A stretch of DNA of 64,000 nucleotides. Origin: an uncultured Ulvibacter sp. Its GTDB lineage: Bacteria > Bacteroidota > Bacteroidia > Flavobacteriales > Flavobacteriaceae. Under the pieces are notes generated by a model, which saw only the letters and a list, made by a program, of their open reading frames with translations, did not search any database and was not told the origin of the DNA. The position numbers were made by a program, and so were the translations under genes. Positions 1 to 64,000 of this stretch are shown here, in pieces (within the stretch, counting starts at the first letter, position 1; each line of letters opens with the position of its first letter). Where the stretch lies: positions 22,598 through 86,597 of the forward strand of contig CALIAF010000016.1 in assembly GCA_938041335.1 (NCBI GenBank), given 5' to 3'.

Positions 1-254
1 AGCGCGCTACGCAAGCTGGAAAAATAACAATAATTTACTCGCAAGAAGAGGACGAGTTAGAATACAGAAGATACATAGGTTTCTTACAAACTATGAAGCA
101 ACTAGACGATGATCTAGAGTTGTTGGATCTCCAAGATTTACAAGGGGTTACAGGTCTAAAGGCTTTAAGAATAAGTGTTTTGTATTCTAAAGGAAAAGAA
201 AATGCAAAAGAATACTACACCTATGAAGACCTAGTAGAAAGTATTAATGAGTAA
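1..254 (+). CDS. C-terminal end of an unrecognised protein (partial)
   Basis: The window opens inside this gene. Reading the frame that starts at base 3 gives about 83 residues with no stop, ending in TAA at 252-254. The tail is acidic and rich in Leu, Asp and Glu, with the stretches EEDELEYRRY and KQLDDDLELLDL, and it ends in ESINE. No signal, membrane segment or catalytic motif can be seen in this part. I do not recognise the family. It runs convergently towards the HD-domain gene, with 5 bases between the two stops. Confidence 0.7.
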   Translation, partial: RATQAGKITIIYSQEEDELEYRRYIGFLQTMKQLDDDLELLDLQDLQGVTGLKALRISVLYSKGKENAKEYYTYEDLVESINE

Positions 255-259
255 AAAGA

Positions 260-1486
260 TTAACCAGCAGTTTCGGTTACTATATTACTTACTTCTTTTA
301 CAGTTTGTTCACTAATCCCAAAAGATATAGCAAAGGCAAGAATAGATATCACAATCCCAATCACAAAGATAGTATAGGTAATTCGTAAAATGCGATATTT
401 TCTGTCCAGCACTTTTCCTAGAAAATATAAATCTTTTGTGAGTGAAGAATACACATAGTCTTTATCTTTAATAAGCTCATCTATTGCCCATTGAAATTGG
501 GAGAGTTCCATTTTGTGAAAGTTTCCGAAGAACGTTAGATTCACTGTTTTGTTCTCAACGTCCTCTTTGGTAAATTCACCTCTAGTCACGTTTGGTCTAG
601 TGGCAATTACAGCAAGGACCATCGTTACAGTAGATGATACCACAAAAATAGCTGTTGGCCATACTAAAAACGGGTTCGTATCAAGTTTAGAAAGAAGGTT
701 TGCAAGTACTACGGAAATAATAATGGCATTTACAGATAGTAAAATATTGGCTTTGGTGTCTGCTATATCACTTAGCTTAATGTGATTACGTAATGCAACA
801 CGGTAAAAAGTCTGTATGCCTCGTTCTGGACTATTATTTTTAGCCTCGGCCTTATACTGTGCTTTCATTCGCTCTTTCTTGAACGATTTTTTTTCTTTTT
901 TCTTAGCTTTTAATAAGTTGGATAGGTTTTTTTCTTTATTAGATTGCCAGTTTTTTAATGCATATTTAGAATAGTATTGATGTTTTTTAGACAGCACTTC
1001 TATATTCTCATCACGCCATTCTGAAGCGGTATATTCTTTTACACCTTGTAAATGATACTCTTGTCTTAAAAAATCACTCGCCTCATCAAAATAGTCTTTG
1101 GCAAAATGCGATGCGTCTGCATCACGAATCATTTCTTCTAATCTTCCTTCTGGATGGCCTTTAAATTTGGTTGCCATAATACAGGCTGCGACCCCTTGAA
1201 TAATATCATCAGCAATTTTTTGTTCTTTCAGAAAAGCAGTGGCAATGATCACCCCTTCTTCTTCATGACCTTCTTTAGTAACCGTATACCCCGTATCATG
1301 CAATAATGCAGCCAGTTGCAGAATGGTTGCATCTTTAACATTAATTTCAGAATTTTCAATTATTTCATTTATACTTTTGTATACGCGTTTAGAATGCGTA
1401 TAGTTGTGGTAAGTAAAGGTGTTAGGCAGTTTTTCTTTAAAGAGATTTAAGATAAAATCATCTGCCTTTTGTACTATATCAGTCAT
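260..1486 (-). CDS. HD-domain phosphohydrolase fused to a Pycsar-effector-like (PycTM/DUF5706) membrane domain
   Basis: This 408-residue protein has two parts. Residues 20-180 form an HD domain with apparently intact metal ligands: H31 in YTHSKRV, H63-D64 in LLHDTGY, H74, H111, and D122 in RDADASH. After a very basic linker (about 190-215), residues 225-400 match the Pycsar effector membrane domain. The signature NHIKLSDIADTKANILLSV is followed by two hydrophobic helices, the motif FFGNFHKMEL, the motif DLYFLGKVLDRK, and a last helix at about 372-393. In Pycsar defence this membrane domain is triggered by cyclic CMP or UMP. HD domains often cut phosphoesters of nucleotides. I infer a nucleotide-controlled membrane protein, but no pyrimidine cyclase lies in the window. 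A second copy of the membrane domain lies at 36761-37339. Confidence 0.85.
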   Translation of the reverse strand: MTDIVQKADDFILNLFKEKLPNTFTYHNYTHSKRVYKSINEIIENSEINVKDATILQLAALLHDTGYTVTKEGHEEEGVIIATAFLKEQKIADDIIQGVAACIMATKFKGHPEGRLEEMIRDADASHFAKDYFDEASDFLRQEYHLQGVKEYTASEWRDENIEVLSKKHQYYSKYALKNWQSNKEKNLSNLLKAKKKEKKSFKKERMKAQYKAEAKNNSPERGIQTFYRVALRNHIKLSDIADTKANILLSVNAIIISVVLANLLSKLDTNPFLVWPTAIFVVSSTVTMVLAVIATRPNVTRGEFTKEDVENKTVNLTFFGNFHKMELSQFQWAIDELIKDKDYVYSSLTKDLYFLGKVLDRKYRILRITYTIFVIGIVISILAFAISFGISEQTVKEVSNIVTETAG

Positions 1487-1611
1487 AAGTTACTTAAATT
1501 GACAAACAATTTACAAAAAATACAACGGAGAGAATTTTCTGAAGTAGAAAATTAACACCATTATAACTTTTATTGTTTAGCGATCGGATTTCTATCCCAT
1601 ATTATCGGTAC

Positions 1612-4600
1612 ATGAAAAACAAAAATATACTTTTTCTATTTCTACTTTTTATGCTATCTGCCTGTGCTTCGTATGCACCTCAATATAAGAATGCCGAAGC
1701 CAATGTTTCTTTTCCAACCCACAAAGAAGTGGCTACGCAATTTTATTTAATAGGCGATGCAGGAAAGTCTCCTTTAGGCGGAATGAGTAAAGGGTTAATA
1801 GCTGCGAAAGCAGGAATAGCTGCGGATAATAATAAAAATGATTATGCCATTTATTTAGGAGATAACATTTACCCAGAAGGGATGCCAAGAAAGGGGGATG
1901 AAGAGCGCAAGTATGCTGAGAACCATCTTGATGGTCAATTAAAAACAGTTCAAGAATTTGCTGGTACAACTTATTTTATTCCAGGAAATCATGATTGGTA
2001 TAATAACGGTTTAGAGGGATTGTCAAGAGAACAAGAATATTTGATAGAAAAGTCAGGCAATCCAGAAATTTTTCAACCTATGAATGGGTGTCCCTTGAAA
2101 AGTATTTCGGTGAATGATGATATTCAAATCATTATTATTGACAGCCAATGGTATCTAGAAGACTGGAACTCAGATCCAAATATTAATAAAAGTTGTGAGA
2201 TTAAATCTCGTGAAAAGTTTTTTATTGAGATTGAATTAGAAATTAGAAAAAACAGGAACAAAACGATTCTGTTTGCCATGCACCACCCTATGTATACTCA
2301 CGGAACTCACGGTGGTTATTATAGGCTCAGCAAACACTTATATCCATTTCAGAATAAAGTGCCCATGCCGCTCTTGGCATCACTTATCACTCAAGTGAGA
2401 ACTCAAGGTGGTGTCTCAGTACAAGACAGATACAATGAGTTGTATAATAAGTTAATGATTAAACTTGGGGCAATTGCAAAAAAGCATCCTCGACTCATTT
2501 TTGCGTCAGGACACGAGCATTCCTTGCATCATATTGAGAAAGATGGGTTGATACAAATTCAATCTGGGAGTGCCTCAAAAGAGTCTGCTGGCGCCTTAGG
2601 CGATGGAGGCGAATTTAGTTATGGAGGGCATGGTTTTGCTGTGATGACTGTTTTTAAAGACGGATCTTCTTGGGTACGTTATTTTGGAGTAGAAGATGGG
2701 AGTACACCCAAACTACTTTTCGAAAAAGAAGTCTTTCCACCTCGAAAAAAAATAGAAACACCCAATCTACCTTATACATTTGAAAACGAAAAGACTACTC
2801 CTATTTATACCAATGATAGTATTACAGAACTGTCTTTTTTTAATACCGTTTGGGGATCTAAATATAAAGAAGTGTACACTACACCTGTAAGGGCAAAAGT
2901 GGCTTCACTAGATTCTTTGTTTGGTGGAGTGACGGTAATCAATGAAAATAGTACTTTAGACTATAAAGCACTGCAATTAAAAGACGCCAATGGTAATCTG
3001 TACCGAATGCGATCTTTAGTAAAAAATTCATTTAAGTTTAAAGAAAGGTTAAACAATAAAACAGCCATTACAGTAGATGAAGATGGCGAAACTAATAGTA
3101 TTGAAAACTTAGATCCTACAGAACGCGACATTTCTTTTTATACCGCTTCGCATCCATATGGGGCCATGGCGCTACCAGTGCTCGCAAGTAAAATAGCTAT
3201 TTTTCAAACAAAGCCCGTTTTGTATTATGTGCCTAAACAACATAAATTAGGGAGATATAATGACCTTTTTGGCGACCAGCTTTATTTGATCTCCCTGGAG
3301 CCAAACGAGAAAAGCGTTGGGGTTAGTGCCTTTAAATATCCCAATGATATAGAAACGACAGATGATATTTTAATTAAATTAAGAAAAAGTGGAAAGATTG
3401 GTGTTGATGAGCCTAACTATATTAAATCGCGACTTTTTGATATGCTTGTCGGAGATTGGGATCGTGAGCAGGACAGATGGCGCTGGGCAGAATATTACAA
3501 TGCAGATAGTTTAAATGTATTTGTTCCCATCCCTAAAAATAGAGATGATGCCTTTGCAAGTTTTGAAGGCAATATTTTGGATGTGGCAAGCTCTATCTTC
3601 GGAAATACAACACAACGTCACACATATAGCGACAACCTAATAGATTTAAAATGGTTTAATAAGGAAGGAATCATTTTTGACCGGGCTTTACTGCATCGTG
3701 CTGGTAGAAACCAATGGAACTTTATAGCAAAACAAATTCAAACCGCATTGACAGATGAAGTTATTGATGAGGCTTTTAATGAAATACCACCCGAAGTTCG
3801 AGACGAGACCCTTTCAGAAATAAAAATGCATCTAAAAGCAAGAAGAGATAACCTTCTAAAAATTGCTGATCGTTATTATAACCTATTGGCAACCTTACAG
3901 AGTATTGAAGCCACAGATAAAGATGATAGTATTGAAGTGACAAGACTACCTGATGGTATAACGAGCGTGAAAATCTTTAGGAGTTATGAGGATCAATCCT
4001 CAAAAATGCTTGTAGAACGATTATTTAATAGTGACGATACAAAAGAACTCTGGATTTATGGGCTTGATGGCAACGACACTTTTATTCTAAAGAACGCCAA
4101 TGAAAATGATACTAAAGGGAGGCTTGTTTTTATAAGATTAATAGGCGGTCATGGCAATGATGTGTTTGATATAAAAGAGGGTAAAAGAACAAAAGTATAC
4201 GACCATGATTCCTTGGAGAATACGGTTTTGCAAAAAGATGATGCCAATTTTAGGATGACAGACATCTATGCTTTTAATACCTATGACTACCGTAAACAAA
4301 TAGACAAAACGAATGATCTTTCTGGCGCGATGAGCTACAACCCTGACGATGGGATTAAAACAGGGTTACAATATTATTTTCAGAAAGACGGTTTTCAACG
4401 TAATCCTTTTAGTTTTAGGCATACATTTAATGGTGCTTATTATGGAGACACACATAGTTTTGATTTTAAATATTCTGGAGAGTATGCAAACATTAGAGAT
4501 GCCAAAAACATTAATTACAGCTTATACGTAACTAGCCCGAACTATATAGAAAATTATTTTGGCTACGGAAATGAAACAAACAACACACAAGACCAGGAAG

Positions 4601-5343
4601 GTTATGATGCTAATCGCGTTAAAATACAAAAGATTAATGCCAGTGTGGGATTGTTAAAAAATAGCCCGTTTGGCAGTTTTTTTAAAACACAGTTGTCTTT
4701 TAAAACGTATAAAGTAACTGGTGATTTTTCTTTTAGCTTACCCACAACTAGTGAGTTTGAAATTGATGACACTAGTTTTTTTGGCTCTTACGAGGGTATT
4801 TATAGTTACCGGAGTTTTGATGATGCAACCAACCCTACCTTAGGGATGCTATTTGATTTTAATCCGGGTATCACAACTAATATCAAGGATATTGGCAGAA
4901 CTTTTGGGTATTTAAACACAAGACTTGGCTTTTATAATTCTCTAACTACAAATAGTAAACTGGTTTTAAAAACAAATGTGAGTGGGCAGTTTAACTTCGG
5001 AAATAGGTTTGAGTTTTACCAAGGAGTGAAACTTGGTGGAGCAACGGGCTTAAGAGCATTTAGAGAAGAACGATTTACAGGTAAATCTGCCTTAGTTGGT
5101 AATGCAGATTTGAGATATAGCTTTGATGCTTTTAATGTAGGTCTCATTCCCTTACAAATAGGAATTTTTGGTGGTGCAGATTTAGGTCGTGTCTGGATAC
5201 CAAGTAGGCTTTCAGAAAAATGGCATAATGGTTATGGTGGCGGTTTATGGATTAATGGCCCTGGCGGTTTACACGGGAATTTTAATGCCTTTACCACAAC
5301 AGAAAGTACTCGAGTTACTTTTGGCCTTGGGTTTAAGTTTTAA
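1612..5343 (+). CDS. Lipoprotein: metallophosphoesterase domain fused to a BamA-like outer-membrane barrel
   Basis: This is a 1243-residue protein counted from ATG 1612. An upstream TTG at 1573 is open, but only the ATG places a lipoprotein signal at the N-terminus, with lipobox LSAC and Cys18. Residues 45-370 are a calcineurin-like phosphoesterase with the expected metal motifs: GDAG (48-51), GDN (83-85), GNHDW (125-129), then MHHP and GHEH. The C-terminal third is a beta barrel of the BamA/surface-antigen type, with the signature GGATGLRAFREERFTG and a final aromatic residue (FKF). It probably sits in the outer membrane, with the enzyme domain lipid-anchored at one face. Its substrate cannot be read from the sequence. 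The convergent neighbour is a paralogue of the same architecture. Confidence 0.88.
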   Translation: MKNKNILFLFLLFMLSACASYAPQYKNAEANVSFPTHKEVATQFYLIGDAGKSPLGGMSKGLIAAKAGIAADNNKNDYAIYLGDNIYPEGMPRKGDEERKYAENHLDGQLKTVQEFAGTTYFIPGNHDWYNNGLEGLSREQEYLIEKSGNPEIFQPMNGCPLKSISVNDDIQIIIIDSQWYLEDWNSDPNINKSCEIKSREKFFIEIELEIRKNRNKTILFAMHHPMYTHGTHGGYYRLSKHLYPFQNKVPMPLLASLITQVRTQGGVSVQDRYNELYNKLMIKLGAIAKKHPRLIFASGHEHSLHHIEKDGLIQIQSGSASKESAGALGDGGEFSYGGHGFAVMTVFKDGSSWVRYFGVEDGSTPKLLFEKEVFPPRKKIETPNLPYTFENEKTTPIYTNDSITELSFFNTVWGSKYKEVYTTPVRAKVASLDSLFGGVTVINENSTLDYKALQLKDANGNLYRMRSLVKNSFKFKERLNNKTAITVDEDGETNSIENLDPTERDISFYTASHPYGAMALPVLASKIAIFQTKPVLYYVPKQHKLGRYNDLFGDQLYLISLEPNEKSVGVSAFKYPNDIETTDDILIKLRKSGKIGVDEPNYIKSRLFDMLVGDWDREQDRWRWAEYYNADSLNVFVPIPKNRDDAFASFEGNILDVASSIFGNTTQRHTYSDNLIDLKWFNKEGIIFDRALLHRAGRNQWNFIAKQIQTALTDEVIDEAFNEIPPEVRDETLSEIKMHLKARRDNLLKIADRYYNLLATLQSIEATDKDDSIEVTRLPDGITSVKIFRSYEDQSSKMLVERLFNSDDTKELWIYGLDGNDTFILKNANENDTKGRLVFIRLIGGHGNDVFDIKEGKRTKVYDHDSLENTVLQKDDANFRMTDIYAFNTYDYRKQIDKTNDLSGAMSYNPDDGIKTGLQYYFQKDGFQRNPFSFRHTFNGAYYGDTHSFDFKYSGEYANIRDAKNINYSLYVTSPNYIENYFGYGNETNNTQDQEGYDANRVKIQKINASVGLLKNSPFGSFFKTQLSFKTYKVTGDFSFSLPTTSEFEIDDTSFFGSYEGIYSYRSFDDATNPTLGMLFDFNPGITTNIKDIGRTFGYLNTRLGFYNSLTTNSKLVLKTNVSGQFNFGNRFEFYQGVKLGGATGLRAFREERFTGKSALVGNADLRYSFDAFNVGLIPLQIGIFGGADLGRVWIPSRLSEKWHNGYGGGLWINGPGGLHGNFNAFTTTESTRVTFGLGFKF

Positions 5344-5416
5344 AATATTGTTATTTAAATAAGCTCCAATGTAGGTCGTTTGGAAAAGGGAATTTTTTGC
5401 TTAGATCGATTCCAAT

Positions 5417-8400
5417 TTAAAAACCAAAACCAAACCCTACTTGAACCTGGGCTCCTTCTGTACTAGTAAAATACCCTACATTTAACCCAAAGCTATTAAG
5501 ACCGCTTACCCAAAGGCCGCCACCTTGAGAAGTGTGCCAAATGTCGCTATCCTCACTATCTAGCCAAACGCGCCCGTAATCAAAACCACCAAATATTCCA
5601 TAATTAATAGGGATTACAGAGGTAACTATTTTACCTATCCTTAGGTTTAGATCACTGGTTTGATAGAGATAGGACGCTCCCGTAAATCGCTCATCACGAA
5701 AACCTCTTAAGCCATTAGTTCCGCCTATGCTTGGTGCATGGTAAAAGAAATATTCGTTACCAAAATTGGTTTTAGCCTCTACTAATGTGCTAAGAACAAG
5801 ATTACCAGACGGAATTAGTTTTTGCTTCACACCCACTTGAGCACTCGCATACCCAAAGTTATAGTTTTCTAGTGCTATGTTGCTTTTGTACCCCAAAGTA
5901 GCTCCTAGATATAGTGCGCGAGTAGGGAAGTCTGCCGCATCTTGATTTTTATATTCTCCGGCTACCTCACCACCTATATAATTTTGACGTTCTAGAAGTC
6001 CTGTTTGGCCAAAATTAGTTTCACTAAATAACCTATCTGCGTCATCTTCTATTTCCCAAGATTCAAAAATACCTTTCACTTTAAAATGTTTAGATGCGAT
6101 ACCAATATCTCCAATTATTTGTTCTGTTCTAGCTCTGTTAAACTCTATGTCTACTGCGTCATCATCGTAAGTTGTTTCGTTACCAGCGCCAAAAAAGTTT
6201 TTAGCATATCCATTATTTGTTGTGTATACTCCAACTTCTAGATTCCAATTAGGAAATACATTTGCAAAAACTCCGTCATAGTCAAGCTCAATAGCATTTG
6301 TTTGCGTAAAGTAATTGAAACTTAAAGTATGTTGGTATCTAAAGGGGTTTCCGTTAAATCCATAGTTGGTATAGGTGTCGGTTGCACCAAAAAATAATCC
6401 ATCATCTCTTCTAAAACCTATAGATGGAAGTATTATGTTATTGTTTTCTTTAAAGTATCTCCAGTGCCAGGTGTTTGTTTCATACCTATTTGTTAACTGT
6501 GTTGCTGGTTTTTTACCTTCAATAGTTATTTTTTCGTGTCTCCAATCATATACTTTTACTTTTTTGCAATTTTCTATTTCAAATTCATCTTTGCCATAAC
6601 CACCTATGAGTCTTACTTTAATTTCTTTAGTACCTTCATTACCCTTTACAATAAAGGTGTCATTGTCGTCCAAGCCATAGAGCCATATCTCTTTTGTGTC
6701 TTTCTTATTAAAAGTTCTATTGTAGAATATTTTATTTGTTTCGTTTTTCAACTTGCGCTCAATGGTTACTTGGGTTATGCCGTCTGCCATTCTAGTGATA
6801 GTAAACAAATCATCCTTATTGGTCCCGTGAACGGAAACAATTTCATCCATCCGTTTTCCGTATGTCTGGGCAATAGATACGAGGTTTTTGAGTCTTCCTT
6901 TTAAATGATTTTTGATAGCATTAGCACTTTCATCTTGTACTTCAATAGGGATATTTTTAAATGCCTCTTCAATCAAGGCATCCGTCATATTATTTTGAAT
7001 TGCTTCTGCCTCTTCCATCCAGACAGAATGGTCATATTTGTTAAGAATGGCTCGGTCTAGATTATTTCCTTCGCCATTAAACCACTTTATATTTGGTATC
7101 TCAGCATCATAAGATTGCCAGAAACGCACATCTGGCAATACCAATTGTATTAAAGGTATCGCAATACCATCAAATTTTGAAAAAGCCGCATCTCTATCTC
7201 GAGGAATGGGAATAAACCTAATGTCATCATCATTCACTTTATATTGTGCCCAGCGCCATTGGTCGTTATGCCTATCCCAGTCACCTATGAGCATATCAAA
7301 AATACGTGCGCGGATAAACGCTCTTTGGTCTAAACTATATTTTTCATCTTCTTTTAATTTTTCAAAAACATCTGTTGTGCTTTCAAACTGCTCGATCTTG
7401 CCTTTAACATCTGGGTTTGCTCTATTATATCCTTCAAAATCTTTTTGTTCGTTATTAGCTCTTTCTTCTATAAAGTATAATTGATCACCATATTCATTGC
7501 CCAAAAGTTCAAAACCTGGCTGTTTTGGTAAATAGTACAATTGTGTGTTTGCATGATTAACCTTTGCCGAAGCTGCCAGCGGATTAATCACTAACTGCAT
7601 ATATGGATGGGTCGTACTAAAGAAATCATAAATAGCTGTTTCTGCAAAACTACCTTTGTAGTTTTCTTCATTAAAAGCAAGTCCTTTTATTTTATAACGT
7701 AAAAATTTTAACGCATTCTTTTCTAGTCCACGCATGGCATACTCTCTGCCATCTGCATCTGCAAGTCTTGCAGAAAAGGACTGGTGACCTCCACCTTTTT
7801 GGGTAATAACGAGTGGTGATTCCATCTGTTCTAAGACACCCACCGGCGCTGTAACAGATCTGCCAAAGTACTCCCGGTATCTCTTTCCCCAAATAAAATT
7901 ATAGATACCAGATTTATTTAGTTTTTCTTCATCATTGGTAATTGGGATTGTTTTTGTTCCTTCTGAAATATTAGGAGCATCAAACTTAGCTATATTTGGT
8001 GTTTTCAATGCTGCAGTAACGCTCATGGTCTTATGGTTATCCTCGGTAATAAATGAAACAGAGGAGCTACCATCGCTGTAATATTTCAGGACTGCAAAAC
8101 CTTGTTGTCCTTGTGCAAATTGACCTTCATATTCTAAGATACCACCAGCGGCAGTAATATTATCTTTAGATCTGTGAACACCGGATGTATTTCCCATCGC
8201 ACCACTAATTATTTGATGTACGCCGCCTCCTGTAAGGTATTGTAAGCTAGGGTCATGCCCAGATACGATAGTTACCCTGTCTAATTCTTGTGCAAATGCT
8301 GCAACTAAAATCCGGAGCTCATTGTAGCGATCAAAGTTTCCGAAGGCAGGGGAGAAGCCGCCTAGACCCCGATTATATTTCCCATTATTAAACACAGGAT

Positions 8401-9052
8401 GATGCATTACAATCACTAAGTTTTTATTGCGAGCAGATTTAATGTAGCCTTCTAGTACTTCAGTAAATCTTCTGCGTGTTACAATATCAATACATTTTCT
8501 ATTGATGTCTTCTACGCGGTCCCAGTCTGAGATATACCAATTAGAATCTACAAAAAGAACGGCGAGGTCATCATTAATATCATTATAGTCTAGCGGGCAT
8601 ACATTATTTGGACGTACAGAGGTTCGTTTTAAATCTTTATCTTTAATATAATTTTCTATCCATTCAATGTCTTTGGTCTTTTTACTGGACCATTCGTTTT
8701 CTCCTAGATTGAAAATTGTTTTCCCTTTAAAATCTTTTAAGATATTCAACTGAGACTCTAGTTGGTTTGCTCTTGAAGCTTTGCTATCTGTATCTTTATT
8801 TAGTATATCTCCTGTAAAAAGGAGCGTGCTCTTTTTTGGGGCCGAAGCTAATTCTGTTTGCAGTTTCTGTAGCACATTTTGAGAGACATTACCATTGCCC
8901 TGGCCGCCAGCGATAAAAAAGGTGTGGATTGCTTCTGGCGTTTGATTAATCAATTGTAATTCTGAGGATTGCTGCGTTTTTTTAGTTGCACAACTGGTAA
9001 TAAGTATTGCTAATGCAAAGATGAAATATCGGTGAATGGTATATATTTTCAT
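5417..9052 (-). CDS. Paralogue of the phosphoesterase-BamA fusion with degenerate phosphatase motifs
   Basis: This 1211-residue lipoprotein starts at ATG 9052, which gives lipobox ITSC with Cys21; the TTG four codons upstream is less likely. It aligns along its whole length with the convergent gene at 1612-5343 and ends in the same barrel type, with motif GGTNGLRGFRDERFTG and terminal FGF. The metallophosphatase motifs are largely lost. GDAG has become GGQG, GDN has become GDI, GNHD has become GENE and GHEH has become GHDP; only MHHP remains. It is therefore probably a non-catalytic or altered paralogue, perhaps a binding or structural partner in the outer membrane. The stops of the two genes are 73 bases apart. 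Confidence 0.85.
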   Translation of the reverse strand: MKIYTIHRYFIFALAILITSCATKKTQQSSELQLINQTPEAIHTFFIAGGQGNGNVSQNVLQKLQTELASAPKKSTLLFTGDILNKDTDSKASRANQLESQLNILKDFKGKTIFNLGENEWSSKKTKDIEWIENYIKDKDLKRTSVRPNNVCPLDYNDINDDLAVLFVDSNWYISDWDRVEDINRKCIDIVTRRRFTEVLEGYIKSARNKNLVIVMHHPVFNNGKYNRGLGGFSPAFGNFDRYNELRILVAAFAQELDRVTIVSGHDPSLQYLTGGGVHQIISGAMGNTSGVHRSKDNITAAGGILEYEGQFAQGQQGFAVLKYYSDGSSSVSFITEDNHKTMSVTAALKTPNIAKFDAPNISEGTKTIPITNDEEKLNKSGIYNFIWGKRYREYFGRSVTAPVGVLEQMESPLVITQKGGGHQSFSARLADADGREYAMRGLEKNALKFLRYKIKGLAFNEENYKGSFAETAIYDFFSTTHPYMQLVINPLAASAKVNHANTQLYYLPKQPGFELLGNEYGDQLYFIEERANNEQKDFEGYNRANPDVKGKIEQFESTTDVFEKLKEDEKYSLDQRAFIRARIFDMLIGDWDRHNDQWRWAQYKVNDDDIRFIPIPRDRDAAFSKFDGIAIPLIQLVLPDVRFWQSYDAEIPNIKWFNGEGNNLDRAILNKYDHSVWMEEAEAIQNNMTDALIEEAFKNIPIEVQDESANAIKNHLKGRLKNLVSIAQTYGKRMDEIVSVHGTNKDDLFTITRMADGITQVTIERKLKNETNKIFYNRTFNKKDTKEIWLYGLDDNDTFIVKGNEGTKEIKVRLIGGYGKDEFEIENCKKVKVYDWRHEKITIEGKKPATQLTNRYETNTWHWRYFKENNNIILPSIGFRRDDGLFFGATDTYTNYGFNGNPFRYQHTLSFNYFTQTNAIELDYDGVFANVFPNWNLEVGVYTTNNGYAKNFFGAGNETTYDDDAVDIEFNRARTEQIIGDIGIASKHFKVKGIFESWEIEDDADRLFSETNFGQTGLLERQNYIGGEVAGEYKNQDAADFPTRALYLGATLGYKSNIALENYNFGYASAQVGVKQKLIPSGNLVLSTLVEAKTNFGNEYFFYHAPSIGGTNGLRGFRDERFTGASYLYQTSDLNLRIGKIVTSVIPINYGIFGGFDYGRVWLDSEDSDIWHTSQGGGLWVSGLNSFGLNVGYFTSTEGAQVQVGFGFGF

Positions 9053-9438
9053 ATTTAAACTCAATTTATGTAAAAGTAATGAAGCTTTGGCGGGTAAAAG
9101 AATGCTTTCAGAATATTTTAAAAGTGCTTTGCCTTAATTTTTTTTGATGCCCTAACAATTTTAAAAGGTGTTTTTTAGGAGTATTTATTCTTAAAAAATG
9201 CACGGATGAAGGATTTCAAAGTATTTATTGGCATTATCTTGCGATATCAACGACAAAACGCTGCTAATTATCGAAAGCAATGGCACATGTAAAAAGTGGT
9301 CTTAAAGGCAATAAACACGCTATTTAAACAATTATTAATATTGACTTATTTCTTCATAAGATTTTCTATATTTGCACAGATTTTTAAAGCCTATTTAAGG
9401 TAATAATAATCAGTATGTATTCATAAGAATTTATAAAA
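9053..9438. other. Intergenic region between divergent genes
   Basis: This 386-base AT-rich spacer separates the minus-strand lipoprotein from the polysaccharide block. It holds the likely promoter of the block (9341-9374). No open frame of interest, RNA gene or strong hairpin is visible in the rest. Confidence 0.6.
9341..9374 (+). promoter_or_regulatory. Promoter of the polysaccharide gene block
   Basis: TTG at 9341-9343 and TATATTTG at 9367-9374 are 23 bases apart. They match the Bacteroidota housekeeping promoter pattern of TTG, about 17-23 bases, then TAnnTTTG. The -7 element ends 64 bases before the ATG of the SLBB export gene. No comparably convincing promoter was noticed inside the 25-kb block, which suggests one long transcript, although internal promoters cannot be excluded. 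Confidence 0.7.
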
Positions 9439-11859
9439 ATGGTTACAAAGTATACTAGTATTAAAACGTTTTTCAGTTTTATCATTTTGTTTTTTATTAC
9501 TGTAGCTTCGATTGATGCTCAATCACTTCCGAGTAATATAGATGGTATTAGTAATGATGAGTTACAAAGTTATTGGACACAAGCAAAGGCTCAGGGTTAC
9601 ACAATGGACCAGATTAAAGCGGTTGCTTCTAGTAAAGGTGTTTCTTCAGACCAGATAGCGGCTTTTGAAGAGCGTATATCTTCCATGGGTGCCTCTGCTG
9701 TTGGCGTACAAGGAGATCAAATAGATACAAACCTAGGAGTGTCAGACTCCAATTCATTTGGATTTACTGGTTCTGAGATATCCGCTCCATCTAATGACGA
9801 CCCACTGTTTGGGTACGCCTTTTTTAATAACCAAAACATCACGTTTACACCTAACTTGAACTTAGCAACTCCAAGAAATTATGAATTAGGACCTGGAGAT
9901 GAACTAGTTGTTAATGTTTGGGGTGCGGCAGAAAACACATATTCTTTATTTATTGATAGGGAGGGAGCATTACGCATTCCGAATGTAGGACCTGCATTTG
10001 TCAGTGGTATGTCTTTAGATGAGGCAACTACGGTAATTATTAATAAACTTAAACGGGTATATGGTGGCATTGATGCGCCTGCAAACAGCCCGTATAAGGT
10101 AAATATTAGTTTGAGTCTTGTTAATGCAAGATCTGTCCAGGTAAATATTATTGGGGAAGTTAAAGTGCCGGGTACCTATACCTTAAGTTCACTTTCTACG
10201 GTATTAAATGCTCTTTATGCTGCTGGAGGCCCTACAAAAGAAGGGACGTTTAGAGAAATAAAATTGGTTAGAAATGGCGAAGAAGTTTCTACTTTTGACG
10301 TGTATCAGTATTTAATTAATGGTTCTCAAAAAGGAAATAAAACGGTAAAAGATCAGGATGTTATTATTGTATCTCCTTATGAATCCCGGATATCTATTTC
10401 GGGTGCTGTGAAGCGACCTGGAATCTATGAGTTGTTGGATAACGAAGACTTTGGTGATCTTCTTAAATATGTAAGTGGCTTTAAGTCTACGGCATTTAAA
10501 GATCGCTTTATATTAAACAGAATTAAAGGAGATCGACGTATTTTAAAAGAAATTACATACAATAATATGTTAAGCGAAAAACTCCAATCTGGAGATCGTT
10601 TAACAGTAAATGGCATTATTGATGAATATGAAAATAAAATTACTATAAGTGGTGCTGTATATAGGCCAGGTGATTATCCTTACACAGAAGGGCTAACTAT
10701 TAAAGATTTGGTTTTAAAAGCTTCAGGCCTTACAAGGACGGCTTTTCAAGATCGTGGGATCATCTATAGACGAAATTCTAAAATTGATAAATTTACAATG
10801 CAGTTTTCTCTAAGAGGCGCAATGAATGGAACAGAAAATTTCATTTTACAACCTAATGACGAAGTGCGAGTATTTGATGCAGACACTTTTCAGAGTGACT
10901 ACACGGTTAGTATTACTGGTTCTGTAAGAAATCCAAATTCTTTCGAGTACTTTGATGGAATCACAATACAAGATTTAATACTTCGAGCGGGAGGTTTTAC
11001 AGATTCTGCTAACAATCAAAAGATTGATATTTACAGATTCATTGGGGATGATGATTTTGAAACTTTATCAGAATCGATTACCGTTTCTGCAAGTGGACAA
11101 TTTGATACCGAAACAAACGAACCCTATCTTTTAAAAGCAAAAGACCGAATTTCTGTAAGAAGTCTTAAGGGCTACAATGACCAAAAACAAGTGAGAATTG
11201 AGGGAGAGGTTAATTATCCTGGTGCTTATTTAGCGGAATTTAATGGGGAAAGAATATCTAGCTTTATTAAAAGAGCTGGTGGTTTATCTCCTTATGCTTT
11301 TGAACAAGGCGCAACATTAGTGCGTATTAATCCATTTTATAAAGATGATGCACAAGAGTTGACCACAGAGGTAGTAAATGAGAACACGGCCTCAAATTTA
11401 GCCCTCAATAATAAAAAAGAATTTAGAGTAGGTATCAACCTTTCTGAAATTTTAGGTAAAAATGGAGATGCTTCAAAATCTAATTTAGTTTTAAAAACTG
11501 GAGATAGAATTATTGTTCCTTCCATAAAAGAAACGATTAAGACAGAAGGCGAGTTGTTTATTCCTTCATTAATAAGATATGAAGACGATTGGACCTTAAA
11601 AGATTATATAGATAGGTCTGGTGGTTTTGGAGAAAAAGCCAAGAAGTCTAAGACCTATGTGGTCTATGCAAATGGAGATATACGCTCTACAAAACGCTTT
11701 TTGTTTTTCAAAAGCTATCCCGAAATTGAGCCTGGGGCAATTATTCTTGTTCCAAAGAAAATGCCAAAGGAGAGTTTATTCAGTTTAAAAGAAGCAATAA
11801 GTGCAGGTACCGGAGTTACTGCCCTAGCATTATTAATTGATAGATTGCTAGATAAATAG
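9439..11859 (+). CDS. Polysaccharide export outer-membrane protein with multiple SLBB domains (Wza-type)
   Basis: This 806-residue protein has an N-terminal signal peptide ending near Ala27-Gln28. A helical stretch (40-85) is followed by the polysaccharide-export domain at about 148-215, with the hallmark YELGPGDELVVNVWG. A series of SLBB-type repeats then runs to about residue 770, each marked by phrases such as ISGAVKRPGIYEL, ISGAVYRPGDYPY and ITGSVRNPNSFEY. It is longer than E. coli Wza (about 380 residues), as is usual for Bacteroidota homologues. It probably forms the outer-membrane exit for the polymer made by the rest of the block. It is the first gene after the promoter, and the chain-length gene follows 6 bases later. 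Confidence 0.93.
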   Translation: MVTKYTSIKTFFSFIILFFITVASIDAQSLPSNIDGISNDELQSYWTQAKAQGYTMDQIKAVASSKGVSSDQIAAFEERISSMGASAVGVQGDQIDTNLGVSDSNSFGFTGSEISAPSNDDPLFGYAFFNNQNITFTPNLNLATPRNYELGPGDELVVNVWGAAENTYSLFIDREGALRIPNVGPAFVSGMSLDEATTVIINKLKRVYGGIDAPANSPYKVNISLSLVNARSVQVNIIGEVKVPGTYTLSSLSTVLNALYAAGGPTKEGTFREIKLVRNGEEVSTFDVYQYLINGSQKGNKTVKDQDVIIVSPYESRISISGAVKRPGIYELLDNEDFGDLLKYVSGFKSTAFKDRFILNRIKGDRRILKEITYNNMLSEKLQSGDRLTVNGIIDEYENKITISGAVYRPGDYPYTEGLTIKDLVLKASGLTRTAFQDRGIIYRRNSKIDKFTMQFSLRGAMNGTENFILQPNDEVRVFDADTFQSDYTVSITGSVRNPNSFEYFDGITIQDLILRAGGFTDSANNQKIDIYRFIGDDDFETLSESITVSASGQFDTETNEPYLLKAKDRISVRSLKGYNDQKQVRIEGEVNYPGAYLAEFNGERISSFIKRAGGLSPYAFEQGATLVRINPFYKDDAQELTTEVVNENTASNLALNNKKEFRVGINLSEILGKNGDASKSNLVLKTGDRIIVPSIKETIKTEGELFIPSLIRYEDDWTLKDYIDRSGGFGEKAKKSKTYVVYANGDIRSTKRFLFFKSYPEIEPGAIILVPKKMPKESLFSLKEAISAGTGVTALALLIDRLLDK

Positions 11860-11865
11860 ACTAGT

Positions 11866-12942
11866 ATGAAAGACGATATTAAATTAGTTTTGAGTTATGT
11901 TAAAGCATTTTTTTTAAAGAAAAGATTCATTTACCTAACTGTTGGTTTCTTTATTTTAATAGGAATTTTCACAGCTATTTTTACACCTAAAAGCTATCAA
12001 TCAAGCACCAGTTTTTTAACTCAAATGTCTAGTGATTCTGGAATGGGTAGTGGATTAAAAAGCATTGCAAGTTTAATAGGATTAAGTGTAGGTAAGAAAG
12101 CTGAATCTAAAGATTTACCTGTTTTCTTATACCCAAAAATAATGAATAGTCTCGAGTATCAACGTGAGATTATGCAAACTAAGATTAACGTTGCGGGATT
12201 AGATTCTAGTGTAACTTTAAAAGACTATTATACATCAATACAATCACCAGATGTGGTGACTACAGTGAAAAAATACACTTTAGGCTTACCAAGTCTAATA
12301 CTTGCAAAATTTAGACCTAAGAGAGAAACATCAGGTGTACGAATAGATTCTCTTGAATATGTTTCTGCTGAAGAAATAATGCTCATAAATAAATTAAGAA
12401 CCGATGTTATATTTGGTGTTGATGAGTTTGACGGGACCATAACGATTAGTGCTACAATGCCTGAGAATATTGCGGCAACACAAGTAACTGAAAACGCCAA
12501 AAACATATTGCAAAAGAAAATTATTGAGTATAGAATAGCAAAAGCTCAAGAGCGTTTTAAGTTTATTGATTCCCAATATAATGTAAAAAGAGATGAGTTT
12601 TTTGCTGCTCAGGGGGCATTAGCTAGATATTCTGATAGGAATATGTTTAATAACACTCGAACTTCTTTAGTAAGAAAACAACAATTAGAGAATGAATATA
12701 GCCTTGCTTATCAAGTGTATTCTGAGCTAGAAAGTCAACGTATTCGTGAGAGTATTAACCTAAATGAAGATACTCCTGTATTCACTACAATACAACCGGC
12801 AATTGTGCCATTAGAGCCATTAAATGGAAATCCAGTGGTTATTGTTTTAAAATTTATGGCTATAGGATTTATTGCTTCAATATTTTTATATGTAATCATA
12901 TTAATGTGGAGGTTTTTAAAAAACATGTACAAGTCAATTTAA
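11866..12942 (+). CDS. Wzz-type chain-length determinant protein
   Basis: This 358-residue inner-membrane protein has one hydrophobic segment near residues 18-38 and another near 325-350, enclosing a periplasmic region. That is the Wzz/polysaccharide co-polymerase layout. A Pro-rich stretch (PAIVPLEPLNGNPVV) precedes the second helix, as is typical of the family. No Walker motifs or tyrosine-rich tail follow, so the tyrosine-kinase domain of Wzc proteins is absent, and no separate kinase lies in the block. It should set polymer length together with the polymerase at 22419 and contact the SLBB channel encoded just upstream. Confidence 0.88.
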   Translation: MKDDIKLVLSYVKAFFLKKRFIYLTVGFFILIGIFTAIFTPKSYQSSTSFLTQMSSDSGMGSGLKSIASLIGLSVGKKAESKDLPVFLYPKIMNSLEYQREIMQTKINVAGLDSSVTLKDYYTSIQSPDVVTTVKKYTLGLPSLILAKFRPKRETSGVRIDSLEYVSAEEIMLINKLRTDVIFGVDEFDGTITISATMPENIAATQVTENAKNILQKKIIEYRIAKAQERFKFIDSQYNVKRDEFFAAQGALARYSDRNMFNNTRTSLVRKQQLENEYSLAYQVYSELESQRIRESINLNEDTPVFTTIQPAIVPLEPLNGNPVVIVLKFMAIGFIASIFLYVIILMWRFLKNMYKSI

Positions 12943-12955
12943 CATAATCATCGCT

Positions 12956-13741
12956 GTGGAAATATTAAAAATTGCAATTACTGCTGCTATTAAAGCAGGA
13001 GAGAAAATAATGGAAATCTATACTACTGCAGACTTTAATATTGAGATTAAAGCTGATGATTCTCCTTTAACAATAGCAGATAGAGAAGCAAATGATGTTA
13101 TCATGAGCTTTTTAAAAAATACATATCATCCTATAATTAGTGAAGAGAATAAACAAACTGATTATGGTACACGTAAAAAATGGGATTCTTGTTGGATCGT
13201 AGATCCATTAGATGGTACTAAAGAGTTTATCAAAAGAAATGGGGAGTTTACCGTAAATATCGCACTTGTTGAGAATAATATTCCGACTCTAGGTATCATT
13301 TATGTGCCAGTTACAAAAGTGCTCTATTTTACTAAGGATGGAAAATCATTTAAAATTACTTTATCTGATCTTTCTGTGTCTGTTGATGAAATTATCGCAA
13401 AATCTACTCAGATACATGTGGCTTCGTCAATAACAGAACCGGTTAAAATAGTTGGTAGTAGATCTCATTTAAATGAAGATACTCAAAACTTTATTGATGC
13501 TATTAAAAATGATAAAAATGTAGAGATTGTCTCTAAGGGGAGTTCTTTAAAGTTTTGTTTAGTGGCTGAAGGTACCGCTCATTACTATCCTAGATTTGCT
13601 CCTACTATGGAATGGGACACAGCAGCGGGACAAGCAATATGTCAGTGTGCCGGCGCTAAGGTGATTAATCAGGATACTCAGCAACCATTACTTTACAATC
13701 GCGAAAATTTATTGAATCCTTATTTTTTGGTTACTATATAA
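12956..13741 (+). CDS. cysQ: 3'(2'),5'-bisphosphate nucleotidase CysQ
   Basis: This 261-residue member of the inositol-monophosphatase superfamily starts at GTG. The metal-binding residues are present: Glu63-Glu64 in SEEN, the motif DPLDGTKEF (83-91), and WDTAAGQ (220-226). CysQ removes the 3' phosphate of PAP, the by-product of sulfotransferase reactions, and so prevents product inhibition. Its place at the head of the sulfate-activation genes, with two sulfotransferases a few kilobases downstream, fits that role. The stop codon is separated by one base from the start of the next gene, which suggests translational coupling. Confidence 0.94.
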   Translation: MEILKIAITAAIKAGEKIMEIYTTADFNIEIKADDSPLTIADREANDVIMSFLKNTYHPIISEENKQTDYGTRKKWDSCWIVDPLDGTKEFIKRNGEFTVNIALVENNIPTLGIIYVPVTKVLYFTKDGKSFKITLSDLSVSVDEIIAKSTQIHVASSITEPVKIVGSRSHLNEDTQNFIDAIKNDKNVEIVSKGSSLKFCLVAEGTAHYYPRFAPTMEWDTAAGQAICQCAGAKVINQDTQQPLLYNRENLLNPYFLVTI

Positions 13742-13742
13742 G

Positions 13743-14186
13743 ATGAGCGAAGCAAAACAGGAGTCACATATTAGAAGTATTGTTAAGGGCATATCTTGGC
13801 GACTAGTTGCTACAGTTGATACGGTGCTTGTTGTGCTGTTAGTTACTTGCTTATTTGATGAATGTAGTTTAGAACTAGCGGGAATGATAGCTGGTGCAGA
13901 GTTTATCATAAAATTATTAATTTACTATGTTCACGAAAGAATATGGCAGAATTTTAGAAAAGATAAAGAAGTCACTCAAAAAAGAACATTAATAAAATCT
14001 CTTTCTTGGCGCGCTGTTGCAACTTCAACTACTTTTTTAATTTCTGGTTATATGTTAGATAGTTTTACAGAAATAGCCTTGTTTATAGCTGTTACAGAAC
14101 TTTTTACTAAGTTCGTTTTATATTATTTTCATGAGCGACTTTGGTTGAAAATTCCTTTAGGGGATTTTAGAAAAAAATTTAAATAA
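13743..14186 (+). CDS. Membrane protein with two tandem DUF2061 domains
   Basis: This 147-residue protein is an internal duplication. Residues about 11-72 contain SIVKGISWRLVATVDT and end in HERIWQNF. Residues about 79-140 contain TLIKSLSWRAVATSTT and end in HERLWLKI. Each half has about two hydrophobic helices, which gives roughly four membrane segments. This matches DUF2061, a membrane family of unknown function. It sits between cysQ and cysC in a sulfate-activation operon, so a link to sulfate entry or PAPS supply is plausible. That is inference from position only. Confidence 0.85.
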   Translation: MSEAKQESHIRSIVKGISWRLVATVDTVLVVLLVTCLFDECSLELAGMIAGAEFIIKLLIYYVHERIWQNFRKDKEVTQKRTLIKSLSWRAVATSTTFLISGYMLDSFTEIALFIAVTELFTKFVLYYFHERLWLKIPLGDFRKKFK

Positions 14187-14194
14187 ATTTTGCT

Positions 14195-14800
14195 ATGCAA
14201 GAAAATGTAATTCCGCACGACTTTTTAGTCAGTAAAGAAGACAGAGAAGGACTACTCAAACAGAAAGGCCTATTATTATGGTTTACAGGTTTGTCGGGTT
14301 CTGGAAAGTCTACGATAGCAAATGCAGTAGAGAAAATGCTGTTTGATAAAGGTTTTAAAACCTATGCGCTTGATGGCGATAATGTAAGGAAGGGTATCAA
14401 TAATAATCTTACTTTTTCACCTGATGATAGGAAAGAAAATATAAGAAGAATAGCAGAGGTGGCTAATTTGATGCTTGATGCAGGACTATTGGTTACCGCC
14501 TCTTTTGTGTCACCCTATAAAATTGATAGAGAAAACATTAGAAATATTGTTGGAAACAATACCTTTGTTGAGATTTTTGTGAATACTCCTTTAGAAGAAT
14601 GTGAAAGACGTGATGTAAAAGGATTATATGCAAAAGCGAGAAAAGGAGAAATCCTAAATTTTACTGGAATTAACGCTCCGTATGAGGCGCCAGAAAATCC
14701 AGATATTGAGATTGATACCACTGAAACTAGTATAACAGAAAGTGTGGATCTTGTATTTAACCTAATCGAAAATAAAATAAAATTACCTAATAATGAGTAA
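14195..14800 (+). CDS. cysC: Adenylylsulfate kinase CysC
   Basis: This 201-residue APS kinase phosphorylates adenylyl sulfate to PAPS. The P-loop GLSGSGKST (32-40) and DGDNVR (60-65) are intact, followed by FVSPY and KGLYAKAR, all typical of CysC. It is a stand-alone enzyme and not fused to CysN. Its 3' end overlaps cysD by 8 bases. No PAPS reductase or sulfite reductase gene is in the window, so the PAPS made here is more likely meant for sulfotransferases than for cysteine synthesis. Confidence 0.96.
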   Translation: MQENVIPHDFLVSKEDREGLLKQKGLLLWFTGLSGSGKSTIANAVEKMLFDKGFKTYALDGDNVRKGINNNLTFSPDDRKENIRRIAEVANLMLDAGLLVTASFVSPYKIDRENIRNIVGNNTFVEIFVNTPLEECERRDVKGLYAKARKGEILNFTGINAPYEAPENPDIEIDTTETSITESVDLVFNLIENKIKLPNNE

Positions 14801-15698
14801 ATATTACCTCAATTATCTTGATGAATTAGAGTCTGAAGCAATTTATATTTTGCGTGAAGTATGGGCTCAATTTGATAATCCAGTAATCATGTTTTCTGGA
14901 GGAAAAGACTCTATATTGTTAACACACTTAGCAAAAAAAGCATTTTTCCCTTCAAGAATACCTTTTCCATTAATGCACGTTGATACGGGGCATAACTTTC
15001 CTGAAACAATTCAATTTAGGGATGACCTTATTAAAGAGTTTGGTTGTCAACTTATTGTAGGTTCTGTACAGGAATCTATTGATCAAGGAAGAGTAGCCGA
15101 AGAAAAAGGTAAAAATGCAACGCGTAATGCTTTGCAAATTACTACGCTGCTTGATGCTATAGAAAGCAATAAGATTGATTGTGCCATAGGTGGAGGGCGT
15201 CGTGATGAAGAGAAAGCAAGAGCAAAAGAACGTTTCTTCTCGCACAGAGATGATTTTGGACAATGGAACCCAAAGAACCAACGACCAGAATTATGGAATA
15301 TCTTAAATGGGAAACATTTTGAAGGAGAACACTTTAGAGCTTTCCCTATAAGTAACTGGACAGAGATGGATGTATGGAATTACATAAAACGTGAAAATAT
15401 TGCTATACCGTCATTATATTTTGCACACGAACGTGAGGTGGTATGGAGAAGTGATTCTTGGATTCCAGTATCAGAATTTTTGATACTAGAAGAAGGAGAA
15501 AAGGTAGAAACTAAAAAGATACGTTTTAGAACCTTAGGAGATATTACCATTACAGGGGGTATGGAATCTGATGCCGATACTTTAGAGAAAATTGCTAATG
15601 AAGTCTCTACTATGCGTAAGACAGAACGTGGTAATAGAACAGATGATAAAAGATCTGAAAGTGCCATGGAAGACAGAAAACGCCAAGGTTATTTTTAA
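14793..15698 (+). CDS. cysD: Sulfate adenylyltransferase subunit 2 CysD
   Basis: This 301-residue ATP-pyrophosphatase subunit of ATP sulfurylase has the PP-loop SGGKDS at 35-40 and the family features LMHVDTGHNFPET and GGRRDEEKARAKER. The C-terminal GNRTDDKRSESAMEDRKRQGYF region is typical of the family. Together with CysN it makes adenylyl sulfate from sulfate and ATP. The start overlaps cysC; the stop is 50 bases before cysN. Confidence 0.97.
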   Translation: MSKYYLNYLDELESEAIYILREVWAQFDNPVIMFSGGKDSILLTHLAKKAFFPSRIPFPLMHVDTGHNFPETIQFRDDLIKEFGCQLIVGSVQESIDQGRVAEEKGKNATRNALQITTLLDAIESNKIDCAIGGGRRDEEKARAKERFFSHRDDFGQWNPKNQRPELWNILNGKHFEGEHFRAFPISNWTEMDVWNYIKRENIAIPSLYFAHEREVVWRSDSWIPVSEFLILEEGEKVETKKIRFRTLGDITITGGMESDADTLEKIANEVSTMRKTERGNRTDDKRSESAMEDRKRQGYF

Positions 15699-15748
15699 CA
15701 GTACGTTTCCGAAGCAATAAAAAAAGATTAAAATTTTAAATACTAAGA

Positions 15749-17005
15749 ATGCAACTAGATAATAATCAATTATTACGTTTTACAACCGCAGGTAGTGTAG
15801 ATGACGGGAAGAGCACTTTAATAGGTAGATTACTTTATGATAGTAAATCTATTTTTGAGGATCAACTTGAGTCTATTGAAAATACAAGCGCAAAAAAGGG
15901 ACACGAAGGGGTAGATTTAGCTTTGTTTACAGATGGATTAAAGGAAGAAAGAGAGCAAGGTATTACCATTGATGTTGCGTATAGATATTTTACTACACCT
16001 AAGCGTAAATTTATTATTGCAGATACTCCAGGTCATATTCAGTATACCAGAAATATGGTAACAGGAGCTTCTACTGCAAACGTGGCATTGATTCTAATAG
16101 ATGCGCGTCACGGTGTTATTGAGCAAACAAGAAGACATGCTTTTATAGCTTCTTTATTACAGATACCTCATTTGATTGTGTGTATTAATAAAATGGATTT
16201 AGTTGATTTTTCTGAAGAAAGATACAATGAAATTATTGCTCAATTTGAAGAATTTTCCTCTAAGCTACTAGTAAAGGATATTAGGTTTTTACCTATTAGT
16301 GCTTTACTAGGCGATAATGTGGTTAATGCCTCTGAAAACATGAAATGGTTTAAAGGTGCACCAATGCTTCATACCCTAGAAACAATGCACATTAGTAGTG
16401 ATATTAATAAAATAGATGCACGTTTTCCAGTACAAACTGTACTACGACCGCAACGTGATGGTTTTATTGATTACAGAGGGTATGCAGGTAGAGTAGCAAG
16501 TGGTATTTTTAGACCCGGAGATGAAGTTACGGTTATGCCGTCTGGATTTACATCAAAAATTAAATCTATTGATACTTTTGAGTCTACTGTAGATGAAGCA
16601 TTTGCTCCTATGTCTGTTTCTATTACTTTAGAAGATGATATAGATGTGAGTAGGGGTGATATGATAGTTAGAAATAACAACAAGCCAGAACCTAAACAAG
16701 AATTTGATGCGATGCTTTGCTGGTTAAATAATGAAACAGCAAAACCTCGCGCTAAATACACAATTTGTCATACTTCTAATGACCAGAAGTCAATGATTAA
16801 AGAAGTACGTTATAAAGTAGACGTGAATAGCTACAATAGAATTGAAGATGATAAAGACCTTAACATGAACGATATTGCTCGTGTTACTATTAAAACAACA
16901 AGGCCTTTAATGATTGATGAATATCGGGATAATAGGGTGACTGGTAGTTTTATTTTAGTGGATGATGCAACCCACGAGACTGTTGCTGCTGGAATGATTT
17001 TATAG
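15749..17005 (+). CDS. cysN: Sulfate adenylyltransferase subunit 1 CysN (GTPase)
   Basis: This 418-residue elongation-factor-like GTPase drives the CysD reaction. GTP-binding motifs are complete: GSVDDGKST (15-23), EREQGITIDVAY as switch I, DTPGH (92-96) and NKMD (147-150). Beta-barrel domains follow up to the end. There is no C-terminal APS kinase domain, in keeping with the separate cysC upstream. With cysC, cysD and cysQ it completes a PAPS supply module inside the polysaccharide block. Confidence 0.97.
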   Translation: MQLDNNQLLRFTTAGSVDDGKSTLIGRLLYDSKSIFEDQLESIENTSAKKGHEGVDLALFTDGLKEEREQGITIDVAYRYFTTPKRKFIIADTPGHIQYTRNMVTGASTANVALILIDARHGVIEQTRRHAFIASLLQIPHLIVCINKMDLVDFSEERYNEIIAQFEEFSSKLLVKDIRFLPISALLGDNVVNASENMKWFKGAPMLHTLETMHISSDINKIDARFPVQTVLRPQRDGFIDYRGYAGRVASGIFRPGDEVTVMPSGFTSKIKSIDTFESTVDEAFAPMSVSITLEDDIDVSRGDMIVRNNNKPEPKQEFDAMLCWLNNETAKPRAKYTICHTSNDQKSMIKEVRYKVDVNSYNRIEDDKDLNMNDIARVTIKTTRPLMIDEYRDNRVTGSFILVDDATHETVAAGMIL

Positions 17006-17036
17006 TTCTAAATTTTTATTTTTATTAATTGATACG

Positions 17037-17942
17037 ATGAAGAATAAAAATTCTATAGTCATTTTAGGTTTTGGTCGCTCTGGTACTACTTGGATTTCAG
17101 ATATAGTTTCTAAAATGCTAGGAGGACTTATTCTCTTTGAGCCTTTTCACCCTGCTGTTTACAATAAAGCGAAGGAAAGTTGCTATCATAATGCAACAAA
17201 TCCAGATCTTTTAAAGGATATAAGTAAGCATACAGATATCTTTTTAGAAAAAGGGATAAAAGATAAATGGTTATTGAGAAACCATTTGTCGTCTAATCTT
17301 AATGAAGTAAGCGATTTTTTTGTTTCTGAAGTATGGAAAAATTGTGCTGTAATAGGCTATAAGTCCATTAGACAGAACTTTATGATCCCTTGGATATATG
17401 AGAATGTATCTTCAAAAATAGTTTATCTAAAGAGAGATATTCTTTCTGTTGTATCATCTTGTGTAAGAAGAAAACAGTTTTGGGAGGAGTTTGGATTTGA
17501 TTTTCATGAAGAAAAATTTTTAAAAGAAACCTTGCAGAGTAGTAAGTATGCTTTTTTAAATACTGAAAAATTGACTTTATTATATTCTTCTTTAGACAAA
17601 GACTATCTTAAAATGGCCTTTATTTGGGTGGTTACACATATAATAGTTGAAAGAGAACTCACAGAAAAAAACATCCCGTTATTTCATTATAAGGATTTTT
17701 ATATTAATCCTTATGAAGCTACCGCTCAACTTGCAGAATATCTAGAAGTAAATAAAACTAAAATACATCCATCCTATATTTTTACCCCGTCTATGTTAAC
17801 CTTGCGTACTTTTCATAAAGAGGCAGATGATTTTTCTAGTGAGGAAGATTCTTTAGCTGTTTTCTGGAAAGATACGCTAGATGAAACAATGGTTTTAGAA
17901 ATACTAAATATGGAAGAAGAGATTAATGCATTAACATCTTAG
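17037..17942 (+). CDS. Sulfotransferase (PAPS-dependent), first copy
   Basis: This is a 301-residue protein with the 5'-phosphosulfate loop at the N-terminus (GRSGTTW, 13-19) and a 3'-phosphate-binding segment IVYLKRDILSVVSS near 135-150. Those two motifs define PAPS-dependent sulfotransferases. No signal peptide or membrane segment is present, so it acts in the cytosol, probably on the lipid-linked repeat unit or on a sugar precursor. It directly follows cysN with a 31-base gap. The acceptor cannot be deduced. It differs clearly from the second sulfotransferase at 19399. Confidence 0.87.
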   Translation: MKNKNSIVILGFGRSGTTWISDIVSKMLGGLILFEPFHPAVYNKAKESCYHNATNPDLLKDISKHTDIFLEKGIKDKWLLRNHLSSNLNEVSDFFVSEVWKNCAVIGYKSIRQNFMIPWIYENVSSKIVYLKRDILSVVSSCVRRKQFWEEFGFDFHEEKFLKETLQSSKYAFLNTEKLTLLYSSLDKDYLKMAFIWVVTHIIVERELTEKNIPLFHYKDFYINPYEATAQLAEYLEVNKTKIHPSYIFTPSMLTLRTFHKEADDFSSEEDSLAVFWKDTLDETMVLEILNMEEEINALTS

Positions 17943-17951
17943 TGAAATACA

Positions 17952-19397
17952 TTGATTGAAAAAAAATTATTAAAATCAGCATTTAAATGGCAGGTCTTAA
18001 ACATAAGTCTTCAAGCTATTCTGCAATTTACTTTTATTTACATCAGCGCTCGTGTTTTACCTAAAGAGGTACATGGAGCTTTTGCAATTTTAAATGCCTT
18101 AATTTTTGTGATGACCATATCTTCTGAAGGAGGTGTAAGTTCTGCATTGATACAGCGCAAGACGGTAAACGATAAGCACGTTAGTATCGCGTTTTATATT
18201 ACCGTACTCATAAGTACAGTATTATTTATCGCCATTTTCTTTACAGCAGGCTTTATTTCAGATTTTTATGATCAAAAAATCGCTGTAGATGAGATACGAT
18301 GGGCTTCTTTTGTATTCGTGTTAATGGCTTTGGGTAAGGTGTCAGAATCATATTTAATTAAATATTTTAAGTATAAAGAGTTATTTATCTCTAAGAATGT
18401 GAGCTTCTTGATAGGTAATATTATTGGTGTCTATATTTTTGCAACATTAGGTTTTGGTATTTATGCATTGATTTACGGTTTTATAATCACTCAAAGTATC
18501 AATACTGGAATCTACTATTTCTTTTATAGACACTCCTTAAAATTTGATTGGGGTAAAAAGGAGTTTAATGAGTTATTTTACTTTGGGTCTAGTTTCACAT
18601 TATTAAGAGTAGTAAATTATTTAAGCTCGCAAGTAGATAAACTACTTATAGGAAAGTTTTATTCGGTTACAGCACTTTCAATTTATGAGAAAGGGCAGTA
18701 TATTTCAAAAATGCCTGCAAAATATGTAGGGAATACTATTGATTCGTTAATGTTCTCTGCATTTTCAAAAATAGAGGATACCGTTAAAAAAGGAAATTAT
18801 TTTTTACTGATCTCCGCTGGGATATTGTTTTCTGGACTTTATTTTGCCTGTTTGTTTTTCTTTAATTCAGACCTTATTGTCTCTATTATACTTGGGGATA
18901 ATTGGTTAGATACAGTGCCTTATTTGCAATTATTGTCTATTTCTATACCCGCTATTTTGTTAGCACGATTAGGAGATGTTGTTGTGCGTTCAGAAAATAA
19001 GATGTTTAAATCTTTACCAGTTAAACTAGCGTTTTTAATATTAATTATAGCTAGTATTTACGTCTTTAAAGATAGCGAGCTTCTTTTTGTAACTGCTGTA
19101 GTTGTTGGTTGTTATTGGCTTCACGGGGCTGCGATGTTCGTACTCTCTATAATTTTATTAAAGTCTAATCCATTAAAATTTATTAAACTCTATGCACTAA
19201 TCTTAGTGTTAACCCTATTATTAATTCTGAAATATTCTAGTATTGATTTATTAGGGCTTTCTAATATATACAAGATAATATTCAATATTCTTACAGATCT
19301 TGTTTTATTATTGGGTGTTGGGTTGTTGTTCCGAAAAAACCCGTTTGTGATTAAAATCAAAAACGCGGTTTTAGACTTGCTCAAGAAAAAATTATAA
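17952..19397 (+). CDS. Wzx-type polysaccharide flippase
   Basis: This 481-residue integral membrane protein has about 12-14 hydrophobic segments spread over its length, as in the MOP/MATE-related oligosaccharide translocases. The opening SAFKWQVLNISLQAILQF and the early ARVLPKEVHGAFAILNA phrase are characteristic of the lipopolysaccharide-biosynthesis flippase family in Bacteroidota. The start is TTG. It should flip the lipid-linked repeat unit to the periplasmic face for the polymerase at 22419. It lies between the two sulfotransferase genes; the next gene begins one base after its stop. Confidence 0.9.
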   Translation: MIEKKLLKSAFKWQVLNISLQAILQFTFIYISARVLPKEVHGAFAILNALIFVMTISSEGGVSSALIQRKTVNDKHVSIAFYITVLISTVLFIAIFFTAGFISDFYDQKIAVDEIRWASFVFVLMALGKVSESYLIKYFKYKELFISKNVSFLIGNIIGVYIFATLGFGIYALIYGFIITQSINTGIYYFFYRHSLKFDWGKKEFNELFYFGSSFTLLRVVNYLSSQVDKLLIGKFYSVTALSIYEKGQYISKMPAKYVGNTIDSLMFSAFSKIEDTVKKGNYFLLISAGILFSGLYFACLFFFNSDLIVSIILGDNWLDTVPYLQLLSISIPAILLARLGDVVVRSENKMFKSLPVKLAFLILIIASIYVFKDSELLFVTAVVVGCYWLHGAAMFVLSIILLKSNPLKFIKLYALILVLTLLLILKYSSIDLLGLSNIYKIIFNILTDLVLLLGVGLLFRKNPFVIKIKNAVLDLLKKKL

Positions 19398-19398
19398 G

Positions 19399-20250
19399 AT
19401 GAATCAAAAAAAGAACTCTTTAATATATATAGCAGGATATGGGCGCAGTGGCTCAACATTACTATCAATGTTGTTAAATACAATACCAAACGTTTATAAC
19501 TTAGGCGAACTTGATAATCTATTTACTGTAGATGAAGCAACATTATCAGAATTTTGGAAACAGAAAAAAGAATTGGCATTAGCTGGTAATGGCTTGAAAG
19601 AGAATTCTAAAGTTCGATTTTCAGGGATTAGCTGGTTTTTCAAAAAACAAAAGGGTGGCAATCTTTTTAAAAAATATTGGTCACCTGTTATGGCGGGTAT
19701 TCATGAAGAGATTAACCCATTAGCGTTGATTGATGCATCAAAGACCACAAACGCTACCTTTATGAGGCCCTATTTCTACAACAGTATTGGTGATGGGGTA
19801 AAGGTGATACATTTGGTGCGTGATTTATCAGGAGTAGTTCAATCTTTCACAAAGGGGCAAAATTCTTCAAACTCTAAAGAGTTGAAAAAAGCTAAATTGG
19901 GAGGTGCATATAGAGCAATTTTTAACTGGACGGTAACTAATGTTTTAACTTCATTGTTCTACAAGCGTGTATTAGGAAAGAAAGATTATTACCTTTTATC
20001 GTACCACGATTTGATGAATGATTATGAGGGTGAAATGAATAAATTACTAAACTTTCTTGATTTAAAATCTAATAAAGAATTATTTCAGGATGACATTACT
20101 TTGCATAATGATATTAGTTTTTCTGGAAATAGAGTGCGATTAAATAAATCAGTAACCATAAAGCCTTACCCTAAAAGTAAAATCAATGGCTTTGTTGGAA
20201 TTTTGATATCTTTGGCCTCTGGGTTTACTAAGCTTTTTGTACGTCATTAA
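19399..20250 (+). CDS. Sulfotransferase (PAPS-dependent), second copy
   Basis: This 283-residue protein has the PAPS loop GRSGSTL near residues 15-21 and a 3'-phosphate site VIHLVRDLSGVVQSF near 135-150. The acceptor-binding middle region differs from that of the sulfotransferase at 17037, so the two probably sulfate different positions or sugars. No export signal is visible. It is coupled to the flippase gene by a one-base gap. The short C-terminal hydrophobic stretch (GFVGILISLASGFTKLF) might touch the membrane. Confidence 0.85.
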   Translation: MNQKKNSLIYIAGYGRSGSTLLSMLLNTIPNVYNLGELDNLFTVDEATLSEFWKQKKELALAGNGLKENSKVRFSGISWFFKKQKGGNLFKKYWSPVMAGIHEEINPLALIDASKTTNATFMRPYFYNSIGDGVKVIHLVRDLSGVVQSFTKGQNSSNSKELKKAKLGGAYRAIFNWTVTNVLTSLFYKRVLGKKDYYLLSYHDLMNDYEGEMNKLLNFLDLKSNKELFQDDITLHNDISFSGNRVRLNKSVTIKPYPKSKINGFVGILISLASGFTKLFVRH

Positions 20251-20354
20251 ACTAAATCATATCAATAATAATGGCACGGTTATTATACAATAATCTGCAA
20301 GAATATATGGATAGTTTTTTATTAAAGTATATCCTAAAATTAAATAATAAGTTT

Positions 20355-21236
20355 ATGTGGAGAATTTTGTTTTTGTTTTTTACAATAACACTAAGTGCTC
20401 AAAGTAGCACTAATACGTGTTTATTGTCAATTAAAGATTATGGTGCCAAATTAGATGGTACAACAGATGATAGTAAAGCGATAATGTCTTCCTTAGCAGA
20501 TTTAGGATATGCCTTTATCCCAAACGATAATGAAGGTGCGGTAATCAAAAAAACTATTATTTTAAGTAATGGTCAAAAAATATTTGGTTCGAGTAGAGCG
20601 AGTAAAATTATTAGTCGTGTTAATCCCGGTAATGCCGCAATTAAGATAAATGACATACCATTTTCTGGAGATGCACTCATTAATGATCTAACACTAGATA
20701 TTAAAACAAATTCCATTGGTATTCATATCGTTGAAAGTAGAAATGTTTTTGTCGAGAATATATTTATAAATGGAAATAATAAATGCACTCAAGGAGTTAT
20801 TATTGATGGTGGATTAGAGAAGGGAAGTGCCTGGAATCAAATGATAAAATATACGATTTTACGTTGTGATGTTGGTCTTGAAATTAGTTCTCGAACCAAA
20901 AGAAACTGGAGTAATCGTAACTATATAGGCTTTGGTATTATTCAATCTTGCAAAGTTGCAGTAAAATTAGATCGTGCAAATACGAATAAAATAGAGGCAA
21001 ATCCTCAAGGTAGTGGTGTAGCATTTCAATTGATAAATTCGCACCACAATAGATTTGAGTCTTTCACCGAAAATTCTAGTTCATTTGATATTGAGATAGA
21101 TAGCATATGTAGACAAAATACTTTTGTTGGAGAATTTTCGCCTTCAAAAATATCAGATAAAGGAAAGGATAACAATTTTTCTCTTTCTAAGAAAAGGACT
21201 AAAATGTACTATGATAGGGTAAACGATAATAAATAA
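20355..21236 (+). CDS. Secreted right-handed beta-helix (pectate-lyase-like) protein
   Basis: I start this gene at ATG 20355 because it begins a clear signal peptide (MWRILFLFFTITLSAQ). The frame is open upstream to ATG 20271, which would bury that signal 28 residues in. The 293-residue protein begins with DYGAKLDGTTDDSKAI, the hallmark of the pectate-lyase-3 beta-helix family, and continues with repeated short beta strands to the end. Polysaccharide operons often carry such a periplasmic lyase or hydrolase to trim or release polymer. Actual cleavage activity cannot be confirmed from the motifs. Confidence 0.78.
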   Translation: MWRILFLFFTITLSAQSSTNTCLLSIKDYGAKLDGTTDDSKAIMSSLADLGYAFIPNDNEGAVIKKTIILSNGQKIFGSSRASKIISRVNPGNAAIKINDIPFSGDALINDLTLDIKTNSIGIHIVESRNVFVENIFINGNNKCTQGVIIDGGLEKGSAWNQMIKYTILRCDVGLEISSRTKRNWSNRNYIGFGIIQSCKVAVKLDRANTNKIEANPQGSGVAFQLINSHHNRFESFTENSSSFDIEIDSICRQNTFVGEFSPSKISDKGKDNNFSLSKKRTKMYYDRVNDNK

Positions 21237-21247
21237 AAGTATTAAAC

Positions 21248-22369
21248 ATGAAAAAAACATTGCACGTTGCAAATGTTGCAGTAATGATTCACACTTTTAG
21301 GTTTCAATTATTGTTAGCATTACAAAGAAAAGGATATGAGATTCACATTGCTGGTGCTTCAACAAATCCAGATTTAATAGCAGACTTTGAGAAGGCAGGA
21401 TTTATTTTTCACGAGATACCTATAGAGAGAGGTCTTAACATTACTAACGCCATTAAGTGTACTCTAATGATGCGTAAGCTTATAAAAAAGCACAAGTTTG
21501 ATATTGTGCACACAAACACTCCTACAGGAGGTATGATAGGCCGAATGGGAGCCTATTTAGGTGGTCAAAAGAAAATATATCATACTACAGCGGGTTTCTA
21601 TTTTCACGAGAACATGAGTCCTAAGAAATATAAATTCTACAGTGGTATTGAAAAATATCTGGCAAAAAAGACACATATTTTATTTTCTCCTAATAAAGAA
21701 GATATTGCGACTTGTCACAAGCTCAATATCAAACCTAAAGACGAAATCGTGTATTGTGGTCCTTCTGGGGTTAAACTTGATAGATATAATATTTCAGAAA
21801 AAGAAAATAGTAGAACCCAGCTTTGTAAAGAATTAAAACTAACCGAAGATACATTTATCATAGGCTCAGTAGGTAGATTAGTCTGGGAAAAAGGTTTTAA
21901 AGAGTTTATTGATACGATGGCTCTTATTAATAAAACAAACAAGAAAACTGTGGCGGTATGTGTGGGACGAGGACCACAGGATCAAGAAATTCTTGATTAC
22001 GCTAAATTAAAGGAGGTAAGTAACATTATCTTTGTTGGATTTACTCGTGAAGTTCCTAGATACCTCTTAGGTTTTGATCTTTTCCTTTTCCCATCACATA
22101 GAGAGGGTTTTCCAATAGCAACATTAGAGGCTATGGCAGCAGAAACTCCAGTAGTAGCTTTTGATATTAGAGGATGCAGAGAATCAATAGTAGAAGGGGA
22201 GACAGGATATATTGTGCCTTTTAAGGATACAATGACGATGCACAAAAGGGTTGTAGAACTAATAGATGATTCAGACTTACTATTTAAAATGGGAATACAA
22301 GGTAGGCAAAGAGTTATTGATAACTTCACAAAAGTACATCACGTAGAAAAACAACTCCCTTATTATTAA
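21248..22369 (+). CDS. Glycosyltransferase family 4
   Basis: This 373-residue GT-B glycosyltransferase has an N-terminal acceptor domain (NVAVMIHTFRFQLLLALQ) and a C-terminal domain with VGRLVWEKGF and the nucleotide-sugar E-x7-E motif in SHREGFPIATLEAM. Its product would be one glycosidic bond of the repeat unit, made in the cytosol. It is the only classical sugar transferase I see in the block besides the two initiating enzymes. Donor and linkage cannot be inferred. Confidence 0.93.
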   Translation: MKKTLHVANVAVMIHTFRFQLLLALQRKGYEIHIAGASTNPDLIADFEKAGFIFHEIPIERGLNITNAIKCTLMMRKLIKKHKFDIVHTNTPTGGMIGRMGAYLGGQKKIYHTTAGFYFHENMSPKKYKFYSGIEKYLAKKTHILFSPNKEDIATCHKLNIKPKDEIVYCGPSGVKLDRYNISEKENSRTQLCKELKLTEDTFIIGSVGRLVWEKGFKEFIDTMALINKTNKKTVAVCVGRGPQDQEILDYAKLKEVSNIIFVGFTREVPRYLLGFDLFLFPSHREGFPIATLEAMAAETPVVAFDIRGCRESIVEGETGYIVPFKDTMTMHKRVVELIDDSDLLFKMGIQGRQRVIDNFTKVHHVEKQLPYY

Positions 22370-22418
22370 TTAAGGGATACCTAGTATATTTAATTATCTT
22401 AAATAAAAACAGTGTTCC

Positions 22419-23735
22419 ATGAGTGGATTTTTAACAAAACATAATATCGATTTACAGAGCACGACCTTGTTCTTGTTTTTCGTTTTTGTGCTGTTTATTA
22501 CTCCTAATATACCAATGCCTTCTGGTGCCTTAGGTCCTATTGGCCCCATAACTTATATCTTACTTACAGGAATGTTTTTTGTTTTTACAAAAAAGTACAA
22601 TCCTGAAATCACTAGAAGCAGATACTTTAGATATTACTTATTTCTATCTTTTATTATTATTTTATCGGATCTACTTAATTTGATGCTCTATAATTTTAGC
22701 ACCGAGATTAAATTTTTAATGATTCGGGTACTAAACTTTTTTATAGTTCTAGTCTTTGCACAGATGATGATTGTACAAAACATGAAATCAGGTTTGTATG
22801 AAATCCATCCCTTTTTGCTCAAGGTTTTTGTTTGGAGTATTTATTTTATTGCAATCATACTTTTTGGACAAGCTTTAGGTATTATCACTTTTGGAGAGGT
22901 TTATCCAGGTAGAACCTATTTTGGTTTACCACTTCCATTTAATAAGCCTGTAGGGCTTACAGAGCTTAGTGACGGGAAGCTAGGGATTATTATAGCGCCT
23001 ATTATTTTTCTGGCACTATTAGCAAAGAATAATAAAATAAGAATTATAAAGATGAAATGGCCATATTTTGTAACCGTGTTGTTTACACTTTTGCTATTTA
23101 TAATGCAATCAAGAAGTGCGTATGTTGGGCTATTTACAGGGTTAATTGCATTTGTGTTACTCTACCCATCAAAAAAGGTGCGATACTTTTTTGTAGGAGG
23201 TGGAATTGTATTTTTACTCTTCTTATGGATAACAGGTATTCTTTCTTTTATTATTGGAGGTCTTGTAGGAGAAGGGATTTATGCTACTAACGTCAACTCT
23301 AGAAATATTGTTTTGTTTCACGCAATTGATATGTTTAAAGAGTCGCCAGTATGGGGGGTGGGTCACGCAGCGCTTGTGCTGCAGAATAGAATATACGATG
23401 ACGTTTCTGGGTTAGGTTCGCATAATTTATTTGCAGATCAACTGGGAAGTGGGGGATTAATATCTTTCTTACCTTTTATGGCTATATTCTTTATGTTTTT
23501 TTATTATTCCCTAAAGCTTTACTTTATTGGTTTAAAACTAAATAAAATGAAACAAGTTGGTTTTGCAATTTGGTTAATAGCATCTATGATTTACATCATA
23601 ACAGAGTTGTTCTTTTATAGAGGGTTCTATAATGAATATGTATGCTTGTTCTTTACATTTGGGATAATAGCTTGCTTAAATTATACTATTTTGCGTAAGG
23701 AACTAGATGAATTTAATTTAAAAGCCAAGCATTAA
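22419..23735 (+). CDS. O-antigen ligase/polymerase family (Wzy-like) membrane protein
   Basis: This 438-residue protein has about 11-12 hydrophobic segments and one larger periplasmic loop near residues 285-345, containing VNSRNIVLFHAIDMFKESP and WGVGHAALVL. A conserved SR-x-motif region (MQSRSAYVGLFTG) comes before it. This pattern fits the Wzy polymerase/WaaL ligase superfamily. In a block with a flippase and a chain-length protein, polymerase is the likelier role, but ligase cannot be ruled out from sequence alone. Confidence 0.83.
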   Translation: MSGFLTKHNIDLQSTTLFLFFVFVLFITPNIPMPSGALGPIGPITYILLTGMFFVFTKKYNPEITRSRYFRYYLFLSFIIILSDLLNLMLYNFSTEIKFLMIRVLNFFIVLVFAQMMIVQNMKSGLYEIHPFLLKVFVWSIYFIAIILFGQALGIITFGEVYPGRTYFGLPLPFNKPVGLTELSDGKLGIIIAPIIFLALLAKNNKIRIIKMKWPYFVTVLFTLLLFIMQSRSAYVGLFTGLIAFVLLYPSKKVRYFFVGGGIVFLLFLWITGILSFIIGGLVGEGIYATNVNSRNIVLFHAIDMFKESPVWGVGHAALVLQNRIYDDVSGLGSHNLFADQLGSGGLISFLPFMAIFFMFFYYSLKLYFIGLKLNKMKQVGFAIWLIASMIYIITELFFYRGFYNEYVCLFFTFGIIACLNYTILRKELDEFNLKAKH

Positions 23736-23782
23736 TAACAGACTTATATACATAGAAGGATTAGTCTCTTAAAACATTATTT

Positions 23783-24601
23783 ATGAATCGTTATTTTTTT
23801 GTTCCAGGTAATAAAATTCACAAAATCCCGTCGTTATCAAAATTTAATATTGATACTATTATCATTGATTTAGAAGACGCGGTAAAATTTTCTGAACGAG
23901 CTGAAATTGTAGCACAGTTGATAGCGCAAAAGGAGGCACTTCAACAACATTTTATCAGGGTGCCACTTCACTCAAGCGATGATAAAATGGACCTGACTAT
24001 TTTAGAAAATCTTGTTCATGGTGGTTTTACTAATTTTGTTTTTCCGAAATTAGAAACAAAGAAAGATGTAACTATTTTGTTTGATACTTTTCCAGATGTA
24101 GCTTTTAAGGCTATACTGCTAGTAGAAACTCCTTCATTATTTTTTGATGCTAGAGAAGTATTGCTTACTTATAAAAAGTATTTTTGTGGTTTAGGTTTTG
24201 GTAGTCACGATATAATGACAGAGATTGGAGGGGCCCATACCTTGAAGAATTTAGAATACCCAAGAATGCAAATGCTATATTTAGCTAAAGCTTGTAAAGT
24301 TGAAGCTATAGATATAGCATCTATGGAACTTAAAAATGAATCCATTTTGCAAGAAGAAATTATTGATGGTTTCTCTAAGGGGTTTGATGCAAAACTCTTT
24401 ATTCACCCTTGGCAGCTAGAAGTAGCAGATAATGCTCCTTTATACACTGATAAAGACCAAGAATGGGCACAAAATGTTTTAGAAGCATTGAGTACTGTAG
24501 CAAATGATGGCGAATTTAATCCAAGAATTATTAATGGTCAAATAATAGAGCGGCCTCATTTAAATAAAGCAAAAAAAATAATAAAATATTTTAAGAAATG
24601 A
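23783..24601 (+). CDS. HpcH/HpaI aldolase / CitE-like lyase, first copy
   Basis: This 272-residue TIM-barrel protein of the CitE-like acyl-CoA lyase group has the usual residues in place: DLEDAV (29-34), Arg59, Lys89, Glu115 in LLVETP, Asp143 in GSHDIMTE, and HPWQ near the C-terminus. Such enzymes cleave or form 2- or 3-hydroxyacyl thioesters such as malyl-CoA or citramalyl-CoA, or hydrolyse them. It overlaps the MaoC gene by 4 bases. A related protein follows at 25059. This is an unusual cargo for a polysaccharide block and suggests a dedicated acyl substituent. Confidence 0.85.
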   Translation: MNRYFFVPGNKIHKIPSLSKFNIDTIIIDLEDAVKFSERAEIVAQLIAQKEALQQHFIRVPLHSSDDKMDLTILENLVHGGFTNFVFPKLETKKDVTILFDTFPDVAFKAILLVETPSLFFDAREVLLTYKKYFCGLGFGSHDIMTEIGGAHTLKNLEYPRMQMLYLAKACKVEAIDIASMELKNESILQEEIIDGFSKGFDAKLFIHPWQLEVADNAPLYTDKDQEWAQNVLEALSTVANDGEFNPRIINGQIIERPHLNKAKKIIKYFKK

Positions 24602-25056
24602 AACCAAGCAACTTAGGTAATTATTATGACGCGTTTGTAGTAGGAGAAACCGTTAAACACTCCTTGTCAAAAACAATATTTGAAAGTGACAACAACTTTT
24701 TTAGCTTACTTACTATGAATCATCATCCGGTTCATTTGAGTTTAGAACATGTTAAAGAGCATCAACACGGGCAAATTTTAGTAGTAGGAACACTAGTTTT
24801 TAGTATTGCCGTAGGTGTAACCGTTCCAGACATTAGTGGCAAAGCGATAGCAAATTTGGAGTATGAAAGTGTAAAGCATTTAGCTCCGGTTTTTATTAAT
24901 GATACCATAAGGTCAGAAACTCAAATATTAGATAAATGGCTAACTAAATCAAATCCTAACCGAGGAATAGTATATGTAGAGACCATTGCCTACAACCAGA
25001 ACGATATAGCGGTGTTATCGTTTAGAAGAAAAGTTTTAATTCCAAAAAATGCTTAA
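24598..25056 (+). CDS. MaoC-like hydratase/dehydratase
   Basis: This 152-residue hot-dog-fold protein has the catalytic-region phrase TMNHHPVHLS (about 39-48). It resembles the MaoC hydratase motif, but Asn stands where Asp is common. Family members add or remove water on enoyl-CoA type substrates. It sits between two CitE-like genes, overlaps the first by 4 bases and is 2 bases from the second, so the three products almost certainly act together. One possible scheme is hydration of a mesaconyl-type acyl-CoA plus carbon-carbon bond formation by the lyases, but that is inference. Confidence 0.85.
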   Translation: MKPSNLGNYYDAFVVGETVKHSLSKTIFESDNNFFSLLTMNHHPVHLSLEHVKEHQHGQILVVGTLVFSIAVGVTVPDISGKAIANLEYESVKHLAPVFINDTIRSETQILDKWLTKSNPNRGIVYVETIAYNQNDIAVLSFRRKVLIPKNA

Positions 25057-25058
25057 TT

Positions 25059-25946
25059 ATGAATGATTATTTATTTAGAAGCTTCTTATTTGTGCCAGCG
25101 CACATAGATAAATTATTAATAAGTGCAACAAAGGCGAAAGCAGATGCATTTCTATTTGATATAGAAGATTCTGTACAACCAGAGTATAATAAGCAAGTAG
25201 CTCGTGATAAACTGGTAGATTACATAAAAAGAGGGGATTTTGATAACGCTCCAGCCTTCGTAAGAGTTAATGATCGTGAAAGTGGTCATCTATTAAAAGA
25301 TCTTATGTCATTAACCATTGATGGTATTGAAGGGTTTATGTACCCAAAATCTAAAAGAGGCGAAGACATTTATTTCTTTGATAAATTGTTAGAGACTATA
25401 GAATATGAAAAAGGTATCGCTATCGGTACATTTAAAATAATACCTCTTATTGAGACCACATCTGCTGTTTTACATGTAGAAGAAATTTGCAGAGCTTCAC
25501 CTCGTGTGGTTGCTGTGGCTTATGGTTCAGAAGATTTTGTTTCAGATTTAGAAGGAATACACGATGAAGAACATCTTAGTCTTTTTATGCCTAGAGCTAA
25601 GATTGCTATGGCCGGTAGAGCAGTAGGTATTCCGCCTATAGACACCGTTCACGTTCGTGTAAAAGACCTTGAAGATCTTGAAGTAAACCTTAAACTTTCT
25701 AGAAAACTTGGCTTTGAAGGGATGATGGCGTTGCATCCTATGGAGTTACCTCTTATTCATCAATATTACAGTCCTTCAGATGAAGAAATAGCGCATTCAA
25801 AAGAGATTATTGAATCAGATATTAAAGCGCGAGAGAGTGGAGTAGGAGTTGCTATTATTAATGGGAAATTTATTGGTCCACCGTTCGTAGCAAAAGCAAA
25901 TAAAATTTTGAAAAAAGACAGGCTTATTAAAAACAGGCATAAATAG
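25059..25946 (+). CDS. HpcH/HpaI aldolase / CitE-like lyase, second copy
   Basis: This 295-residue CitE-like protein has FDIEDSV (33-39), Arg69, Lys97 in MYPKS, Glu132 in PLIETT, Asp159 in YGSEDF and ALHPME. The putative magnesium ligands Glu132 and Asp159 are intact. It is more like malyl-CoA or beta-methylmalyl-CoA lyases in length than the shorter first copy, but this is a judgement by eye. It closes the CitE-MaoC-CitE trio. A weak hairpin with a short T run follows at about 25949-25970. Confidence 0.86.
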   Translation: MNDYLFRSFLFVPAHIDKLLISATKAKADAFLFDIEDSVQPEYNKQVARDKLVDYIKRGDFDNAPAFVRVNDRESGHLLKDLMSLTIDGIEGFMYPKSKRGEDIYFFDKLLETIEYEKGIAIGTFKIIPLIETTSAVLHVEEICRASPRVVAVAYGSEDFVSDLEGIHDEEHLSLFMPRAKIAMAGRAVGIPPIDTVHVRVKDLEDLEVNLKLSRKLGFEGMMALHPMELPLIHQYYSPSDEEIAHSKEIIESDIKARESGVGVAIINGKFIGPPFVAKANKILKKDRLIKNRHK

Positions 25947-26004
25947 TAAAAACAGATTATTTACTGTTTTCTGAAATAGTATAAATTCAGCACATTTTAG
26001 TTAT

Positions 26005-26667
26005 ATGAAAAAGAAGGTTATTATGATTGGGGGCATAGGTACTGCGGTTAATATCGCGGAACAAATGCAAAATGCGATAGATCACTTTGGTTTAAAGGAC
26101 GAATTTTTAGGCTTTGCCTTTGATGATGAAAATTTTGGTGACGAGATAAATGGATTTCCTATTCTTAGTAAAACAAGAGAAGCATGGGATAAATATGGCA
26201 AGCATAACGATGTCTATTTTATGTATCAGTTATACCGCCCAGATAAAATTAAAGAACGTTCTGGATGGATACCCCAATTTAAGGTGCCTACAGAGCGATA
26301 CTATAATTTTATCCACCCAACTGCAGTAATATGTAGGAGTGCAAAAATGGGTTATGGGAATGCAATACAAGCAGGTACAGTCTTAGGCTCAAACGTGCAT
26401 ATGGGAAATCACAATACATTTAATTCTAATGTATTGTATGGTCACGATACAAAAATGGGTGATCACAATTTTTTTGCAGGCCATTCTCTAATTGGTAGTA
26501 ATATTAAAATGGGAAGTTTTGTGTTTCTAGGACTAAATGCAGCTTTAAACAATCAAATTACCGTAGGTGATAATGTTATGATTGGTATGGGATCTAACGT
26601 TATTAAGTCTTTAGAACCAAATCAATTAGTTATTGGTACACCTGCTAAATTTATTAAAGCCTTATAA
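26005..26667 (+). CDS. PglD/NeuD-like sugar O/N-acyltransferase
   Basis: This 220-residue protein has an N-terminal small Rossmann-like part (VIMIGGIGTAVNIAEQMQ) and a C-terminal left-handed beta helix from about residue 105, built of hexapeptide repeats (for example MGYGNAIQAGTVLGSNVHMG). The His in YGHDTKMGDHN is a likely catalytic base. PglD-type enzymes acetylate the 4-amino group of a UDP-sugar. With PglE-like (29980) and PglF-like (31131) proteins downstream it could complete UDP-N,N'-diacetylbacillosamine, although another acyl group is possible. Confidence 0.88.
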   Translation: MKKKVIMIGGIGTAVNIAEQMQNAIDHFGLKDEFLGFAFDDENFGDEINGFPILSKTREAWDKYGKHNDVYFMYQLYRPDKIKERSGWIPQFKVPTERYYNFIHPTAVICRSAKMGYGNAIQAGTVLGSNVHMGNHNTFNSNVLYGHDTKMGDHNFFAGHSLIGSNIKMGSFVFLGLNAALNNQITVGDNVMIGMGSNVIKSLEPNQLVIGTPAKFIKAL

Positions 26668-26669
26668 TC

Positions 26670-27320
26670 GTGTATAAACATTTTTTTAAGCGAGTTATAG
26701 ACATAGCAATTTCAATAACGGTCTTGTTGGTTTTTAGTCCAATACTACTAGTGGTGAGCATTGTGCTATATATTAGTAATGATGGTGCCATATTTTTCAC
26801 ACAAACCAGAGTGGGAAAAAATGATACGTTGTTCAAGCTTGTTAAGTTCAAGTCAATGAATGATAAGAAAGATGAAAATGGAGAACTTTTAAAAGATGTA
26901 GAAAGACTAACTAAGTTTGGATTATTTATTAGAAAAACATCCTTAGACGAGTTGCCCCAAGTCTTCAATATACTTAAGGGTCAAATGAGTGTAGTAGGCC
27001 CAAGGCCTTTATTAGTAGAATATCTGCCTTATTATAATGAACATCATAAGCGCAGACACGAGGTTAAGCCAGGAATAACAGGGCTTGCACAAGTTAATGG
27101 ACGTAATGGACTTACATTTGGTCAACGTTTTGATTATGATGTAGCCTACGTAGATAGCTTTAACTTTATAAAAGATGTGGTTATTTTATTCCAAACCTTT
27201 GCAAAGTTTTTTAAAAAGAGCGAAATTTCAATTGGTAGACCCATGTCAGAAGTTGATGATATTGGGATTACAAAGGGGCTAGCTTCTCATTATTTTAATA
27301 CAGAGAAAGATGAAGAATAA
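26670..27320 (+). CDS. Initiating phosphoglycosyl transferase (PglC-like), first copy
   Basis: This 216-residue monotopic sugar-phosphate transferase has a GTG start. One N-terminal hydrophobic re-entrant helix (DIAISITVLLVFSPILLVV) precedes the family motifs FKLVKFKSM, RKTSLDELPQ, GQMSVVGPRP, KPGITGLAQVNGRN and FDYDVAYVD. The short form without extra membrane helices is the PglC type. It moves the first sugar phosphate onto undecaprenyl phosphate. It follows the PglD-like gene by two bases and overlaps the next gene by 11. A second such enzyme lies at 29411. Confidence 0.93.
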   Translation: MYKHFFKRVIDIAISITVLLVFSPILLVVSIVLYISNDGAIFFTQTRVGKNDTLFKLVKFKSMNDKKDENGELLKDVERLTKFGLFIRKTSLDELPQVFNILKGQMSVVGPRPLLVEYLPYYNEHHKRRHEVKPGITGLAQVNGRNGLTFGQRFDYDVAYVDSFNFIKDVVILFQTFAKFFKKSEISIGRPMSEVDDIGITKGLASHYFNTEKDEE

Positions 27321-28353
27321 AGAGTTTGGATCTTATTTTTCACTAGAAACTAATCAAAATTGGTTTGTAGATAGTAAAAATGAGCAACCTCTTATTAATG
27401 ATGATATCGCCCTTTGCATCTCTGGGAGAACAGCCATATTTGGTATTCTTAAAATGGGAATTCTTAAAAATGGTTGGGAACGAGTGTATTTTCCACAGTA
27501 TTATTGTCATGAGGTAGTAGATTTTCTTCAAGATCTGCCCATAGAGATTTGCTATTATAGCTTTAATCCATTTATGGATAACGACATCGGGCATGCTTTT
27601 ATAGATGAGAAAACCAGTGTTATAGTTAACGTGGATTATTTTGGTATAACACATGTTCCTATTTCAAATATAAACAACGCCGTAATTATAGATGACATAA
27701 CTTACTCTATACTTTCTTTTACCTCTAGTACTGCGGCATATTGTTTTGCTTCATTACGAAAAGAGTTACCAGTACCAGCCGGTGGGTTTTGTTTTAGCCC
27801 AGCGGGACACGAATTACCTAGTTTTGTGCACAGTGCTCAAGCAGATTCGCTTATTGAAAATAGCTTAATAGCTATGACGATGAAAAAAACTTACCTTGAT
27901 GGGAACAAAGTGGATAAAGAAGAGTTTAGAAAACTATATGCTTTTTCTGAGGAGGGTTTTACAAATACAATGCTAGAGGATGGTGCCTTGCCTATAAAAG
28001 CCTTGCAAGTTCTTAAAAAACTTAATGTTTCAGAAATCATAAAACAGAAACACATAAATATCACACAAATATTAAATACGCTTTCTGATAACTTGACCCC
28101 TTTCTGTTTTAACAAAACATCTTCTGGCTTTGGCTTAGTCTTATATTTTGATGACAAAACTTTACGCGATAGTTTTAGACAAGCGTTGGTGCAAGCTAAA
28201 ATTTACCCTGCCATATTATGGCCAGAACAGCGGCATAAAGAAAGTATAAAAAATGCAGATCAAATGCTTTTTGTGCACGTAGATTATCGCTACAATACAG
28301 ATGATATTGATTACATTTGCACCACGCTAGAAACAATAGATTATGAAATTTGA
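27310..28353 (+). CDS. Divergent DegT/DnrJ-like PLP-dependent protein
   Basis: This 347-residue protein resembles DegT-family sugar aminotransferases only in outline. SGRTAI (38-43) matches the cofactor-phosphate loop, DYFG and VIIDD (Asp129) follow in order, and Lys151 in SLRKELPVPAGG takes the place of the Schiff-base lysine. The rest is divergent and shorter than the 382-residue copy at 29980. It could be an aminotransferase for an unusual substrate. It overlaps both neighbours by 11 bases (phosphoglycosyl transferase and FemAB-like), which ties its function to them. Confidence 0.7.
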   Translation: MKNKEFGSYFSLETNQNWFVDSKNEQPLINDDIALCISGRTAIFGILKMGILKNGWERVYFPQYYCHEVVDFLQDLPIEICYYSFNPFMDNDIGHAFIDEKTSVIVNVDYFGITHVPISNINNAVIIDDITYSILSFTSSTAAYCFASLRKELPVPAGGFCFSPAGHELPSFVHSAQADSLIENSLIAMTMKKTYLDGNKVDKEEFRKLYAFSEEGFTNTMLEDGALPIKALQVLKKLNVSEIIKQKHINITQILNTLSDNLTPFCFNKTSSGFGLVLYFDDKTLRDSFRQALVQAKIYPAILWPEQRHKESIKNADQMLFVHVDYRYNTDDIDYICTTLETIDYEI

Positions 28354-29374
28354 AATACTAGATATTAATGCTCAAAAACAATTGTGGATTGATACTCTTA
28401 AAAAATGTAATAATTATGATTTTTATCATACTGCAACCTATCACAGTATTGAGGAGAATGAACACAGTTCTAGACTTTTTGTAGCCAGTGATGACTCTCA
28501 AACCCTAGCATTACCTTTGGTAATAAGAGAAATTGAAGGCACAGATTTTAGAGATGCTACATCGGTTTATGGGTATGCTGGTCCAGTTGCTTCGGAAGAT
28601 ATGAGTCAAATAAAGAGTATTCTTTTAGATTTCTTTAGACAAGAACTAAAAAGCTTTTTTACAGAACAAAATATTGTAAGTGTTTTTTCACGGTTACATC
28701 CACTTATTGATATCGGTGACTTTTTTAATGATTTTGGTCAAGAAGTACCGCTCAATAAAACAGTTTCTATTGATATTACATTGACGGTTGATGAACAACG
28801 CAGTAAATATAGAAAGTCCAATAAATATGAGATTAACCAATTAAAGAAAAAAGGTTTTGAGGTTATAGAAGCTACCAGCGATGCAGATATAGATGAGTTT
28901 ATACAGATATATACTGAAAATATGGAACGGGTTATGGCCACCAAAAACTATTTCTTTAGTAAAGAATATTTTTATAACTTTCTTAAAAACGAAGAATTTA
29001 AAAATGTACTTCTTCTAGCTAAAAAAGATGAAACTACGGTAGCAGGTGCAATATTTACGGTTAGTAATGATATTATGCAATATCATCTCGCAGGAACCTC
29101 AGAGGCTTTCCTAAAAGAAACACCAATGAAACTTATTCTTGATCAAGCAAGATTAATAGCAAATGATTTAGATTTAAAATACCTGCATTTGGGAGGAGGA
29201 ATAACAAGTAAAGATACGGATGGACTTTTTAGATTTAAGTCTGGATTTTCAGACAGTTTTTATAGATTTTCGGTATGGAACTATATACATAGCCAAGAAC
29301 AGTATGACACCCTTGTAGCAAAGGTTAAAGCAGATCCAGAAAGTAGTTTTTTTCCTTTATATAGATCTGTATAA
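28343..29374 (+). CDS. GNAT/FemAB-like acyltransferase
   Basis: This 343-residue protein appears to contain two GNAT folds in tandem, as in FemAB and BioF2-like (Acetyltransf_6) proteins. Phrases supporting this are KYRKSNKYEINQLKKKGFEV, FIQIYTENMERV, KKDETTVAGAIFTV and LDLKYLHLGGGITSKD. Such proteins attach an amino-acyl or acyl group to an amine. Right after a DegT-like aminotransferase it may acylate the new amino group on a sugar. No membrane segment is visible. Donor (CoA, ACP or tRNA) cannot be told. Confidence 0.78.
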   Translation: MKFEILDINAQKQLWIDTLKKCNNYDFYHTATYHSIEENEHSSRLFVASDDSQTLALPLVIREIEGTDFRDATSVYGYAGPVASEDMSQIKSILLDFFRQELKSFFTEQNIVSVFSRLHPLIDIGDFFNDFGQEVPLNKTVSIDITLTVDEQRSKYRKSNKYEINQLKKKGFEVIEATSDADIDEFIQIYTENMERVMATKNYFFSKEYFYNFLKNEEFKNVLLLAKKDETTVAGAIFTVSNDIMQYHLAGTSEAFLKETPMKLILDQARLIANDLDLKYLHLGGGITSKDTDGLFRFKSGFSDSFYRFSVWNYIHSQEQYDTLVAKVKADPESSFFPLYRSV

Positions 29375-29410
29375 AAGATAGGATTTAATAAAGTTTAAAT
29401 ACAATCAAAA

Positions 29411-29974
29411 TTGCAAAAACGAATCTTTGATATCGCCATTAGTTTAATAGGTTTACTATTAATATGGCCGTTTTTAATTTTGTTGGTATTGTCTAGTGCA
29501 ATTGATACTGCGTCTTGGGGCGTCTTTATCCATAACCGAATAGGTAAAAATGCAAAATCTTTTAAAGTGTTTAAAATTAGAACACTTCATAAAAGAAGTG
29601 GTAAAATATCTTTCTTCGGAAATTTTATAAAAAAGCATAAGTTAGATGAACTACCGCAGCTAATTAATGTATTGTTGGGACAGATGAGTATGGTAGGACC
29701 AAGACCAGACGTGGCAGGATATTATGACCAGTTAGAGGGTGAGGCTAAGAGAATTCTTGATTTAAAACCAGGCATTACAAGCTTAGCCGCATTAAAATAT
29801 TATGATGAAAATGAAACACTTTTAAATGCTGAAGATCCTATAGCATTTAATGATGAAACAATATTTCCAGATAAGGTAAAAATGAATTTGTATTACCATA
29901 ACAATAATACTATATTAGGTGATATGAAGATTATTTATCAGACAATAATTAGAGTGATACTTAGAAATAGTTAA
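29411..29974 (+). CDS. Initiating phosphoglycosyl transferase (PglC-like), second copy
   Basis: This 187-residue PGT starts at TTG. It has an N-terminal hydrophobic helix (DIAISLIGLLLIWPFLILLV), then FKVFKIRT, KHKLDELPQ, GQMSMVGPRPD and KPGITSLAALKYYDE. The KPGIT-S-LA form differs from GLAQVNGRN of the copy at 26670, so the two may use different UDP-sugars. Having two initiating enzymes in one block is unusual. The second may serve another glycan, such as protein glycosylation. Six bases separate it from the aminotransferase gene. Confidence 0.92.
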   Translation: MQKRIFDIAISLIGLLLIWPFLILLVLSSAIDTASWGVFIHNRIGKNAKSFKVFKIRTLHKRSGKISFFGNFIKKHKLDELPQLINVLLGQMSMVGPRPDVAGYYDQLEGEAKRILDLKPGITSLAALKYYDENETLLNAEDPIAFNDETIFPDKVKMNLYYHNNNTILGDMKIIYQTIIRVILRNS

Positions 29975-29979
29975 AATAT

Positions 29980-31128
29980 ATGGAAAAATCTAAAATTTAC
30001 CTTTCTTCACCACATATGGGTGGTACAGAAGAAAAGTATGTGAAAGAAGCATTTGATACGAATTGGATAGCGCCATTGGGACCTAATGTAAATGGGTTTG
30101 AAGCGTCAATAGAGTCGTATCTTGGAGCATCTAAAAACGTAGCTGCCTTGTCTTCTGGAACTGCAGCAATACACCTAAGTTTAATTATATTAAATGTTAA
30201 ACGAGGGGACGAGGTATTATGTCAATCTATGACTTTTTCTGCATCGGCTAATCCTATTTTGTATCAAGGAGCTACTCCAGTTTTTATAGATTCTGAAATG
30301 GATACTTGGAACATGTGCCCAGTTCAATTGGAAAAAGGAATTAAAAATAGAATGGATGCTGGAGTAAAGCCAAAAGCAATAATCATTGTGCATCTTTATG
30401 GAATGCCTTGTAATATTTCAGAACTAAAAAGAGTGGCAGATAGATACTCAATCCCAATCGTGGAAGACAGTGCAGAAGCATTGGGTAGTACATATAAAGG
30501 GGCTAAGTGCGGTACTTTTGGCGACTTTTCAATTTTATCATTTAATGGTAATAAGATAATTACAACCTCTGGCGGAGGCGCAATTGTATGTAAGAATGTT
30601 GATCTAAAAAATAAAGCAGTATTTCTGGCCACACAGGCTAGAGATCAAGCGCCTCATTATCAACATAGTGAGATAGGGTATAATTATAGAATGAGCAACA
30701 TTACAGCAGGTATAGGTCGCGGTCAAATGGAGGTATTAGATAAGCACGTTGGATTAAGACGTGATATGAATGTGTTCTACCAAGATTTATTTGCAACAAT
30801 AAAAGGCGTGATGGTTTTTAAAGAACCTTCAAGTGATTATTTCTCAAACCATTGGTTATCTTGCATTCTAATTGATGAAGCCATTGCTGGTTTTAACCGA
30901 GAAGATGTAAGGCTTGCATTAGAAGAAGAAAATATAGAAGCGAGACCATTATGGAAGCCAATGCATTTGCAGCCTATTTTCAAGAACTATGCTTACTTTG
31001 GTAATGGAGTATCTGATTCGTTATTTCGGGATGGCCTTTGTTTGCCATCTGGATCTAACTTAACTGAAGAAGATAGACTAAGGATTAGTGCAGCTATTAT
31101 GAATATTATTAAAAAACAAACATTATAA
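29980..31128 (+). CDS. DegT/DnrJ/EryC1 UDP-sugar aminotransferase (PglE-like)
   Basis: This 382-residue PLP enzyme has a complete motif set: SSGTAAIHL (about 58-66), VEDSAEALGS with Asp163, and the Schiff-base lysine Lys192 in SFNGNKIITTSGGG. It matches the PglE/LegC group, which aminates UDP-4-keto-6-deoxy-GlcNAc at C4. The preceding step would be made by the PglF-like dehydratase two bases downstream, and the following acetylation by the PglD-like enzyme at 26005. Confidence 0.92.
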   Translation: MEKSKIYLSSPHMGGTEEKYVKEAFDTNWIAPLGPNVNGFEASIESYLGASKNVAALSSGTAAIHLSLIILNVKRGDEVLCQSMTFSASANPILYQGATPVFIDSEMDTWNMCPVQLEKGIKNRMDAGVKPKAIIIVHLYGMPCNISELKRVADRYSIPIVEDSAEALGSTYKGAKCGTFGDFSILSFNGNKIITTSGGGAIVCKNVDLKNKAVFLATQARDQAPHYQHSEIGYNYRMSNITAGIGRGQMEVLDKHVGLRRDMNVFYQDLFATIKGVMVFKEPSSDYFSNHWLSCILIDEAIAGFNREDVRLALEEENIEARPLWKPMHLQPIFKNYAYFGNGVSDSLFRDGLCLPSGSNLTEEDRLRISAAIMNIIKKQTL

Positions 31129-31130
31129 AC

Positions 31131-33080
31131 TTGGGAATTTCAGATAGAATAAAGAAAAAATTATACGAAGGGGATAATAAGCTCAGTCTTCTAGATCAAC
31201 GATATCTCCCGAGATGGATCGTAGTTTTGATAGATTTGGCTCTACTTTTTATTTCGCAACTTATCGTTTATGCCATAATCGAAAATTCTCAGGTTAATTT
31301 TAAAGTCGAGATTTCACTTTTAGCACAATCTGCTATCGTCCTTGGAATTAACCTAATTTGGTTTGTCATATTAAAAACATATGCAGGTATCATAAGACAT
31401 TCTACATTTACAGATGTATTTAAACTCGCATCTTCTTCGTTTGCCACCGCAGCAACCGTATTTATTCTAAGCACTCTTTATAATGCTCTTGCGGGAGATA
31501 AAGTATTTATTACCACATCAATAATACTGTACATGTTTATTTCCTTTACAATTTTATTATTGTTCAGGTTAGCGGTTAAAGAGTCATATATGTTTTTAAA
31601 GAATGCCGCAGCTGGTAGTTTTAAAAAGCGTGTCGCCATCTTAGGAATAGATGACTATACCATTTCATTGGCCCGAGCATTAAGCACAGAGAAAGAATCT
31701 ACATTTAAGTTAATAGGATTTCTTACGAAACACTATAATTCTAAAAACTTAAAAATAATGGGAAAACCTGTTATTCCTGTATTAGATAGTATCACAGAGA
31801 GCATTAAAGATTATAATATAGAGGGAATTTTACTTACTGGTGATTATCTAAAAGGAGTCGAGAAAAATGAAGTGATTGAAGAATGTCTTGCAAATGGCTT
31901 AGAAATTTTTAATGTTCCTAGTTTAGAAAAATGGAATAAAAAAGAAGATATTAAGCAGCAAATAAAACCAATCCAGATTGAAGATCTATTAGAGCGAAAC
32001 CCAATTAAAATAGACAATGATCTGATAAGAAGGGATATAGAAAATAGAACAATTTTAGTGACAGGAGGTGCAGGATCAATAGGTAGTGAGATTGTACGGC
32101 AAATAGCCAAATTTAAACCAAAATTACTTGTCATACTAGATCAGGCAGAATCTGCTTTACACGAATTAGAACTTTTTTTACTACAGAATCATCCTTCGTT
32201 ACAGTTTATTACAGAGCTCGCTAACATAAGTAACATGTATCGATTAGAGATGTTGTTTAATAAATATCAATTTGAGATTGTCTATCACGCAGCAGCCTAT
32301 AAACACGTTCCACTTATTGAAAGAAACCCACATGAAGCAATTTATGTTAATGTATTAGGTACCGTAAATTTAGCCGTGCTATCGGCTAGTAATAAAGTAG
32401 ATAAGTTTGTGATGATTTCTACAGATAAAGCGGTAAATCCTACAAATGTTATGGGTGCTTCTAAGCGTGCCGCAGAAATGTATGTGCAATCATTGCAGCA
32501 CAGTTCAAATAATTTAGGTACACGCTTTATTACAACTCGCTTCGGAAATGTGCTAGGTTCAAATGGATCTGTTATACCTCACTTTAGAAAGCAAATATCA
32601 CAAGGAGGACCAGTAACCGTAACGCATAAGGATATTATTAGATATTTTATGACAATTCCTGAAGCTTGCCAGTTAGTTTTACAAGCAGGTACAATGGGCA
32701 ATGGTGGTGAGATTTATGTTTTTGATATGGGGAAACCGGTGAAAATTTTAGATCTAGCAAAAAAGATGATTCAATTATCAGGATTAGAACCATATGAAGA
32801 TATTGATATCAAAATTACAGGATTGAGGCCTGGTGAAAAACTATATGAGGAGCTAATAAGTGATAGCTCAACATCATTACCTACACACCACCCAAAAATT
32901 ATGATTTCAAAAGTACCAACAGGTGAATTTGATACGGTAAAAGTAAAAGTAAAAGAGATTATTAAATACGCAACACGATATAACGATCATAACGTTGTAA
33001 AGCTTTTAAAAGAACTAGTTCCAGAATATAAAAGTGAAAATTCTAAATTTGAAAAACTAGACACTCCATCAAAGAACTAA
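31131..33080 (+). CDS. Membrane-bound UDP-GlcNAc 4,6-dehydratase (PglF/WbpM/CapD-like)
   Basis: This 649-residue protein has a TTG start. Four N-terminal membrane helices (about 28-50, 65-82, 98-118, 128-148) are followed by a CoA-binding-like domain and an extended SDR domain. The SDR domain shows TGGAGSIGSE (311-320), TDKAVNPTN (431-439) and a catalytic M441-x3-K445. Met replaces the usual Tyr, as is known for the WbpM/PglF group of large dehydratases. It makes UDP-4-keto-6-deoxy-GlcNAc, the start of bacillosamine- and QuiNAc-type sugars. Confidence 0.94.
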   Translation: MGISDRIKKKLYEGDNKLSLLDQRYLPRWIVVLIDLALLFISQLIVYAIIENSQVNFKVEISLLAQSAIVLGINLIWFVILKTYAGIIRHSTFTDVFKLASSSFATAATVFILSTLYNALAGDKVFITTSIILYMFISFTILLLFRLAVKESYMFLKNAAAGSFKKRVAILGIDDYTISLARALSTEKESTFKLIGFLTKHYNSKNLKIMGKPVIPVLDSITESIKDYNIEGILLTGDYLKGVEKNEVIEECLANGLEIFNVPSLEKWNKKEDIKQQIKPIQIEDLLERNPIKIDNDLIRRDIENRTILVTGGAGSIGSEIVRQIAKFKPKLLVILDQAESALHELELFLLQNHPSLQFITELANISNMYRLEMLFNKYQFEIVYHAAAYKHVPLIERNPHEAIYVNVLGTVNLAVLSASNKVDKFVMISTDKAVNPTNVMGASKRAAEMYVQSLQHSSNNLGTRFITTRFGNVLGSNGSVIPHFRKQISQGGPVTVTHKDIIRYFMTIPEACQLVLQAGTMGNGGEIYVFDMGKPVKILDLAKKMIQLSGLEPYEDIDIKITGLRPGEKLYEELISDSSTSLPTHHPKIMISKVPTGEFDTVKVKVKEIIKYATRYNDHNVVKLLKELVPEYKSENSKFEKLDTPSKN

Positions 33081-33085
33081 ACTAA

Positions 33086-34411
33086 ATGAATCTTAAAGGA
33101 ACATTAGCTATATTTTTTATTGCTGGGTTTATCAGTCAATTGGCATTTGCGCAAGAGATCGAAGTAAATGCAGATGCTACAATAACAGGATTTGTTTCTG
33201 GGGATGAAGCTTTGCCGTTCTGGTTATATTCAAATACTACAAGTAAAATAGATGCTAGCACAAACTATGCTGCAGATGCTGGATTAAATGCAAGCTATAC
33301 CTTTAAAAACAATCACACCTTAGATGTTGGAGCAATACTTCAATACAACGATGGTCTTGACGCAGAAGTAAAGCGTAATGAATTATATGCAAAATACAGT
33401 ACTCCATCATTCTCTATAACTGCTGGAGCTAAAGCAGAAGATGAATTACAATATGGTCTATCTACTAGTAATAAAAACTTTCAGATGTCTAGAAATGCTA
33501 GACCGTTTCCTGGTGTGAGTATTAAAACAGAAAAACCAATCGTACTATCAGAAAATTGGAGTTTTGAAGCAGAATTAGCACATTATGAGTTAAATGACGA
33601 TCGTATTGTAGAAGGTTCGCGTGTACATCATAAAATGCTACAACTTAATTATAATGTAAACAAAGATCATCGTTTCTCGATTGCTATTCGTCATTACGCA
33701 ATGTGGGGAGGTAAAAGTCAACTCACAGGCAACAAGCAGCCAACTAGACTTAGTGATTTTTTTAAAATATTTATTTCCCAAAGAGGAGACGAAGAAGCAT
33801 CAAGCAATGATCAAAATAATGCTTTGGGTAACCATTTAGGGAGCTTTAACTTTGCCTATGATTTTAATACAGATGCGGGTAAGTTCTCTTTGTATCATAA
33901 TCACCCTTTTGAAGATGGTTCTGGTAGTGGGTTTAAAAATTTTCCAGATGGTATCTGGGGCTTATACCTTGCACCAGATGATGTATGGGCGGTAAAAGGA
34001 ATCTTATATGAGTTTGTTGAGACTAGTGATCAAAGTGGGGCCCTAGGGCGCTCTGGGAGAGATAATTATTTTAATAATAGAGTCTATAGATCAGGATGGA
34101 CCTATGACGGAAACACGATTGGTATTCCTTTTATCGTGGTCCCTGGAAATACAAGAGTAACAGCGCATCATTTAGGTGTTTTTATGCAAGTGAAGCGTTT
34201 TGATATAGCAAGTAAAGTAAGTTATGTTGAGAATAAAGGAACTTATTTCACACCGTTCGATCCAACGCAAAAAGGGTATTATACCATGCTTAATACGACT
34301 TATAATACCCCTAAGTATGGGTCAATATCAATATTAACGGGATTTGATGCAATATCTTCAGTAAAAAATAAATACGGAATTGGTCTTCAATATTCTTATA
34401 AAATTGAATAG
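33086..34411 (+). CDS. Wzi-like capsule assembly outer-membrane protein
   Basis: This 441-residue protein has a signal peptide ending at AFAQ (about residue 23). Beta-barrel-like alternation follows throughout, starting with the typical ANADATITGFVSGDEALPFWLYSNT-type opening of Bacteroidota Wzi proteins. The C-terminus (YGIGLQYSYKIE) is barrel-like. In E. coli, Wzi helps hold capsule at the surface. Its position as the last gene of the block supports a cell-bound capsule over a freely released polymer. No terminator is visible in the 50 bases before the next gene, which belongs to a different function. Confidence 0.85.
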   Translation: MNLKGTLAIFFIAGFISQLAFAQEIEVNADATITGFVSGDEALPFWLYSNTTSKIDASTNYAADAGLNASYTFKNNHTLDVGAILQYNDGLDAEVKRNELYAKYSTPSFSITAGAKAEDELQYGLSTSNKNFQMSRNARPFPGVSIKTEKPIVLSENWSFEAELAHYELNDDRIVEGSRVHHKMLQLNYNVNKDHRFSIAIRHYAMWGGKSQLTGNKQPTRLSDFFKIFISQRGDEEASSNDQNNALGNHLGSFNFAYDFNTDAGKFSLYHNHPFEDGSGSGFKNFPDGIWGLYLAPDDVWAVKGILYEFVETSDQSGALGRSGRDNYFNNRVYRSGWTYDGNTIGIPFIVVPGNTRVTAHHLGVFMQVKRFDIASKVSYVENKGTYFTPFDPTQKGYYTMLNTTYNTPKYGSISILTGFDAISSVKNKYGIGLQYSYKIE

Positions 34412-34461
34412 CAAAAAATGAAGCGTTAATTTGTCAAATCTAATCACATCAAAAACATTCA

Positions 34462-36030
34462 TTGAGCACCCTTGTCCAAATATCCATACTACCTCATAAG
34501 CAAGAAGATTTAGACTACATTTTAGAGTTAGCTCTAGAAAAGGCTAAGATGAGACGCAAGGATATTATAGATTGGCGTATTCGTAAAAGATCCATAGACG
34601 CACGTAGAAAACCGGTAAAGCTCAACTTGCAAATAGCGTTTTATCATACAGAAGATGATAAGAAACCACCAAGCGAATTTATTTCCCAAAATGTAACAAA
34701 TAGCCAAGAGGTAGCAATCATTGGTTCAGGACCTGCAGGTCTTTTTGCAGCCTTGAGAGCAGTAGAGGCGGGTTTAAAGCCCATTATCTTTGAACGAGGT
34801 AAAGATGTCAGAGAACGCCGCAGAGATCTTGCTGCGATTAACAAAGAACATATTGTCAATCCAGAATCTAATTATTGTTTTGGGGAAGGGGGAGCAGGCA
34901 CTTACAGTGACGGTAAACTATATACTAGAAGTAAAAAAAGAGGGAACGTATTAAAATCACTAGAATGGTTTACTTTTTTTGGCGCAGATGAAGATATTTT
35001 AATTGAATCTCATCCACACATCGGTACCAATAAACTTCCAAAGATTATTTCGACCATGCGCGAAGCTATTATAGAAGCCGGGGGAGAAGTTCATTTTAAT
35101 AGTAAACTTACCGATCTTAATATTTCCGACGGAAATATTAAGGGTATCACCATTAATGATTCTAAAGAATACGCTTTTGACAATGTGATACTAGCCACAG
35201 GTCATAGCGCACGAGACATCTTTTATTTGCTACATAAACATAATATTAAGATAGAAGCAAAGCCTTTTGCAATAGGAGTGAGGATAGAGCACCAGCAGGA
35301 GTTAATAGACTATATTCAATATCATGGAGACTGTGATAACTCGTTTTTGCCACCAGCGTCTTATGCCTTGGTAGAACAAGTTGAAGGGATGGGTGTGTAT
35401 TCATTTTGTATGTGTCCTGGTGGAATAATCGCACCGTGTGCCACAGAACAAGAAGAAGTGGTAACAAATGGATGGAGTCCAAGTAAACGTAATAATCCTT
35501 ATGCAAATTCTGGAATCGTAGTGAGCGTGTCGCCAGAAGATTTACCCAATTATACGCCAGGAGATCCTTTTGTTTGTTTAGACTTTCAGAAAAAAGTAGA
35601 GCGTGATTGTTGGGTCGCAGCTGGGAAAACTCAAAAGGTTCCGGCACAACGTATGCAGGATTTTATTGATGGAAAAGTATCAGAAGATTTTCCAAAAACA
35701 TCTTACCAACCTGGTATAACGGCAGTAGATTTAAATAAAGTGTTACCAGATATAATAGCACGTCGTTTAAAGAAAGCTTTTATCGCTTTTGGTAAAAAGA
35801 TGAGAGGTTACAACTCTAATGATGCTGTATTGCATGCGCCAGAAAGTAGAACTTCTTCGCCAGTCTCTATTCCTAGAGATACAATGACATTAGAGCATAT
35901 AGAAGTTAAAGGCTTATACCCTTGTGGTGAAGGAGCAGGCTATGCTGGCGGGATAATATCTGCTGCCATAGATGGAATTAATTGTGTAGATGCGATTGCC
36001 TTAAAACTTGCTAATTCTAATCCAGAGTAG
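34462..36030 (+). CDS. FAD-dependent dehydrogenase (COG2509-like)
   Basis: This 522-residue flavoprotein starts at TTG. A small N-terminal alpha/beta domain (1-85) is followed by the dinucleotide-binding motif GSGPAGLFAALRA and FERGKDVRERRRD. Further on are CFGEGGAGTYSDGKL, ILATGHSARD and the C-terminal PCGEGAGYAGGIISAAIDG. These features match the widely conserved uncharacterised FAD-dependent dehydrogenase family, whose substrate is unknown. It probably lies outside the polysaccharide operon in function although it is on the same strand. Confidence 0.9.
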   Translation: MSTLVQISILPHKQEDLDYILELALEKAKMRRKDIIDWRIRKRSIDARRKPVKLNLQIAFYHTEDDKKPPSEFISQNVTNSQEVAIIGSGPAGLFAALRAVEAGLKPIIFERGKDVRERRRDLAAINKEHIVNPESNYCFGEGGAGTYSDGKLYTRSKKRGNVLKSLEWFTFFGADEDILIESHPHIGTNKLPKIISTMREAIIEAGGEVHFNSKLTDLNISDGNIKGITINDSKEYAFDNVILATGHSARDIFYLLHKHNIKIEAKPFAIGVRIEHQQELIDYIQYHGDCDNSFLPPASYALVEQVEGMGVYSFCMCPGGIIAPCATEQEEVVTNGWSPSKRNNPYANSGIVVSVSPEDLPNYTPGDPFVCLDFQKKVERDCWVAAGKTQKVPAQRMQDFIDGKVSEDFPKTSYQPGITAVDLNKVLPDIIARRLKKAFIAFGKKMRGYNSNDAVLHAPESRTSSPVSIPRDTMTLEHIEVKGLYPCGEGAGYAGGIISAAIDGINCVDAIALKLANSNPE

Positions 36031-36133
36031 TCATTTGCGATACTATTTTTTTTAACATTTTATTCACTAATTCTCCTTTGCAATTAATGCCTTAGCTGCT
36101 CAAACTGCCTTATCTTTGTTTGAGTATTTTGTT

Positions 36134-36622
36134 ATGATAGAAAAAATTATCTATATGTTTTTATGGAGTATTTCTCCTTTGGGCGAGGCCAAAGTAGGAA
36201 TACCTTATGGCTTGGCTCCGTATGGGGATCCAGAACAAAAAATGAATATTTATTTAGTTTTCGGAATATGCTTTATTGCAAACATTTTAGTTTTCCCATT
36301 GATGATGTTCTTTTTAGAACGTATAAATAAATACCTAATGCAATGGCGATTTTATAGAAAAATTGCGATCAAATTGGCCTTAAGAGCGAAGTATGGTTCT
36401 AAAGAAAAAATAAAAAAATACGGATATTTCGGATTGATATTTTTTGTAGGCCTTCCTATTCCAGGGACTGGTGTCTATGTAGGGACCATGGCGACTTATA
36501 TACTTAATCTAGATAGACAGAAGGCCTTTTGGGCTAATGCAGTAGGGATTTTCTTTTCTTCTGTTATTGTTTGGGGAGGTACAATTTTAGGAAAAGATTT
36601 AGTTCAACATTTATTTAGTTAG
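36134..36622 (+). CDS. Small multidrug-export-family membrane protein (COG2426)
   Basis: This 162-residue membrane protein is taken from ATG 36134. The frame is open to a TTG at 36116, but that codon lies inside a perfect TAnnTTTG sequence (TATCTTTG, 36111-36118) that looks like a promoter -7 element. Hydrophobic segments occur near residues 35-60, 95-115 and 130-150. The phrases SPLGEAKVGIPYGLA and GLPIPGTGVYVG are typical of the COG2426 family, annotated as putative small multidrug exporters without firm evidence. Its 3' end overlaps the stop of the minus-strand 48-residue gene by 8 bases. Confidence 0.82.
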   Translation: MIEKIIYMFLWSISPLGEAKVGIPYGLAPYGDPEQKMNIYLVFGICFIANILVFPLMMFFLERINKYLMQWRFYRKIAIKLALRAKYGSKEKIKKYGYFGLIFFVGLPIPGTGVYVGTMATYILNLDRQKAFWANAVGIFFSSVIVWGGTILGKDLVQHLFS

Positions 36623-36761
36623 CATTTTTATCTTTTATCATCTCTTTAAGACGTTCTCTGCGAAGCTCCTTTTCACTCTTTACTTTGTTTTTCTTTTGAG
36701 CCATGAGCCTAGAATGCTTTGCCTTATTCTTTGTGTTTTTCTCTTTTCCTTTTTTACCCAT
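36615..36761 (-). CDS. 48-residue highly basic protein coupled to the PycTM-like gene
   Basis: This is an open frame of 49 codons from ATG (36761-36759) to TAA (36617-36615). The product is strongly charged, beginning MGKKGKEKNTKNKAKHSR and containing KSEKELRRERLKEMIK, with no hydrophobic segment. Its start codon overlaps the stop of the upstream Pycsar-effector-like gene in the sequence TAATG, which is a strong sign of translational coupling. I do not recognise the family. The short length and biased composition leave some doubt that it is translated. Confidence 0.6.
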   Translation of the reverse strand: MGKKGKEKNTKNKAKHSRLMAQKKNKVKSEKELRRERLKEMIKDKNAN

Positions 36762-37339
36762 TATACAACGGGGTAGCCATGAATATAAAAAGCAACAACA
36801 TAACTAATAATAGAAATGACAACACCGAAAATGAGTAAGGTGTAGGTGAAATTTAATAGCCTAAATTTTTTATCAAGTACTTTTCCTAAAAAGTATAAAT
36901 CTGTGGTCAGCATTTTATAAATTTCTGCTGTATCCTCCTGCATATACTTAACGGCCCACTCATAATCTGCAAGTTCCATTTTGTGAAAATTGCCAAAGAA
37001 TGCTAAATTTACTTTATGCTCCTTTACCGCTTCTTTATCAAAAGCTCCTGTACTTAACTTTGGCATGGTCGTCATAATGGATAATATCATTGTCAAAACC
37101 ATAAAAAACAAAAATATGGACATTGGTATTATAATATAACCGTCAAAGTCTGCTTTAAAAATTTTGGAACTACCAGTCAATACAGCAGAAATAATCAAAG
37201 CACAAACAGCCAGAATAATATTTGCCTTCCTGTCTGCAATAGCACTTAACTGAATATGATTACGTTCTGCGATCATATAAAAATTTTGGATTGCTTTTTC
37301 AGAATACTTCTCTGCTTCTAATGTAGTGACTTGCGACAA
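36761..37339 (-). CDS. Stand-alone Pycsar-effector-like membrane protein (PycTM/DUF5706)
   Basis: This 192-residue protein is taken from a TTG start; the first ATG is 21 codons downstream, just before the conserved domain. It has the same signature as the C-terminal half of the HD-fusion protein at 260-1486: NHIQLSAIADRKANIILAV, two hydrophobic helices (about 42-60 and 72-92), FFGNFHKMEL, DLYFLGKVLDKKFRLL and a final helix (about 165-188). In known Pycsar systems such proteins damage the membrane on sensing cyclic CMP or UMP. Here no cyclase is adjacent; the coupled partner is a tiny basic protein. Confidence 0.85.
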   Translation of the reverse strand: MSQVTTLEAEKYSEKAIQNFYMIAERNHIQLSAIADRKANIILAVCALIISAVLTGSSKIFKADFDGYIIIPMSIFLFFMVLTMILSIMTTMPKLSTGAFDKEAVKEHKVNLAFFGNFHKMELADYEWAVKYMQEDTAEIYKMLTTDLYFLGKVLDKKFRLLNFTYTLLIFGVVISIISYVVAFYIHGYPVV

Positions 37340-37462
37340 ATTAAATTAGCTTTTGATTTTGAAGAATAAAGATACAATTGTTTTTCGAAGAATAGATGCA
37401 AATTACTTTGGTACGACAATTGTTAATATTATCACAATATTCACAATTAATACTATTGACAT

Positions 37463-38020
37463 ATGAAAAATTTTAGATCAAGTCCAGAAGTGAATGCAGG
37501 GAGTATGGCAGACATTGCATTCTTATTATTAATTTTCTTTTTAGTAAGTACCACAATTCCAAAAGATAAAGGAATTGCGAGGTCAATACCCAAAAAATGC
37601 CTCCCTGGCGAACCGTGCAGTATAGAAATGAACGAACGCAATATCTTATTAATAGCCGCAAATAATGCGGGAGAGTTGTTTGTAAATAAAGAACTAATGG
37701 AGTATAAAGACTTACAAAAAACAATCACAGACTTTATAGATAACAATGGCGACAATAGTTGTGGGTATTGCGATGGTGCAAAGGATAAAGAGGCTTCAGA
37801 TAACCCTAATCTAGCCGCTATCTCTATAGATGTGCAAGCGACAGCACCTTATAGATACTTTATCACCATACAAGATGAAATTACTAAAAGCTATATGGTA
37901 TTACGTACGCATTATGCAAAATCTACCTTTGATAAAACACTAGAAGAACTCACAGTAGCAGAGCTCAAAGAAGTAAAAGATGCCTATCCATTTAGGATTA
38001 GTGAGGCAAAGATTAATTAA
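37463..38020 (+). CDS. ExbD/TolR-family protein without an ExbB neighbour
   Basis: This 185-residue protein has a single N-terminal membrane helix containing the proton-path aspartate (Asp17 in SMADIAFLLLIFFLV), then a periplasmic domain. It carries four cysteines in two pairs, CLPGEPC (46-52) and CGYC (100-103), which could form disulfides. ExbD works with ExbB to energise TonB or similar partners. No ExbB, TonB or second ExbD is in the window, so it either works with a remote set or drives another envelope process. Confidence 0.88.
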   Translation: MKNFRSSPEVNAGSMADIAFLLLIFFLVSTTIPKDKGIARSIPKKCLPGEPCSIEMNERNILLIAANNAGELFVNKELMEYKDLQKTITDFIDNNGDNSCGYCDGAKDKEASDNPNLAAISIDVQATAPYRYFITIQDEITKSYMVLRTHYAKSTFDKTLEELTVAELKEVKDAYPFRISEAKIN

Positions 38021-38041
38021 AATTTAAAGTATAAAATACTT

Positions 38042-38066
38042 TGTCACATTGAGCTTGTCGAAGTGC
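38042..38066 (+). repeat. REP-like repeat, copy A
   Basis: This copy contains TTGAGCTTGTCGAAG flanked by TGTCACA and TGC. The same unit recurs inverted at 38111-38133, directly at 38162-38186, and again at 50116-50193. Such short dispersed palindromic units between genes are common in Bacteroidota genomes. Confidence 0.75.
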
Positions 38067-38110
38067 ATTCCAGAATAACTAAGCATTAATTGAACTTTGC
38101 TATAAGTTGT

Positions 38111-38133
38111 CCTTCGACAGGCTCAGGATGACA
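38111..38133 (-). repeat. REP-like repeat, copy B (inverted)
   Basis: CCTTCGACAGGCTCAGGATG is the near reverse complement of copy A. With copies A and C it can form alternative hairpins between the convergent exbD and amidohydrolase genes, perhaps ending transcription from both sides. Confidence 0.75.
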
Positions 38134-38161
38134 GTTATATTTTATAGATCTATCTATATTT

Positions 38162-38186
38162 TGTCACACTGAGCTTTTCGAAGAGC
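38162..38186 (+). repeat. REP-like repeat, copy C
   Basis: CACTGAGCTTTTCGAAGAGC is in direct orientation to copy A with a few changes. It is the third unit within 150 bases. Confidence 0.7.
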
Positions 38187-38228
38187 ATTACCAAAACCAA
38201 CGTCAAAAGACCAAAGTCAAACGATCAC

Positions 38229-39515
38229 TTACTCCTGCCCATACTTACCAGAATAACGCTTCCATAATTCGGTCTGGTGTGTTTCTAAAGAAACCGCTCT
38301 ACCATCAATGAATGCCTGAGTTAAAACGTTGGTTCTCATATCTAAAGCATCACCTTCACTTACAAAGAACGTAGCACTTTTACCTACTTCTAATGTTCCG
38401 TACATATCATCAATACCTAATATTTTTGCTGTGTTTCCAGTGATTAATTGTAAAGCAGTCTCTTTATCCATTCCTTGACCCACTACTTGACCTGCATAAA
38501 AAGGCAAGTTTCTGGTTTGAAAATTAGAGGCATCTGCATTTTGTAAACCAACTAATACGCCAGCGTCTGCTAATAACTTAGGCAATTTATAAGGCATATC
38601 ATAGTCGTCATCTGCTCGTGATGGCAAGTTATGCGTGTGCTGCACAAGAACAGGGACATTATTTGTTTTTAAAAATCCTGTGATTTTATGCGCTTCGTAA
38701 CCACCAATGATAACTACAGAAGAAACACCTGCTTCTTTAGCTGTAGTGACAGCATCTATAATTTCTTTTTCGCTATCTGCATAGATATATAATTTTTTAT
38801 CACCGTTAAAAAGTCCTTGCATCGCTTTGTAAGCTTCATTTGCTACCGCCGTATTAGTATATGCCTTACTACTTAACATGTAATTTTTTATTTCAGAAAC
38901 CTGCTTTGCATAATCCTTGTTAGGCGAATAACCACGGGGCTCACCAATCCACCAACGTCCGCGTCTAAAACTTCCTGGCCAATGTAAGTGAATACCATCA
39001 TCCATTTTTATCGCTGCGTCTTCCCAGTTCCATGCGTCAAATTGAACAATGGTGCTTGATCCCGAAATACGACCGCCTTGTGGTGCAATCTGTCCTAGTA
39101 AAACGCCATTGGGGCGCAAACTTTCAATGACTTTACTTTCTGCATTGTAAGCGATGATACTCCTAATATTTGGAATGTATTCACCCAATTCATCCTCGTC
39201 ATCACTGGCTCTCACGGCATTTACTTCTATAAGTCCTAATGATTTTGCTGGTGCGATAAAGCCAGGGTAAATGTGCTTACCTGTTCCATCAATCATTTTA
39301 CCCGCCTTTCGGGTGCTTCCCTCGCCAATGGCTGTGATTTTGCCATCTTCAAAAATAAGATGCCCGTTGTTGATGACGTTCCCATTTCCGAGGTGATAGG
39401 TGCCACCATTTACAATGAGCACTTCACTTTGTGTATCGCCAGGTGTTTGTTGTGCCAATAGGGTAGTGGCTGCCATAAACACGAAAGCTGTTAGTATGTT
39501 ATATATGATTTTCAT
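38229..39515 (-). CDS. Exported amidohydrolase-like protein lacking the HxH metal motif
   Basis: This 428-residue protein has a signal peptide (cleaved near LLAQQ, about residue 21). The fold cues of the imidazolonepropionase-like amidohydrolases are present: IDGTGKHIYPGFI, TGNTAKILGIDDMYGTLEVGKSA and a final FIDGRAV. Where active members have HxH after the first strand, this one reads APA (GFIAPAKSLG). It is therefore probably not a normal metal-dependent hydrolase. The gene follows the larger amidohydrolase at 39619 on the same strand, and the two may form a complex in the periplasm. Confidence 0.82.
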   Translation of the reverse strand: MKIIYNILTAFVFMAATTLLAQQTPGDTQSEVLIVNGGTYHLGNGNVINNGHLIFEDGKITAIGEGSTRKAGKMIDGTGKHIYPGFIAPAKSLGLIEVNAVRASDDEDELGEYIPNIRSIIAYNAESKVIESLRPNGVLLGQIAPQGGRISGSSTIVQFDAWNWEDAAIKMDDGIHLHWPGSFRRGRWWIGEPRGYSPNKDYAKQVSEIKNYMLSSKAYTNTAVANEAYKAMQGLFNGDKKLYIYADSEKEIIDAVTTAKEAGVSSVVIIGGYEAHKITGFLKTNNVPVLVQHTHNLPSRADDDYDMPYKLPKLLADAGVLVGLQNADASNFQTRNLPFYAGQVVGQGMDKETALQLITGNTAKILGIDDMYGTLEVGKSATFFVSEGDALDMRTNVLTQAFIDGRAVSLETHQTELWKRYSGKYGQE

Positions 39516-39618
39516 ATTTTGATATTTTAAAAAGACTGTTAATTACTTTAGTCTAGAATTTTTAGTTTAATATTCCGCTTCTAGAAACGCAGCGTTCTCA
39601 CTTCTCATAGTGCAGCGG

Positions 39619-42573
39619 TTAATGTACGCTATCACAATGTAAATGAACCTTATCCTTTTTCATTGGTGCTCTTTTCTTGCCGCCTTTCCCGCCTTTATCT
39701 GTAAGCATCATATTAATAAGCTTAGTTCGTTCTTGCTTAATAGCGGCGCGTTTCACTTTGTCTTGCTCTAAATCAAAATAGGTGCGACCTTCAATAATAG
39801 TCTTCTCTGCTTTTGCATAAACAGATAAAGGATGATCTGTCCATAACACGAGATCTGCATCTTTACCTTCTTTGATACTACCCACACGATTATCAATGTG
39901 GAGTAATTTTGCAGGATTAATCGTTACCATCTTCCAAGCTTCTTCTTCACTCATTCCTCCATATTTAACCGTCTTTCCGGCCTCTTGGTTTAAACGTCTA
40001 GACATCTCTGCATCATCGCTATTAATAGCAGTGACAACACCTTGCTTTGCCATAATCGCGGCGTTGTAAGGGATCGCATCATTCACTTCATATTTATAAG
40101 CCCACCAATCACTAAAAGTAGATCCGCCTACTCCGTGCTCTACCATCTTGTCTGCTACCTTGTATCCTTCAAGAATGTGTGTAAACGTATTCACTCTAAA
40201 GTTAAAACGTTCTGCCACTTTCATTAACATATTGATCTCGCTTTGTACATAACTGTGGCAGCTAATGTAGCGTTCGCCATTTAGTATTTCGGCAATAACC
40301 TCCATCTCTTCGTCATATCTATAATTGCCCGTTTTTTTAGCGGCTTGATATTCTACCGCTCTATTAAAGTAGCTGACAAACATTTGTTCGACACCCATAC
40401 GCGTCTGTGGGAAACGACTATAGCTCTCCCAGTTAGACTGCTTTACGTTTTCACCAAGGGCAAATTTGATAAACTTAGGGCTATTGTCATAGATCATATT
40501 TGCTGCTGGCTCGCCCCATTTCATTTTAATGATAGCAGAACGACCACCTATTGGATTTGCAGAACCGTGCAATATTTGAGCAGAAGTAACACCTCCTGCA
40601 AGATTGCGATAGATATCTACGTCTTCGTAATCTACCACATCTTCAATAGTTACCTCTGCAGTAGAGTTGTGTCCGGCCTCATTCACGGCTAACGTAGCGA
40701 TATGCGTATGTTCATCTATCACACCTGCAGTCAAATGTTTTCCAGTGGCATCGATTACTGTAGCATCACCTACAGATAAATTTTCACCTATTTTAGTAAT
40801 TTTCCCATTTTTAACAAGGACGTCCGTTTCTGCTAGAACACCAGCGTTTTCACCAGTCCAAACGGTAGCGTTTTTAAACAACATCGTTTGCTGTTTTGGT
40901 TGTGTCACATTTCCGTAGCCCACATTAGGGTAAGTAATGGGCATCATTTCTGGGGCTTCATTAGCATCTTTGTCTTTCTTTTCTTCTTCGGAAAAGCCAT
41001 TGGTTTGTACTGCCGTGAAGTTGCTGTCATTTCCGTTAGGTAATAAAAGTCGCCCAGAAAAACTAGTGCCGTCCTTTGGAATAACACCTGTTGTTCTGTA
41101 TACTTCTTTAGTTGTTTCATCTGTAAACGAAAGCGACATCCAGTTATCTGCATAAGTAAATTTTGAAGGAAATGAAATGGTATCCATTTTTACTTCAGAC
41201 TTGGGCGAGGTAGCATCACCACTTATTTTTAGGTTGTAGGTTCTACCTGCGGCTGTCATCGTATAGTCACCTCTAATGTCCTTTTGGTTTTTATCATTTA
41301 AGACATTTTTTCTTCCTTGCACCCAATTTTCATGAATTACAGTTCCATTTTCAAATAAAGGGCCCGAAGTCACTAAAAAGTTGGCATAGCGACCATTCTG
41401 CAGCGAACCAATAAGCTCAGACTTGCCTAACAATCGAGCTGGTGTAGTGGTTAATGCTTCTAGCGCTTTTGTTTTATCATAACCATAAGTAAAGGCCTTT
41501 TCTAACATTTTTGAAAATGAGGCCGGTTTTTCTAGTTCGTGGGTTGTTAAGGCAAAGGCCACTCCATTATCACTTAGTATTTTAGGATTGCTTGGTGCTT
41601 GGTTCCACTCGCGCATATCTTCTAGCGATATGTAATTTGCCAAATAGGCATTACTTACATCAAACGCTTCTGGGAAGTTAATAGGTACTATATAGGACGC
41701 CTGCGTCGCTTTAATATCATTGATGTTCTCATATTCATCACCGCCACCTACAATAATGTATTGTTTGCTAAAAGCATCTCCTATTTTATCTGCACGTAGG
41801 TTATTGGTTTTGCTACCAGATTCAAAGATGAAGGGTAAGTTTTTATTGGTATTAAACGCCTCAATAGAGCGATCTTTTGTTTCGCTATTGCCATTGGCGT
41901 ACCATTTTGCATCGTGATTAAACTGGCGTAACAAAGCCATCGCGCCCATTAAAGAAGTAGGGTAAGACTGTCTTGATGTTACACTCTTAGAAAACGAAAA
42001 CAGCTGCGCAGCATCATCTTCTATAATACGATGTGCGTCACCATCGACATCATTAAGTGCCACTATCACAGAGGTACCTCTTGCAATACCGTCTGGTACG
42101 TGGGTGTTTACCACACCAAAGCCTACTGCACGCATTCCTTCTGCTTTTTTACTGCTATACTTAAATTGCTCCATAGCCCGTTGCTCTGGCATGATATGAT
42201 CGTTCCAGTAAAATCCTTCGCGTCTAGTATCATATTGCGGCGAACGTCCATTACCACTAGCACGTTTTGGTTTTTCTACCCCAAAATTAGTATGCATATC
42301 TATAAAAGAAGGGTAAATGTATTTTCCTGCCACATTTTCTACCACTGTATTGTTGGGTATAGAAACGTTTGCGCCCACATTAACAACTTTCCCGTTTTTA
42401 AAAAGGATAGTTGCATTATTGAGTCGTTGCGTTGGAGTAACATAAATAGTGGCATTGGTCAAGGCAGTATATTGTGTTTCTGCTTGTTTTAAGCCACCAT
42501 TTTCTGGAAAGTAGTCTTGCCCAAAAAGCAATGAACTACACACCAGTAAACTGAGAGTGAAGAATTTTTTCAT
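39619..42573 (-). CDS. Exported tandem amidohydrolase: degenerate first domain, intact second domain
   Basis: This 984-residue protein is taken from ATG 42573 (a TTG four codons upstream is open), which begins a signal peptide MKKFFTLSLLVCSSLLFGQ. The first half (about 30-430) has an amidohydrolase outline, but the metal motif reads HTN (FIDMHTNFG). The second half (about 560-960) keeps HTH (VIDEHTHIA), further His residues, INSDDAEMSRR and the closing GSIKEGKDADLVLWTDHPL. I expect hydrolase activity only in the second half. The C-terminus is Lys- and His-rich. Natural substrates of such Bacteroidota proteins are not known to me. Confidence 0.85.
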   Translation of the reverse strand: MKKFFTLSLLVCSSLLFGQDYFPENGGLKQAETQYTALTNATIYVTPTQRLNNATILFKNGKVVNVGANVSIPNNTVVENVAGKYIYPSFIDMHTNFGVEKPKRASGNGRSPQYDTRREGFYWNDHIMPEQRAMEQFKYSSKKAEGMRAVGFGVVNTHVPDGIARGTSVIVALNDVDGDAHRIIEDDAAQLFSFSKSVTSRQSYPTSLMGAMALLRQFNHDAKWYANGNSETKDRSIEAFNTNKNLPFIFESGSKTNNLRADKIGDAFSKQYIIVGGGDEYENINDIKATQASYIVPINFPEAFDVSNAYLANYISLEDMREWNQAPSNPKILSDNGVAFALTTHELEKPASFSKMLEKAFTYGYDKTKALEALTTTPARLLGKSELIGSLQNGRYANFLVTSGPLFENGTVIHENWVQGRKNVLNDKNQKDIRGDYTMTAAGRTYNLKISGDATSPKSEVKMDTISFPSKFTYADNWMSLSFTDETTKEVYRTTGVIPKDGTSFSGRLLLPNGNDSNFTAVQTNGFSEEEKKDKDANEAPEMMPITYPNVGYGNVTQPKQQTMLFKNATVWTGENAGVLAETDVLVKNGKITKIGENLSVGDATVIDATGKHLTAGVIDEHTHIATLAVNEAGHNSTAEVTIEDVVDYEDVDIYRNLAGGVTSAQILHGSANPIGGRSAIIKMKWGEPAANMIYDNSPKFIKFALGENVKQSNWESYSRFPQTRMGVEQMFVSYFNRAVEYQAAKKTGNYRYDEEMEVIAEILNGERYISCHSYVQSEINMLMKVAERFNFRVNTFTHILEGYKVADKMVEHGVGGSTFSDWWAYKYEVNDAIPYNAAIMAKQGVVTAINSDDAEMSRRLNQEAGKTVKYGGMSEEEAWKMVTINPAKLLHIDNRVGSIKEGKDADLVLWTDHPLSVYAKAEKTIIEGRTYFDLEQDKVKRAAIKQERTKLINMMLTDKGGKGGKKRAPMKKDKVHLHCDSVH

Positions 42574-42779
42574 AAAAAGTGCCAAGAGTGTGGCTGTATT
42601 TTGGTTATTAGCTGTGTAAATATAGGGGATTTATAAGGGAGTTGAAAGGGCTTTTGGGGTGGTGAAATGTTAAAGTTTAAGAGAAATTAAGCCCCATCTT
42701 AAGCAACGGTGTCTTTATGATGTCTATCCGTAATCTGAAATTATTATCCCTTTTCTTATGTAACCTGTCACCTAAGACC

Positions 42780-43289
42780 TCAGCCTTGTTTGATTTTTAT
42801 TTCATTCCTATAATAGTCTTCAAGATACTCTTTGTCTTTTCTTGACTTTATTATGAGTAAGTCACTATCAACGTGTGTTTTATAAGTCATTATAAATTTA
42901 GTAGTACCACTTCTAGATCTTTCTGTAAATACTAAATGCGTAGCATCATATTTTTCAGTGATTAATTCTTCATTGGACACTTTTCCTTTAAAAAAATAAA
43001 CAAGACTCATCCTTCCGGTCTCTTCATCTATATGTATTTCCTTATATTTTATTGACGAGGCATATCTATAAATCGCATAACCTACGCCAGCTAGAATCCC
43101 CATAACGAGTCCTGGAAACCAACCAATTAAATATAACAAAGGTATAAATACTACCACTGGAAGAACAATTAGCTCTTTCCATTGTACGGAAATTTTGTCA
43201 GACAGAATGTGCGTATGTCCTTTTTTGGTTATCCTAAAGTAATCTTCGTCTTGGTTCAAAATTATGGTTTTGTATTTTTTACATTGCAA
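42780..43289 (-). CDS. Hypothetical membrane protein
   Basis: This 169-residue protein has one or two adjacent hydrophobic helices near residues 37-75 (LIVLPVVVFIPLLYLIGW and MGILAGVGYAIYR). Soluble beta-rich regions lie on either side, with charged segments including FTERSRSGTTK. The layout resembles membrane-anchored PH-like proteins, but I cannot assign a family. It is 23 bases downstream of the isomerase-like gene on the same strand and could share its transcript. Confidence 0.65.
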   Translation of the reverse strand: MQCKKYKTIILNQDEDYFRITKKGHTHILSDKISVQWKELIVLPVVVFIPLLYLIGWFPGLVMGILAGVGYAIYRYASSIKYKEIHIDEETGRMSLVYFFKGKVSNEELITEKYDATHLVFTERSRSGTTKFIMTYKTHVDSDLLIIKSRKDKEYLEDYYRNEIKIKQG

Positions 43290-43312
43290 TTTGACGTGTG
43301 CATTATATGGGG

Positions 43313-43657
43313 TTATACCATTGATTTATTGCAATAGGTTGCTTTTTCAAAATCTCTAATATTAATTGAAATGATTGGGACGTTAGGGAATAGTAATTTC
43401 AACTCGGCAATAATGCGATCAGAAAGATTCTTTTTTTGAGCAACAGTTCGACCTTCCATAATGTTCGCGAAAATGTGAATAAAATCATCTGTGGTATTGC
43501 CGATATTGTAATATTCAAAAGGGTTGATTCTAACTTTGATATCTCCTTTGCTAAAAAGGGCTGTTGCATCTGCTGTATCATACACTTTCTGTATAATCTC
43601 TTTTGGTGATTTTATTTTTATGATATTTTCTGAGCAATCAATTACAAAATGTGGCAT
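43313..43657 (-). CDS. 5-carboxymethyl-2-hydroxymuconate isomerase-like protein (tautomerase fold)
   Basis: This 114-residue protein begins MPHFVIDCSENI, and Pro2 would be the catalytic N-terminal proline after Met removal, as in the CHMI/tautomerase superfamily. The later segments FIHIFANIMEGRTVAQKKNLSD and PIISINIRDFEKATYCNK match the family. In aromatic degradation CHMI isomerises a muconate, but no other genes of that pathway are present. The real substrate in this organism is therefore uncertain. Confidence 0.83.
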   Translation of the reverse strand: MPHFVIDCSENIIKIKSPKEIIQKVYDTADATALFSKGDIKVRINPFEYYNIGNTTDDFIHIFANIMEGRTVAQKKNLSDRIIAELKLLFPNVPIISINIRDFEKATYCNKSMV

Positions 43658-43764
43658 AAATAATTTTTAGTTTTGATTCAAACATTGGACACCCAATTAT
43701 ATAATAACAAGGTACGCATAATACACGAAAATTAGAACTGGAGATCAACACATATTAGCGCATG

Positions 43765-44727
43765 TTATCTTTTTACTTGCTGCTTCTGCAAAGCTATAAT
43801 CTCCCCAACAGCCCTAGTGTAATTAAAAGGATTAGTCGCTTTTTTAATGGCCTTGTATACTTTTTGCGGGTTGTGTGTAGCCTGCGCAAAGAATTCCCAG
43901 AAACCCAACATCTTCATCTTGATAGGGGTAGGGCCAGAAAGCATCGCATCATACTGCTGGTAAATGGTATCGTGAAATTCTTTAAAAATCTCCCAACGGT
44001 TTTCTGGATGGTCTGCAGTGTCTGCTTTAATCATACTAGGCAAGAATGGATCTGCAATGAGACCACGACCCAACATAAAGTGTTCTATAGACGGGAAACG
44101 TTCACGCATCGCTTTAAATTGGTCTACCGTGGTGATATCGCCATTATAATATAGGGTATGTTTTGCAACATCAATACATTTCTGAAATGCCTCAAGATCA
44201 ACACCACCTTTGTAAAGTTGTTTACCCAGTCTCGCGTGGATCGCGATATTTTTCAATGGGTATTTATCTAATATTTTAAAAGATTCTAATATTTCCGAAG
44301 AAGTCTCATAACCCAATCTCATTTTCATAGAGATCGTGACATCTGTCTCGCTATGCGCACGATCTAGAATATGATCTATTTTTTCTGTGTTACAGATGAG
44401 TCCAGAACCCATACCGCTTTTGGTCACCATCGGGTAGGGGCAGCCTAGATTCCAGTTGAGTTCTGTATAGCCTAAAGACTGAATGTATTTTATTACAAAA
44501 ATAAAATGATCTGCATCTGCGGTCATCACTTGCGGGATTAGATGCAAACTTGTGTTTACTTCTGGGTTCAAATCTCGCTGGTAAGATCCCTTAATAATCA
44601 TCTTCCTATTAAAACGAATGTAAGGCGCATAAAAGGTATCTATCCCACCAAAGTATTTTTGCTGTGCATTTCTAAAAGTAGCATCTGTAAAACCCTGTAA
44701 AGGGGAAGATAAGAGTTGGTAGGACAT
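43765..44727 (-). CDS. tRNA-dihydrouridine synthase (DusC-like)
   Basis: This 320-residue flavoprotein is taken from ATG 44727, because the family always begins close to the SPLQGFTD motif; the open frame extends 13 codons upstream. Catalytic Cys96 lies in NWNLGCPYP, followed by KSGMGSGL, MKMRLGYE, IHARLGKQLYKGGVD, YNGDI and MLGRGLIADP. It reduces specific uridines in tRNA. It is transcribed divergently from the FabH-like gene, 287 bases away, with nothing notable in the spacer. Confidence 0.92.
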   Translation of the reverse strand: MSYQLLSSPLQGFTDATFRNAQQKYFGGIDTFYAPYIRFNRKMIIKGSYQRDLNPEVNTSLHLIPQVMTADADHFIFVIKYIQSLGYTELNWNLGCPYPMVTKSGMGSGLICNTEKIDHILDRAHSETDVTISMKMRLGYETSSEILESFKILDKYPLKNIAIHARLGKQLYKGGVDLEAFQKCIDVAKHTLYYNGDITTVDQFKAMRERFPSIEHFMLGRGLIADPFLPSMIKADTADHPENRWEIFKEFHDTIYQQYDAMLSGPTPIKMKMLGFWEFFAQATHNPQKVYKAIKKATNPFNYTRAVGEIIALQKQQVKR

Positions 44728-45014
44728 GGATAATTTTGAGCGTGTAAAGATAAATGATTCATGCATCTTGTGATTCGTTAATTATTATTTCAATAAAAAT
44801 GTGGATGTAGACAGCTACGTATGATTTTTTAGGTCCATCTTTCATTTTTTAATAATGAATTCGGTAATTACAAGCTTTTAAAATGACTCAAATTATGACA
44901 TTGAGAAAATATGATAAGATAAATTTTCATATTCACAATAAAGGTTCATTTGATTCAAAATTAGATGGTTAACTAACAATTATTGCTCAACTTTGCCTGC
45001 TTAAATCTTTAGAT

Positions 45015-45986
45015 ATGAGTAATGTTTTTATAAATGGGACGGGTTCTTATGCTCCCGAAAATATAGTAAAAAATAGTTTTTTTGAATCGGTTGGATCTTC
45101 AGATGCATGGATTCACAAGAACTTAGGGATTAAAGAACGTCGCATTTCTACCGGCGAAACTACTAGTGATTTAGCCTTTGAAGCAGGCAAGTTAGCCATT
45201 GCAGATGCTGGATTAAAACCTGAAGACATTGATCTTATCATTCTAGCTACAGCAACACCAGATAGACCCGCGCCTTCTTGTGCTTGTTTTGTGCAAGAAA
45301 AACTAGAAGCAACCAATGCGGTAGCTTTTGACATTTCTGCAGTATGCTCTGGAGCATTGTTTGCCACCGCTACGGCATCACAATTTATTAAATCTGGCAT
45401 GTACAAACACGCATTAGTAATAGGAGCAGATACTTTTTCTAATATTACAGATTGGAAACGTCGCGACTCTGTTTTCTTTGGGGATGGAGCAGGAGCTATG
45501 GTGCTTTCGGCCACAGAAGAAGACAAAGGTTTTGTAGATTTTTTACTGCATACAGACGGAACGGGTAAAGAGCATTTTACCATACGCGCAGGAGGTTCAG
45601 AAATGAAAACTACCAATGAAACCATTAAAAACGGAGATCATTTTTTTAGTATGAATGGACAAGAAGTTTATAAAACGGCCACGGCTGTAGTTCCTAAATG
45701 TATTGAGACTTTATTAAAACGTAATGAAGTGAGTATAGATCAGGTAGAGGCCTTATTGCCGCATCAACCTAGTATTGGGATATTAAAATCTATCGCAGCA
45801 CAAATTAATCTTCCTTTTGATAAAGTAAAAACAAATATGGATCGCTATGCAAATACTTCGGGCGGTACTATTCCTATTGTACTAGATGAAACCTTAAAAA
45901 ATGAAACTTATAAAAGTGGTGACTATCTTTTATTTGCAGCTGTAGGGGCTGGTTGGACTTGGGGATCTGCATTATATAAGTGGTAA
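45015..45986 (+). CDS. 3-oxoacyl-ACP synthase III-family protein (FabH-like)
   Basis: This 323-residue thiolase-fold enzyme has the Cys-His-Asn triad intact: Cys111 in AVCSGALF, His250 in LLPHQPS and Asn280 in YANTSGG. It condenses an acyl-CoA with malonyl-ACP in family members. The next gene, 32 bases on, is FabI-like, so the pair may form a small fatty-acid module. I cannot tell whether it is the main FabH of the cell or a specialised paralogue. Confidence 0.9.
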   Translation: MSNVFINGTGSYAPENIVKNSFFESVGSSDAWIHKNLGIKERRISTGETTSDLAFEAGKLAIADAGLKPEDIDLIILATATPDRPAPSCACFVQEKLEATNAVAFDISAVCSGALFATATASQFIKSGMYKHALVIGADTFSNITDWKRRDSVFFGDGAGAMVLSATEEDKGFVDFLLHTDGTGKEHFTIRAGGSEMKTTNETIKNGDHFFSMNGQEVYKTATAVVPKCIETLLKRNEVSIDQVEALLPHQPSIGILKSIAAQINLPFDKVKTNMDRYANTSGGTIPIVLDETLKNETYKSGDYLLFAAVGAGWTWGSALYKW

Positions 45987-46018
45987 AATAATTCAAATAA
46001 AATTTAATAGTTAAGCAT

Positions 46019-46840
46019 ATGTTTAAAAATCAAACCTATTTAATAACTGGAATTGCAGATAAAAACTCCTTAGCCATGTATGTTGCTAAAGAGGTCATAA
46101 AAAACGGCGGTAGTGTCTTGTGCACTGGACTAGGAGTGAGCGAATTTCACAATAACCTTTCGGATCGAGCATCGTCTTTTTTAAATAAAAACTTTGAAGA
46201 CTTTAAAGCTTCCATTACAGAAGAATTGGGCGATTATCGAACAGAAATTCTAGATGTAACCTTAGAAGAAAACGTTGAAGACTTTGCAAAGCGATTAAAA
46301 AACGACGGAGTGAAAATTAACGGTTTTTTGCACGCCATTGCCATGGATAAAACCATTCGTAACAAAGAAGTGAAACCCCTGCTAGATGTTACATTAGCAG
46401 AATACTGTGATACCATGGATGTTTCAGCATATTCATTAATTCGCTTATCTCATTATCTGCTCAAATATGATGTTTTGCAACCTGGTTCTTCTATATGTTC
46501 GCTAAGTTATATTGCTGCTGCAAAAGTGACTTTTCACCCGTACCGAAATATGAGTATAGCAAAAGCTGCATTAGAGCGTATCACTGTGGAGCTTGCTGAT
46601 GAGTTAGGACGCAAGCATAACATTCGTGCTAATGCGGTCCGTTTTTCAACCTATATGGGTAGTAAAGCAGGTACAGCCACATTAACGGATGAGGATGTAG
46701 CTAAAAGTGAAAAAATGAGCCCGTTAGGAAATGCATCGCCACAAGATCTAGCAAATGAAGTGATTCATCTTTTTAGACCTAATGGTCGCATTACTGGTGA
46801 AATTAGGCACGTGGATGGCGGGTATCATATTACGGGGTAA
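46019..46840 (+). CDS. Enoyl-ACP reductase-like SDR protein (FabI-like)
   Basis: This 273-residue SDR protein has the FabI-type opening (LITGIADKNSLAMYVAKE) and an active site spaced Tyr175-x6-Lys182 (YRNMSIAK), as in FabI and unlike the YxxxK of most SDRs. SAKAALE-like and GRITGEIRHVDGGYH segments close the protein. It should reduce the double bond of enoyl thioesters with NAD(P)H. The typical FabI sequence is somewhat diverged, so a specialised substrate is possible. A strong terminator follows. Confidence 0.84.
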   Translation: MFKNQTYLITGIADKNSLAMYVAKEVIKNGGSVLCTGLGVSEFHNNLSDRASSFLNKNFEDFKASITEELGDYRTEILDVTLEENVEDFAKRLKNDGVKINGFLHAIAMDKTIRNKEVKPLLDVTLAEYCDTMDVSAYSLIRLSHYLLKYDVLQPGSSICSLSYIAAAKVTFHPYRNMSIAKAALERITVELADELGRKHNIRANAVRFSTYMGSKAGTATLTDEDVAKSEKMSPLGNASPQDLANEVIHLFRPNGRITGEIRHVDGGYHITG

Positions 46841-46841
46841 A

Positions 46842-46891
46842 AAAGAAAATCCCAAACTCCAATGTGTTTTTTGGAATTTGGGGTTTTCTTT
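46842..46891. terminator. Bidirectional intrinsic terminator between fabI-like gene and asnB
   Basis: Arms at 46842-46862 and 46871-46891 pair over 21 positions with two G-T wobbles, around an 8-base loop. A T run follows on the plus strand and an A run precedes it (a T run on the minus strand), so it can end both convergent transcripts. Confidence 0.9.
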
Positions 46892-46909
46892 TTTTTTTGT
46901 AGTTTATTA

Positions 46910-48595
46910 TTAATACGAATCATCGTGCACATTGGCCACAGCACGACCACTAGGATCATTCATATTCTTAAAACTTTCGTCCCAATCTAAAGCTACTTGG
47001 CTACTACAAGCCACACTAGGCACAGAAGGCACCGTCAAGGCAGCAGCATCACTCGGAAAATGTTCTTCAAATATAGTACGGTAATGAAACTCTTCTTTAC
47101 TCGTTGGTGTTTGGATAGGGAAGCGGTATTTTGCGTTTTCCATCTGGTCATCACTTACAGCATCGTTTACCATTTCTTTTAAGGTATCAATCCAAGAATA
47201 GCCTACGCCGTCACTAAATTGTTCTTTCTGTCTCCACGCCACCTCGTGTGGTAACATATCACCAAAGGCTTCTCGCAATACCCACTTTTCCATGGCTTGT
47301 TTATCGGTTGGATTTTTACCTGCGATAATCATTTTATCTTTTGGGTTAAGCCGCATTGCTACGTCCATAAATTCTTTATCTAAAAAAGGCACTCGTCCTT
47401 CAATACCCCAAGAGGCCAAAGACTTGTTTGCACGCAAGCAATCGTACATATGTAGTTTGTCTAGTTTACGTACATTCTCTTCGTGAAATTCTTTATCATT
47501 AGGTGCCTTGTGAAAGTAAAGATAACCACCAAAAATCTCATCTGCGCCTTCTCCAGACAGTACCATTTTAATACCCATTGCTTTGATGGCTCGAGCGAGT
47601 AAAAACATAGGTGTAGAGGCACGTATGGTGGTGATATCATAGGTCTCTACGTGATAAATGACATCGCGTATGGCATCAATCCCTTCTTGAATAGTAAAAT
47701 GAACGGCGTGATGCACGGTCCCTAAATGGTCCGCTACCTTTTTTGCTGCGGCAAGATCTGGCGATCCTTCTAAGCCAATGGCAAAAGAGTGTAATTGTGG
47801 GTACCAAGCACCTTCTTGATCTCCGCTTTCTATTCGTTTGTCAGCATATTTCTTGGCTAGGGCAGAGGTGATGCTTGAGTCTAAACCTCCAGAGAGTAAT
47901 ACGCCGTAAGGAACATCACTCATCAATTGTCTTTTTACAGCTGCGTCTAGGGCTTCTCGTAAATCGTCGAGGCTTGTTTCATTGTCTTTTACGTTATCAT
48001 ACTCCATCCAGTCACGCGTGTACCATTGCTTTAACTCACCATCACTACTGTGCAAGTAATGGCCAGGCGGGAAAAGTTCAATCTTTGTACAAAATCCTTC
48101 TAAAGCTTTTAACTCGCTCGCTACGTAAAATGTACCGTCTTTATCCCAACCCATATATAATGGAATGATACCCATATGGTCTCTTGCAATTAGGTATTCA
48201 TTTTTTTCAACATCATACAATGCAAATCCAAATATGCCATTTAATTCGTCTAAAAATGAAGCACCTTTTTCTTGGTATAATGCAAGTATTACTTCGCAAT
48301 CACTTTTAGTCTGGAAGTTGTATTTGCCTTCAAATTGCTTGCGCAGTTCCTTATGGTTATAAATTTCGCCATTAGCCGCTAATACTAGTTTTTTGTCCTC
48401 AGAAAACAAGGGTTGTTTACCAGAGGTTGGGTCTACAATCGCTAAACGCTCGTGAGCAAGAATTGCGCGCTTATTATCAAAAATACCGCTCCAATCTGGA
48501 CCGCGATGTCTTAGGCTTTTTGCCATGGTTAATAATTGTGGTCGCAAATCTTCACTAGATTGCTTAAGGTCAAAGGCACATACAATTCCGCACAT
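46910..48595 (-). CDS. asnB: Asparagine synthase (glutamine-hydrolysing) AsnB
   Basis: This 561-residue protein begins MCGIVCAFD, with Cys2 as the glutaminase nucleophile, followed by RHRGPDWSG. The synthetase half carries the PP-loop LLSGGLDSS and LSGEGADEIFGGYLYF. It converts aspartate, glutamine and ATP to asparagine. Its length is normal for the family (E. coli AsnB 554). A GC-rich hairpin sits 7-26 bases upstream of the start codon, which may affect translation. Confidence 0.96.
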   Translation of the reverse strand: MCGIVCAFDLKQSSEDLRPQLLTMAKSLRHRGPDWSGIFDNKRAILAHERLAIVDPTSGKQPLFSEDKKLVLAANGEIYNHKELRKQFEGKYNFQTKSDCEVILALYQEKGASFLDELNGIFGFALYDVEKNEYLIARDHMGIIPLYMGWDKDGTFYVASELKALEGFCTKIELFPPGHYLHSSDGELKQWYTRDWMEYDNVKDNETSLDDLREALDAAVKRQLMSDVPYGVLLSGGLDSSITSALAKKYADKRIESGDQEGAWYPQLHSFAIGLEGSPDLAAAKKVADHLGTVHHAVHFTIQEGIDAIRDVIYHVETYDITTIRASTPMFLLARAIKAMGIKMVLSGEGADEIFGGYLYFHKAPNDKEFHEENVRKLDKLHMYDCLRANKSLASWGIEGRVPFLDKEFMDVAMRLNPKDKMIIAGKNPTDKQAMEKWVLREAFGDMLPHEVAWRQKEQFSDGVGYSWIDTLKEMVNDAVSDDQMENAKYRFPIQTPTSKEEFHYRTIFEEHFPSDAAALTVPSVPSVACSSQVALDWDESFKNMNDPSGRAVANVHDDSY

Positions 48596-48601
48596 AATTT
48601 A

Positions 48602-48621
48602 ATTCCCGCGAAGGCGGGAAT
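48602..48621. repeat. GC-rich palindrome in the asnB leader
   Basis: ATTCCCGC-GAAG-GCGGGAAT is a perfect 8-base-pair hairpin with a GAAG loop, standing out from AT-rich surroundings. Similar palindromes are scattered in many flavobacterial genomes. Its distance of 7 bases from the asnB start codon puts it in the messenger leader. Confidence 0.8.
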
Positions 48622-48756
48622 CTCTTCCCGAGTCTTCAATTAAGGGCTCCATTTTTTAAGTTTATACTTGCACAAGAATAAGATAAATTCTATTCTAGCA
48701 CTCGAGTTTTATTATTTTATAATTCCTATTTGTTGCGTACATGTTTCACAAAAAAA

Positions 48757-48781
48757 CCGCCAAGTTTAAAAAACTTGGCGG
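48757..48781 (-). terminator. Intrinsic terminator of the gene at 48906-49427
   Basis: CCGCCAAGTTT (48757-48767) and AAACTTGGCGG (48771-48781) form a perfect 11-base-pair stem with a 3-base loop. Reading on the minus strand the hairpin is followed by at least six T residues (plus-strand A run 48750-48756). Confidence 0.92.
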
Positions 48782-48905
48782 CTATATATTAGGATACAAG
48801 TTTCTGTTACGTCTTGGCGTTATTATTATTTAAATTAGTATTGATAACAGATGTAAACATTACTTGATTTTTAACTTTAATGATAATCAAATATATAGTA
48901 TTTAT

Positions 48906-49427
48906 TTAAATAAACAAGAATATTTCTCTAGGTAGATTAAATTTATCTACAGGATTTCCATTGGTGTCAAAGTAGAGATAGGTAAGTAAACCCTCGGCAT
49001 TTAAACGTACTCGATATATAAATTGCTGTGGATTTTCAAGATCAATTAACTCTGCAGCTTTTATTTTTGTCTGGTTATAATTCCTAAAACAGTATTCTTG
49101 AATATTCTCTGGCAGATCAAAACTATCTACAAAAAGGGAATAAGCGAGAAGATCTCCTTCTTCAGAATAATATGCATAATTGCCTAATCTTCCTTGTTTT
49201 TTGAACGTAGCCATATAGTAAGGCGTATCGTTTTGTACTTTTTTGTCCTTTTTATGGACCTTCCAGTTGGTTACAAATCCATTTCTAAACTGTTCTTTTT
49301 GAGCCTGAGCAACATTTTCAGGAACATCATTTGTATCTATGTTTTCTCTGTTAATATTACTGTATTGTGCAATGGCAACATGAGATAATAAAAATAAGCC
49401 TATTGTAATGTATAATGAATTTTTCAT
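48906..49427 (-). CDS. Exported hypothetical protein, possibly PepSY-like
   Basis: This 173-residue protein has a signal peptide (MKNSLYITIGLFLLSHVAIAQ). The mature part starts with the phrase VPENVAQAQKEQFRNGFVTNWKV and contains YMATFKKQGRLGNYAYYSEEGDLLAY. The pattern of a protein measured against a residue-by-residue input (PENVxxxF...W) resembles the PepSY-like periplasmic proteins of Bacteroidota, but only weakly. It probably resides in the periplasm or on the surface. Function unknown. It ends at its own terminator. Confidence 0.7.
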   Translation of the reverse strand: MKNSLYITIGLFLLSHVAIAQYSNINRENIDTNDVPENVAQAQKEQFRNGFVTNWKVHKKDKKVQNDTPYYMATFKKQGRLGNYAYYSEEGDLLAYSLFVDSFDLPENIQEYCFRNYNQTKIKAAELIDLENPQQFIYRVRLNAEGLLTYLYFDTNGNPVDKFNLPREIFLFI

Positions 49428-49599
49428 AACGTTTGTTTATGTAAAAGTACAGGAACAAAATAGTGTGGTTCGCTTATTGTGAATATATTAACTAGTAATA
49501 ATAATTATGTTATTCATTAGAATAATTAATGCAAATCTAAATACTTCGGAAATAATGTACCTTTAGAATAGGAGCGTTTATGATAGAATAGTATTAATG

Positions 49600-50091
49600 T
49601 TAGCTTAAATACAATCCTTTTACAAGCTTGATATCTAAAGTTGTATTAAGTGTATAAAAATACGCCAATTGCCACTTTTGAGTTTGAATTGCTTGATTAC
49701 TTGTAGCTACATCCCAATGAGAATATACTCTAAATCCTCTTTTTCCTTCTTTTTTATCTGTGGTGAGTATTCCTTTTTTAATGAGAATGGACCTCGGAAA
49801 AACAAATTGGCCTAGTTTGTCCTCAAACTTAACATTGACAATAAAGAAGTCTATAGTATCTGTATCATCAAATGGTGTGATAGGACCATTCTCATTTCGT
49901 TTCCAGAAGGTAACAAATTGCCCCGTTTTTTTTGGTGTGATCTTAGAAGATCTACTAATAATATGTAAACCGTTTAATTGAAACTGGCAAGCATCATATT
50001 CCTTACTTTCTTGGTCTGCAATGAACTCTGAAATTTTAAAACCACAGAAATTATAGACTTTGGCTTTGATTGATAAGAGTGTATGATCCAT
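49600..50091 (-). CDS. MepB family protein
   Basis: This 163-residue protein has the family landmarks EYDACQFQLNGLHIISRSSKITPKKTGQFVTFW and PRSILIKKGILTT near the middle, ending with QTQKWQLAYF. It matches the MepB family, named from the mepRAB multidrug locus of Staphylococcus. The molecular role of MepB is unknown, and no mepA or mepR homologue is near. It is monocistronic here, with REP-like repeats upstream. Confidence 0.85.
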   Translation of the reverse strand: MDHTLLSIKAKVYNFCGFKISEFIADQESKEYDACQFQLNGLHIISRSSKITPKKTGQFVTFWKRNENGPITPFDDTDTIDFFIVNVKFEDKLGQFVFPRSILIKKGILTTDKKEGKRGFRVYSHWDVATSNQAIQTQKWQLAYFYTLNTTLDIKLVKGLYLS

Positions 50092-50115
50092 CTATGTTTA
50101 CTGTTGGCTACAAAT

Positions 50116-50140
50116 GTGCTTCGACAAGCTCAGCATGACT
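50116..50140 (-). repeat. REP-like repeat, copy D
   Basis: CTTCGACAAGCTCAGCATG belongs to the same family as 38042-38186, here in inverted orientation. Together with copy E it could form a long imperfect hairpin in the spacer between the E1 and mepB-like genes. Confidence 0.72.
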
Positions 50141-50170
50141 GTAAAAAGACTTAAATGTGATTAAGAACAA

Positions 50171-50193
50171 TCACATTGAGCTTGTCAAAGTGC
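50171..50193 (+). repeat. REP-like repeat, copy E
   Basis: CACATTGAGCTTGTCAAAG is the direct-orientation partner of copy D, 30 bases away. It lies just downstream of the E1 gene on the minus strand. Confidence 0.72.
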
Positions 50194-50223
50194 TTATAGA
50201 AGCCTCGATGTAGCTAAAAACTA

Positions 50224-52638
50224 TTATCTCAATGCAGGATATTCCTCAGGATTCACCTCATGCATCATGGCATACACCTTTTCAAACACATCTTCTGTTG
50301 ATGGTTTACTAAAGTAGTCACCGTCTGTTCCATATGCTGGTCTGTGTGGTTGTGCAGCTAAAGTTTGTGGTTTACTGTCTAGATATTGATAACCATCTTG
50401 ATTATCTAAAATTTCAGAAAGAATATAAGCAGAAGCTCCTCCAGGTACATCTTCATCGATTACTAATAAACGGTTCGTTTTCTTAACGCTCTCTACCATC
50501 TGCTTGGTAAGGTCTAATGGCAAAAGTGATTGCACATCAATTACCTCTGCGTCAATACCTACTTGTTGAAGTTCTTTTGCGGCTTGCTCTACAATGCGTA
50601 GGGTACTTCCGTAAGATACTAATGTGATATCACTTCCTTCTTTTACCGTCTCAACTATACCTATTGGAGTTCTAAATTCGCCAAGGTTTGTAGGTAGTTT
50701 TTCTTTTAAACGGTATCCGTTAAGGCACTCAATAATAAGACCTGGTTCATCTGTTTCTAATAAGGTATTATAAAAACCAGCGGCTTTAGTCATATTTCTA
50801 GGAACCAAAATATACATACCACGTAAAAGGTGAATTAAACCACCCATCTGCGATCCACTATGCCAAATCCCTTCAAGTCTGTGACCACGAGTACGCACAA
50901 TTAGTGGTGCTTTTTGTTGTCCTTTTGTTCTGTATTGCACCGTAACTAGATCATCACTCATAATCTGTAAGGCGTATAAAATATAATCTAGATACTGGAT
51001 TTCTGCAATAGGACGTAGCCCTCTCATTGCCATTCCAATCCCTTGACCCAGAATAGTTGCTTCTCGAATACCGCAATCGCTCACACGCAGCTCGCCATAT
51101 TTTTCTTGCATTCCTTCAAGCCCTTGATTTACATCACCAATTTCTCCCGCATCTTCCCCAAAAATTAATACTTCCGGGTGTTTATTAAAAATAGCATCAA
51201 AGTTATCGCGTAAAACCATACGTGCATCAACGTCTTCTGCATTATTATCGTAAGTTGCTTTTACTTCGGAAATATCTGTAGCTTTAACCTTTGCTTCACT
51301 ATATAAATGACTGCTGTACTTAGGCTGAATCGTCTCGAAATAATTGTTTAACCAATCTTGAATTTGTCCTTTCTCTGAGGTGTTTTCTGAAACAACATAA
51401 CGCAGAGCTTTGCGCACTGTAGAAGCAATTTTACCGCGATTAGGTTCTGCATCTGCCGCAAGATCATTTTTAAGCTTCTCAATAAAAACCTTATTACTGG
51501 AGCTCTCCGCAAGATTAGAAAGTAAGGTAAGTGCTTCTTTTTGTTCTCTTTGCTGAGGTGAAATAAAAGCTGTCCAGGCCGCTTTTTTACCTTCTCGCAC
51601 TTGTTTTTTAATGTCTTTGTCAATGGCGTCCAATTCTTCTTCTGTAGCAAAATTGTTCTCTAACACCCATTTTCTAAATTGCACATTACAGTCATATTCG
51701 CGCTCCCAAGTTAATCTGTCTTGACTCTTATAACGTTCATGTGATCCAGAGGTTGAATGTCCTTGTGGTTGTGTTAATTCTTTTACGTGCACTAAAACAG
51801 GTACGTGTTCATCGCGTGCAATTTTCCCTGCTTTTTGGTATGCTTCGACAAGTGCTGCATAGTCCCAGCCAGTTACTTTAATAATTTCATATCCCTTTGC
51901 ATTTTCATCACGCTGAAAGCCTTTGAGTACTTCAGAAATATTTTCTTTTGTTGTTTGGTGTTTTGCATGCACAGAAATCCCGTACTCATCATCCCAAACA
52001 CTCATCACCATAGGCACTTGTAAAACACCAGCCGCATTTATGGTTTCCCAAAACAGGCCTTCACTTGTACTCGCGTTACCAATGGTTCCCCAAGCGACCT
52101 CGTTTCCTTTATCAGATAAATGGCTAAAATTCTCCAGCCCTTTAACTTGTCTAAAAATCTTTGAAGCTTGTGCAAGACCTAGCAATCGAGGCATTTGGCC
52201 TGCAGTAGGAGAGATGTCTGCACTACTATTTTTCTGTTGGGCCAGGTTTTTCCAGCTTCCGTCTTCGTTAATCGATTTTGTGGCAAAATGCCCACCCATC
52301 TGACGACCACTACTCATAGGGTCTGCACCCGCGTTGGTATCTCCATACAATCCGGCAAAAAACTGCTGAATGCTTAGTTCGCCAATGGCCATCATAAAAG
52401 TTTGATCGCGATAATATCCACTACGCCAGTCACCGTTTTTAAAAGCTTTAGCCCAAGCGAGTTGTGGTATTTCTTTTCCATCCCCAAAAATTCCGAATTT
52501 AGCTTTTCCGGTCAATACTTCACGACGTCCTAAAAGGCTACATTCTCTACTGGTAACAGCTAGTGTGTAATCTTTAATTACTTCAGATTTAAAGTCTTCA
52601 AAAGATAAGTTGGTATCGGTTTTTGGATCTGTTTGCAT
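50224..52638 (-). CDS. 2-oxoacid dehydrogenase E1, fused alpha and beta subunits
   Basis: This 804-residue thiamine-diphosphate enzyme joins E1 alpha and beta in one chain. The alpha half has GTIGNASTSEGLFWE and SVWDDEYGISVHA (thiamine-binding region). The beta half has FGEDAGEIGDVNQG, GIREATILGQGIGMA and IDEDVPGGASAYI. It decarboxylates a 2-oxoacid, most likely a branched-chain one or pyruvate, and passes the acyl group to an E2 not encoded in the window. Such fusions are typical of Bacteroidota. A good promoter precedes it. Confidence 0.9.
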   Translation of the reverse strand: MQTDPKTDTNLSFEDFKSEVIKDYTLAVTSRECSLLGRREVLTGKAKFGIFGDGKEIPQLAWAKAFKNGDWRSGYYRDQTFMMAIGELSIQQFFAGLYGDTNAGADPMSSGRQMGGHFATKSINEDGSWKNLAQQKNSSADISPTAGQMPRLLGLAQASKIFRQVKGLENFSHLSDKGNEVAWGTIGNASTSEGLFWETINAAGVLQVPMVMSVWDDEYGISVHAKHQTTKENISEVLKGFQRDENAKGYEIIKVTGWDYAALVEAYQKAGKIARDEHVPVLVHVKELTQPQGHSTSGSHERYKSQDRLTWEREYDCNVQFRKWVLENNFATEEELDAIDKDIKKQVREGKKAAWTAFISPQQREQKEALTLLSNLAESSSNKVFIEKLKNDLAADAEPNRGKIASTVRKALRYVVSENTSEKGQIQDWLNNYFETIQPKYSSHLYSEAKVKATDISEVKATYDNNAEDVDARMVLRDNFDAIFNKHPEVLIFGEDAGEIGDVNQGLEGMQEKYGELRVSDCGIREATILGQGIGMAMRGLRPIAEIQYLDYILYALQIMSDDLVTVQYRTKGQQKAPLIVRTRGHRLEGIWHSGSQMGGLIHLLRGMYILVPRNMTKAAGFYNTLLETDEPGLIIECLNGYRLKEKLPTNLGEFRTPIGIVETVKEGSDITLVSYGSTLRIVEQAAKELQQVGIDAEVIDVQSLLPLDLTKQMVESVKKTNRLLVIDEDVPGGASAYILSEILDNQDGYQYLDSKPQTLAAQPHRPAYGTDGDYFSKPSTEDVFEKVYAMMHEVNPEEYPALR

Positions 52639-52656
52639 AAGTCGTTGTTAGAACTG

Positions 52657-52687
52657 CAAAAATAGGTAAAATAGCAGCTTTAAACAA
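52657..52687 (-). promoter_or_regulatory. Promoter of the fused E1 gene
   Basis: On the minus strand TTG (52687-52685) is followed after 20 bases by TATTTTTG (52664-52657), a full match to the Bacteroidota promoter pattern. It lies about 18 bases before the ATG of the E1 gene. Confidence 0.72.
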
Positions 52688-52744
52688 TGCTAAATTTTTG
52701 TAAAATTCGCAACATTTCCTAAGTAAAAATTATAATTATATAAT

Positions 52745-52960
52745 TTAAGGGCGTATTTTAACAATTACAATACGAATCAATAATAGAAACGGGACTCCGT
52801 GTAATAATACATCAAACCAGTCTCTTAGGGTCATTCCTGCTGCACCGCCAGCAATCCATTTTAATTTTCCCCAGATATGTGGTTCTGGAAAAAATGGAGC
52901 GAGACCCAAGGTTAGACAGAGTAAAGTTACTAGTTTCCAGTTGTTTAGAGTGTCTTTCAT
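52745..52960 (-). CDS. Small two-helix membrane protein
   Basis: This 71-residue protein has two hydrophobic segments (about 10-25 and 50-68) separated by FFPEPHIWGKLKWIAGGAAGM. Proteins of this size and pattern in Bacteroidota are sometimes labelled as RND-transporter related, but nothing here shows transport. The loop and the invariant-looking PEPHIWGKLKW suggest a real conserved protein. It is monocistronic between the E1 gene and the M1-like barrel gene. Confidence 0.72.
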   Translation of the reverse strand: MKDTLNNWKLVTLLCLTLGLAPFFPEPHIWGKLKWIAGGAAGMTLRDWFDVLLHGVPFLLLIRIVIVKIRP

Positions 52961-53021
52961 CTTTTAGTTTCTATTTTTGCCAACATTTATTTTCTTTCAA
53001 CGATGCGTTCTAAATCTGTGA

Positions 53022-55841
53022 TCAATACCATTCTCTACTAAATAGCCTGAAAAGGGTACTTGGTGTGAGCGTAACAATAAAACGTATTTTTTGATCATAA
53101 TTAGGTAAGCCAGGTTCCCAACCTAAGCTTGAGTACATAGGGAAGTATAGCTCAAAATAGTCGGCGACCAGGCTTAATCTTATACCAGAGTCAAAAACCG
53201 CTCGGGTTCCTTGATTTTTGTTGTTCACTAAACCAGCATCACCATAGGCAAATATCCATTTCCAGATATTGGTGCTTGCATTAACAGTAGTCATCCAGTT
53301 GTTTGCAAAGGCGGGTTCTAATTGTGATTTAAAGCCACCTTCTGCTACAATTAATTGCTGACTAAATAACCCATCGTCTTCACTACGCCCGTAGTAATTA
53401 TAATCAAAAAGATAGTCTGTGGGGCGGTCTAAGGCAAAACTAAAAAAGTCGCCACGATTACGAGTTTCATTAAAAAGGAATGCCCCAGCAAAGGCTCTAA
53501 TGTTAAGCTGTCTGTTGTTTAAAAATAGCTTACGGTAACTGAAGGTTGTAGAGATTTTACTAAAATTTGAAGACAGTTCATAATCTATATTTCCTCTAAA
53601 GTAGTTAATCAAGTTGGGATTAGAGTATACATACTTCAGGTTAAATACACTATAATTTGGATCCTGATTTGGGTCATTAGGATTCTCATCTCTAAAAACA
53701 TTTATGTTTCTAATGTTGATAAACTGTTTTTCATTGTCGCGCAAATCATCATTTCTAAAAGCAAAGGTCATAAATGGAGTTACTCTTTTATAGAACAGGT
53801 CTTTGTTGTAAGAAAATCGATTACCTGAAATTCCCATTCTAATGGAGTAGGGCTTGTTCTCGTCGTATATTTTAGTGTAAATAAAGTTTCCACTTCCTAC
53901 TACTGTTTTAGAACCAAAACCATATTGAGGTTCAAATTTGTATTGTATTGGTTTTTGCAGTAGTGTTTTATTATAAAATTTAAAACCTGTGGTTAATCCA
54001 TCGTATAGGTTATACTCAAAAACTGGCATTACAAAGAGCTGGTTAAAGCGCTCGTCTTGTGCATCTTGAAATAGTCTAAACTGAATAGGTCGATTTAAAA
54101 TGCCACCTATTTTTCTATAATTATTTCTATTATTTGTTTCTGGAATAATTTGCTCATAATTAAGAACAAATTTCTTTACATCCTTACGTTTAAAGGAGAT
54201 TGTTGTAGTTGAATCAAATGGTTTTGTCCATTTTTTAATGAGAATCTCACCTTGTTTATCTAATGCATAGATAGAAACAGGCATGATATTATTGTGTTTG
54301 TTTTTTAAAGTAAGAGTTAACGAATCATCACTCTTTTTAACTTTGGAAATTTTAAAATCGACAAGTGTTCTTTTGTTTACAAACTCTTCAAAAAACCAAT
54401 CTGTAGGCAAGTCTGTTGACGCATTCACCATTTCTTTAAAGGTGTCTGTTTTTGCAAGTTTTAACTTTTCTGAAGTAAAGAACTGTTTGATTATAAGGTC
54501 TAGTTTCTCTTTACCAATATAATCTGCAAGGTAAGAGAGACCTTCTGCACCATAATATCCCTGTGCGATATTCTGATTAAATTTTACTAATGAATCTTGT
54601 GGCGTAGCAAGCGATTGATGGAGGTTTTTTCGAGCCATATTTTGATACAATAGTGGATATTGATCATTAAACTCTAGGTCAGAAAGATGTGACCATTTTA
54701 TCACCCAAAAGGTACTAAGATCTCCTATAATTTTTTGGTTTGGATAATAGCTGTCTACATATTCTTTTAATAAGTAAATGTGTATCGCGTCTTTAAGCCA
54801 ATATTCTTCCCTTTCATTAAACAAGAGTGTGTTATTAAGATGGGTTCCGGTAATCGCCTTAAAATGCTCAAGATCAAACTCAAATCCATTAGGAAATGGA
54901 CTTATAAAATCGGGTAACTGATTAAAACCGTACACAGGATTTCTCTTGTATTCTTGGTTAGAAATTAGTAGTTCTTTTTGAGGGAAATCTCCAAGTTTTT
55001 CATCAATAAAATGTACGATTCTGTCAATAAATAAAGCCCTATTTTCTGGAGCTAATTTAGCCTCTGGAAGGCTTGTGGTTATTGTTGCCTTATCCGTTTC
55101 ATAACTATCAAAAGCTCGTGGATTCTGGTCTAGATGAATATTGAGTTTTACACGATTTTTTCCAAAGAGGATGCTTGTCTTAACACCAGATTTACGGGTC
55201 TCACCATCGTTGTTTAAATCTGAAAATAAAGTGTATTCTTCTGGGTAGCTAAAGCTAATGTGTACATCTGTTGGTAACGCAAATAAGTCGCCAAGGTCTT
55301 TATTACTGTACGTTTGCCAACTATCGTTTTTTAAAACGGCGGGTGAGATATACCAGTATCGTAAGTGATATTTACCTGAACGAGATACGCCAAAACGGGT
55401 AAATTTATCATCTGGCACTTTAATAATATAGGATAATGAAATGATCACCTTTTCTCCAGGTTGCAATGGTGTTTGTAGTGTGACTTTTAGAATGTCAGCT
55501 TCGTTACCTCGAGCCCAATTTAGGGGATTTCCGTTTTGGGTGCTAATACTTTTTATGGTTGTCTTACCTCGATCTTCGTCTTTTTCAAAATGAAAAAGAC
55601 GCTCATAGTCTTCCGAAAATCTTGTGGCAAGTGGAGTGGTTTTACTGCTAAAGCTATTGGCCCAGTCGTTAAAATAGATTTCTGAGAGTGATTTTGTAGC
55701 TGAGTTTATAAAATGGACTTCTTGTGCGATCGTTATCTCGCGTGTATCTGTATTTAATGACGCGTGGATATTCATCTTTTGTTGTCCAAAAAAAGGAAGG
55801 CAAAAGAAAAGTAATATGAGGCAAGTAAATAGTCTAACCAT
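53022..55841 (-). CDS. M1-peptidase-like protein without zinc motif, fused to an outer-membrane barrel
   Basis: This 939-residue protein has a signal peptide (to about FFGQ, residue 20). Residues 25-520 follow the M1 aminopeptidase layout, but where HExxH is expected the sequence reads THLNNT (333-338), and the downstream W-x-N-E-G is WLKDA (348-352). Both His/Glu ligands are lost, so peptidase activity is unlikely. From about residue 600 the chain turns into a beta-barrel with alternating aromatic strands and ends in SREWY. It probably sits in the outer membrane as a binding or assembly factor. It starts directly after the nuclease-like gene stop, with no gap. Confidence 0.82.
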   Translation of the reverse strand: MVRLFTCLILLFFCLPFFGQQKMNIHASLNTDTREITIAQEVHFINSATKSLSEIYFNDWANSFSSKTTPLATRFSEDYERLFHFEKDEDRGKTTIKSISTQNGNPLNWARGNEADILKVTLQTPLQPGEKVIISLSYIIKVPDDKFTRFGVSRSGKYHLRYWYISPAVLKNDSWQTYSNKDLGDLFALPTDVHISFSYPEEYTLFSDLNNDGETRKSGVKTSILFGKNRVKLNIHLDQNPRAFDSYETDKATITTSLPEAKLAPENRALFIDRIVHFIDEKLGDFPQKELLISNQEYKRNPVYGFNQLPDFISPFPNGFEFDLEHFKAITGTHLNNTLLFNEREEYWLKDAIHIYLLKEYVDSYYPNQKIIGDLSTFWVIKWSHLSDLEFNDQYPLLYQNMARKNLHQSLATPQDSLVKFNQNIAQGYYGAEGLSYLADYIGKEKLDLIIKQFFTSEKLKLAKTDTFKEMVNASTDLPTDWFFEEFVNKRTLVDFKISKVKKSDDSLTLTLKNKHNNIMPVSIYALDKQGEILIKKWTKPFDSTTTISFKRKDVKKFVLNYEQIIPETNNRNNYRKIGGILNRPIQFRLFQDAQDERFNQLFVMPVFEYNLYDGLTTGFKFYNKTLLQKPIQYKFEPQYGFGSKTVVGSGNFIYTKIYDENKPYSIRMGISGNRFSYNKDLFYKRVTPFMTFAFRNDDLRDNEKQFINIRNINVFRDENPNDPNQDPNYSVFNLKYVYSNPNLINYFRGNIDYELSSNFSKISTTFSYRKLFLNNRQLNIRAFAGAFLFNETRNRGDFFSFALDRPTDYLFDYNYYGRSEDDGLFSQQLIVAEGGFKSQLEPAFANNWMTTVNASTNIWKWIFAYGDAGLVNNKNQGTRAVFDSGIRLSLVADYFELYFPMYSSLGWEPGLPNYDQKIRFIVTLTPSTLFRLFSREWY

Positions 55842-57101
55842 CTATCGTTTTAAAAATTGCAAGGTTGGTAGGTTAATATCCTTAGAATTAATAAAATAGA
55901 TTCCGGAGGCTAATGCAGACACATCAATGTTTTGTGTGTTGTTTGTGTTTAGATTATATGCGACTACCTGTTGTCCAAATGTGTTAGATAAGATAATGGT
56001 GTGATTCTCTCGTATTTCCGAAGAAAAAGAAAGCGTAATTTGATTTGCAATTAAATTACTTTCTAAATACCAGGTTGATGGTGCTTTATATGAAGTGCTA
56101 CCCAGAATAAAAGTTTGGTCTGTTTGGAGTGTTAATACCACAGGAAGGTGATCACTGGTATTATAGAGACGGGTTCGTGTAATTTGTGAAAATTCTCCTG
56201 TGCACGTTGGGTCGTTGATGTCTAAGTTATAACAGTTACCATTGTTCCCATAGGCCTTATACGTATCTGCTACATATTGCAAACTTGGTGTGTTTAACAT
56301 ATTTTCTGATAGCAAAATAAAGTCAAAGCGGTCATCGAGACCACCACCAGCACCTGCTCCAAAACCCGCAGAACTAATTCGTGTACTTTGTGTATGAATA
56401 CCAGAAAAGCTTTCATTATTATTCCAGTCACCTGGGCTATCAATTGGGTCCTTTAAAACTATCGCGTTACTAGGGTCTAAAAGCTCAATATACCCATCTT
56501 CATCTGCGTTATACATATTAAGATCTCCAGCAAAAATTACATTACTGTCTGATGGTAAAGTTGCTAGATGATCTGTAAACTCTGTGATCATTTCAAGTCT
56601 AATTGCTTCGTTTGTGCCACCATCACTAGACTTTAAATGAGCAATAAAAATATAAATGTCAATAGGATTGTTGACCATATCGACCGTTTTTAAACGAAGC
56701 ACGTATTGGTTAATATCTCTTACAGTAGTAATAATTAAGTCTTGATCAATTAAGTCAAATTTTGAAGTTCGGTAGAATAAGTTTTGTTGTAATTCTCCAT
56801 CACTAGATTGATTAGTTGCAAATGGAGCTGCACTATACGCATTCACGTTTCCGTTTAAAGAAAAATCTAGAATGTCATTACTGCCTTCATTTGTTTCTAG
56901 CTCACAAACCATAAAGATATCTGGACTATAGTCGGCTAAAATATTTTGTAAAATCTGTCTTCTATTGGCTGGTGATGCAGATGGATACTCTAATAAATTA
57001 TAGAACATCGAGTTAATAGTCTCTTGACCAAAAGATGCAACAGAAATAAAAACCAATACGATTGTTAAGATGCTGTTCTTTAAATATTCTGAAATATTCA
57101 T
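55842..57101 (-). CDS. Exported endonuclease/exonuclease/phosphatase-family protein with T9SS sorting domain
   Basis: This 419-residue protein has a signal peptide ending near SFGQ. The body is an EEP-fold hydrolase with NSMFYNLLEYPS, MVCELETNEG, FIAHLKSSDGG, FAGDLNMYNADEDG, DDRFDFILLSE and NTSDHLPVVLTL; the metal and His residues look intact. The last 75 residues (SNTFGQQVV, DVSALASGIYFI, QFLKR) form a type A sorting domain of type IX secretion. It is therefore exported to the surface or medium, perhaps as a nuclease or phosphatase. It lies 3 bases from the LOG gene and abuts the M1-like gene. Confidence 0.9.
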   Translation of the reverse strand: MNISEYLKNSILTIVLVFISVASFGQETINSMFYNLLEYPSASPANRRQILQNILADYSPDIFMVCELETNEGSNDILDFSLNGNVNAYSAAPFATNQSSDGELQQNLFYRTSKFDLIDQDLIITTVRDINQYVLRLKTVDMVNNPIDIYIFIAHLKSSDGGTNEAIRLEMITEFTDHLATLPSDSNVIFAGDLNMYNADEDGYIELLDPSNAIVLKDPIDSPGDWNNNESFSGIHTQSTRISSAGFGAGAGGGLDDRFDFILLSENMLNTPSLQYVADTYKAYGNNGNCYNLDINDPTCTGEFSQITRTRLYNTSDHLPVVLTLQTDQTFILGSTSYKAPSTWYLESNLIANQITLSFSSEIRENHTIILSNTFGQQVVAYNLNTNNTQNIDVSALASGIYFINSKDINLPTLQFLKR

Positions 57102-57104
57102 AGT

Positions 57105-57794
57105 TTAGAAGTTAGGACTATGATCTAGTTTAGTATAAAACTCGTCGAGTATAGCAAGGACTTCATCTTCGGTGTCCACCACATGAATAAGGTCTAAGTC
57201 ACCTGGGCTTATATTGCCATTTTCCTCTAAAACGGTTTTCTTAATCCAGTCAATTAATCCAGACCAAAAATTCGTGCTCACTAGAATGATTGGAAACTTT
57301 GCTATTTTATGCGTTTGAATAAGTGTAAAGGCTTCAAAAAATTCATCGAGCGTTCCCATACCTCCTGGCATTACCACGAATCCTTGAGAATATTTAACAA
57401 ACATTACTTTACGAACAAAAAAATAATCGAAATCTATACTTTTATCACTATCTATATATGGATTGTCGTGTTGCTCAAAAGGCAGGGTAATGTTTAAACC
57501 TACTGATGTCCCACCGGCAAGATGCGCTCCTTTATTACCCGCTTCCATAATACCAGGTCCACCTCCAGTAATGACCCCATAGCCGTGTTCGGTAATTTTT
57601 TTTGCAATACTTTCTGCTAGGAGATAGTATTTATGATCTGGTTTGGTACGAGCGGAGCCAAAAATAGAAACACAAGGCCCTATTTTACTCATTTTTTCAT
57701 ATCCATGAACAAACTCGCCCATGATCTTAAATATGGCCCAAGAGTCATTGGTTTTTACTTCGTTCCAATTCTTGTGATGTGTTTCGTTTCTCAT
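57105..57794 (-). CDS. LOG family protein (nucleoside monophosphate phosphoribohydrolase type)
   Basis: This 229-residue Rossmann-fold protein has the family hallmarks GGGPGIMEAGNKGA and PGGMGTLDEFFE. LOG enzymes cleave cytokinin riboside monophosphates or AMP-like nucleotides to base and ribose 5-phosphate; several bacterial members have other or unknown roles. The start is well placed. It is in the same direction as the PagL-like gene, 64 bases downstream, and 3 bases before the nuclease-like gene, so it is likely cotranscribed. Confidence 0.92.
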   Translation of the reverse strand: MRNETHHKNWNEVKTNDSWAIFKIMGEFVHGYEKMSKIGPCVSIFGSARTKPDHKYYLLAESIAKKITEHGYGVITGGGPGIMEAGNKGAHLAGGTSVGLNITLPFEQHDNPYIDSDKSIDFDYFFVRKVMFVKYSQGFVVMPGGMGTLDEFFEAFTLIQTHKIAKFPIILVSTNFWSGLIDWIKKTVLEENGNISPGDLDLIHVVDTEDEVLAILDEFYTKLDHSPNF

Positions 57795-57858
57795 ATGTAA
57801 TAGGTACTGCTTTTAGCAAAGATGCATGATAATTTAAAGATTTTAAGGCCTTTTAACT

Positions 57859-59121
57859 TTATTTAAAAGGAACAGAATAAACATAACCTAAACTAACTTC
57901 ACTAAAATCTGCTTGTCCCAAATTAGCATTAATATGCGCGCCTAGGTAAACATTATGTGTAGGGTTCTTTTCTGTCCCTATAATGTAATATTTAAGTCCC
58001 ATACGCGTAGAAATGAGTCGTTTAAGTTTGTAAAAACCATCTATCTCTCCTAATATTCTAAAAGTAACTTCGCCAACACCAGGATAGGATTCTGTAAAGC
58101 TATAACCAGAATTTATCAAGTAATCAATCGTAAAAAATGGCTTACTTATATTAAAGCCAAGCTCAATTTCCATACCAATATGGTTGAGTTGCATTTCGCC
58201 AATAGCAGAAACTCCTATTGCAGATGCGTTTATATATGGATGATCTGTTAAATACGAGTACTCGGGTATTAGGTCTTCACCAAGATTAATGTAATCGTAA
58301 TAATGACGATAAAATTTATGAAAAACACCTATTCCAAATTTATAGGTTTTATTCACTATCAATCCAGCAGAAACGGAAGTAACGTGCACGGGCCTTTTAT
58401 CATTTTGTACCTCAGTAAATGCATTCATTCCTAAACCTCGTCTCGCTGATACAAAAAAGTTTTTTGTATTGGCGAAGGACTTCCTTTCCAGAATCGGATC
58501 CATTTGGTTCTCTGGTGTGTATGCGAGTTCTGCACTTAAAGACAGTGTAAATGAATTTAATCCTTGATTTGGAGAACGAGTATGTCCATTAGACTGGTGA
58601 TAATAGCCTATACCTAAGCGCCAGTTAGCCTTATCTTCAGGACTTAAATTATAAAATAGCATGGTACGATATGAAAAATTAAAATGCGTTGAAATTTTCT
58701 CATTGAATAAATTTTCATCAAGATCAAATACTTTATTAAAATATGCTGCACCAAAAGCAAGTTGTATTCCAAAATCTGAAGCGCCAAGTTGTAATTCAAT
58801 ATTTGGCATGAGCGAAACAGAATAGCCCAAAATATCATCCTGACCATACCTTGCAAAAGCAATACTAACACCTGTTTTAGGCTGTTTCAATCTATGGGCC
58901 CACTCATTTGGGTTTGTATTCTGGTATGACCCAAAGTTAAAAAACCAAGCCTGATGCAAACCAACATCAGGGAACCCTGTGTTTGTAATAGATGTTTTAC
59001 CTATTGTATACTCTGGGGTGATAAAATTACTATAGCGTTCCTGCCCAAAACTCAGGCCAGAAGATAGCATTAGCGCTATAATTACAACAAGCCAATTCTT
59101 TTTTTCTGAAATATTAATCAT
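57859..59121 (-). CDS. Acyloxyacyl hydrolase / PagL-like lipid A deacylase
   Basis: This 420-residue outer-membrane protein has a signal peptide ending near SFGQ (residue 27). A beta-barrel-like body carries GYYHQSNGHTRSPNQG. The motif H175-x-S177-N178 matches the catalytic His-Ser region of lipid A 3-O-deacylase PagL. It is about twice the length of PagL (about 170 residues) because of extra strands. The final SLGYVYSVPFK is barrel-like. Its start overlaps the SGNH gene stop by 8 bases, tying it to an O-acyl-modification pair. Probable role: removing an acyl chain from lipid A. Confidence 0.82.
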   Translation of the reverse strand: MINISEKKNWLVVIIALMLSSGLSFGQERYSNFITPEYTIGKTSITNTGFPDVGLHQAWFFNFGSYQNTNPNEWAHRLKQPKTGVSIAFARYGQDDILGYSVSLMPNIELQLGASDFGIQLAFGAAYFNKVFDLDENLFNEKISTHFNFSYRTMLFYNLSPEDKANWRLGIGYYHQSNGHTRSPNQGLNSFTLSLSAELAYTPENQMDPILERKSFANTKNFFVSARRGLGMNAFTEVQNDKRPVHVTSVSAGLIVNKTYKFGIGVFHKFYRHYYDYINLGEDLIPEYSYLTDHPYINASAIGVSAIGEMQLNHIGMEIELGFNISKPFFTIDYLINSGYSFTESYPGVGEVTFRILGEIDGFYKLKRLISTRMGLKYYIIGTEKNPTHNVYLGAHINANLGQADFSEVSLGYVYSVPFK

Positions 59122-60088
59122 TTAATACTTGGTTCAATTTTTTAGTAAATTTTTCTGCACCGCTGGCATTTAAATGATTTTCATTAATAAAATCGCGTGC
59201 TCTAAAGGTAAGGGTATCTTGCTCTGTAAATAAAATCTTCACATCTGGAAACTTTATTATAATGTCATTGAGTACGGAATCTCTTCTTTTTAAAATTTCG
59301 ATATTACGTTTATTGAGATACGTTTTATACAAAGGCAAACAAGTGACCACCACATTCTTTTTGTTTGCTTGTGCGGTCTCTATCATTTCATAAAAAAAAG
59401 GAGTGTTTTGAGCAAAAATTGTTGGGCTCTCTTTTTCTCTTATAAGAAAATTACGCTTCGCTATTTTCTCTTCATTATATGCTAATCGACTAAATCCTCC
59501 ATTATGGTTGTTCAATCTATAGCCAAAATCGTTGAACTCTGCGGGTGCTACTTTTCTAATATACTTGTCGACGAAGGCCTTTGAGTAAATGGAAGGACTT
59601 GATAAAAACACTAATTTATCTTTAAAATAGGTCTTGCGCTCAAATACGTTGACACCGTAATATTTTAAATAGACCGTGTTTTTCCAAAAATGCTTTCCAT
59701 GATGCGGCAATTCTAGATGCGCATACGAAAGTTCGAAAACAATAGTTTCTAGATTAGGAAAACGATCCATGCTTTGTTGCATAATAAAATTATCCTCCTT
59801 ATGATGTTGAGAAGTAGAACCATAATTAACAGTAAACTTGTCTAGATGTTCTGGGTTTACAGCTGATTGCATTTGCGACGAACCTAATACCATCACTTTA
59901 ATGTCGTCCTGTTGGGTAGTTATTTGCTTCTTAATCTTTTCATAACTCATGGGTATGTTGAGAACACTCATTTCCAATAGCGCATAGCAAAGCACCACGG
60001 GTATAAAAAATACCGCGATCTGTTTTACCAAAGACAGGTGTCCTTTGCTAAAACTGAAAATAGATGAATTGCTCTTTTGGTCCTGCAT
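59114..60088 (-). CDS. SGNH/AlgJ-like acyl-transfer protein
   Basis: This 324-residue protein has one N-terminal membrane helix (about 24-45) and a periplasmic domain. VMVLGSSQMQSAV is the nucleophile-serine region, NYGSTSQH follows, and the C-terminal NENHLNASGAEKF carries the His of the SGNH triad. Such proteins receive acyl groups from an adjacent MBOAT membrane enzyme and transfer them to a glycan. It overlaps the MBOAT gene by 41 bases, a strong sign that both form one machine. Confidence 0.82.
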   Translation of the reverse strand: MQDQKSNSSIFSFSKGHLSLVKQIAVFFIPVVLCYALLEMSVLNIPMSYEKIKKQITTQQDDIKVMVLGSSQMQSAVNPEHLDKFTVNYGSTSQHHKEDNFIMQQSMDRFPNLETIVFELSYAHLELPHHGKHFWKNTVYLKYYGVNVFERKTYFKDKLVFLSSPSIYSKAFVDKYIRKVAPAEFNDFGYRLNNHNGGFSRLAYNEEKIAKRNFLIREKESPTIFAQNTPFFYEMIETAQANKKNVVVTCLPLYKTYLNKRNIEILKRRDSVLNDIIIKFPDVKILFTEQDTLTFRARDFINENHLNASGAEKFTKKLNQVLND

Positions 60089-61481
60089 ACCTAAAAATAA
60101 TAAAAATAAATATATAATAAACCGCCCATCGCAGAGGACGACTCATGTAATTCTCTAATTGATATAAGGGATGATTCTTAAATCTCGTAAAGATTTCAAG
60201 AATCATTAATAGAAACACTACGCAAATTTTAAACCCAATAACCAGAGAAAACTCTGGACTTGGGATAAAACTAAACACTCTCTTGTAAATTAAGAAGGCC
60301 TGATCAATATCTCGTGCTCTAAAAAAGACACTCGACCCAATAATAATGGCACTAGTGTATAAAAAATTAACCACAAATGGGACTCTATTTAATCCCTTTG
60401 TTAATGAATAGGTTTTTTTACCCAATTTTATTTCTATCCGTTCTACGATTATGAAAACGGCTTGTATTAATCCAAAGAACACAAAGGTCCAATTTGCACC
60501 ATGCCAAAGGCCAATGAGCATCATCGTAATAAACAGCGCTATAGACTTCATATAATAGCTTCTGTTGGTGTTTTTTATAATTGGGCCATATACATAATCT
60601 GTAAACCACTTAGTTAGCGTTATATGCCATCTACGCCAGTATTCAGATACTGTTTTTGCTAGATAGGGGATATTAAAGTTTTTGCTTAGTTTAAAACCAA
60701 ACAGTTTAGCGGTACCAATAGCAATATCACTATACCCAGAAAAGTCACAATAGAGCTGGAAAAAGAACAAGGTAGTGGCATAGAGTAATGTTAAGCTACC
60801 GTGGTCTTGAGGAGCTTCGTAGTAAGTGTTTACTACAAGCGCCACATTATCTGCGACTACAATTTTTTTAAATAAACCCCAGAGTATTTGACGTAAACCG
60901 TCTTTTGTGTTTTGCAGGTTGAAATTCCTCTTTTTTTCAAATTGTCCTAATAACTCGCGAGCCCTTTCTATTGGTCCTGCAACTAACTGCGGGAAGAAAC
61001 TAACAAAACATAAAAACTCTAATAAATTGTTTGTGGCTTTGCTTCGACCACGATACACATCAATGGTGTAACTCATGGTCTGGAAGGTATAGAAGCTTAA
61101 GCCTACAGGGATAATTACTTTAATAAAATGATAGCCTTGCTCTGGTATTTCCGTAGAAAATAGCGAAGCCATATTATCAATAAAGAAGTTGAAATACTTA
61201 AAAACGAACAAAATCCCTAAATTCCAAAAGATACTGAACCATAACCAGCCTTTCTTAGCACCTTTACTAGCTGTTTTTTCTATGGCCTTACCTGCATAAA
61301 AATCGATTAGCGAACTGGCTACAATGAGAAGTAAAAATCGCCAATCCCATAAACCATAAAAGAAGTAGCTGGATGTGACTAGTAAAACATTCTGAAATGT
61401 TCTTCGTTCACGCCCTATCGTCCAGTAGAGTACATAGACGACAATCAAGAATACTCCAAAATCGAAGGAATTAAATAGCAC
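60048..61481 (-). CDS. MBOAT O-acyltransferase (AlgI/DltB-like)
   Basis: This 477-residue polytopic membrane protein has at least ten hydrophobic segments. Family signatures are PQLVAGP (164-170), YCDFSGYSDIAIG (244-256), YWRRWHITLT (281-290) and the catalytic His327 in GLWHGANWTF. It takes an acyl group from a cytosolic donor across the membrane for transfer by the SGNH partner encoded next. With the PagL-like gene it forms a likely envelope lipid or glycan modification operon. Its promoter sits directly after the terminator of the M42 gene. Confidence 0.93.
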   Translation of the reverse strand: MLFNSFDFGVFLIVVYVLYWTIGRERRTFQNVLLVTSSYFFYGLWDWRFLLLIVASSLIDFYAGKAIEKTASKGAKKGWLWFSIFWNLGILFVFKYFNFFIDNMASLFSTEIPEQGYHFIKVIIPVGLSFYTFQTMSYTIDVYRGRSKATNNLLEFLCFVSFFPQLVAGPIERARELLGQFEKKRNFNLQNTKDGLRQILWGLFKKIVVADNVALVVNTYYEAPQDHGSLTLLYATTLFFFQLYCDFSGYSDIAIGTAKLFGFKLSKNFNIPYLAKTVSEYWRRWHITLTKWFTDYVYGPIIKNTNRSYYMKSIALFITMMLIGLWHGANWTFVFFGLIQAVFIIVERIEIKLGKKTYSLTKGLNRVPFVVNFLYTSAIIIGSSVFFRARDIDQAFLIYKRVFSFIPSPEFSLVIGFKICVVFLLMILEIFTRFKNHPLYQLENYMSRPLRWAVYYIFIFIIFRYAGPKEQFIYFQF

Positions 61482-61500
61482 AGTTTTATTTTGAAAAGTT

Positions 61501-61508
61501 CAAATATA
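61501..61508 (-). promoter_or_regulatory. -7 promoter element of the MBOAT operon
   Basis: CAAATATA on the plus strand reads TATATTTG on the minus strand, 20 bases before the MBOAT start codon. The nearest TTG (61538-61536) is 27 bases upstream, longer than usual, with the terminator hairpin lying in between. Confidence 0.5.
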
Positions 61509-61511
61509 AAA

Positions 61512-61535
61512 AAAGGCTACCGAATGGTAGCCTTT
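61512..61535 (-). terminator. Intrinsic terminator downstream of the M42 peptidase gene
   Basis: AAAGGCTACC (61512-61521), loop GAAT, and GGTAGCCTTT (61526-61535) form a perfect 10-base-pair stem. On the minus strand the stem runs straight into further T residues, then into the TATATTTG element. Confidence 0.9.
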
Positions 61536-61556
61536 CAAATTTTATTTAATTTTTAA

Positions 61557-61661
61557 TTACCTTCCTGAAACTACAATTTTATCTATTGCAACATCTTCAT
61601 CACCGTCCATATTATTAGCACCATTGCTAGAAATATTTCGGCGAAAGCCAAAAACAATTAT
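61557..61661 (-). pseudogene. Coding-like remnant after the M42 peptidase gene
   Basis: Immediately after the TAA of the M42 gene, and in the same frame, 34 codons run without a stop to TAA at 61559-61557. The translation includes FGFRRNISSNGANNMDGD and EDVAIDKIVVSGR, which look like a protein C-terminus more than random AT-rich DNA. There is no start codon of its own before Met18. It may be the remains of a lost gene or a chance open stretch. M42 peptidases of usual length end at the upstream stop, so a read-through extension is not needed. Confidence 0.4.
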
Positions 61662-62747
61662 TTAATCAAAATAACTAAACGTGTCTCCGTCTTTCATATT
61701 TAAGAGTGTTTCATAAATAAGTTTAATCACATTCTCTACATCATCTCTATGCACCATTTCTACAGTGGTATGCATATAACGTAATGGTAAAGAAATTAGA
61801 GCAGAGGCAACACCGCTGCCACTATACGCAAAAGCATCTGTATCTGTACCGGTAGCACGCGAAAGTGCTGCACGCTGAAAAGGTATTTTTTTAGCCTCGG
61901 CAGTATCTGTAATTAGATCACGTAATTTTTGCTGCACCGCTGGAGCATAAGCAATTACAGGACCGGCGCCTATTTCTGCCTTTCCTTGCTTTTTCATATC
62001 GATCATCGGGGTAGTGGTATCGTGGGTAACATCTGTAACTATGGCCACATTAGGTTTAATACGTTCTGCAATCATTTGCGCACCACGCAGACCAATCTCT
62101 TCTTGTACAGAGTTTGTAATGTAAAGACCAAACGGTAATTTCTTTTTATTCTCTTTTAATAGGCGAGCTACTTCGGCAATCATAAAACCTCCCATGCGGT
62201 TGTCTAGTGCGCGACACACAAACTTGTCTCCATTTAAGATATGAAATTCGTCAGGATACGTGATCACGCACCCTACGTGAACACCCATTTTTTCTACTTC
62301 ATCTTTATCTTTTGCTCCTACATCAATAAATATATTGCTTGGCTTAGGAGCTTCTTCTTTTGCTTTATTTCTAGTGTGAATTGCTGGCCATCCAAAAACG
62401 CCCTTAACGATACCTTTTTTTGTATGAATATTTACCACCTTAGAAGGTGCAATCTGGTGATCACTACCTCCGTTTCGCACGACATAGATAAGTCCATTAT
62501 CACTTATATAATTTACATACCAAGAGATTTCATCTGCGTGGCCTTCAATAACAACTTTATATTTAGCCTTAGGATTAATCACACCAACAGCTGTACCATA
62601 AGTGTCAGTAATAAACTCATCTACATATGGTTTCAAGTATTCCATCCATATTTTCTGTCCGTCCCATTCATATCCAGTAGGGGCGGCGTTATTAAGATAG
62701 TCTTCAAGAAATGAAAGCGATTTTTTATTCAATATTGTTTTGGCCAT
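61662..62747 (-). CDS. M42 family metallopeptidase (glutamyl aminopeptidase-like)
   Basis: This 361-residue enzyme has the M42 binuclear-metal layout: EGHADEISWYVN (first His/Asp), RALDNRMGGFMIAE, VQEEIGLRGAQ with the catalytic Glu pair, VTDVTHDT, and a late RYMHTTVEMVH. It is a cytosolic, tetrahedral-complex-forming aminopeptidase in known members. Length is normal for the family. It is divergent from the DUF4294 gene, with facing -7 elements in between. Confidence 0.93.
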   Translation of the reverse strand: MAKTILNKKSLSFLEDYLNNAAPTGYEWDGQKIWMEYLKPYVDEFITDTYGTAVGVINPKAKYKVVIEGHADEISWYVNYISDNGLIYVVRNGGSDHQIAPSKVVNIHTKKGIVKGVFGWPAIHTRNKAKEEAPKPSNIFIDVGAKDKDEVEKMGVHVGCVITYPDEFHILNGDKFVCRALDNRMGGFMIAEVARLLKENKKKLPFGLYITNSVQEEIGLRGAQMIAERIKPNVAIVTDVTHDTTTPMIDMKKQGKAEIGAGPVIAYAPAVQQKLRDLITDTAEAKKIPFQRAALSRATGTDTDAFAYSGSGVASALISLPLRYMHTTVEMVHRDDVENVIKLIYETLLNMKDGDTFSYFD

Positions 62748-62770
62748 TTGACTTTATTTTATGTTTTTCT

Positions 62771-62778
62771 CAAAATTA
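62771..62778 (-). promoter_or_regulatory. -7 promoter element of the M42 gene
   Basis: Minus-strand TAATTTTG, 23 bases before the M42 start codon. The only upstream TTG (62807-62805) is 26 bases away, slightly too far, so the assignment rests on the -7 element. Confidence 0.45.
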
Positions 62779-62813
62779 GGGATTTATTAGAAGTCTGCCC
62801 CATACAATTTATT

Positions 62814-62821
62814 TAATTTTG
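62814..62821 (+). promoter_or_regulatory. -7 promoter element of the DUF4294 gene
   Basis: TAATTTTG on the plus strand, 42 bases before the GTG start. No TTG at the normal distance is present. Confidence 0.4.
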
Positions 62822-62863
62822 GAACGATTTTAGAAGTAGTCCTATTATGAAGCATAAAATAAA

Positions 62864-63562
62864 GTGAAACATATATTTAAATACATATTATTTGGTGCAA
62901 TTATGCTTTCAAGCCTTTCTATTTGGGCCCAGAAACGCAAAGAATACCTAGAAAAAAAAGTAGATAGTACAGAGACCTTTTATTATATCATTAAGGGAGA
63001 TACAATTCCGCGGGAGTTTATTGATCTGGAAGAAGTTATTTTACTGAATAAGCTTTCCTTTAATAGTACAGAAGATCGCAGGCGGTATTTAATTCTGCGT
63101 AGAAAAACACGAAAGGTATATCCTTATGCTAAGCTCGCATCAGAAAGATTAAATACCATGTACGCAAGATTAGATAGTATAGAGAATAAAAGAGATAGAA
63201 AAAAGTATACAAAACGCATCCAGAAGTATATTGAAGAAGAATTTTCAGAAAAACTTAAAAAACTCACTCGTACAGAAGGGCAAATACTTGTTAAGTTAAT
63301 ACATAGGCAAACGGGTATCACTGCATTTGACCTTGTAAAAGACCTACGCACAGGTTGGAGAGCTTTCTGGTATAACACTACAGCTAATGTATTTGACATA
63401 TCAATAAAGGAAGAGTACCAGCCCTTCGATGTAAAAGAAGATTATCTAATTGAAGATATTTTAGAACGTAGTTTCCAAAATAACCGTCTTGATCGCCAAA
63501 AACCAGCCTTTCCAATAGATTATTTCGAGCTTACCAGTCATTGGAATAAAAAGACCAAATAG
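62864..63562 (+). CDS. DUF4294 domain-containing exported protein
   Basis: This 232-residue protein starts at GTG. The N-terminus is a signal peptide (HIFKYILFGAIMLSSLSIWAQ). The mature part matches DUF4294 of Bacteroidota: KGDTIPREFIDLEEVILL, RRYLILRRKTRKVYPYAKLA, a charged helix (DSIENKRDRKKYTKRIQKY), and LTRTEGQILVKLIHRQTG. The function is unknown. It is very basic and helical. It is the last gene before the 438-base non-coding end of the window. Confidence 0.87.
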   Translation: MKHIFKYILFGAIMLSSLSIWAQKRKEYLEKKVDSTETFYYIIKGDTIPREFIDLEEVILLNKLSFNSTEDRRRYLILRRKTRKVYPYAKLASERLNTMYARLDSIENKRDRKKYTKRIQKYIEEEFSEKLKKLTRTEGQILVKLIHRQTGITAFDLVKDLRTGWRAFWYNTTANVFDISIKEEYQPFDVKEDYLIEDILERSFQNNRLDRQKPAFPIDYFELTSHWNKKTK

Positions 63563-63700
63563 TTTTCCTTCCATATATTTGTGCAGTTGTTTAGAAAGCA
63601 GTACTTTAGATGTTCGCTCTTTAATTTTTAACCGATCAATTTCATTTCATTTTTTTGATAATGGTGTTTCATTTTACCGAAAAAGGCAAAATGATCAAGC

Positions 63701-63746
63701 TTTCCGCTGTATCTTTTTTGCTAAAAAAAGCAAAAAAGGATGCCGC
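63701..63746. repeat. Imperfect hairpin, repeat-like
   Basis: CCGCTGTATCTTTTTTGC and, after a short A-rich loop, GCAAAAAAGGATGCCGC pair with a small bulge. The arrangement resembles dispersed hairpin units known between flavobacterial genes, but whether it recurs in this genome cannot be seen here. It might also end transcripts from the DUF4294 gene. Confidence 0.5.
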
Positions 63747-63844
63747 ATCAATCTTTAACACAAAAAAAATTACCTCCTAATTATAAGGTAGGCAAGGGAT
63801 TGTGAAAAAAGATAGAATTGTAGTTAAAAATTATCATTTTTTAT

Positions 63845-63876
63845 TTGGTAGTAATATTTAAACAGTAGTATATTTG
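63845..63876 (+). promoter_or_regulatory. Promoter 1 at the window end
   Basis: TTG (63845-63847), 21 bases, TATATTTG (63869-63876), then CAGCCGC. It fits the Bacteroidota promoter pattern fully. Confidence 0.78.
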
Positions 63877-63963
63877 CAGCCGCTTAGAAAAGCAATTATA
63901 ATTAATTTTCGACTAGGCAAAAAGTTCATTAAAATATTTTTTTGAAATTATTTTTAAAAGGTG

Positions 63964-63993
63964 TTGCTGGTTAAAAAAACAGTATTATATTTG
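63964..63993 (+). promoter_or_regulatory. Promoter 2 at the window end
   Basis: TTG (63964-63966), 19 bases, TATATTTG (63986-63993), again followed by CAGCCGC, identical to promoter 1 over TATATTTGCAGCCGC. Tandem strong promoters of this kind often precede stable-RNA genes. Confidence 0.78.
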
Positions 63994-64000
63994 CAGCCGC

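Follow-up and report, generated by a model that had tools for sequence, protein, structure and literature searches.

What is a set of three acyl-CoA enzyme genes doing inside a block of polysaccharide genes? The question is raised by a 64,000-nucleotide stretch of DNA from an uncultured Ulvibacter sp. (the whole stretch is called the window here), in which a preliminary description had noticed two CitE-like lyase genes flanking a MaoC hydratase gene in a polysaccharide setting. Both observations have been confirmed: the three open reading frames are present, with one 4-base overlap followed by a 2-base gap, and they are adjoined by Wzy_C, NeuD/PglD-, PglC-, FemAB- and PglF/WbpM-like genes and by a DegT gene, as listed below.

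22419-23735: Wzy_C protein, neighbour of the trio
23783..24601, + strand: CitE1, 272 aa, homologue of CitE-like (HpcH/HpaI) acyl-CoA lyases with Glu256 in place of the lid Asp
24598..25056, + strand: MaoC, 152 aa, hot-dog hydratase/dehydratase, Asn41 at the catalytic-Asp position, His46 kept
25059..25946, + strand: CitE2, 295 aa, homologue of CitE-like acyl-CoA lyases with Gly273 in place of the lid Asp
26005..26667, + strand: hexapeptide sugar N-acyltransferase of the NeuD/PglD/VioB type (its best-matching model, scoring below the cut-off), which would use the trio product
26670..27320, + strand: PglC-like initiating sugar-phosphate transferase
from 27310: 347-aa open reading frame with no assigned function, between the PglC-like and FemAB-like genes
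28343-29374: FemAB-like protein
between the FemAB-like and DegT aminotransferase genes: second sugar transferase
29980..31128, + strand: DegT-family sugar aminotransferase (LegC/PseC/PglE-like), predicted maker of the amine to be acylated
31131..33080, + strand: PglF/WbpM-like nucleotide-sugar 4,6-dehydratase (Polysacc_synt_2)

Gene content and surroundings of the trio

The three trio proteins scored above the Pfam cut-offs (HpcH_HpaI, 64.8 bits for CitE1 and 127.7 bits for CitE2; MaoC_dehydratas, 59.5 bits for MaoC), which places both CitE proteins in the HpcH/HpaI TIM-barrel fold. For CitE2 this membership is also given by its structural model (mean pLDDT 90.4 and pTM 0.88, from 26 sequences), whose nearest PDB folds are CLYBL and malyl-CoA lyases. 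Three matches to PF03328 were found in the window's own genome, two of them being the trio CitE proteins and the third lying below the cut-off. The model of the 27310 gene product (mean pLDDT 44.4, from 3 sequences) was too poor for its fold to be read.

Gene order and surroundings were read in 14 Bacteroidota loci from inside and outside the class of the window, namely the window itself, L004 (Mesonia hippocampi DSM 29568), L010-L013, L048-L052 and L061-L063. Names were given to most neighbouring genes from BLAST comparison with the window or from the appearance of their sequence, and only some open reading frames were scanned against families. Two weaker matches, L053 and L054, without a trio-type MaoC by BLAST to the window, were used as controls only. 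The preliminary description had counted a wide occurrence of the trio in unrelated contexts as evidence against its own reading; in all 14 loci the trio, or its form lacking CitE1, stands amid polysaccharide or nucleotide-sugar genes. The search that it had proposed, for the same trio beside PglD-like genes in other genomes, revealed a NeuD/PglD-type gene directly 3' of CitE2 in 13 of the 14 loci. CitE1, MaoC and CitE2 follow each other in that order in 13 loci, and the full order CitE1-MaoC-CitE2-NeuD/PglD is found in 12. In the 11 loci measured, with start codons taken mechanically, spacing within the trio ranges from 20-base overlaps to 11-base gaps. A DegT aminotransferase gene is included in 11 of the 14 fetched stretches and is missing from those of L004, L010 and L062, the last being only 5.3 kb long.

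L063 consists of MaoC-CitE2-NeuD/PglD, and its genome (G466) gave no trio-type match to the CitE1 profile, and in L012 a frameshift or a sequencing error interrupts CitE1, which leaves it split; CitE1 may therefore be dispensable. An obligatory CitE1-CitE2 heteromer sharing lid residues was also considered as a candidate, and it is weakened by the CitE1-less arrangement of L063. The NeuD/PglD open reading frame of L004 is short at both ends.

The fate of the product was considered from the same gene orders. An acyl group destined for another acceptor, such as a hydroxyl or an amino-acid side branch served by FemAB-like or ATP-grasp enzymes, with NeuD/PglD acting as an ordinary acetyltransferase, could find some backing in the FemAB-like gene of the window and L048, in the PylC-like ATP-grasp genes of L010 and L061, and in L049, where the trio is not adjoined by NeuD/PglD and is followed instead by a WbmS-like deacetylase gene and then by a gene for a 303-aa hexapeptide transferase. 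Such a destination appears unlikely, because FemAB-like and ATP-grasp genes are restricted to a minority of the loci, NeuD/PglD lies directly downstream in 13 of 14, and in a sample of 58 genomes from one genus this NeuD/PglD type hardly occurs outside trio genomes. Of the two routes by which the preliminary description had the hydroxyacyl group put on the sugar, the PglD-like one is thus favoured by its presence in 13 of 14 loci with unlike sugar pathways, and the FemAB-like one is not, its homologue having been found among the loci read in L048 only besides the window (BLAST, E<=1e-5).

The trio does not look like a stray metabolic operon. Among curated NCBIfam models, the best for MaoC is RipB/Ich (111.6 bits), and CitE2 comes closest to CitE (177 bits) and RipC (127.6 bits); these models point towards catabolism, as do the CLYBL and malyl-CoA lyase folds nearest to CitE2. 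It is nevertheless quite improbable that genes of a degradative route (itaconate or citramalate breakdown of the RipABC kind, or part of the methylaspartate or 3-hydroxypropionate routes) have been displaced and merely lie inside a polysaccharide block. Every score is far under the equivalog cut-off (340 for RipB/Ich; 375 for RipC, to which CitE1 reached 68.7 bits); amino-sugar or polysaccharide genes surround the trio each time; the replacements of catalytic residues recur in all 120 homologues listed for each protein; and no CoA-transferase or CoA-ligase gene was recognised beside the trio in the 14 loci when neighbours were compared with the window by BLAST and a minor part of their open reading frames was scanned against families. 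Itaconate/citramalate degradation as such was rejected in view of model scores, gene context and active-site residues.

The distribution among genomes is sporadic. In the 397 Flavobacteriaceae genomes sampled, a profile built from CitE1 homologues had matches in 5 (E<=1e-30), the window's own among them, and the MaoC sequence found the same five at the same threshold, with CitE1 and MaoC adjacent, so that their pairing is not due to chance. With the single CitE1 sequence, only the own genome was matched among 39 relatives (1/39), and one locus was found in a set of genome contigs, where an alignment query might have reached further. In the phylum sample 38 of 395 genomes matched CitE1 at E<=1e-20, only six of them above 200 bits; the other 32 (<=97 bits, mostly open frames of about 400 aa) were left out of the count. 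Four of the six strong matches come from outside the window's class, and the named CitE1 homologues among the matches listed are Bacteroidota. The MaoC query matched only the own genome in the class sample (1/380), and trio-type matches were found in 3 of 58 genomes of one genus and 2 of 79 of another family. These samples overlap in part and their counts are not to be summed. Presence in 5/397, 6/395, 1/380, 3/58 and 2/79 genomes resembles that of the R-group cassettes discussed below.

Active sites of the CitE and MaoC proteins

Active-site residues were counted in the 120 closest homologues listed for each protein (the best 120 of 149, 7356 and 4613 found), the CitE1 list including the window's own protein. 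In CitE1, E115 and D143 are kept in 120/120, E31 and D32 in 118 with 2 gaps, and R59 in 119 with 1 gap; in CitE2, E132, D159, E36, D37 and R69 are all kept in 120/120. Both proteins therefore retain the substrate Arg, the Glu and Asp that bind Mg, and the ED pair within the IDLED motif. The position of the lid Asp, which is conserved in CitE-like lyases (Asp299 of Rhodobacter malyl-CoA lyase, according to the extracts of PMC3832036), is occupied by Glu in 120/120 of the listed CitE1 homologues and by Gly in 120/120 of those of CitE2, neither protein having the Asp. The acidic ligands had previously been described as intact, which holds for the Mg-ligand acids of both proteins but overlooked Glu256 and Gly273. 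When CitE2 was aligned to 1sgj, 4l9y, 5ugr, 5vxc and 3qll, all five structures had Asp at the lid position. In 25 control loci, mostly of one family of about 400 aa and so not a broad sample, the lid residue was Asp in 22, Glu in 2 (L024 and L044, the latter read by eye) and Gly in none of the 24 that were readable, L003 being left out for poor alignment.

Because these catalytic residues are replaced, it is unsafe to treat the trio enzymes, and CitE2 above all, as equivalents of the malyl-CoA and citramalyl-CoA lyases of central carbon metabolism. The trio CitE proteins have in common with the malyl-CoA/beta-methylmalyl-CoA lyases the TIM barrel, the Mg ligands and the substrate Arg, and differ from them in the lid and in two pocket positions. 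In malyl-CoA lyases a Pro and a Trp crowd the methyl group of pyruvate (extracts of PMC3832036); these positions, placed by eye, are Ala and Leu in CitE1 and Val and Met in CitE2. Since Pro and Trp are not kept, the pocket might leave room for pyruvate or larger acids, a weak indication because the RipC structure 3qll keeps the Pro. With regard to the itaconate enzymes RipB/RipC (Ich/Ccl), the likeness consists of a MaoC and CitE-like pair of the same folds, RipB being the best curated model for MaoC, and the differences are scores far below the cut-offs, the presence of a second CitE paralogue, the loss of the lid Asp from both paralogues, and the lack of a recognised adjoining CoA-transferase among the part of the open reading frames scanned.

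The extracts of PMC3832036 report Glu at the lid position only for the malyl-CoA thioesterase cluster. This variant of CitE1 would suit thioesterase activity of CitE1 and CitE2, or a trio that supplies or scavenges a small metabolite (propionyl-CoA, glyoxylate), with a product that is not put on sugar. Such a role is very improbable, as it leaves unexplained why an acyltransferase-type gene should accompany the trio almost without exception in loci of several sugar types.

In MaoC, the position of Asn41, which we take to be that of the catalytic Asp of R-specific hydratases, is Asn in 120/120 of the best listed homologues, and the His is kept in 120/120; 1q6w and 4ffu have Asp at this position. 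Like the two lid replacements, this change had been missed in the preliminary description. N41/H46 corresponds to an Asn-His pair that 4e3e and 8hgn have in their second domain, 8hgn being named beta-methylmalyl-CoA dehydratase (mesaconyl-CoA hydratase). From this pair, a dicarboxylic acyl-CoA is suggested.

Divergence of the trio as a unit and of the transferase independently

Pairwise identity matrices were compared for the 12 loci with all four genes, with 2000 label shuffles per comparison. The trio matrices were correlated with each other, with rho values of 0.71 for CitE1-MaoC and 0.73 for CitE1-CitE2 (reached by 0/2000 shuffles in both cases) and 0.84 for MaoC-CitE2 (2/2000). The NeuD/PglD matrix compared with those of CitE1, MaoC and CitE2 gave rho values of -0.02, 0.11 and 0.04, reached by 1054, 340 and 704 of 2000 shuffles. 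Divergence is coordinated within the trio and independent of that of the transferase, which gives the trio the look of a movable module that makes an acyl-CoA and is combined with one transferase or another.

Sugar types, all predicted from genes, were assigned for every locus except L049 and L052. A UDP-bacillosamine-type route is predicted for the window, L048 and L061 (PglC-like genes, with the aminotransferases of L048 and L061 68-69% identical to that of the window), for L010 (PglF- and PglC-like genes) and, with least support, for L004 (PglC-like gene). FdtA-type isomerases in L051 and L063, accompanied by RmlA and RmlB in L051, predict dTDP-3-amino sugars. A dTDP-4-amino sugar is the inferred type for L011, which has RmlA and RmlB, and L013, DesI being the best aminotransferase model in both loci, below its cut-off; L050 looks dTDP-type. 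Pseudaminic acid is predicted for L012, in which the trio and NeuD/PglD lie among PseB, PseC, PseF and PseI above their cut-offs and a split PseG, and for L062, with PseF above its cut-off and a PseG-like gene below. In the pseudaminic acid route, the PseH step is where an N-acyltransferase is needed; no match to PseH (E<=1e-10) was found among the 7 open reading frames of L012 scanned.

NeuD/PglD proteins that are at least 70% identical have a common predicted sugar type (window/L004/L048, 70-74%; L012/L062, 77%; L051/L063, 76%), and L010 and L061 have the same predicted type at 45% identity. The NeuD/PglD proteins of L011, L013, L050 and L052 have no relative above 41% among the 13 proteins. 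The rule that relatives share a sugar type is not borne out by L011 and L013, which are both read as dTDP-4-amino, do not pair, and have their nearest relatives (40-41%) in other sugar types. The window NeuD/PglD, searched at E<=1e-20 in the 58 genomes of one genus, each offering first-look candidates, matched the three trio genomes and gave one weak partial match; that of L063, in 79 genomes of another family, matched its own genome and one other at 32% identity. These NeuD/PglD types seem to go with the cassette, though between types only about one third of the residues are identical. The best model of the window protein is TIGR03570 (NeuD/PglB/VioB, 121.6 bits), as it is for L012, L062 and L051 (146.9, 149 and 150 bits), all below the subfamily cut-off of 160.8. 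Since this model is named for a sugar acetyltransferase family, the transferase might use acetyl-CoA. The GH pair is invariant in the NeuD/PglD proteins, its His being presumably the catalytic base, as in Campylobacter PglD.

A portable cassette is probably what the trio represents, one that makes an unusual acyl-CoA which the adjoining NeuD/PglD-type transferase would put on the amino group of a nucleotide sugar. The donor idea is supported by the recurrence of the four-gene order in unlike amino-sugar pathways. In the proposed scheme, CitE enzymes would condense pyruvate or glyoxylate, as the 2-oxo acid, with a short acyl-CoA, which would make a CoA ligase unnecessary, and MaoC would interconvert hydroxy and unsaturated acyl forms. 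The DegT aminotransferase would make the amine to be acylated, which in the window would be the 4-amine of UDP-Qui2NAc4N; NeuD/PglD would move the acyl group to it, and the product would likely end on the surface polysaccharide. Our best guess for the acid is a hydroxydicarboxylic acyl group of the citramalyl or malyl type, either as such or dehydrated. 2-Hydroxyglutaryl was set aside as a product, as its skeleton would not be given by CitE chemistry on acetyl-CoA.

Because CitE2 lacks the usual lid Asp, its step likely differs from that of a standard lyase, and one could speculate on a condensation in which loss of CO2, and not a base, makes the enolate; CitE2 may also make no C-C bonds at all. 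A fuller proposal, possible but on balance doubtful, would have CitE2 represent a new reaction class of the CitE fold, for example a decarboxylative aldol reaction of malonyl- or methylmalonyl-CoA with a 2-oxo acid, that together with the Asn-His MaoC makes the acyl-CoA as a plug-in cassette moved between UDP-bacillosamine, dTDP-3-amino, dTDP-4-amino and pseudaminic acid pathways, changing the surface antigen and not the sugar backbone. We know of no enzyme activity or polysaccharide structure for any trio carrier.

Known acyl substituents and biological meaning

Cassettes for unusual N-acyl groups are already known. O-antigen loci of Flavobacterium psychrophilum (wfp genes) differ in the R-group genes acting on Qui2NAc4NR; R1 is 3,5-dihydroxyhexanoyl, an N-acyl group on Qui2NAc4N with genes predicted to make it, and in two other strains a pglD homologue is predicted to attach R2 or R3, acids that are not named in the extracts of this source (PMC6519341). 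The trio is like these cassettes in comprising genes that vary in presence among relatives and are predicted to make an unusual N-acyl group, and in lying in a polysaccharide locus with a sugar N-acyltransferase-type gene adjoining (13 of 14). It differs in having CitE and MaoC genes instead of the R1 genes, which resemble type II fatty-acid synthesis in the same extracts; the main text of PMC6519341 contains none of the words MaoC, dehydratase and lyase. By gene content, the CitE/MaoC trio would be another version of such cassettes.

Amide-linked malic and 2-hydroxyglutaric acids occur in marine O-antigens (extracts of PMC3210612 and PMC4052302). In Flexibacter maritimus a 2-hydroxyglutar-5-yl group is carried by a Qui2NAc4N derivative, and 4-malyl is also known in marine O-antigens (PMC3210612). 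CitE-type chemistry might give substituents of this kind, and they are known from the same phylum on a sugar of the type considered here; the evidence for them is chemical, with no genes linked to them in the extracts of that source (PMC3210612). Likewise, the extracts returned by the literature search held nothing linking malic or 2-hydroxyglutaric O-antigen acids to a CitE/MaoC trio. No paper pairing PglD with MaoC was found; the papers returned for MaoC, citrate lyase and O-antigen were unrelated to judge from their titles; polysaccharide synthesis was not the subject of any paper returned for citramalyl-CoA lyase and polysaccharide, as far as titles and opening lines of abstracts show; the only use found of a word in citramal- was in a paper on truffles; and in searches on O-antigen, capsule, bacillosamine and pseudaminic work, neither MaoC nor HpcH appeared among the top papers listed. 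The earlier remark that no described capsule with this trio was known agrees with these searches, and absence from print is claimed only within them.

If the proposed role is true, the surface-sugar diversity of Bacteroidota would be modular at the level of the acyl donor, with one three-enzyme cassette serving several amino-sugar pathways by way of different transferases. The trio would then allow an N-acyl substituent for which no genes have yet been named to be recognised from genomes; this could be the hydroxydicarboxylic amides that chemical work has revealed in marine O-antigens. It would also include a family of CitE-fold enzymes whose altered active site needs a new mechanism.

Polysaccharide genes around the trio

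The block that encloses the CitE1-MaoC-CitE2 trio (window 9439-34411) has the appearance of a sulfated capsule or exopolysaccharide locus, and the following genes are included in it.

Export: SLBB export protein
Kinase: APS kinase
CysD/CysN-like: a PAPS-reductase-family protein with a GTPase of the EF-Tu family
Sulfotransferase-like: two proteins, one of them scoring under the cut-off
Further polysaccharide genes: Wzx-like, Wzy_C and Wzi

A second PglC-like sugar transferase, which is short (187 aa), is encoded in the same block (29411-29974). The product of window 27310-28353 (347 aa) gave no match in Pfam and NCBIfam scans, and its AlphaFold model was unusable. Its counterpart adjoins the FemAB-like gene in the Bacteroidota locus L048 (40%), and a weak counterpart was found in the Mesonia hippocampi locus L004 (22%).

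Incomplete or split trios

The order MaoC-CitE2-NeuD/PglD, without CitE1, was found in L063 (10070-12081), and no trio-type CitE1 was matched in the genome carrying this locus. The MaoC motif of L063 is TMNPNPLH, with both the Asn at the catalytic-Asp position and the His retained. In the predicted pseudaminic-acid locus L012 (7282-12185), CitE1 and PseG are each split into two frames, reflecting either decay or sequencing error.

Additional NeuD/PglD-like and ATP-grasp genes

The Mesonia cluster includes an additional NeuD/PglD-like gene (L004 2470-3138; 51% identity to that of the window), adjoining an ATP-grasp gene and a 27310-like gene. PylC-like ATP-grasp genes are located 3' of a PglC-like gene in L010 (7591-9495, with a PALP-family enzyme in between) and in L061 (12757-13767). 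These PylC-like proteins could possibly ligate an amino acid onto a free carboxylate of the proposed acyl group.
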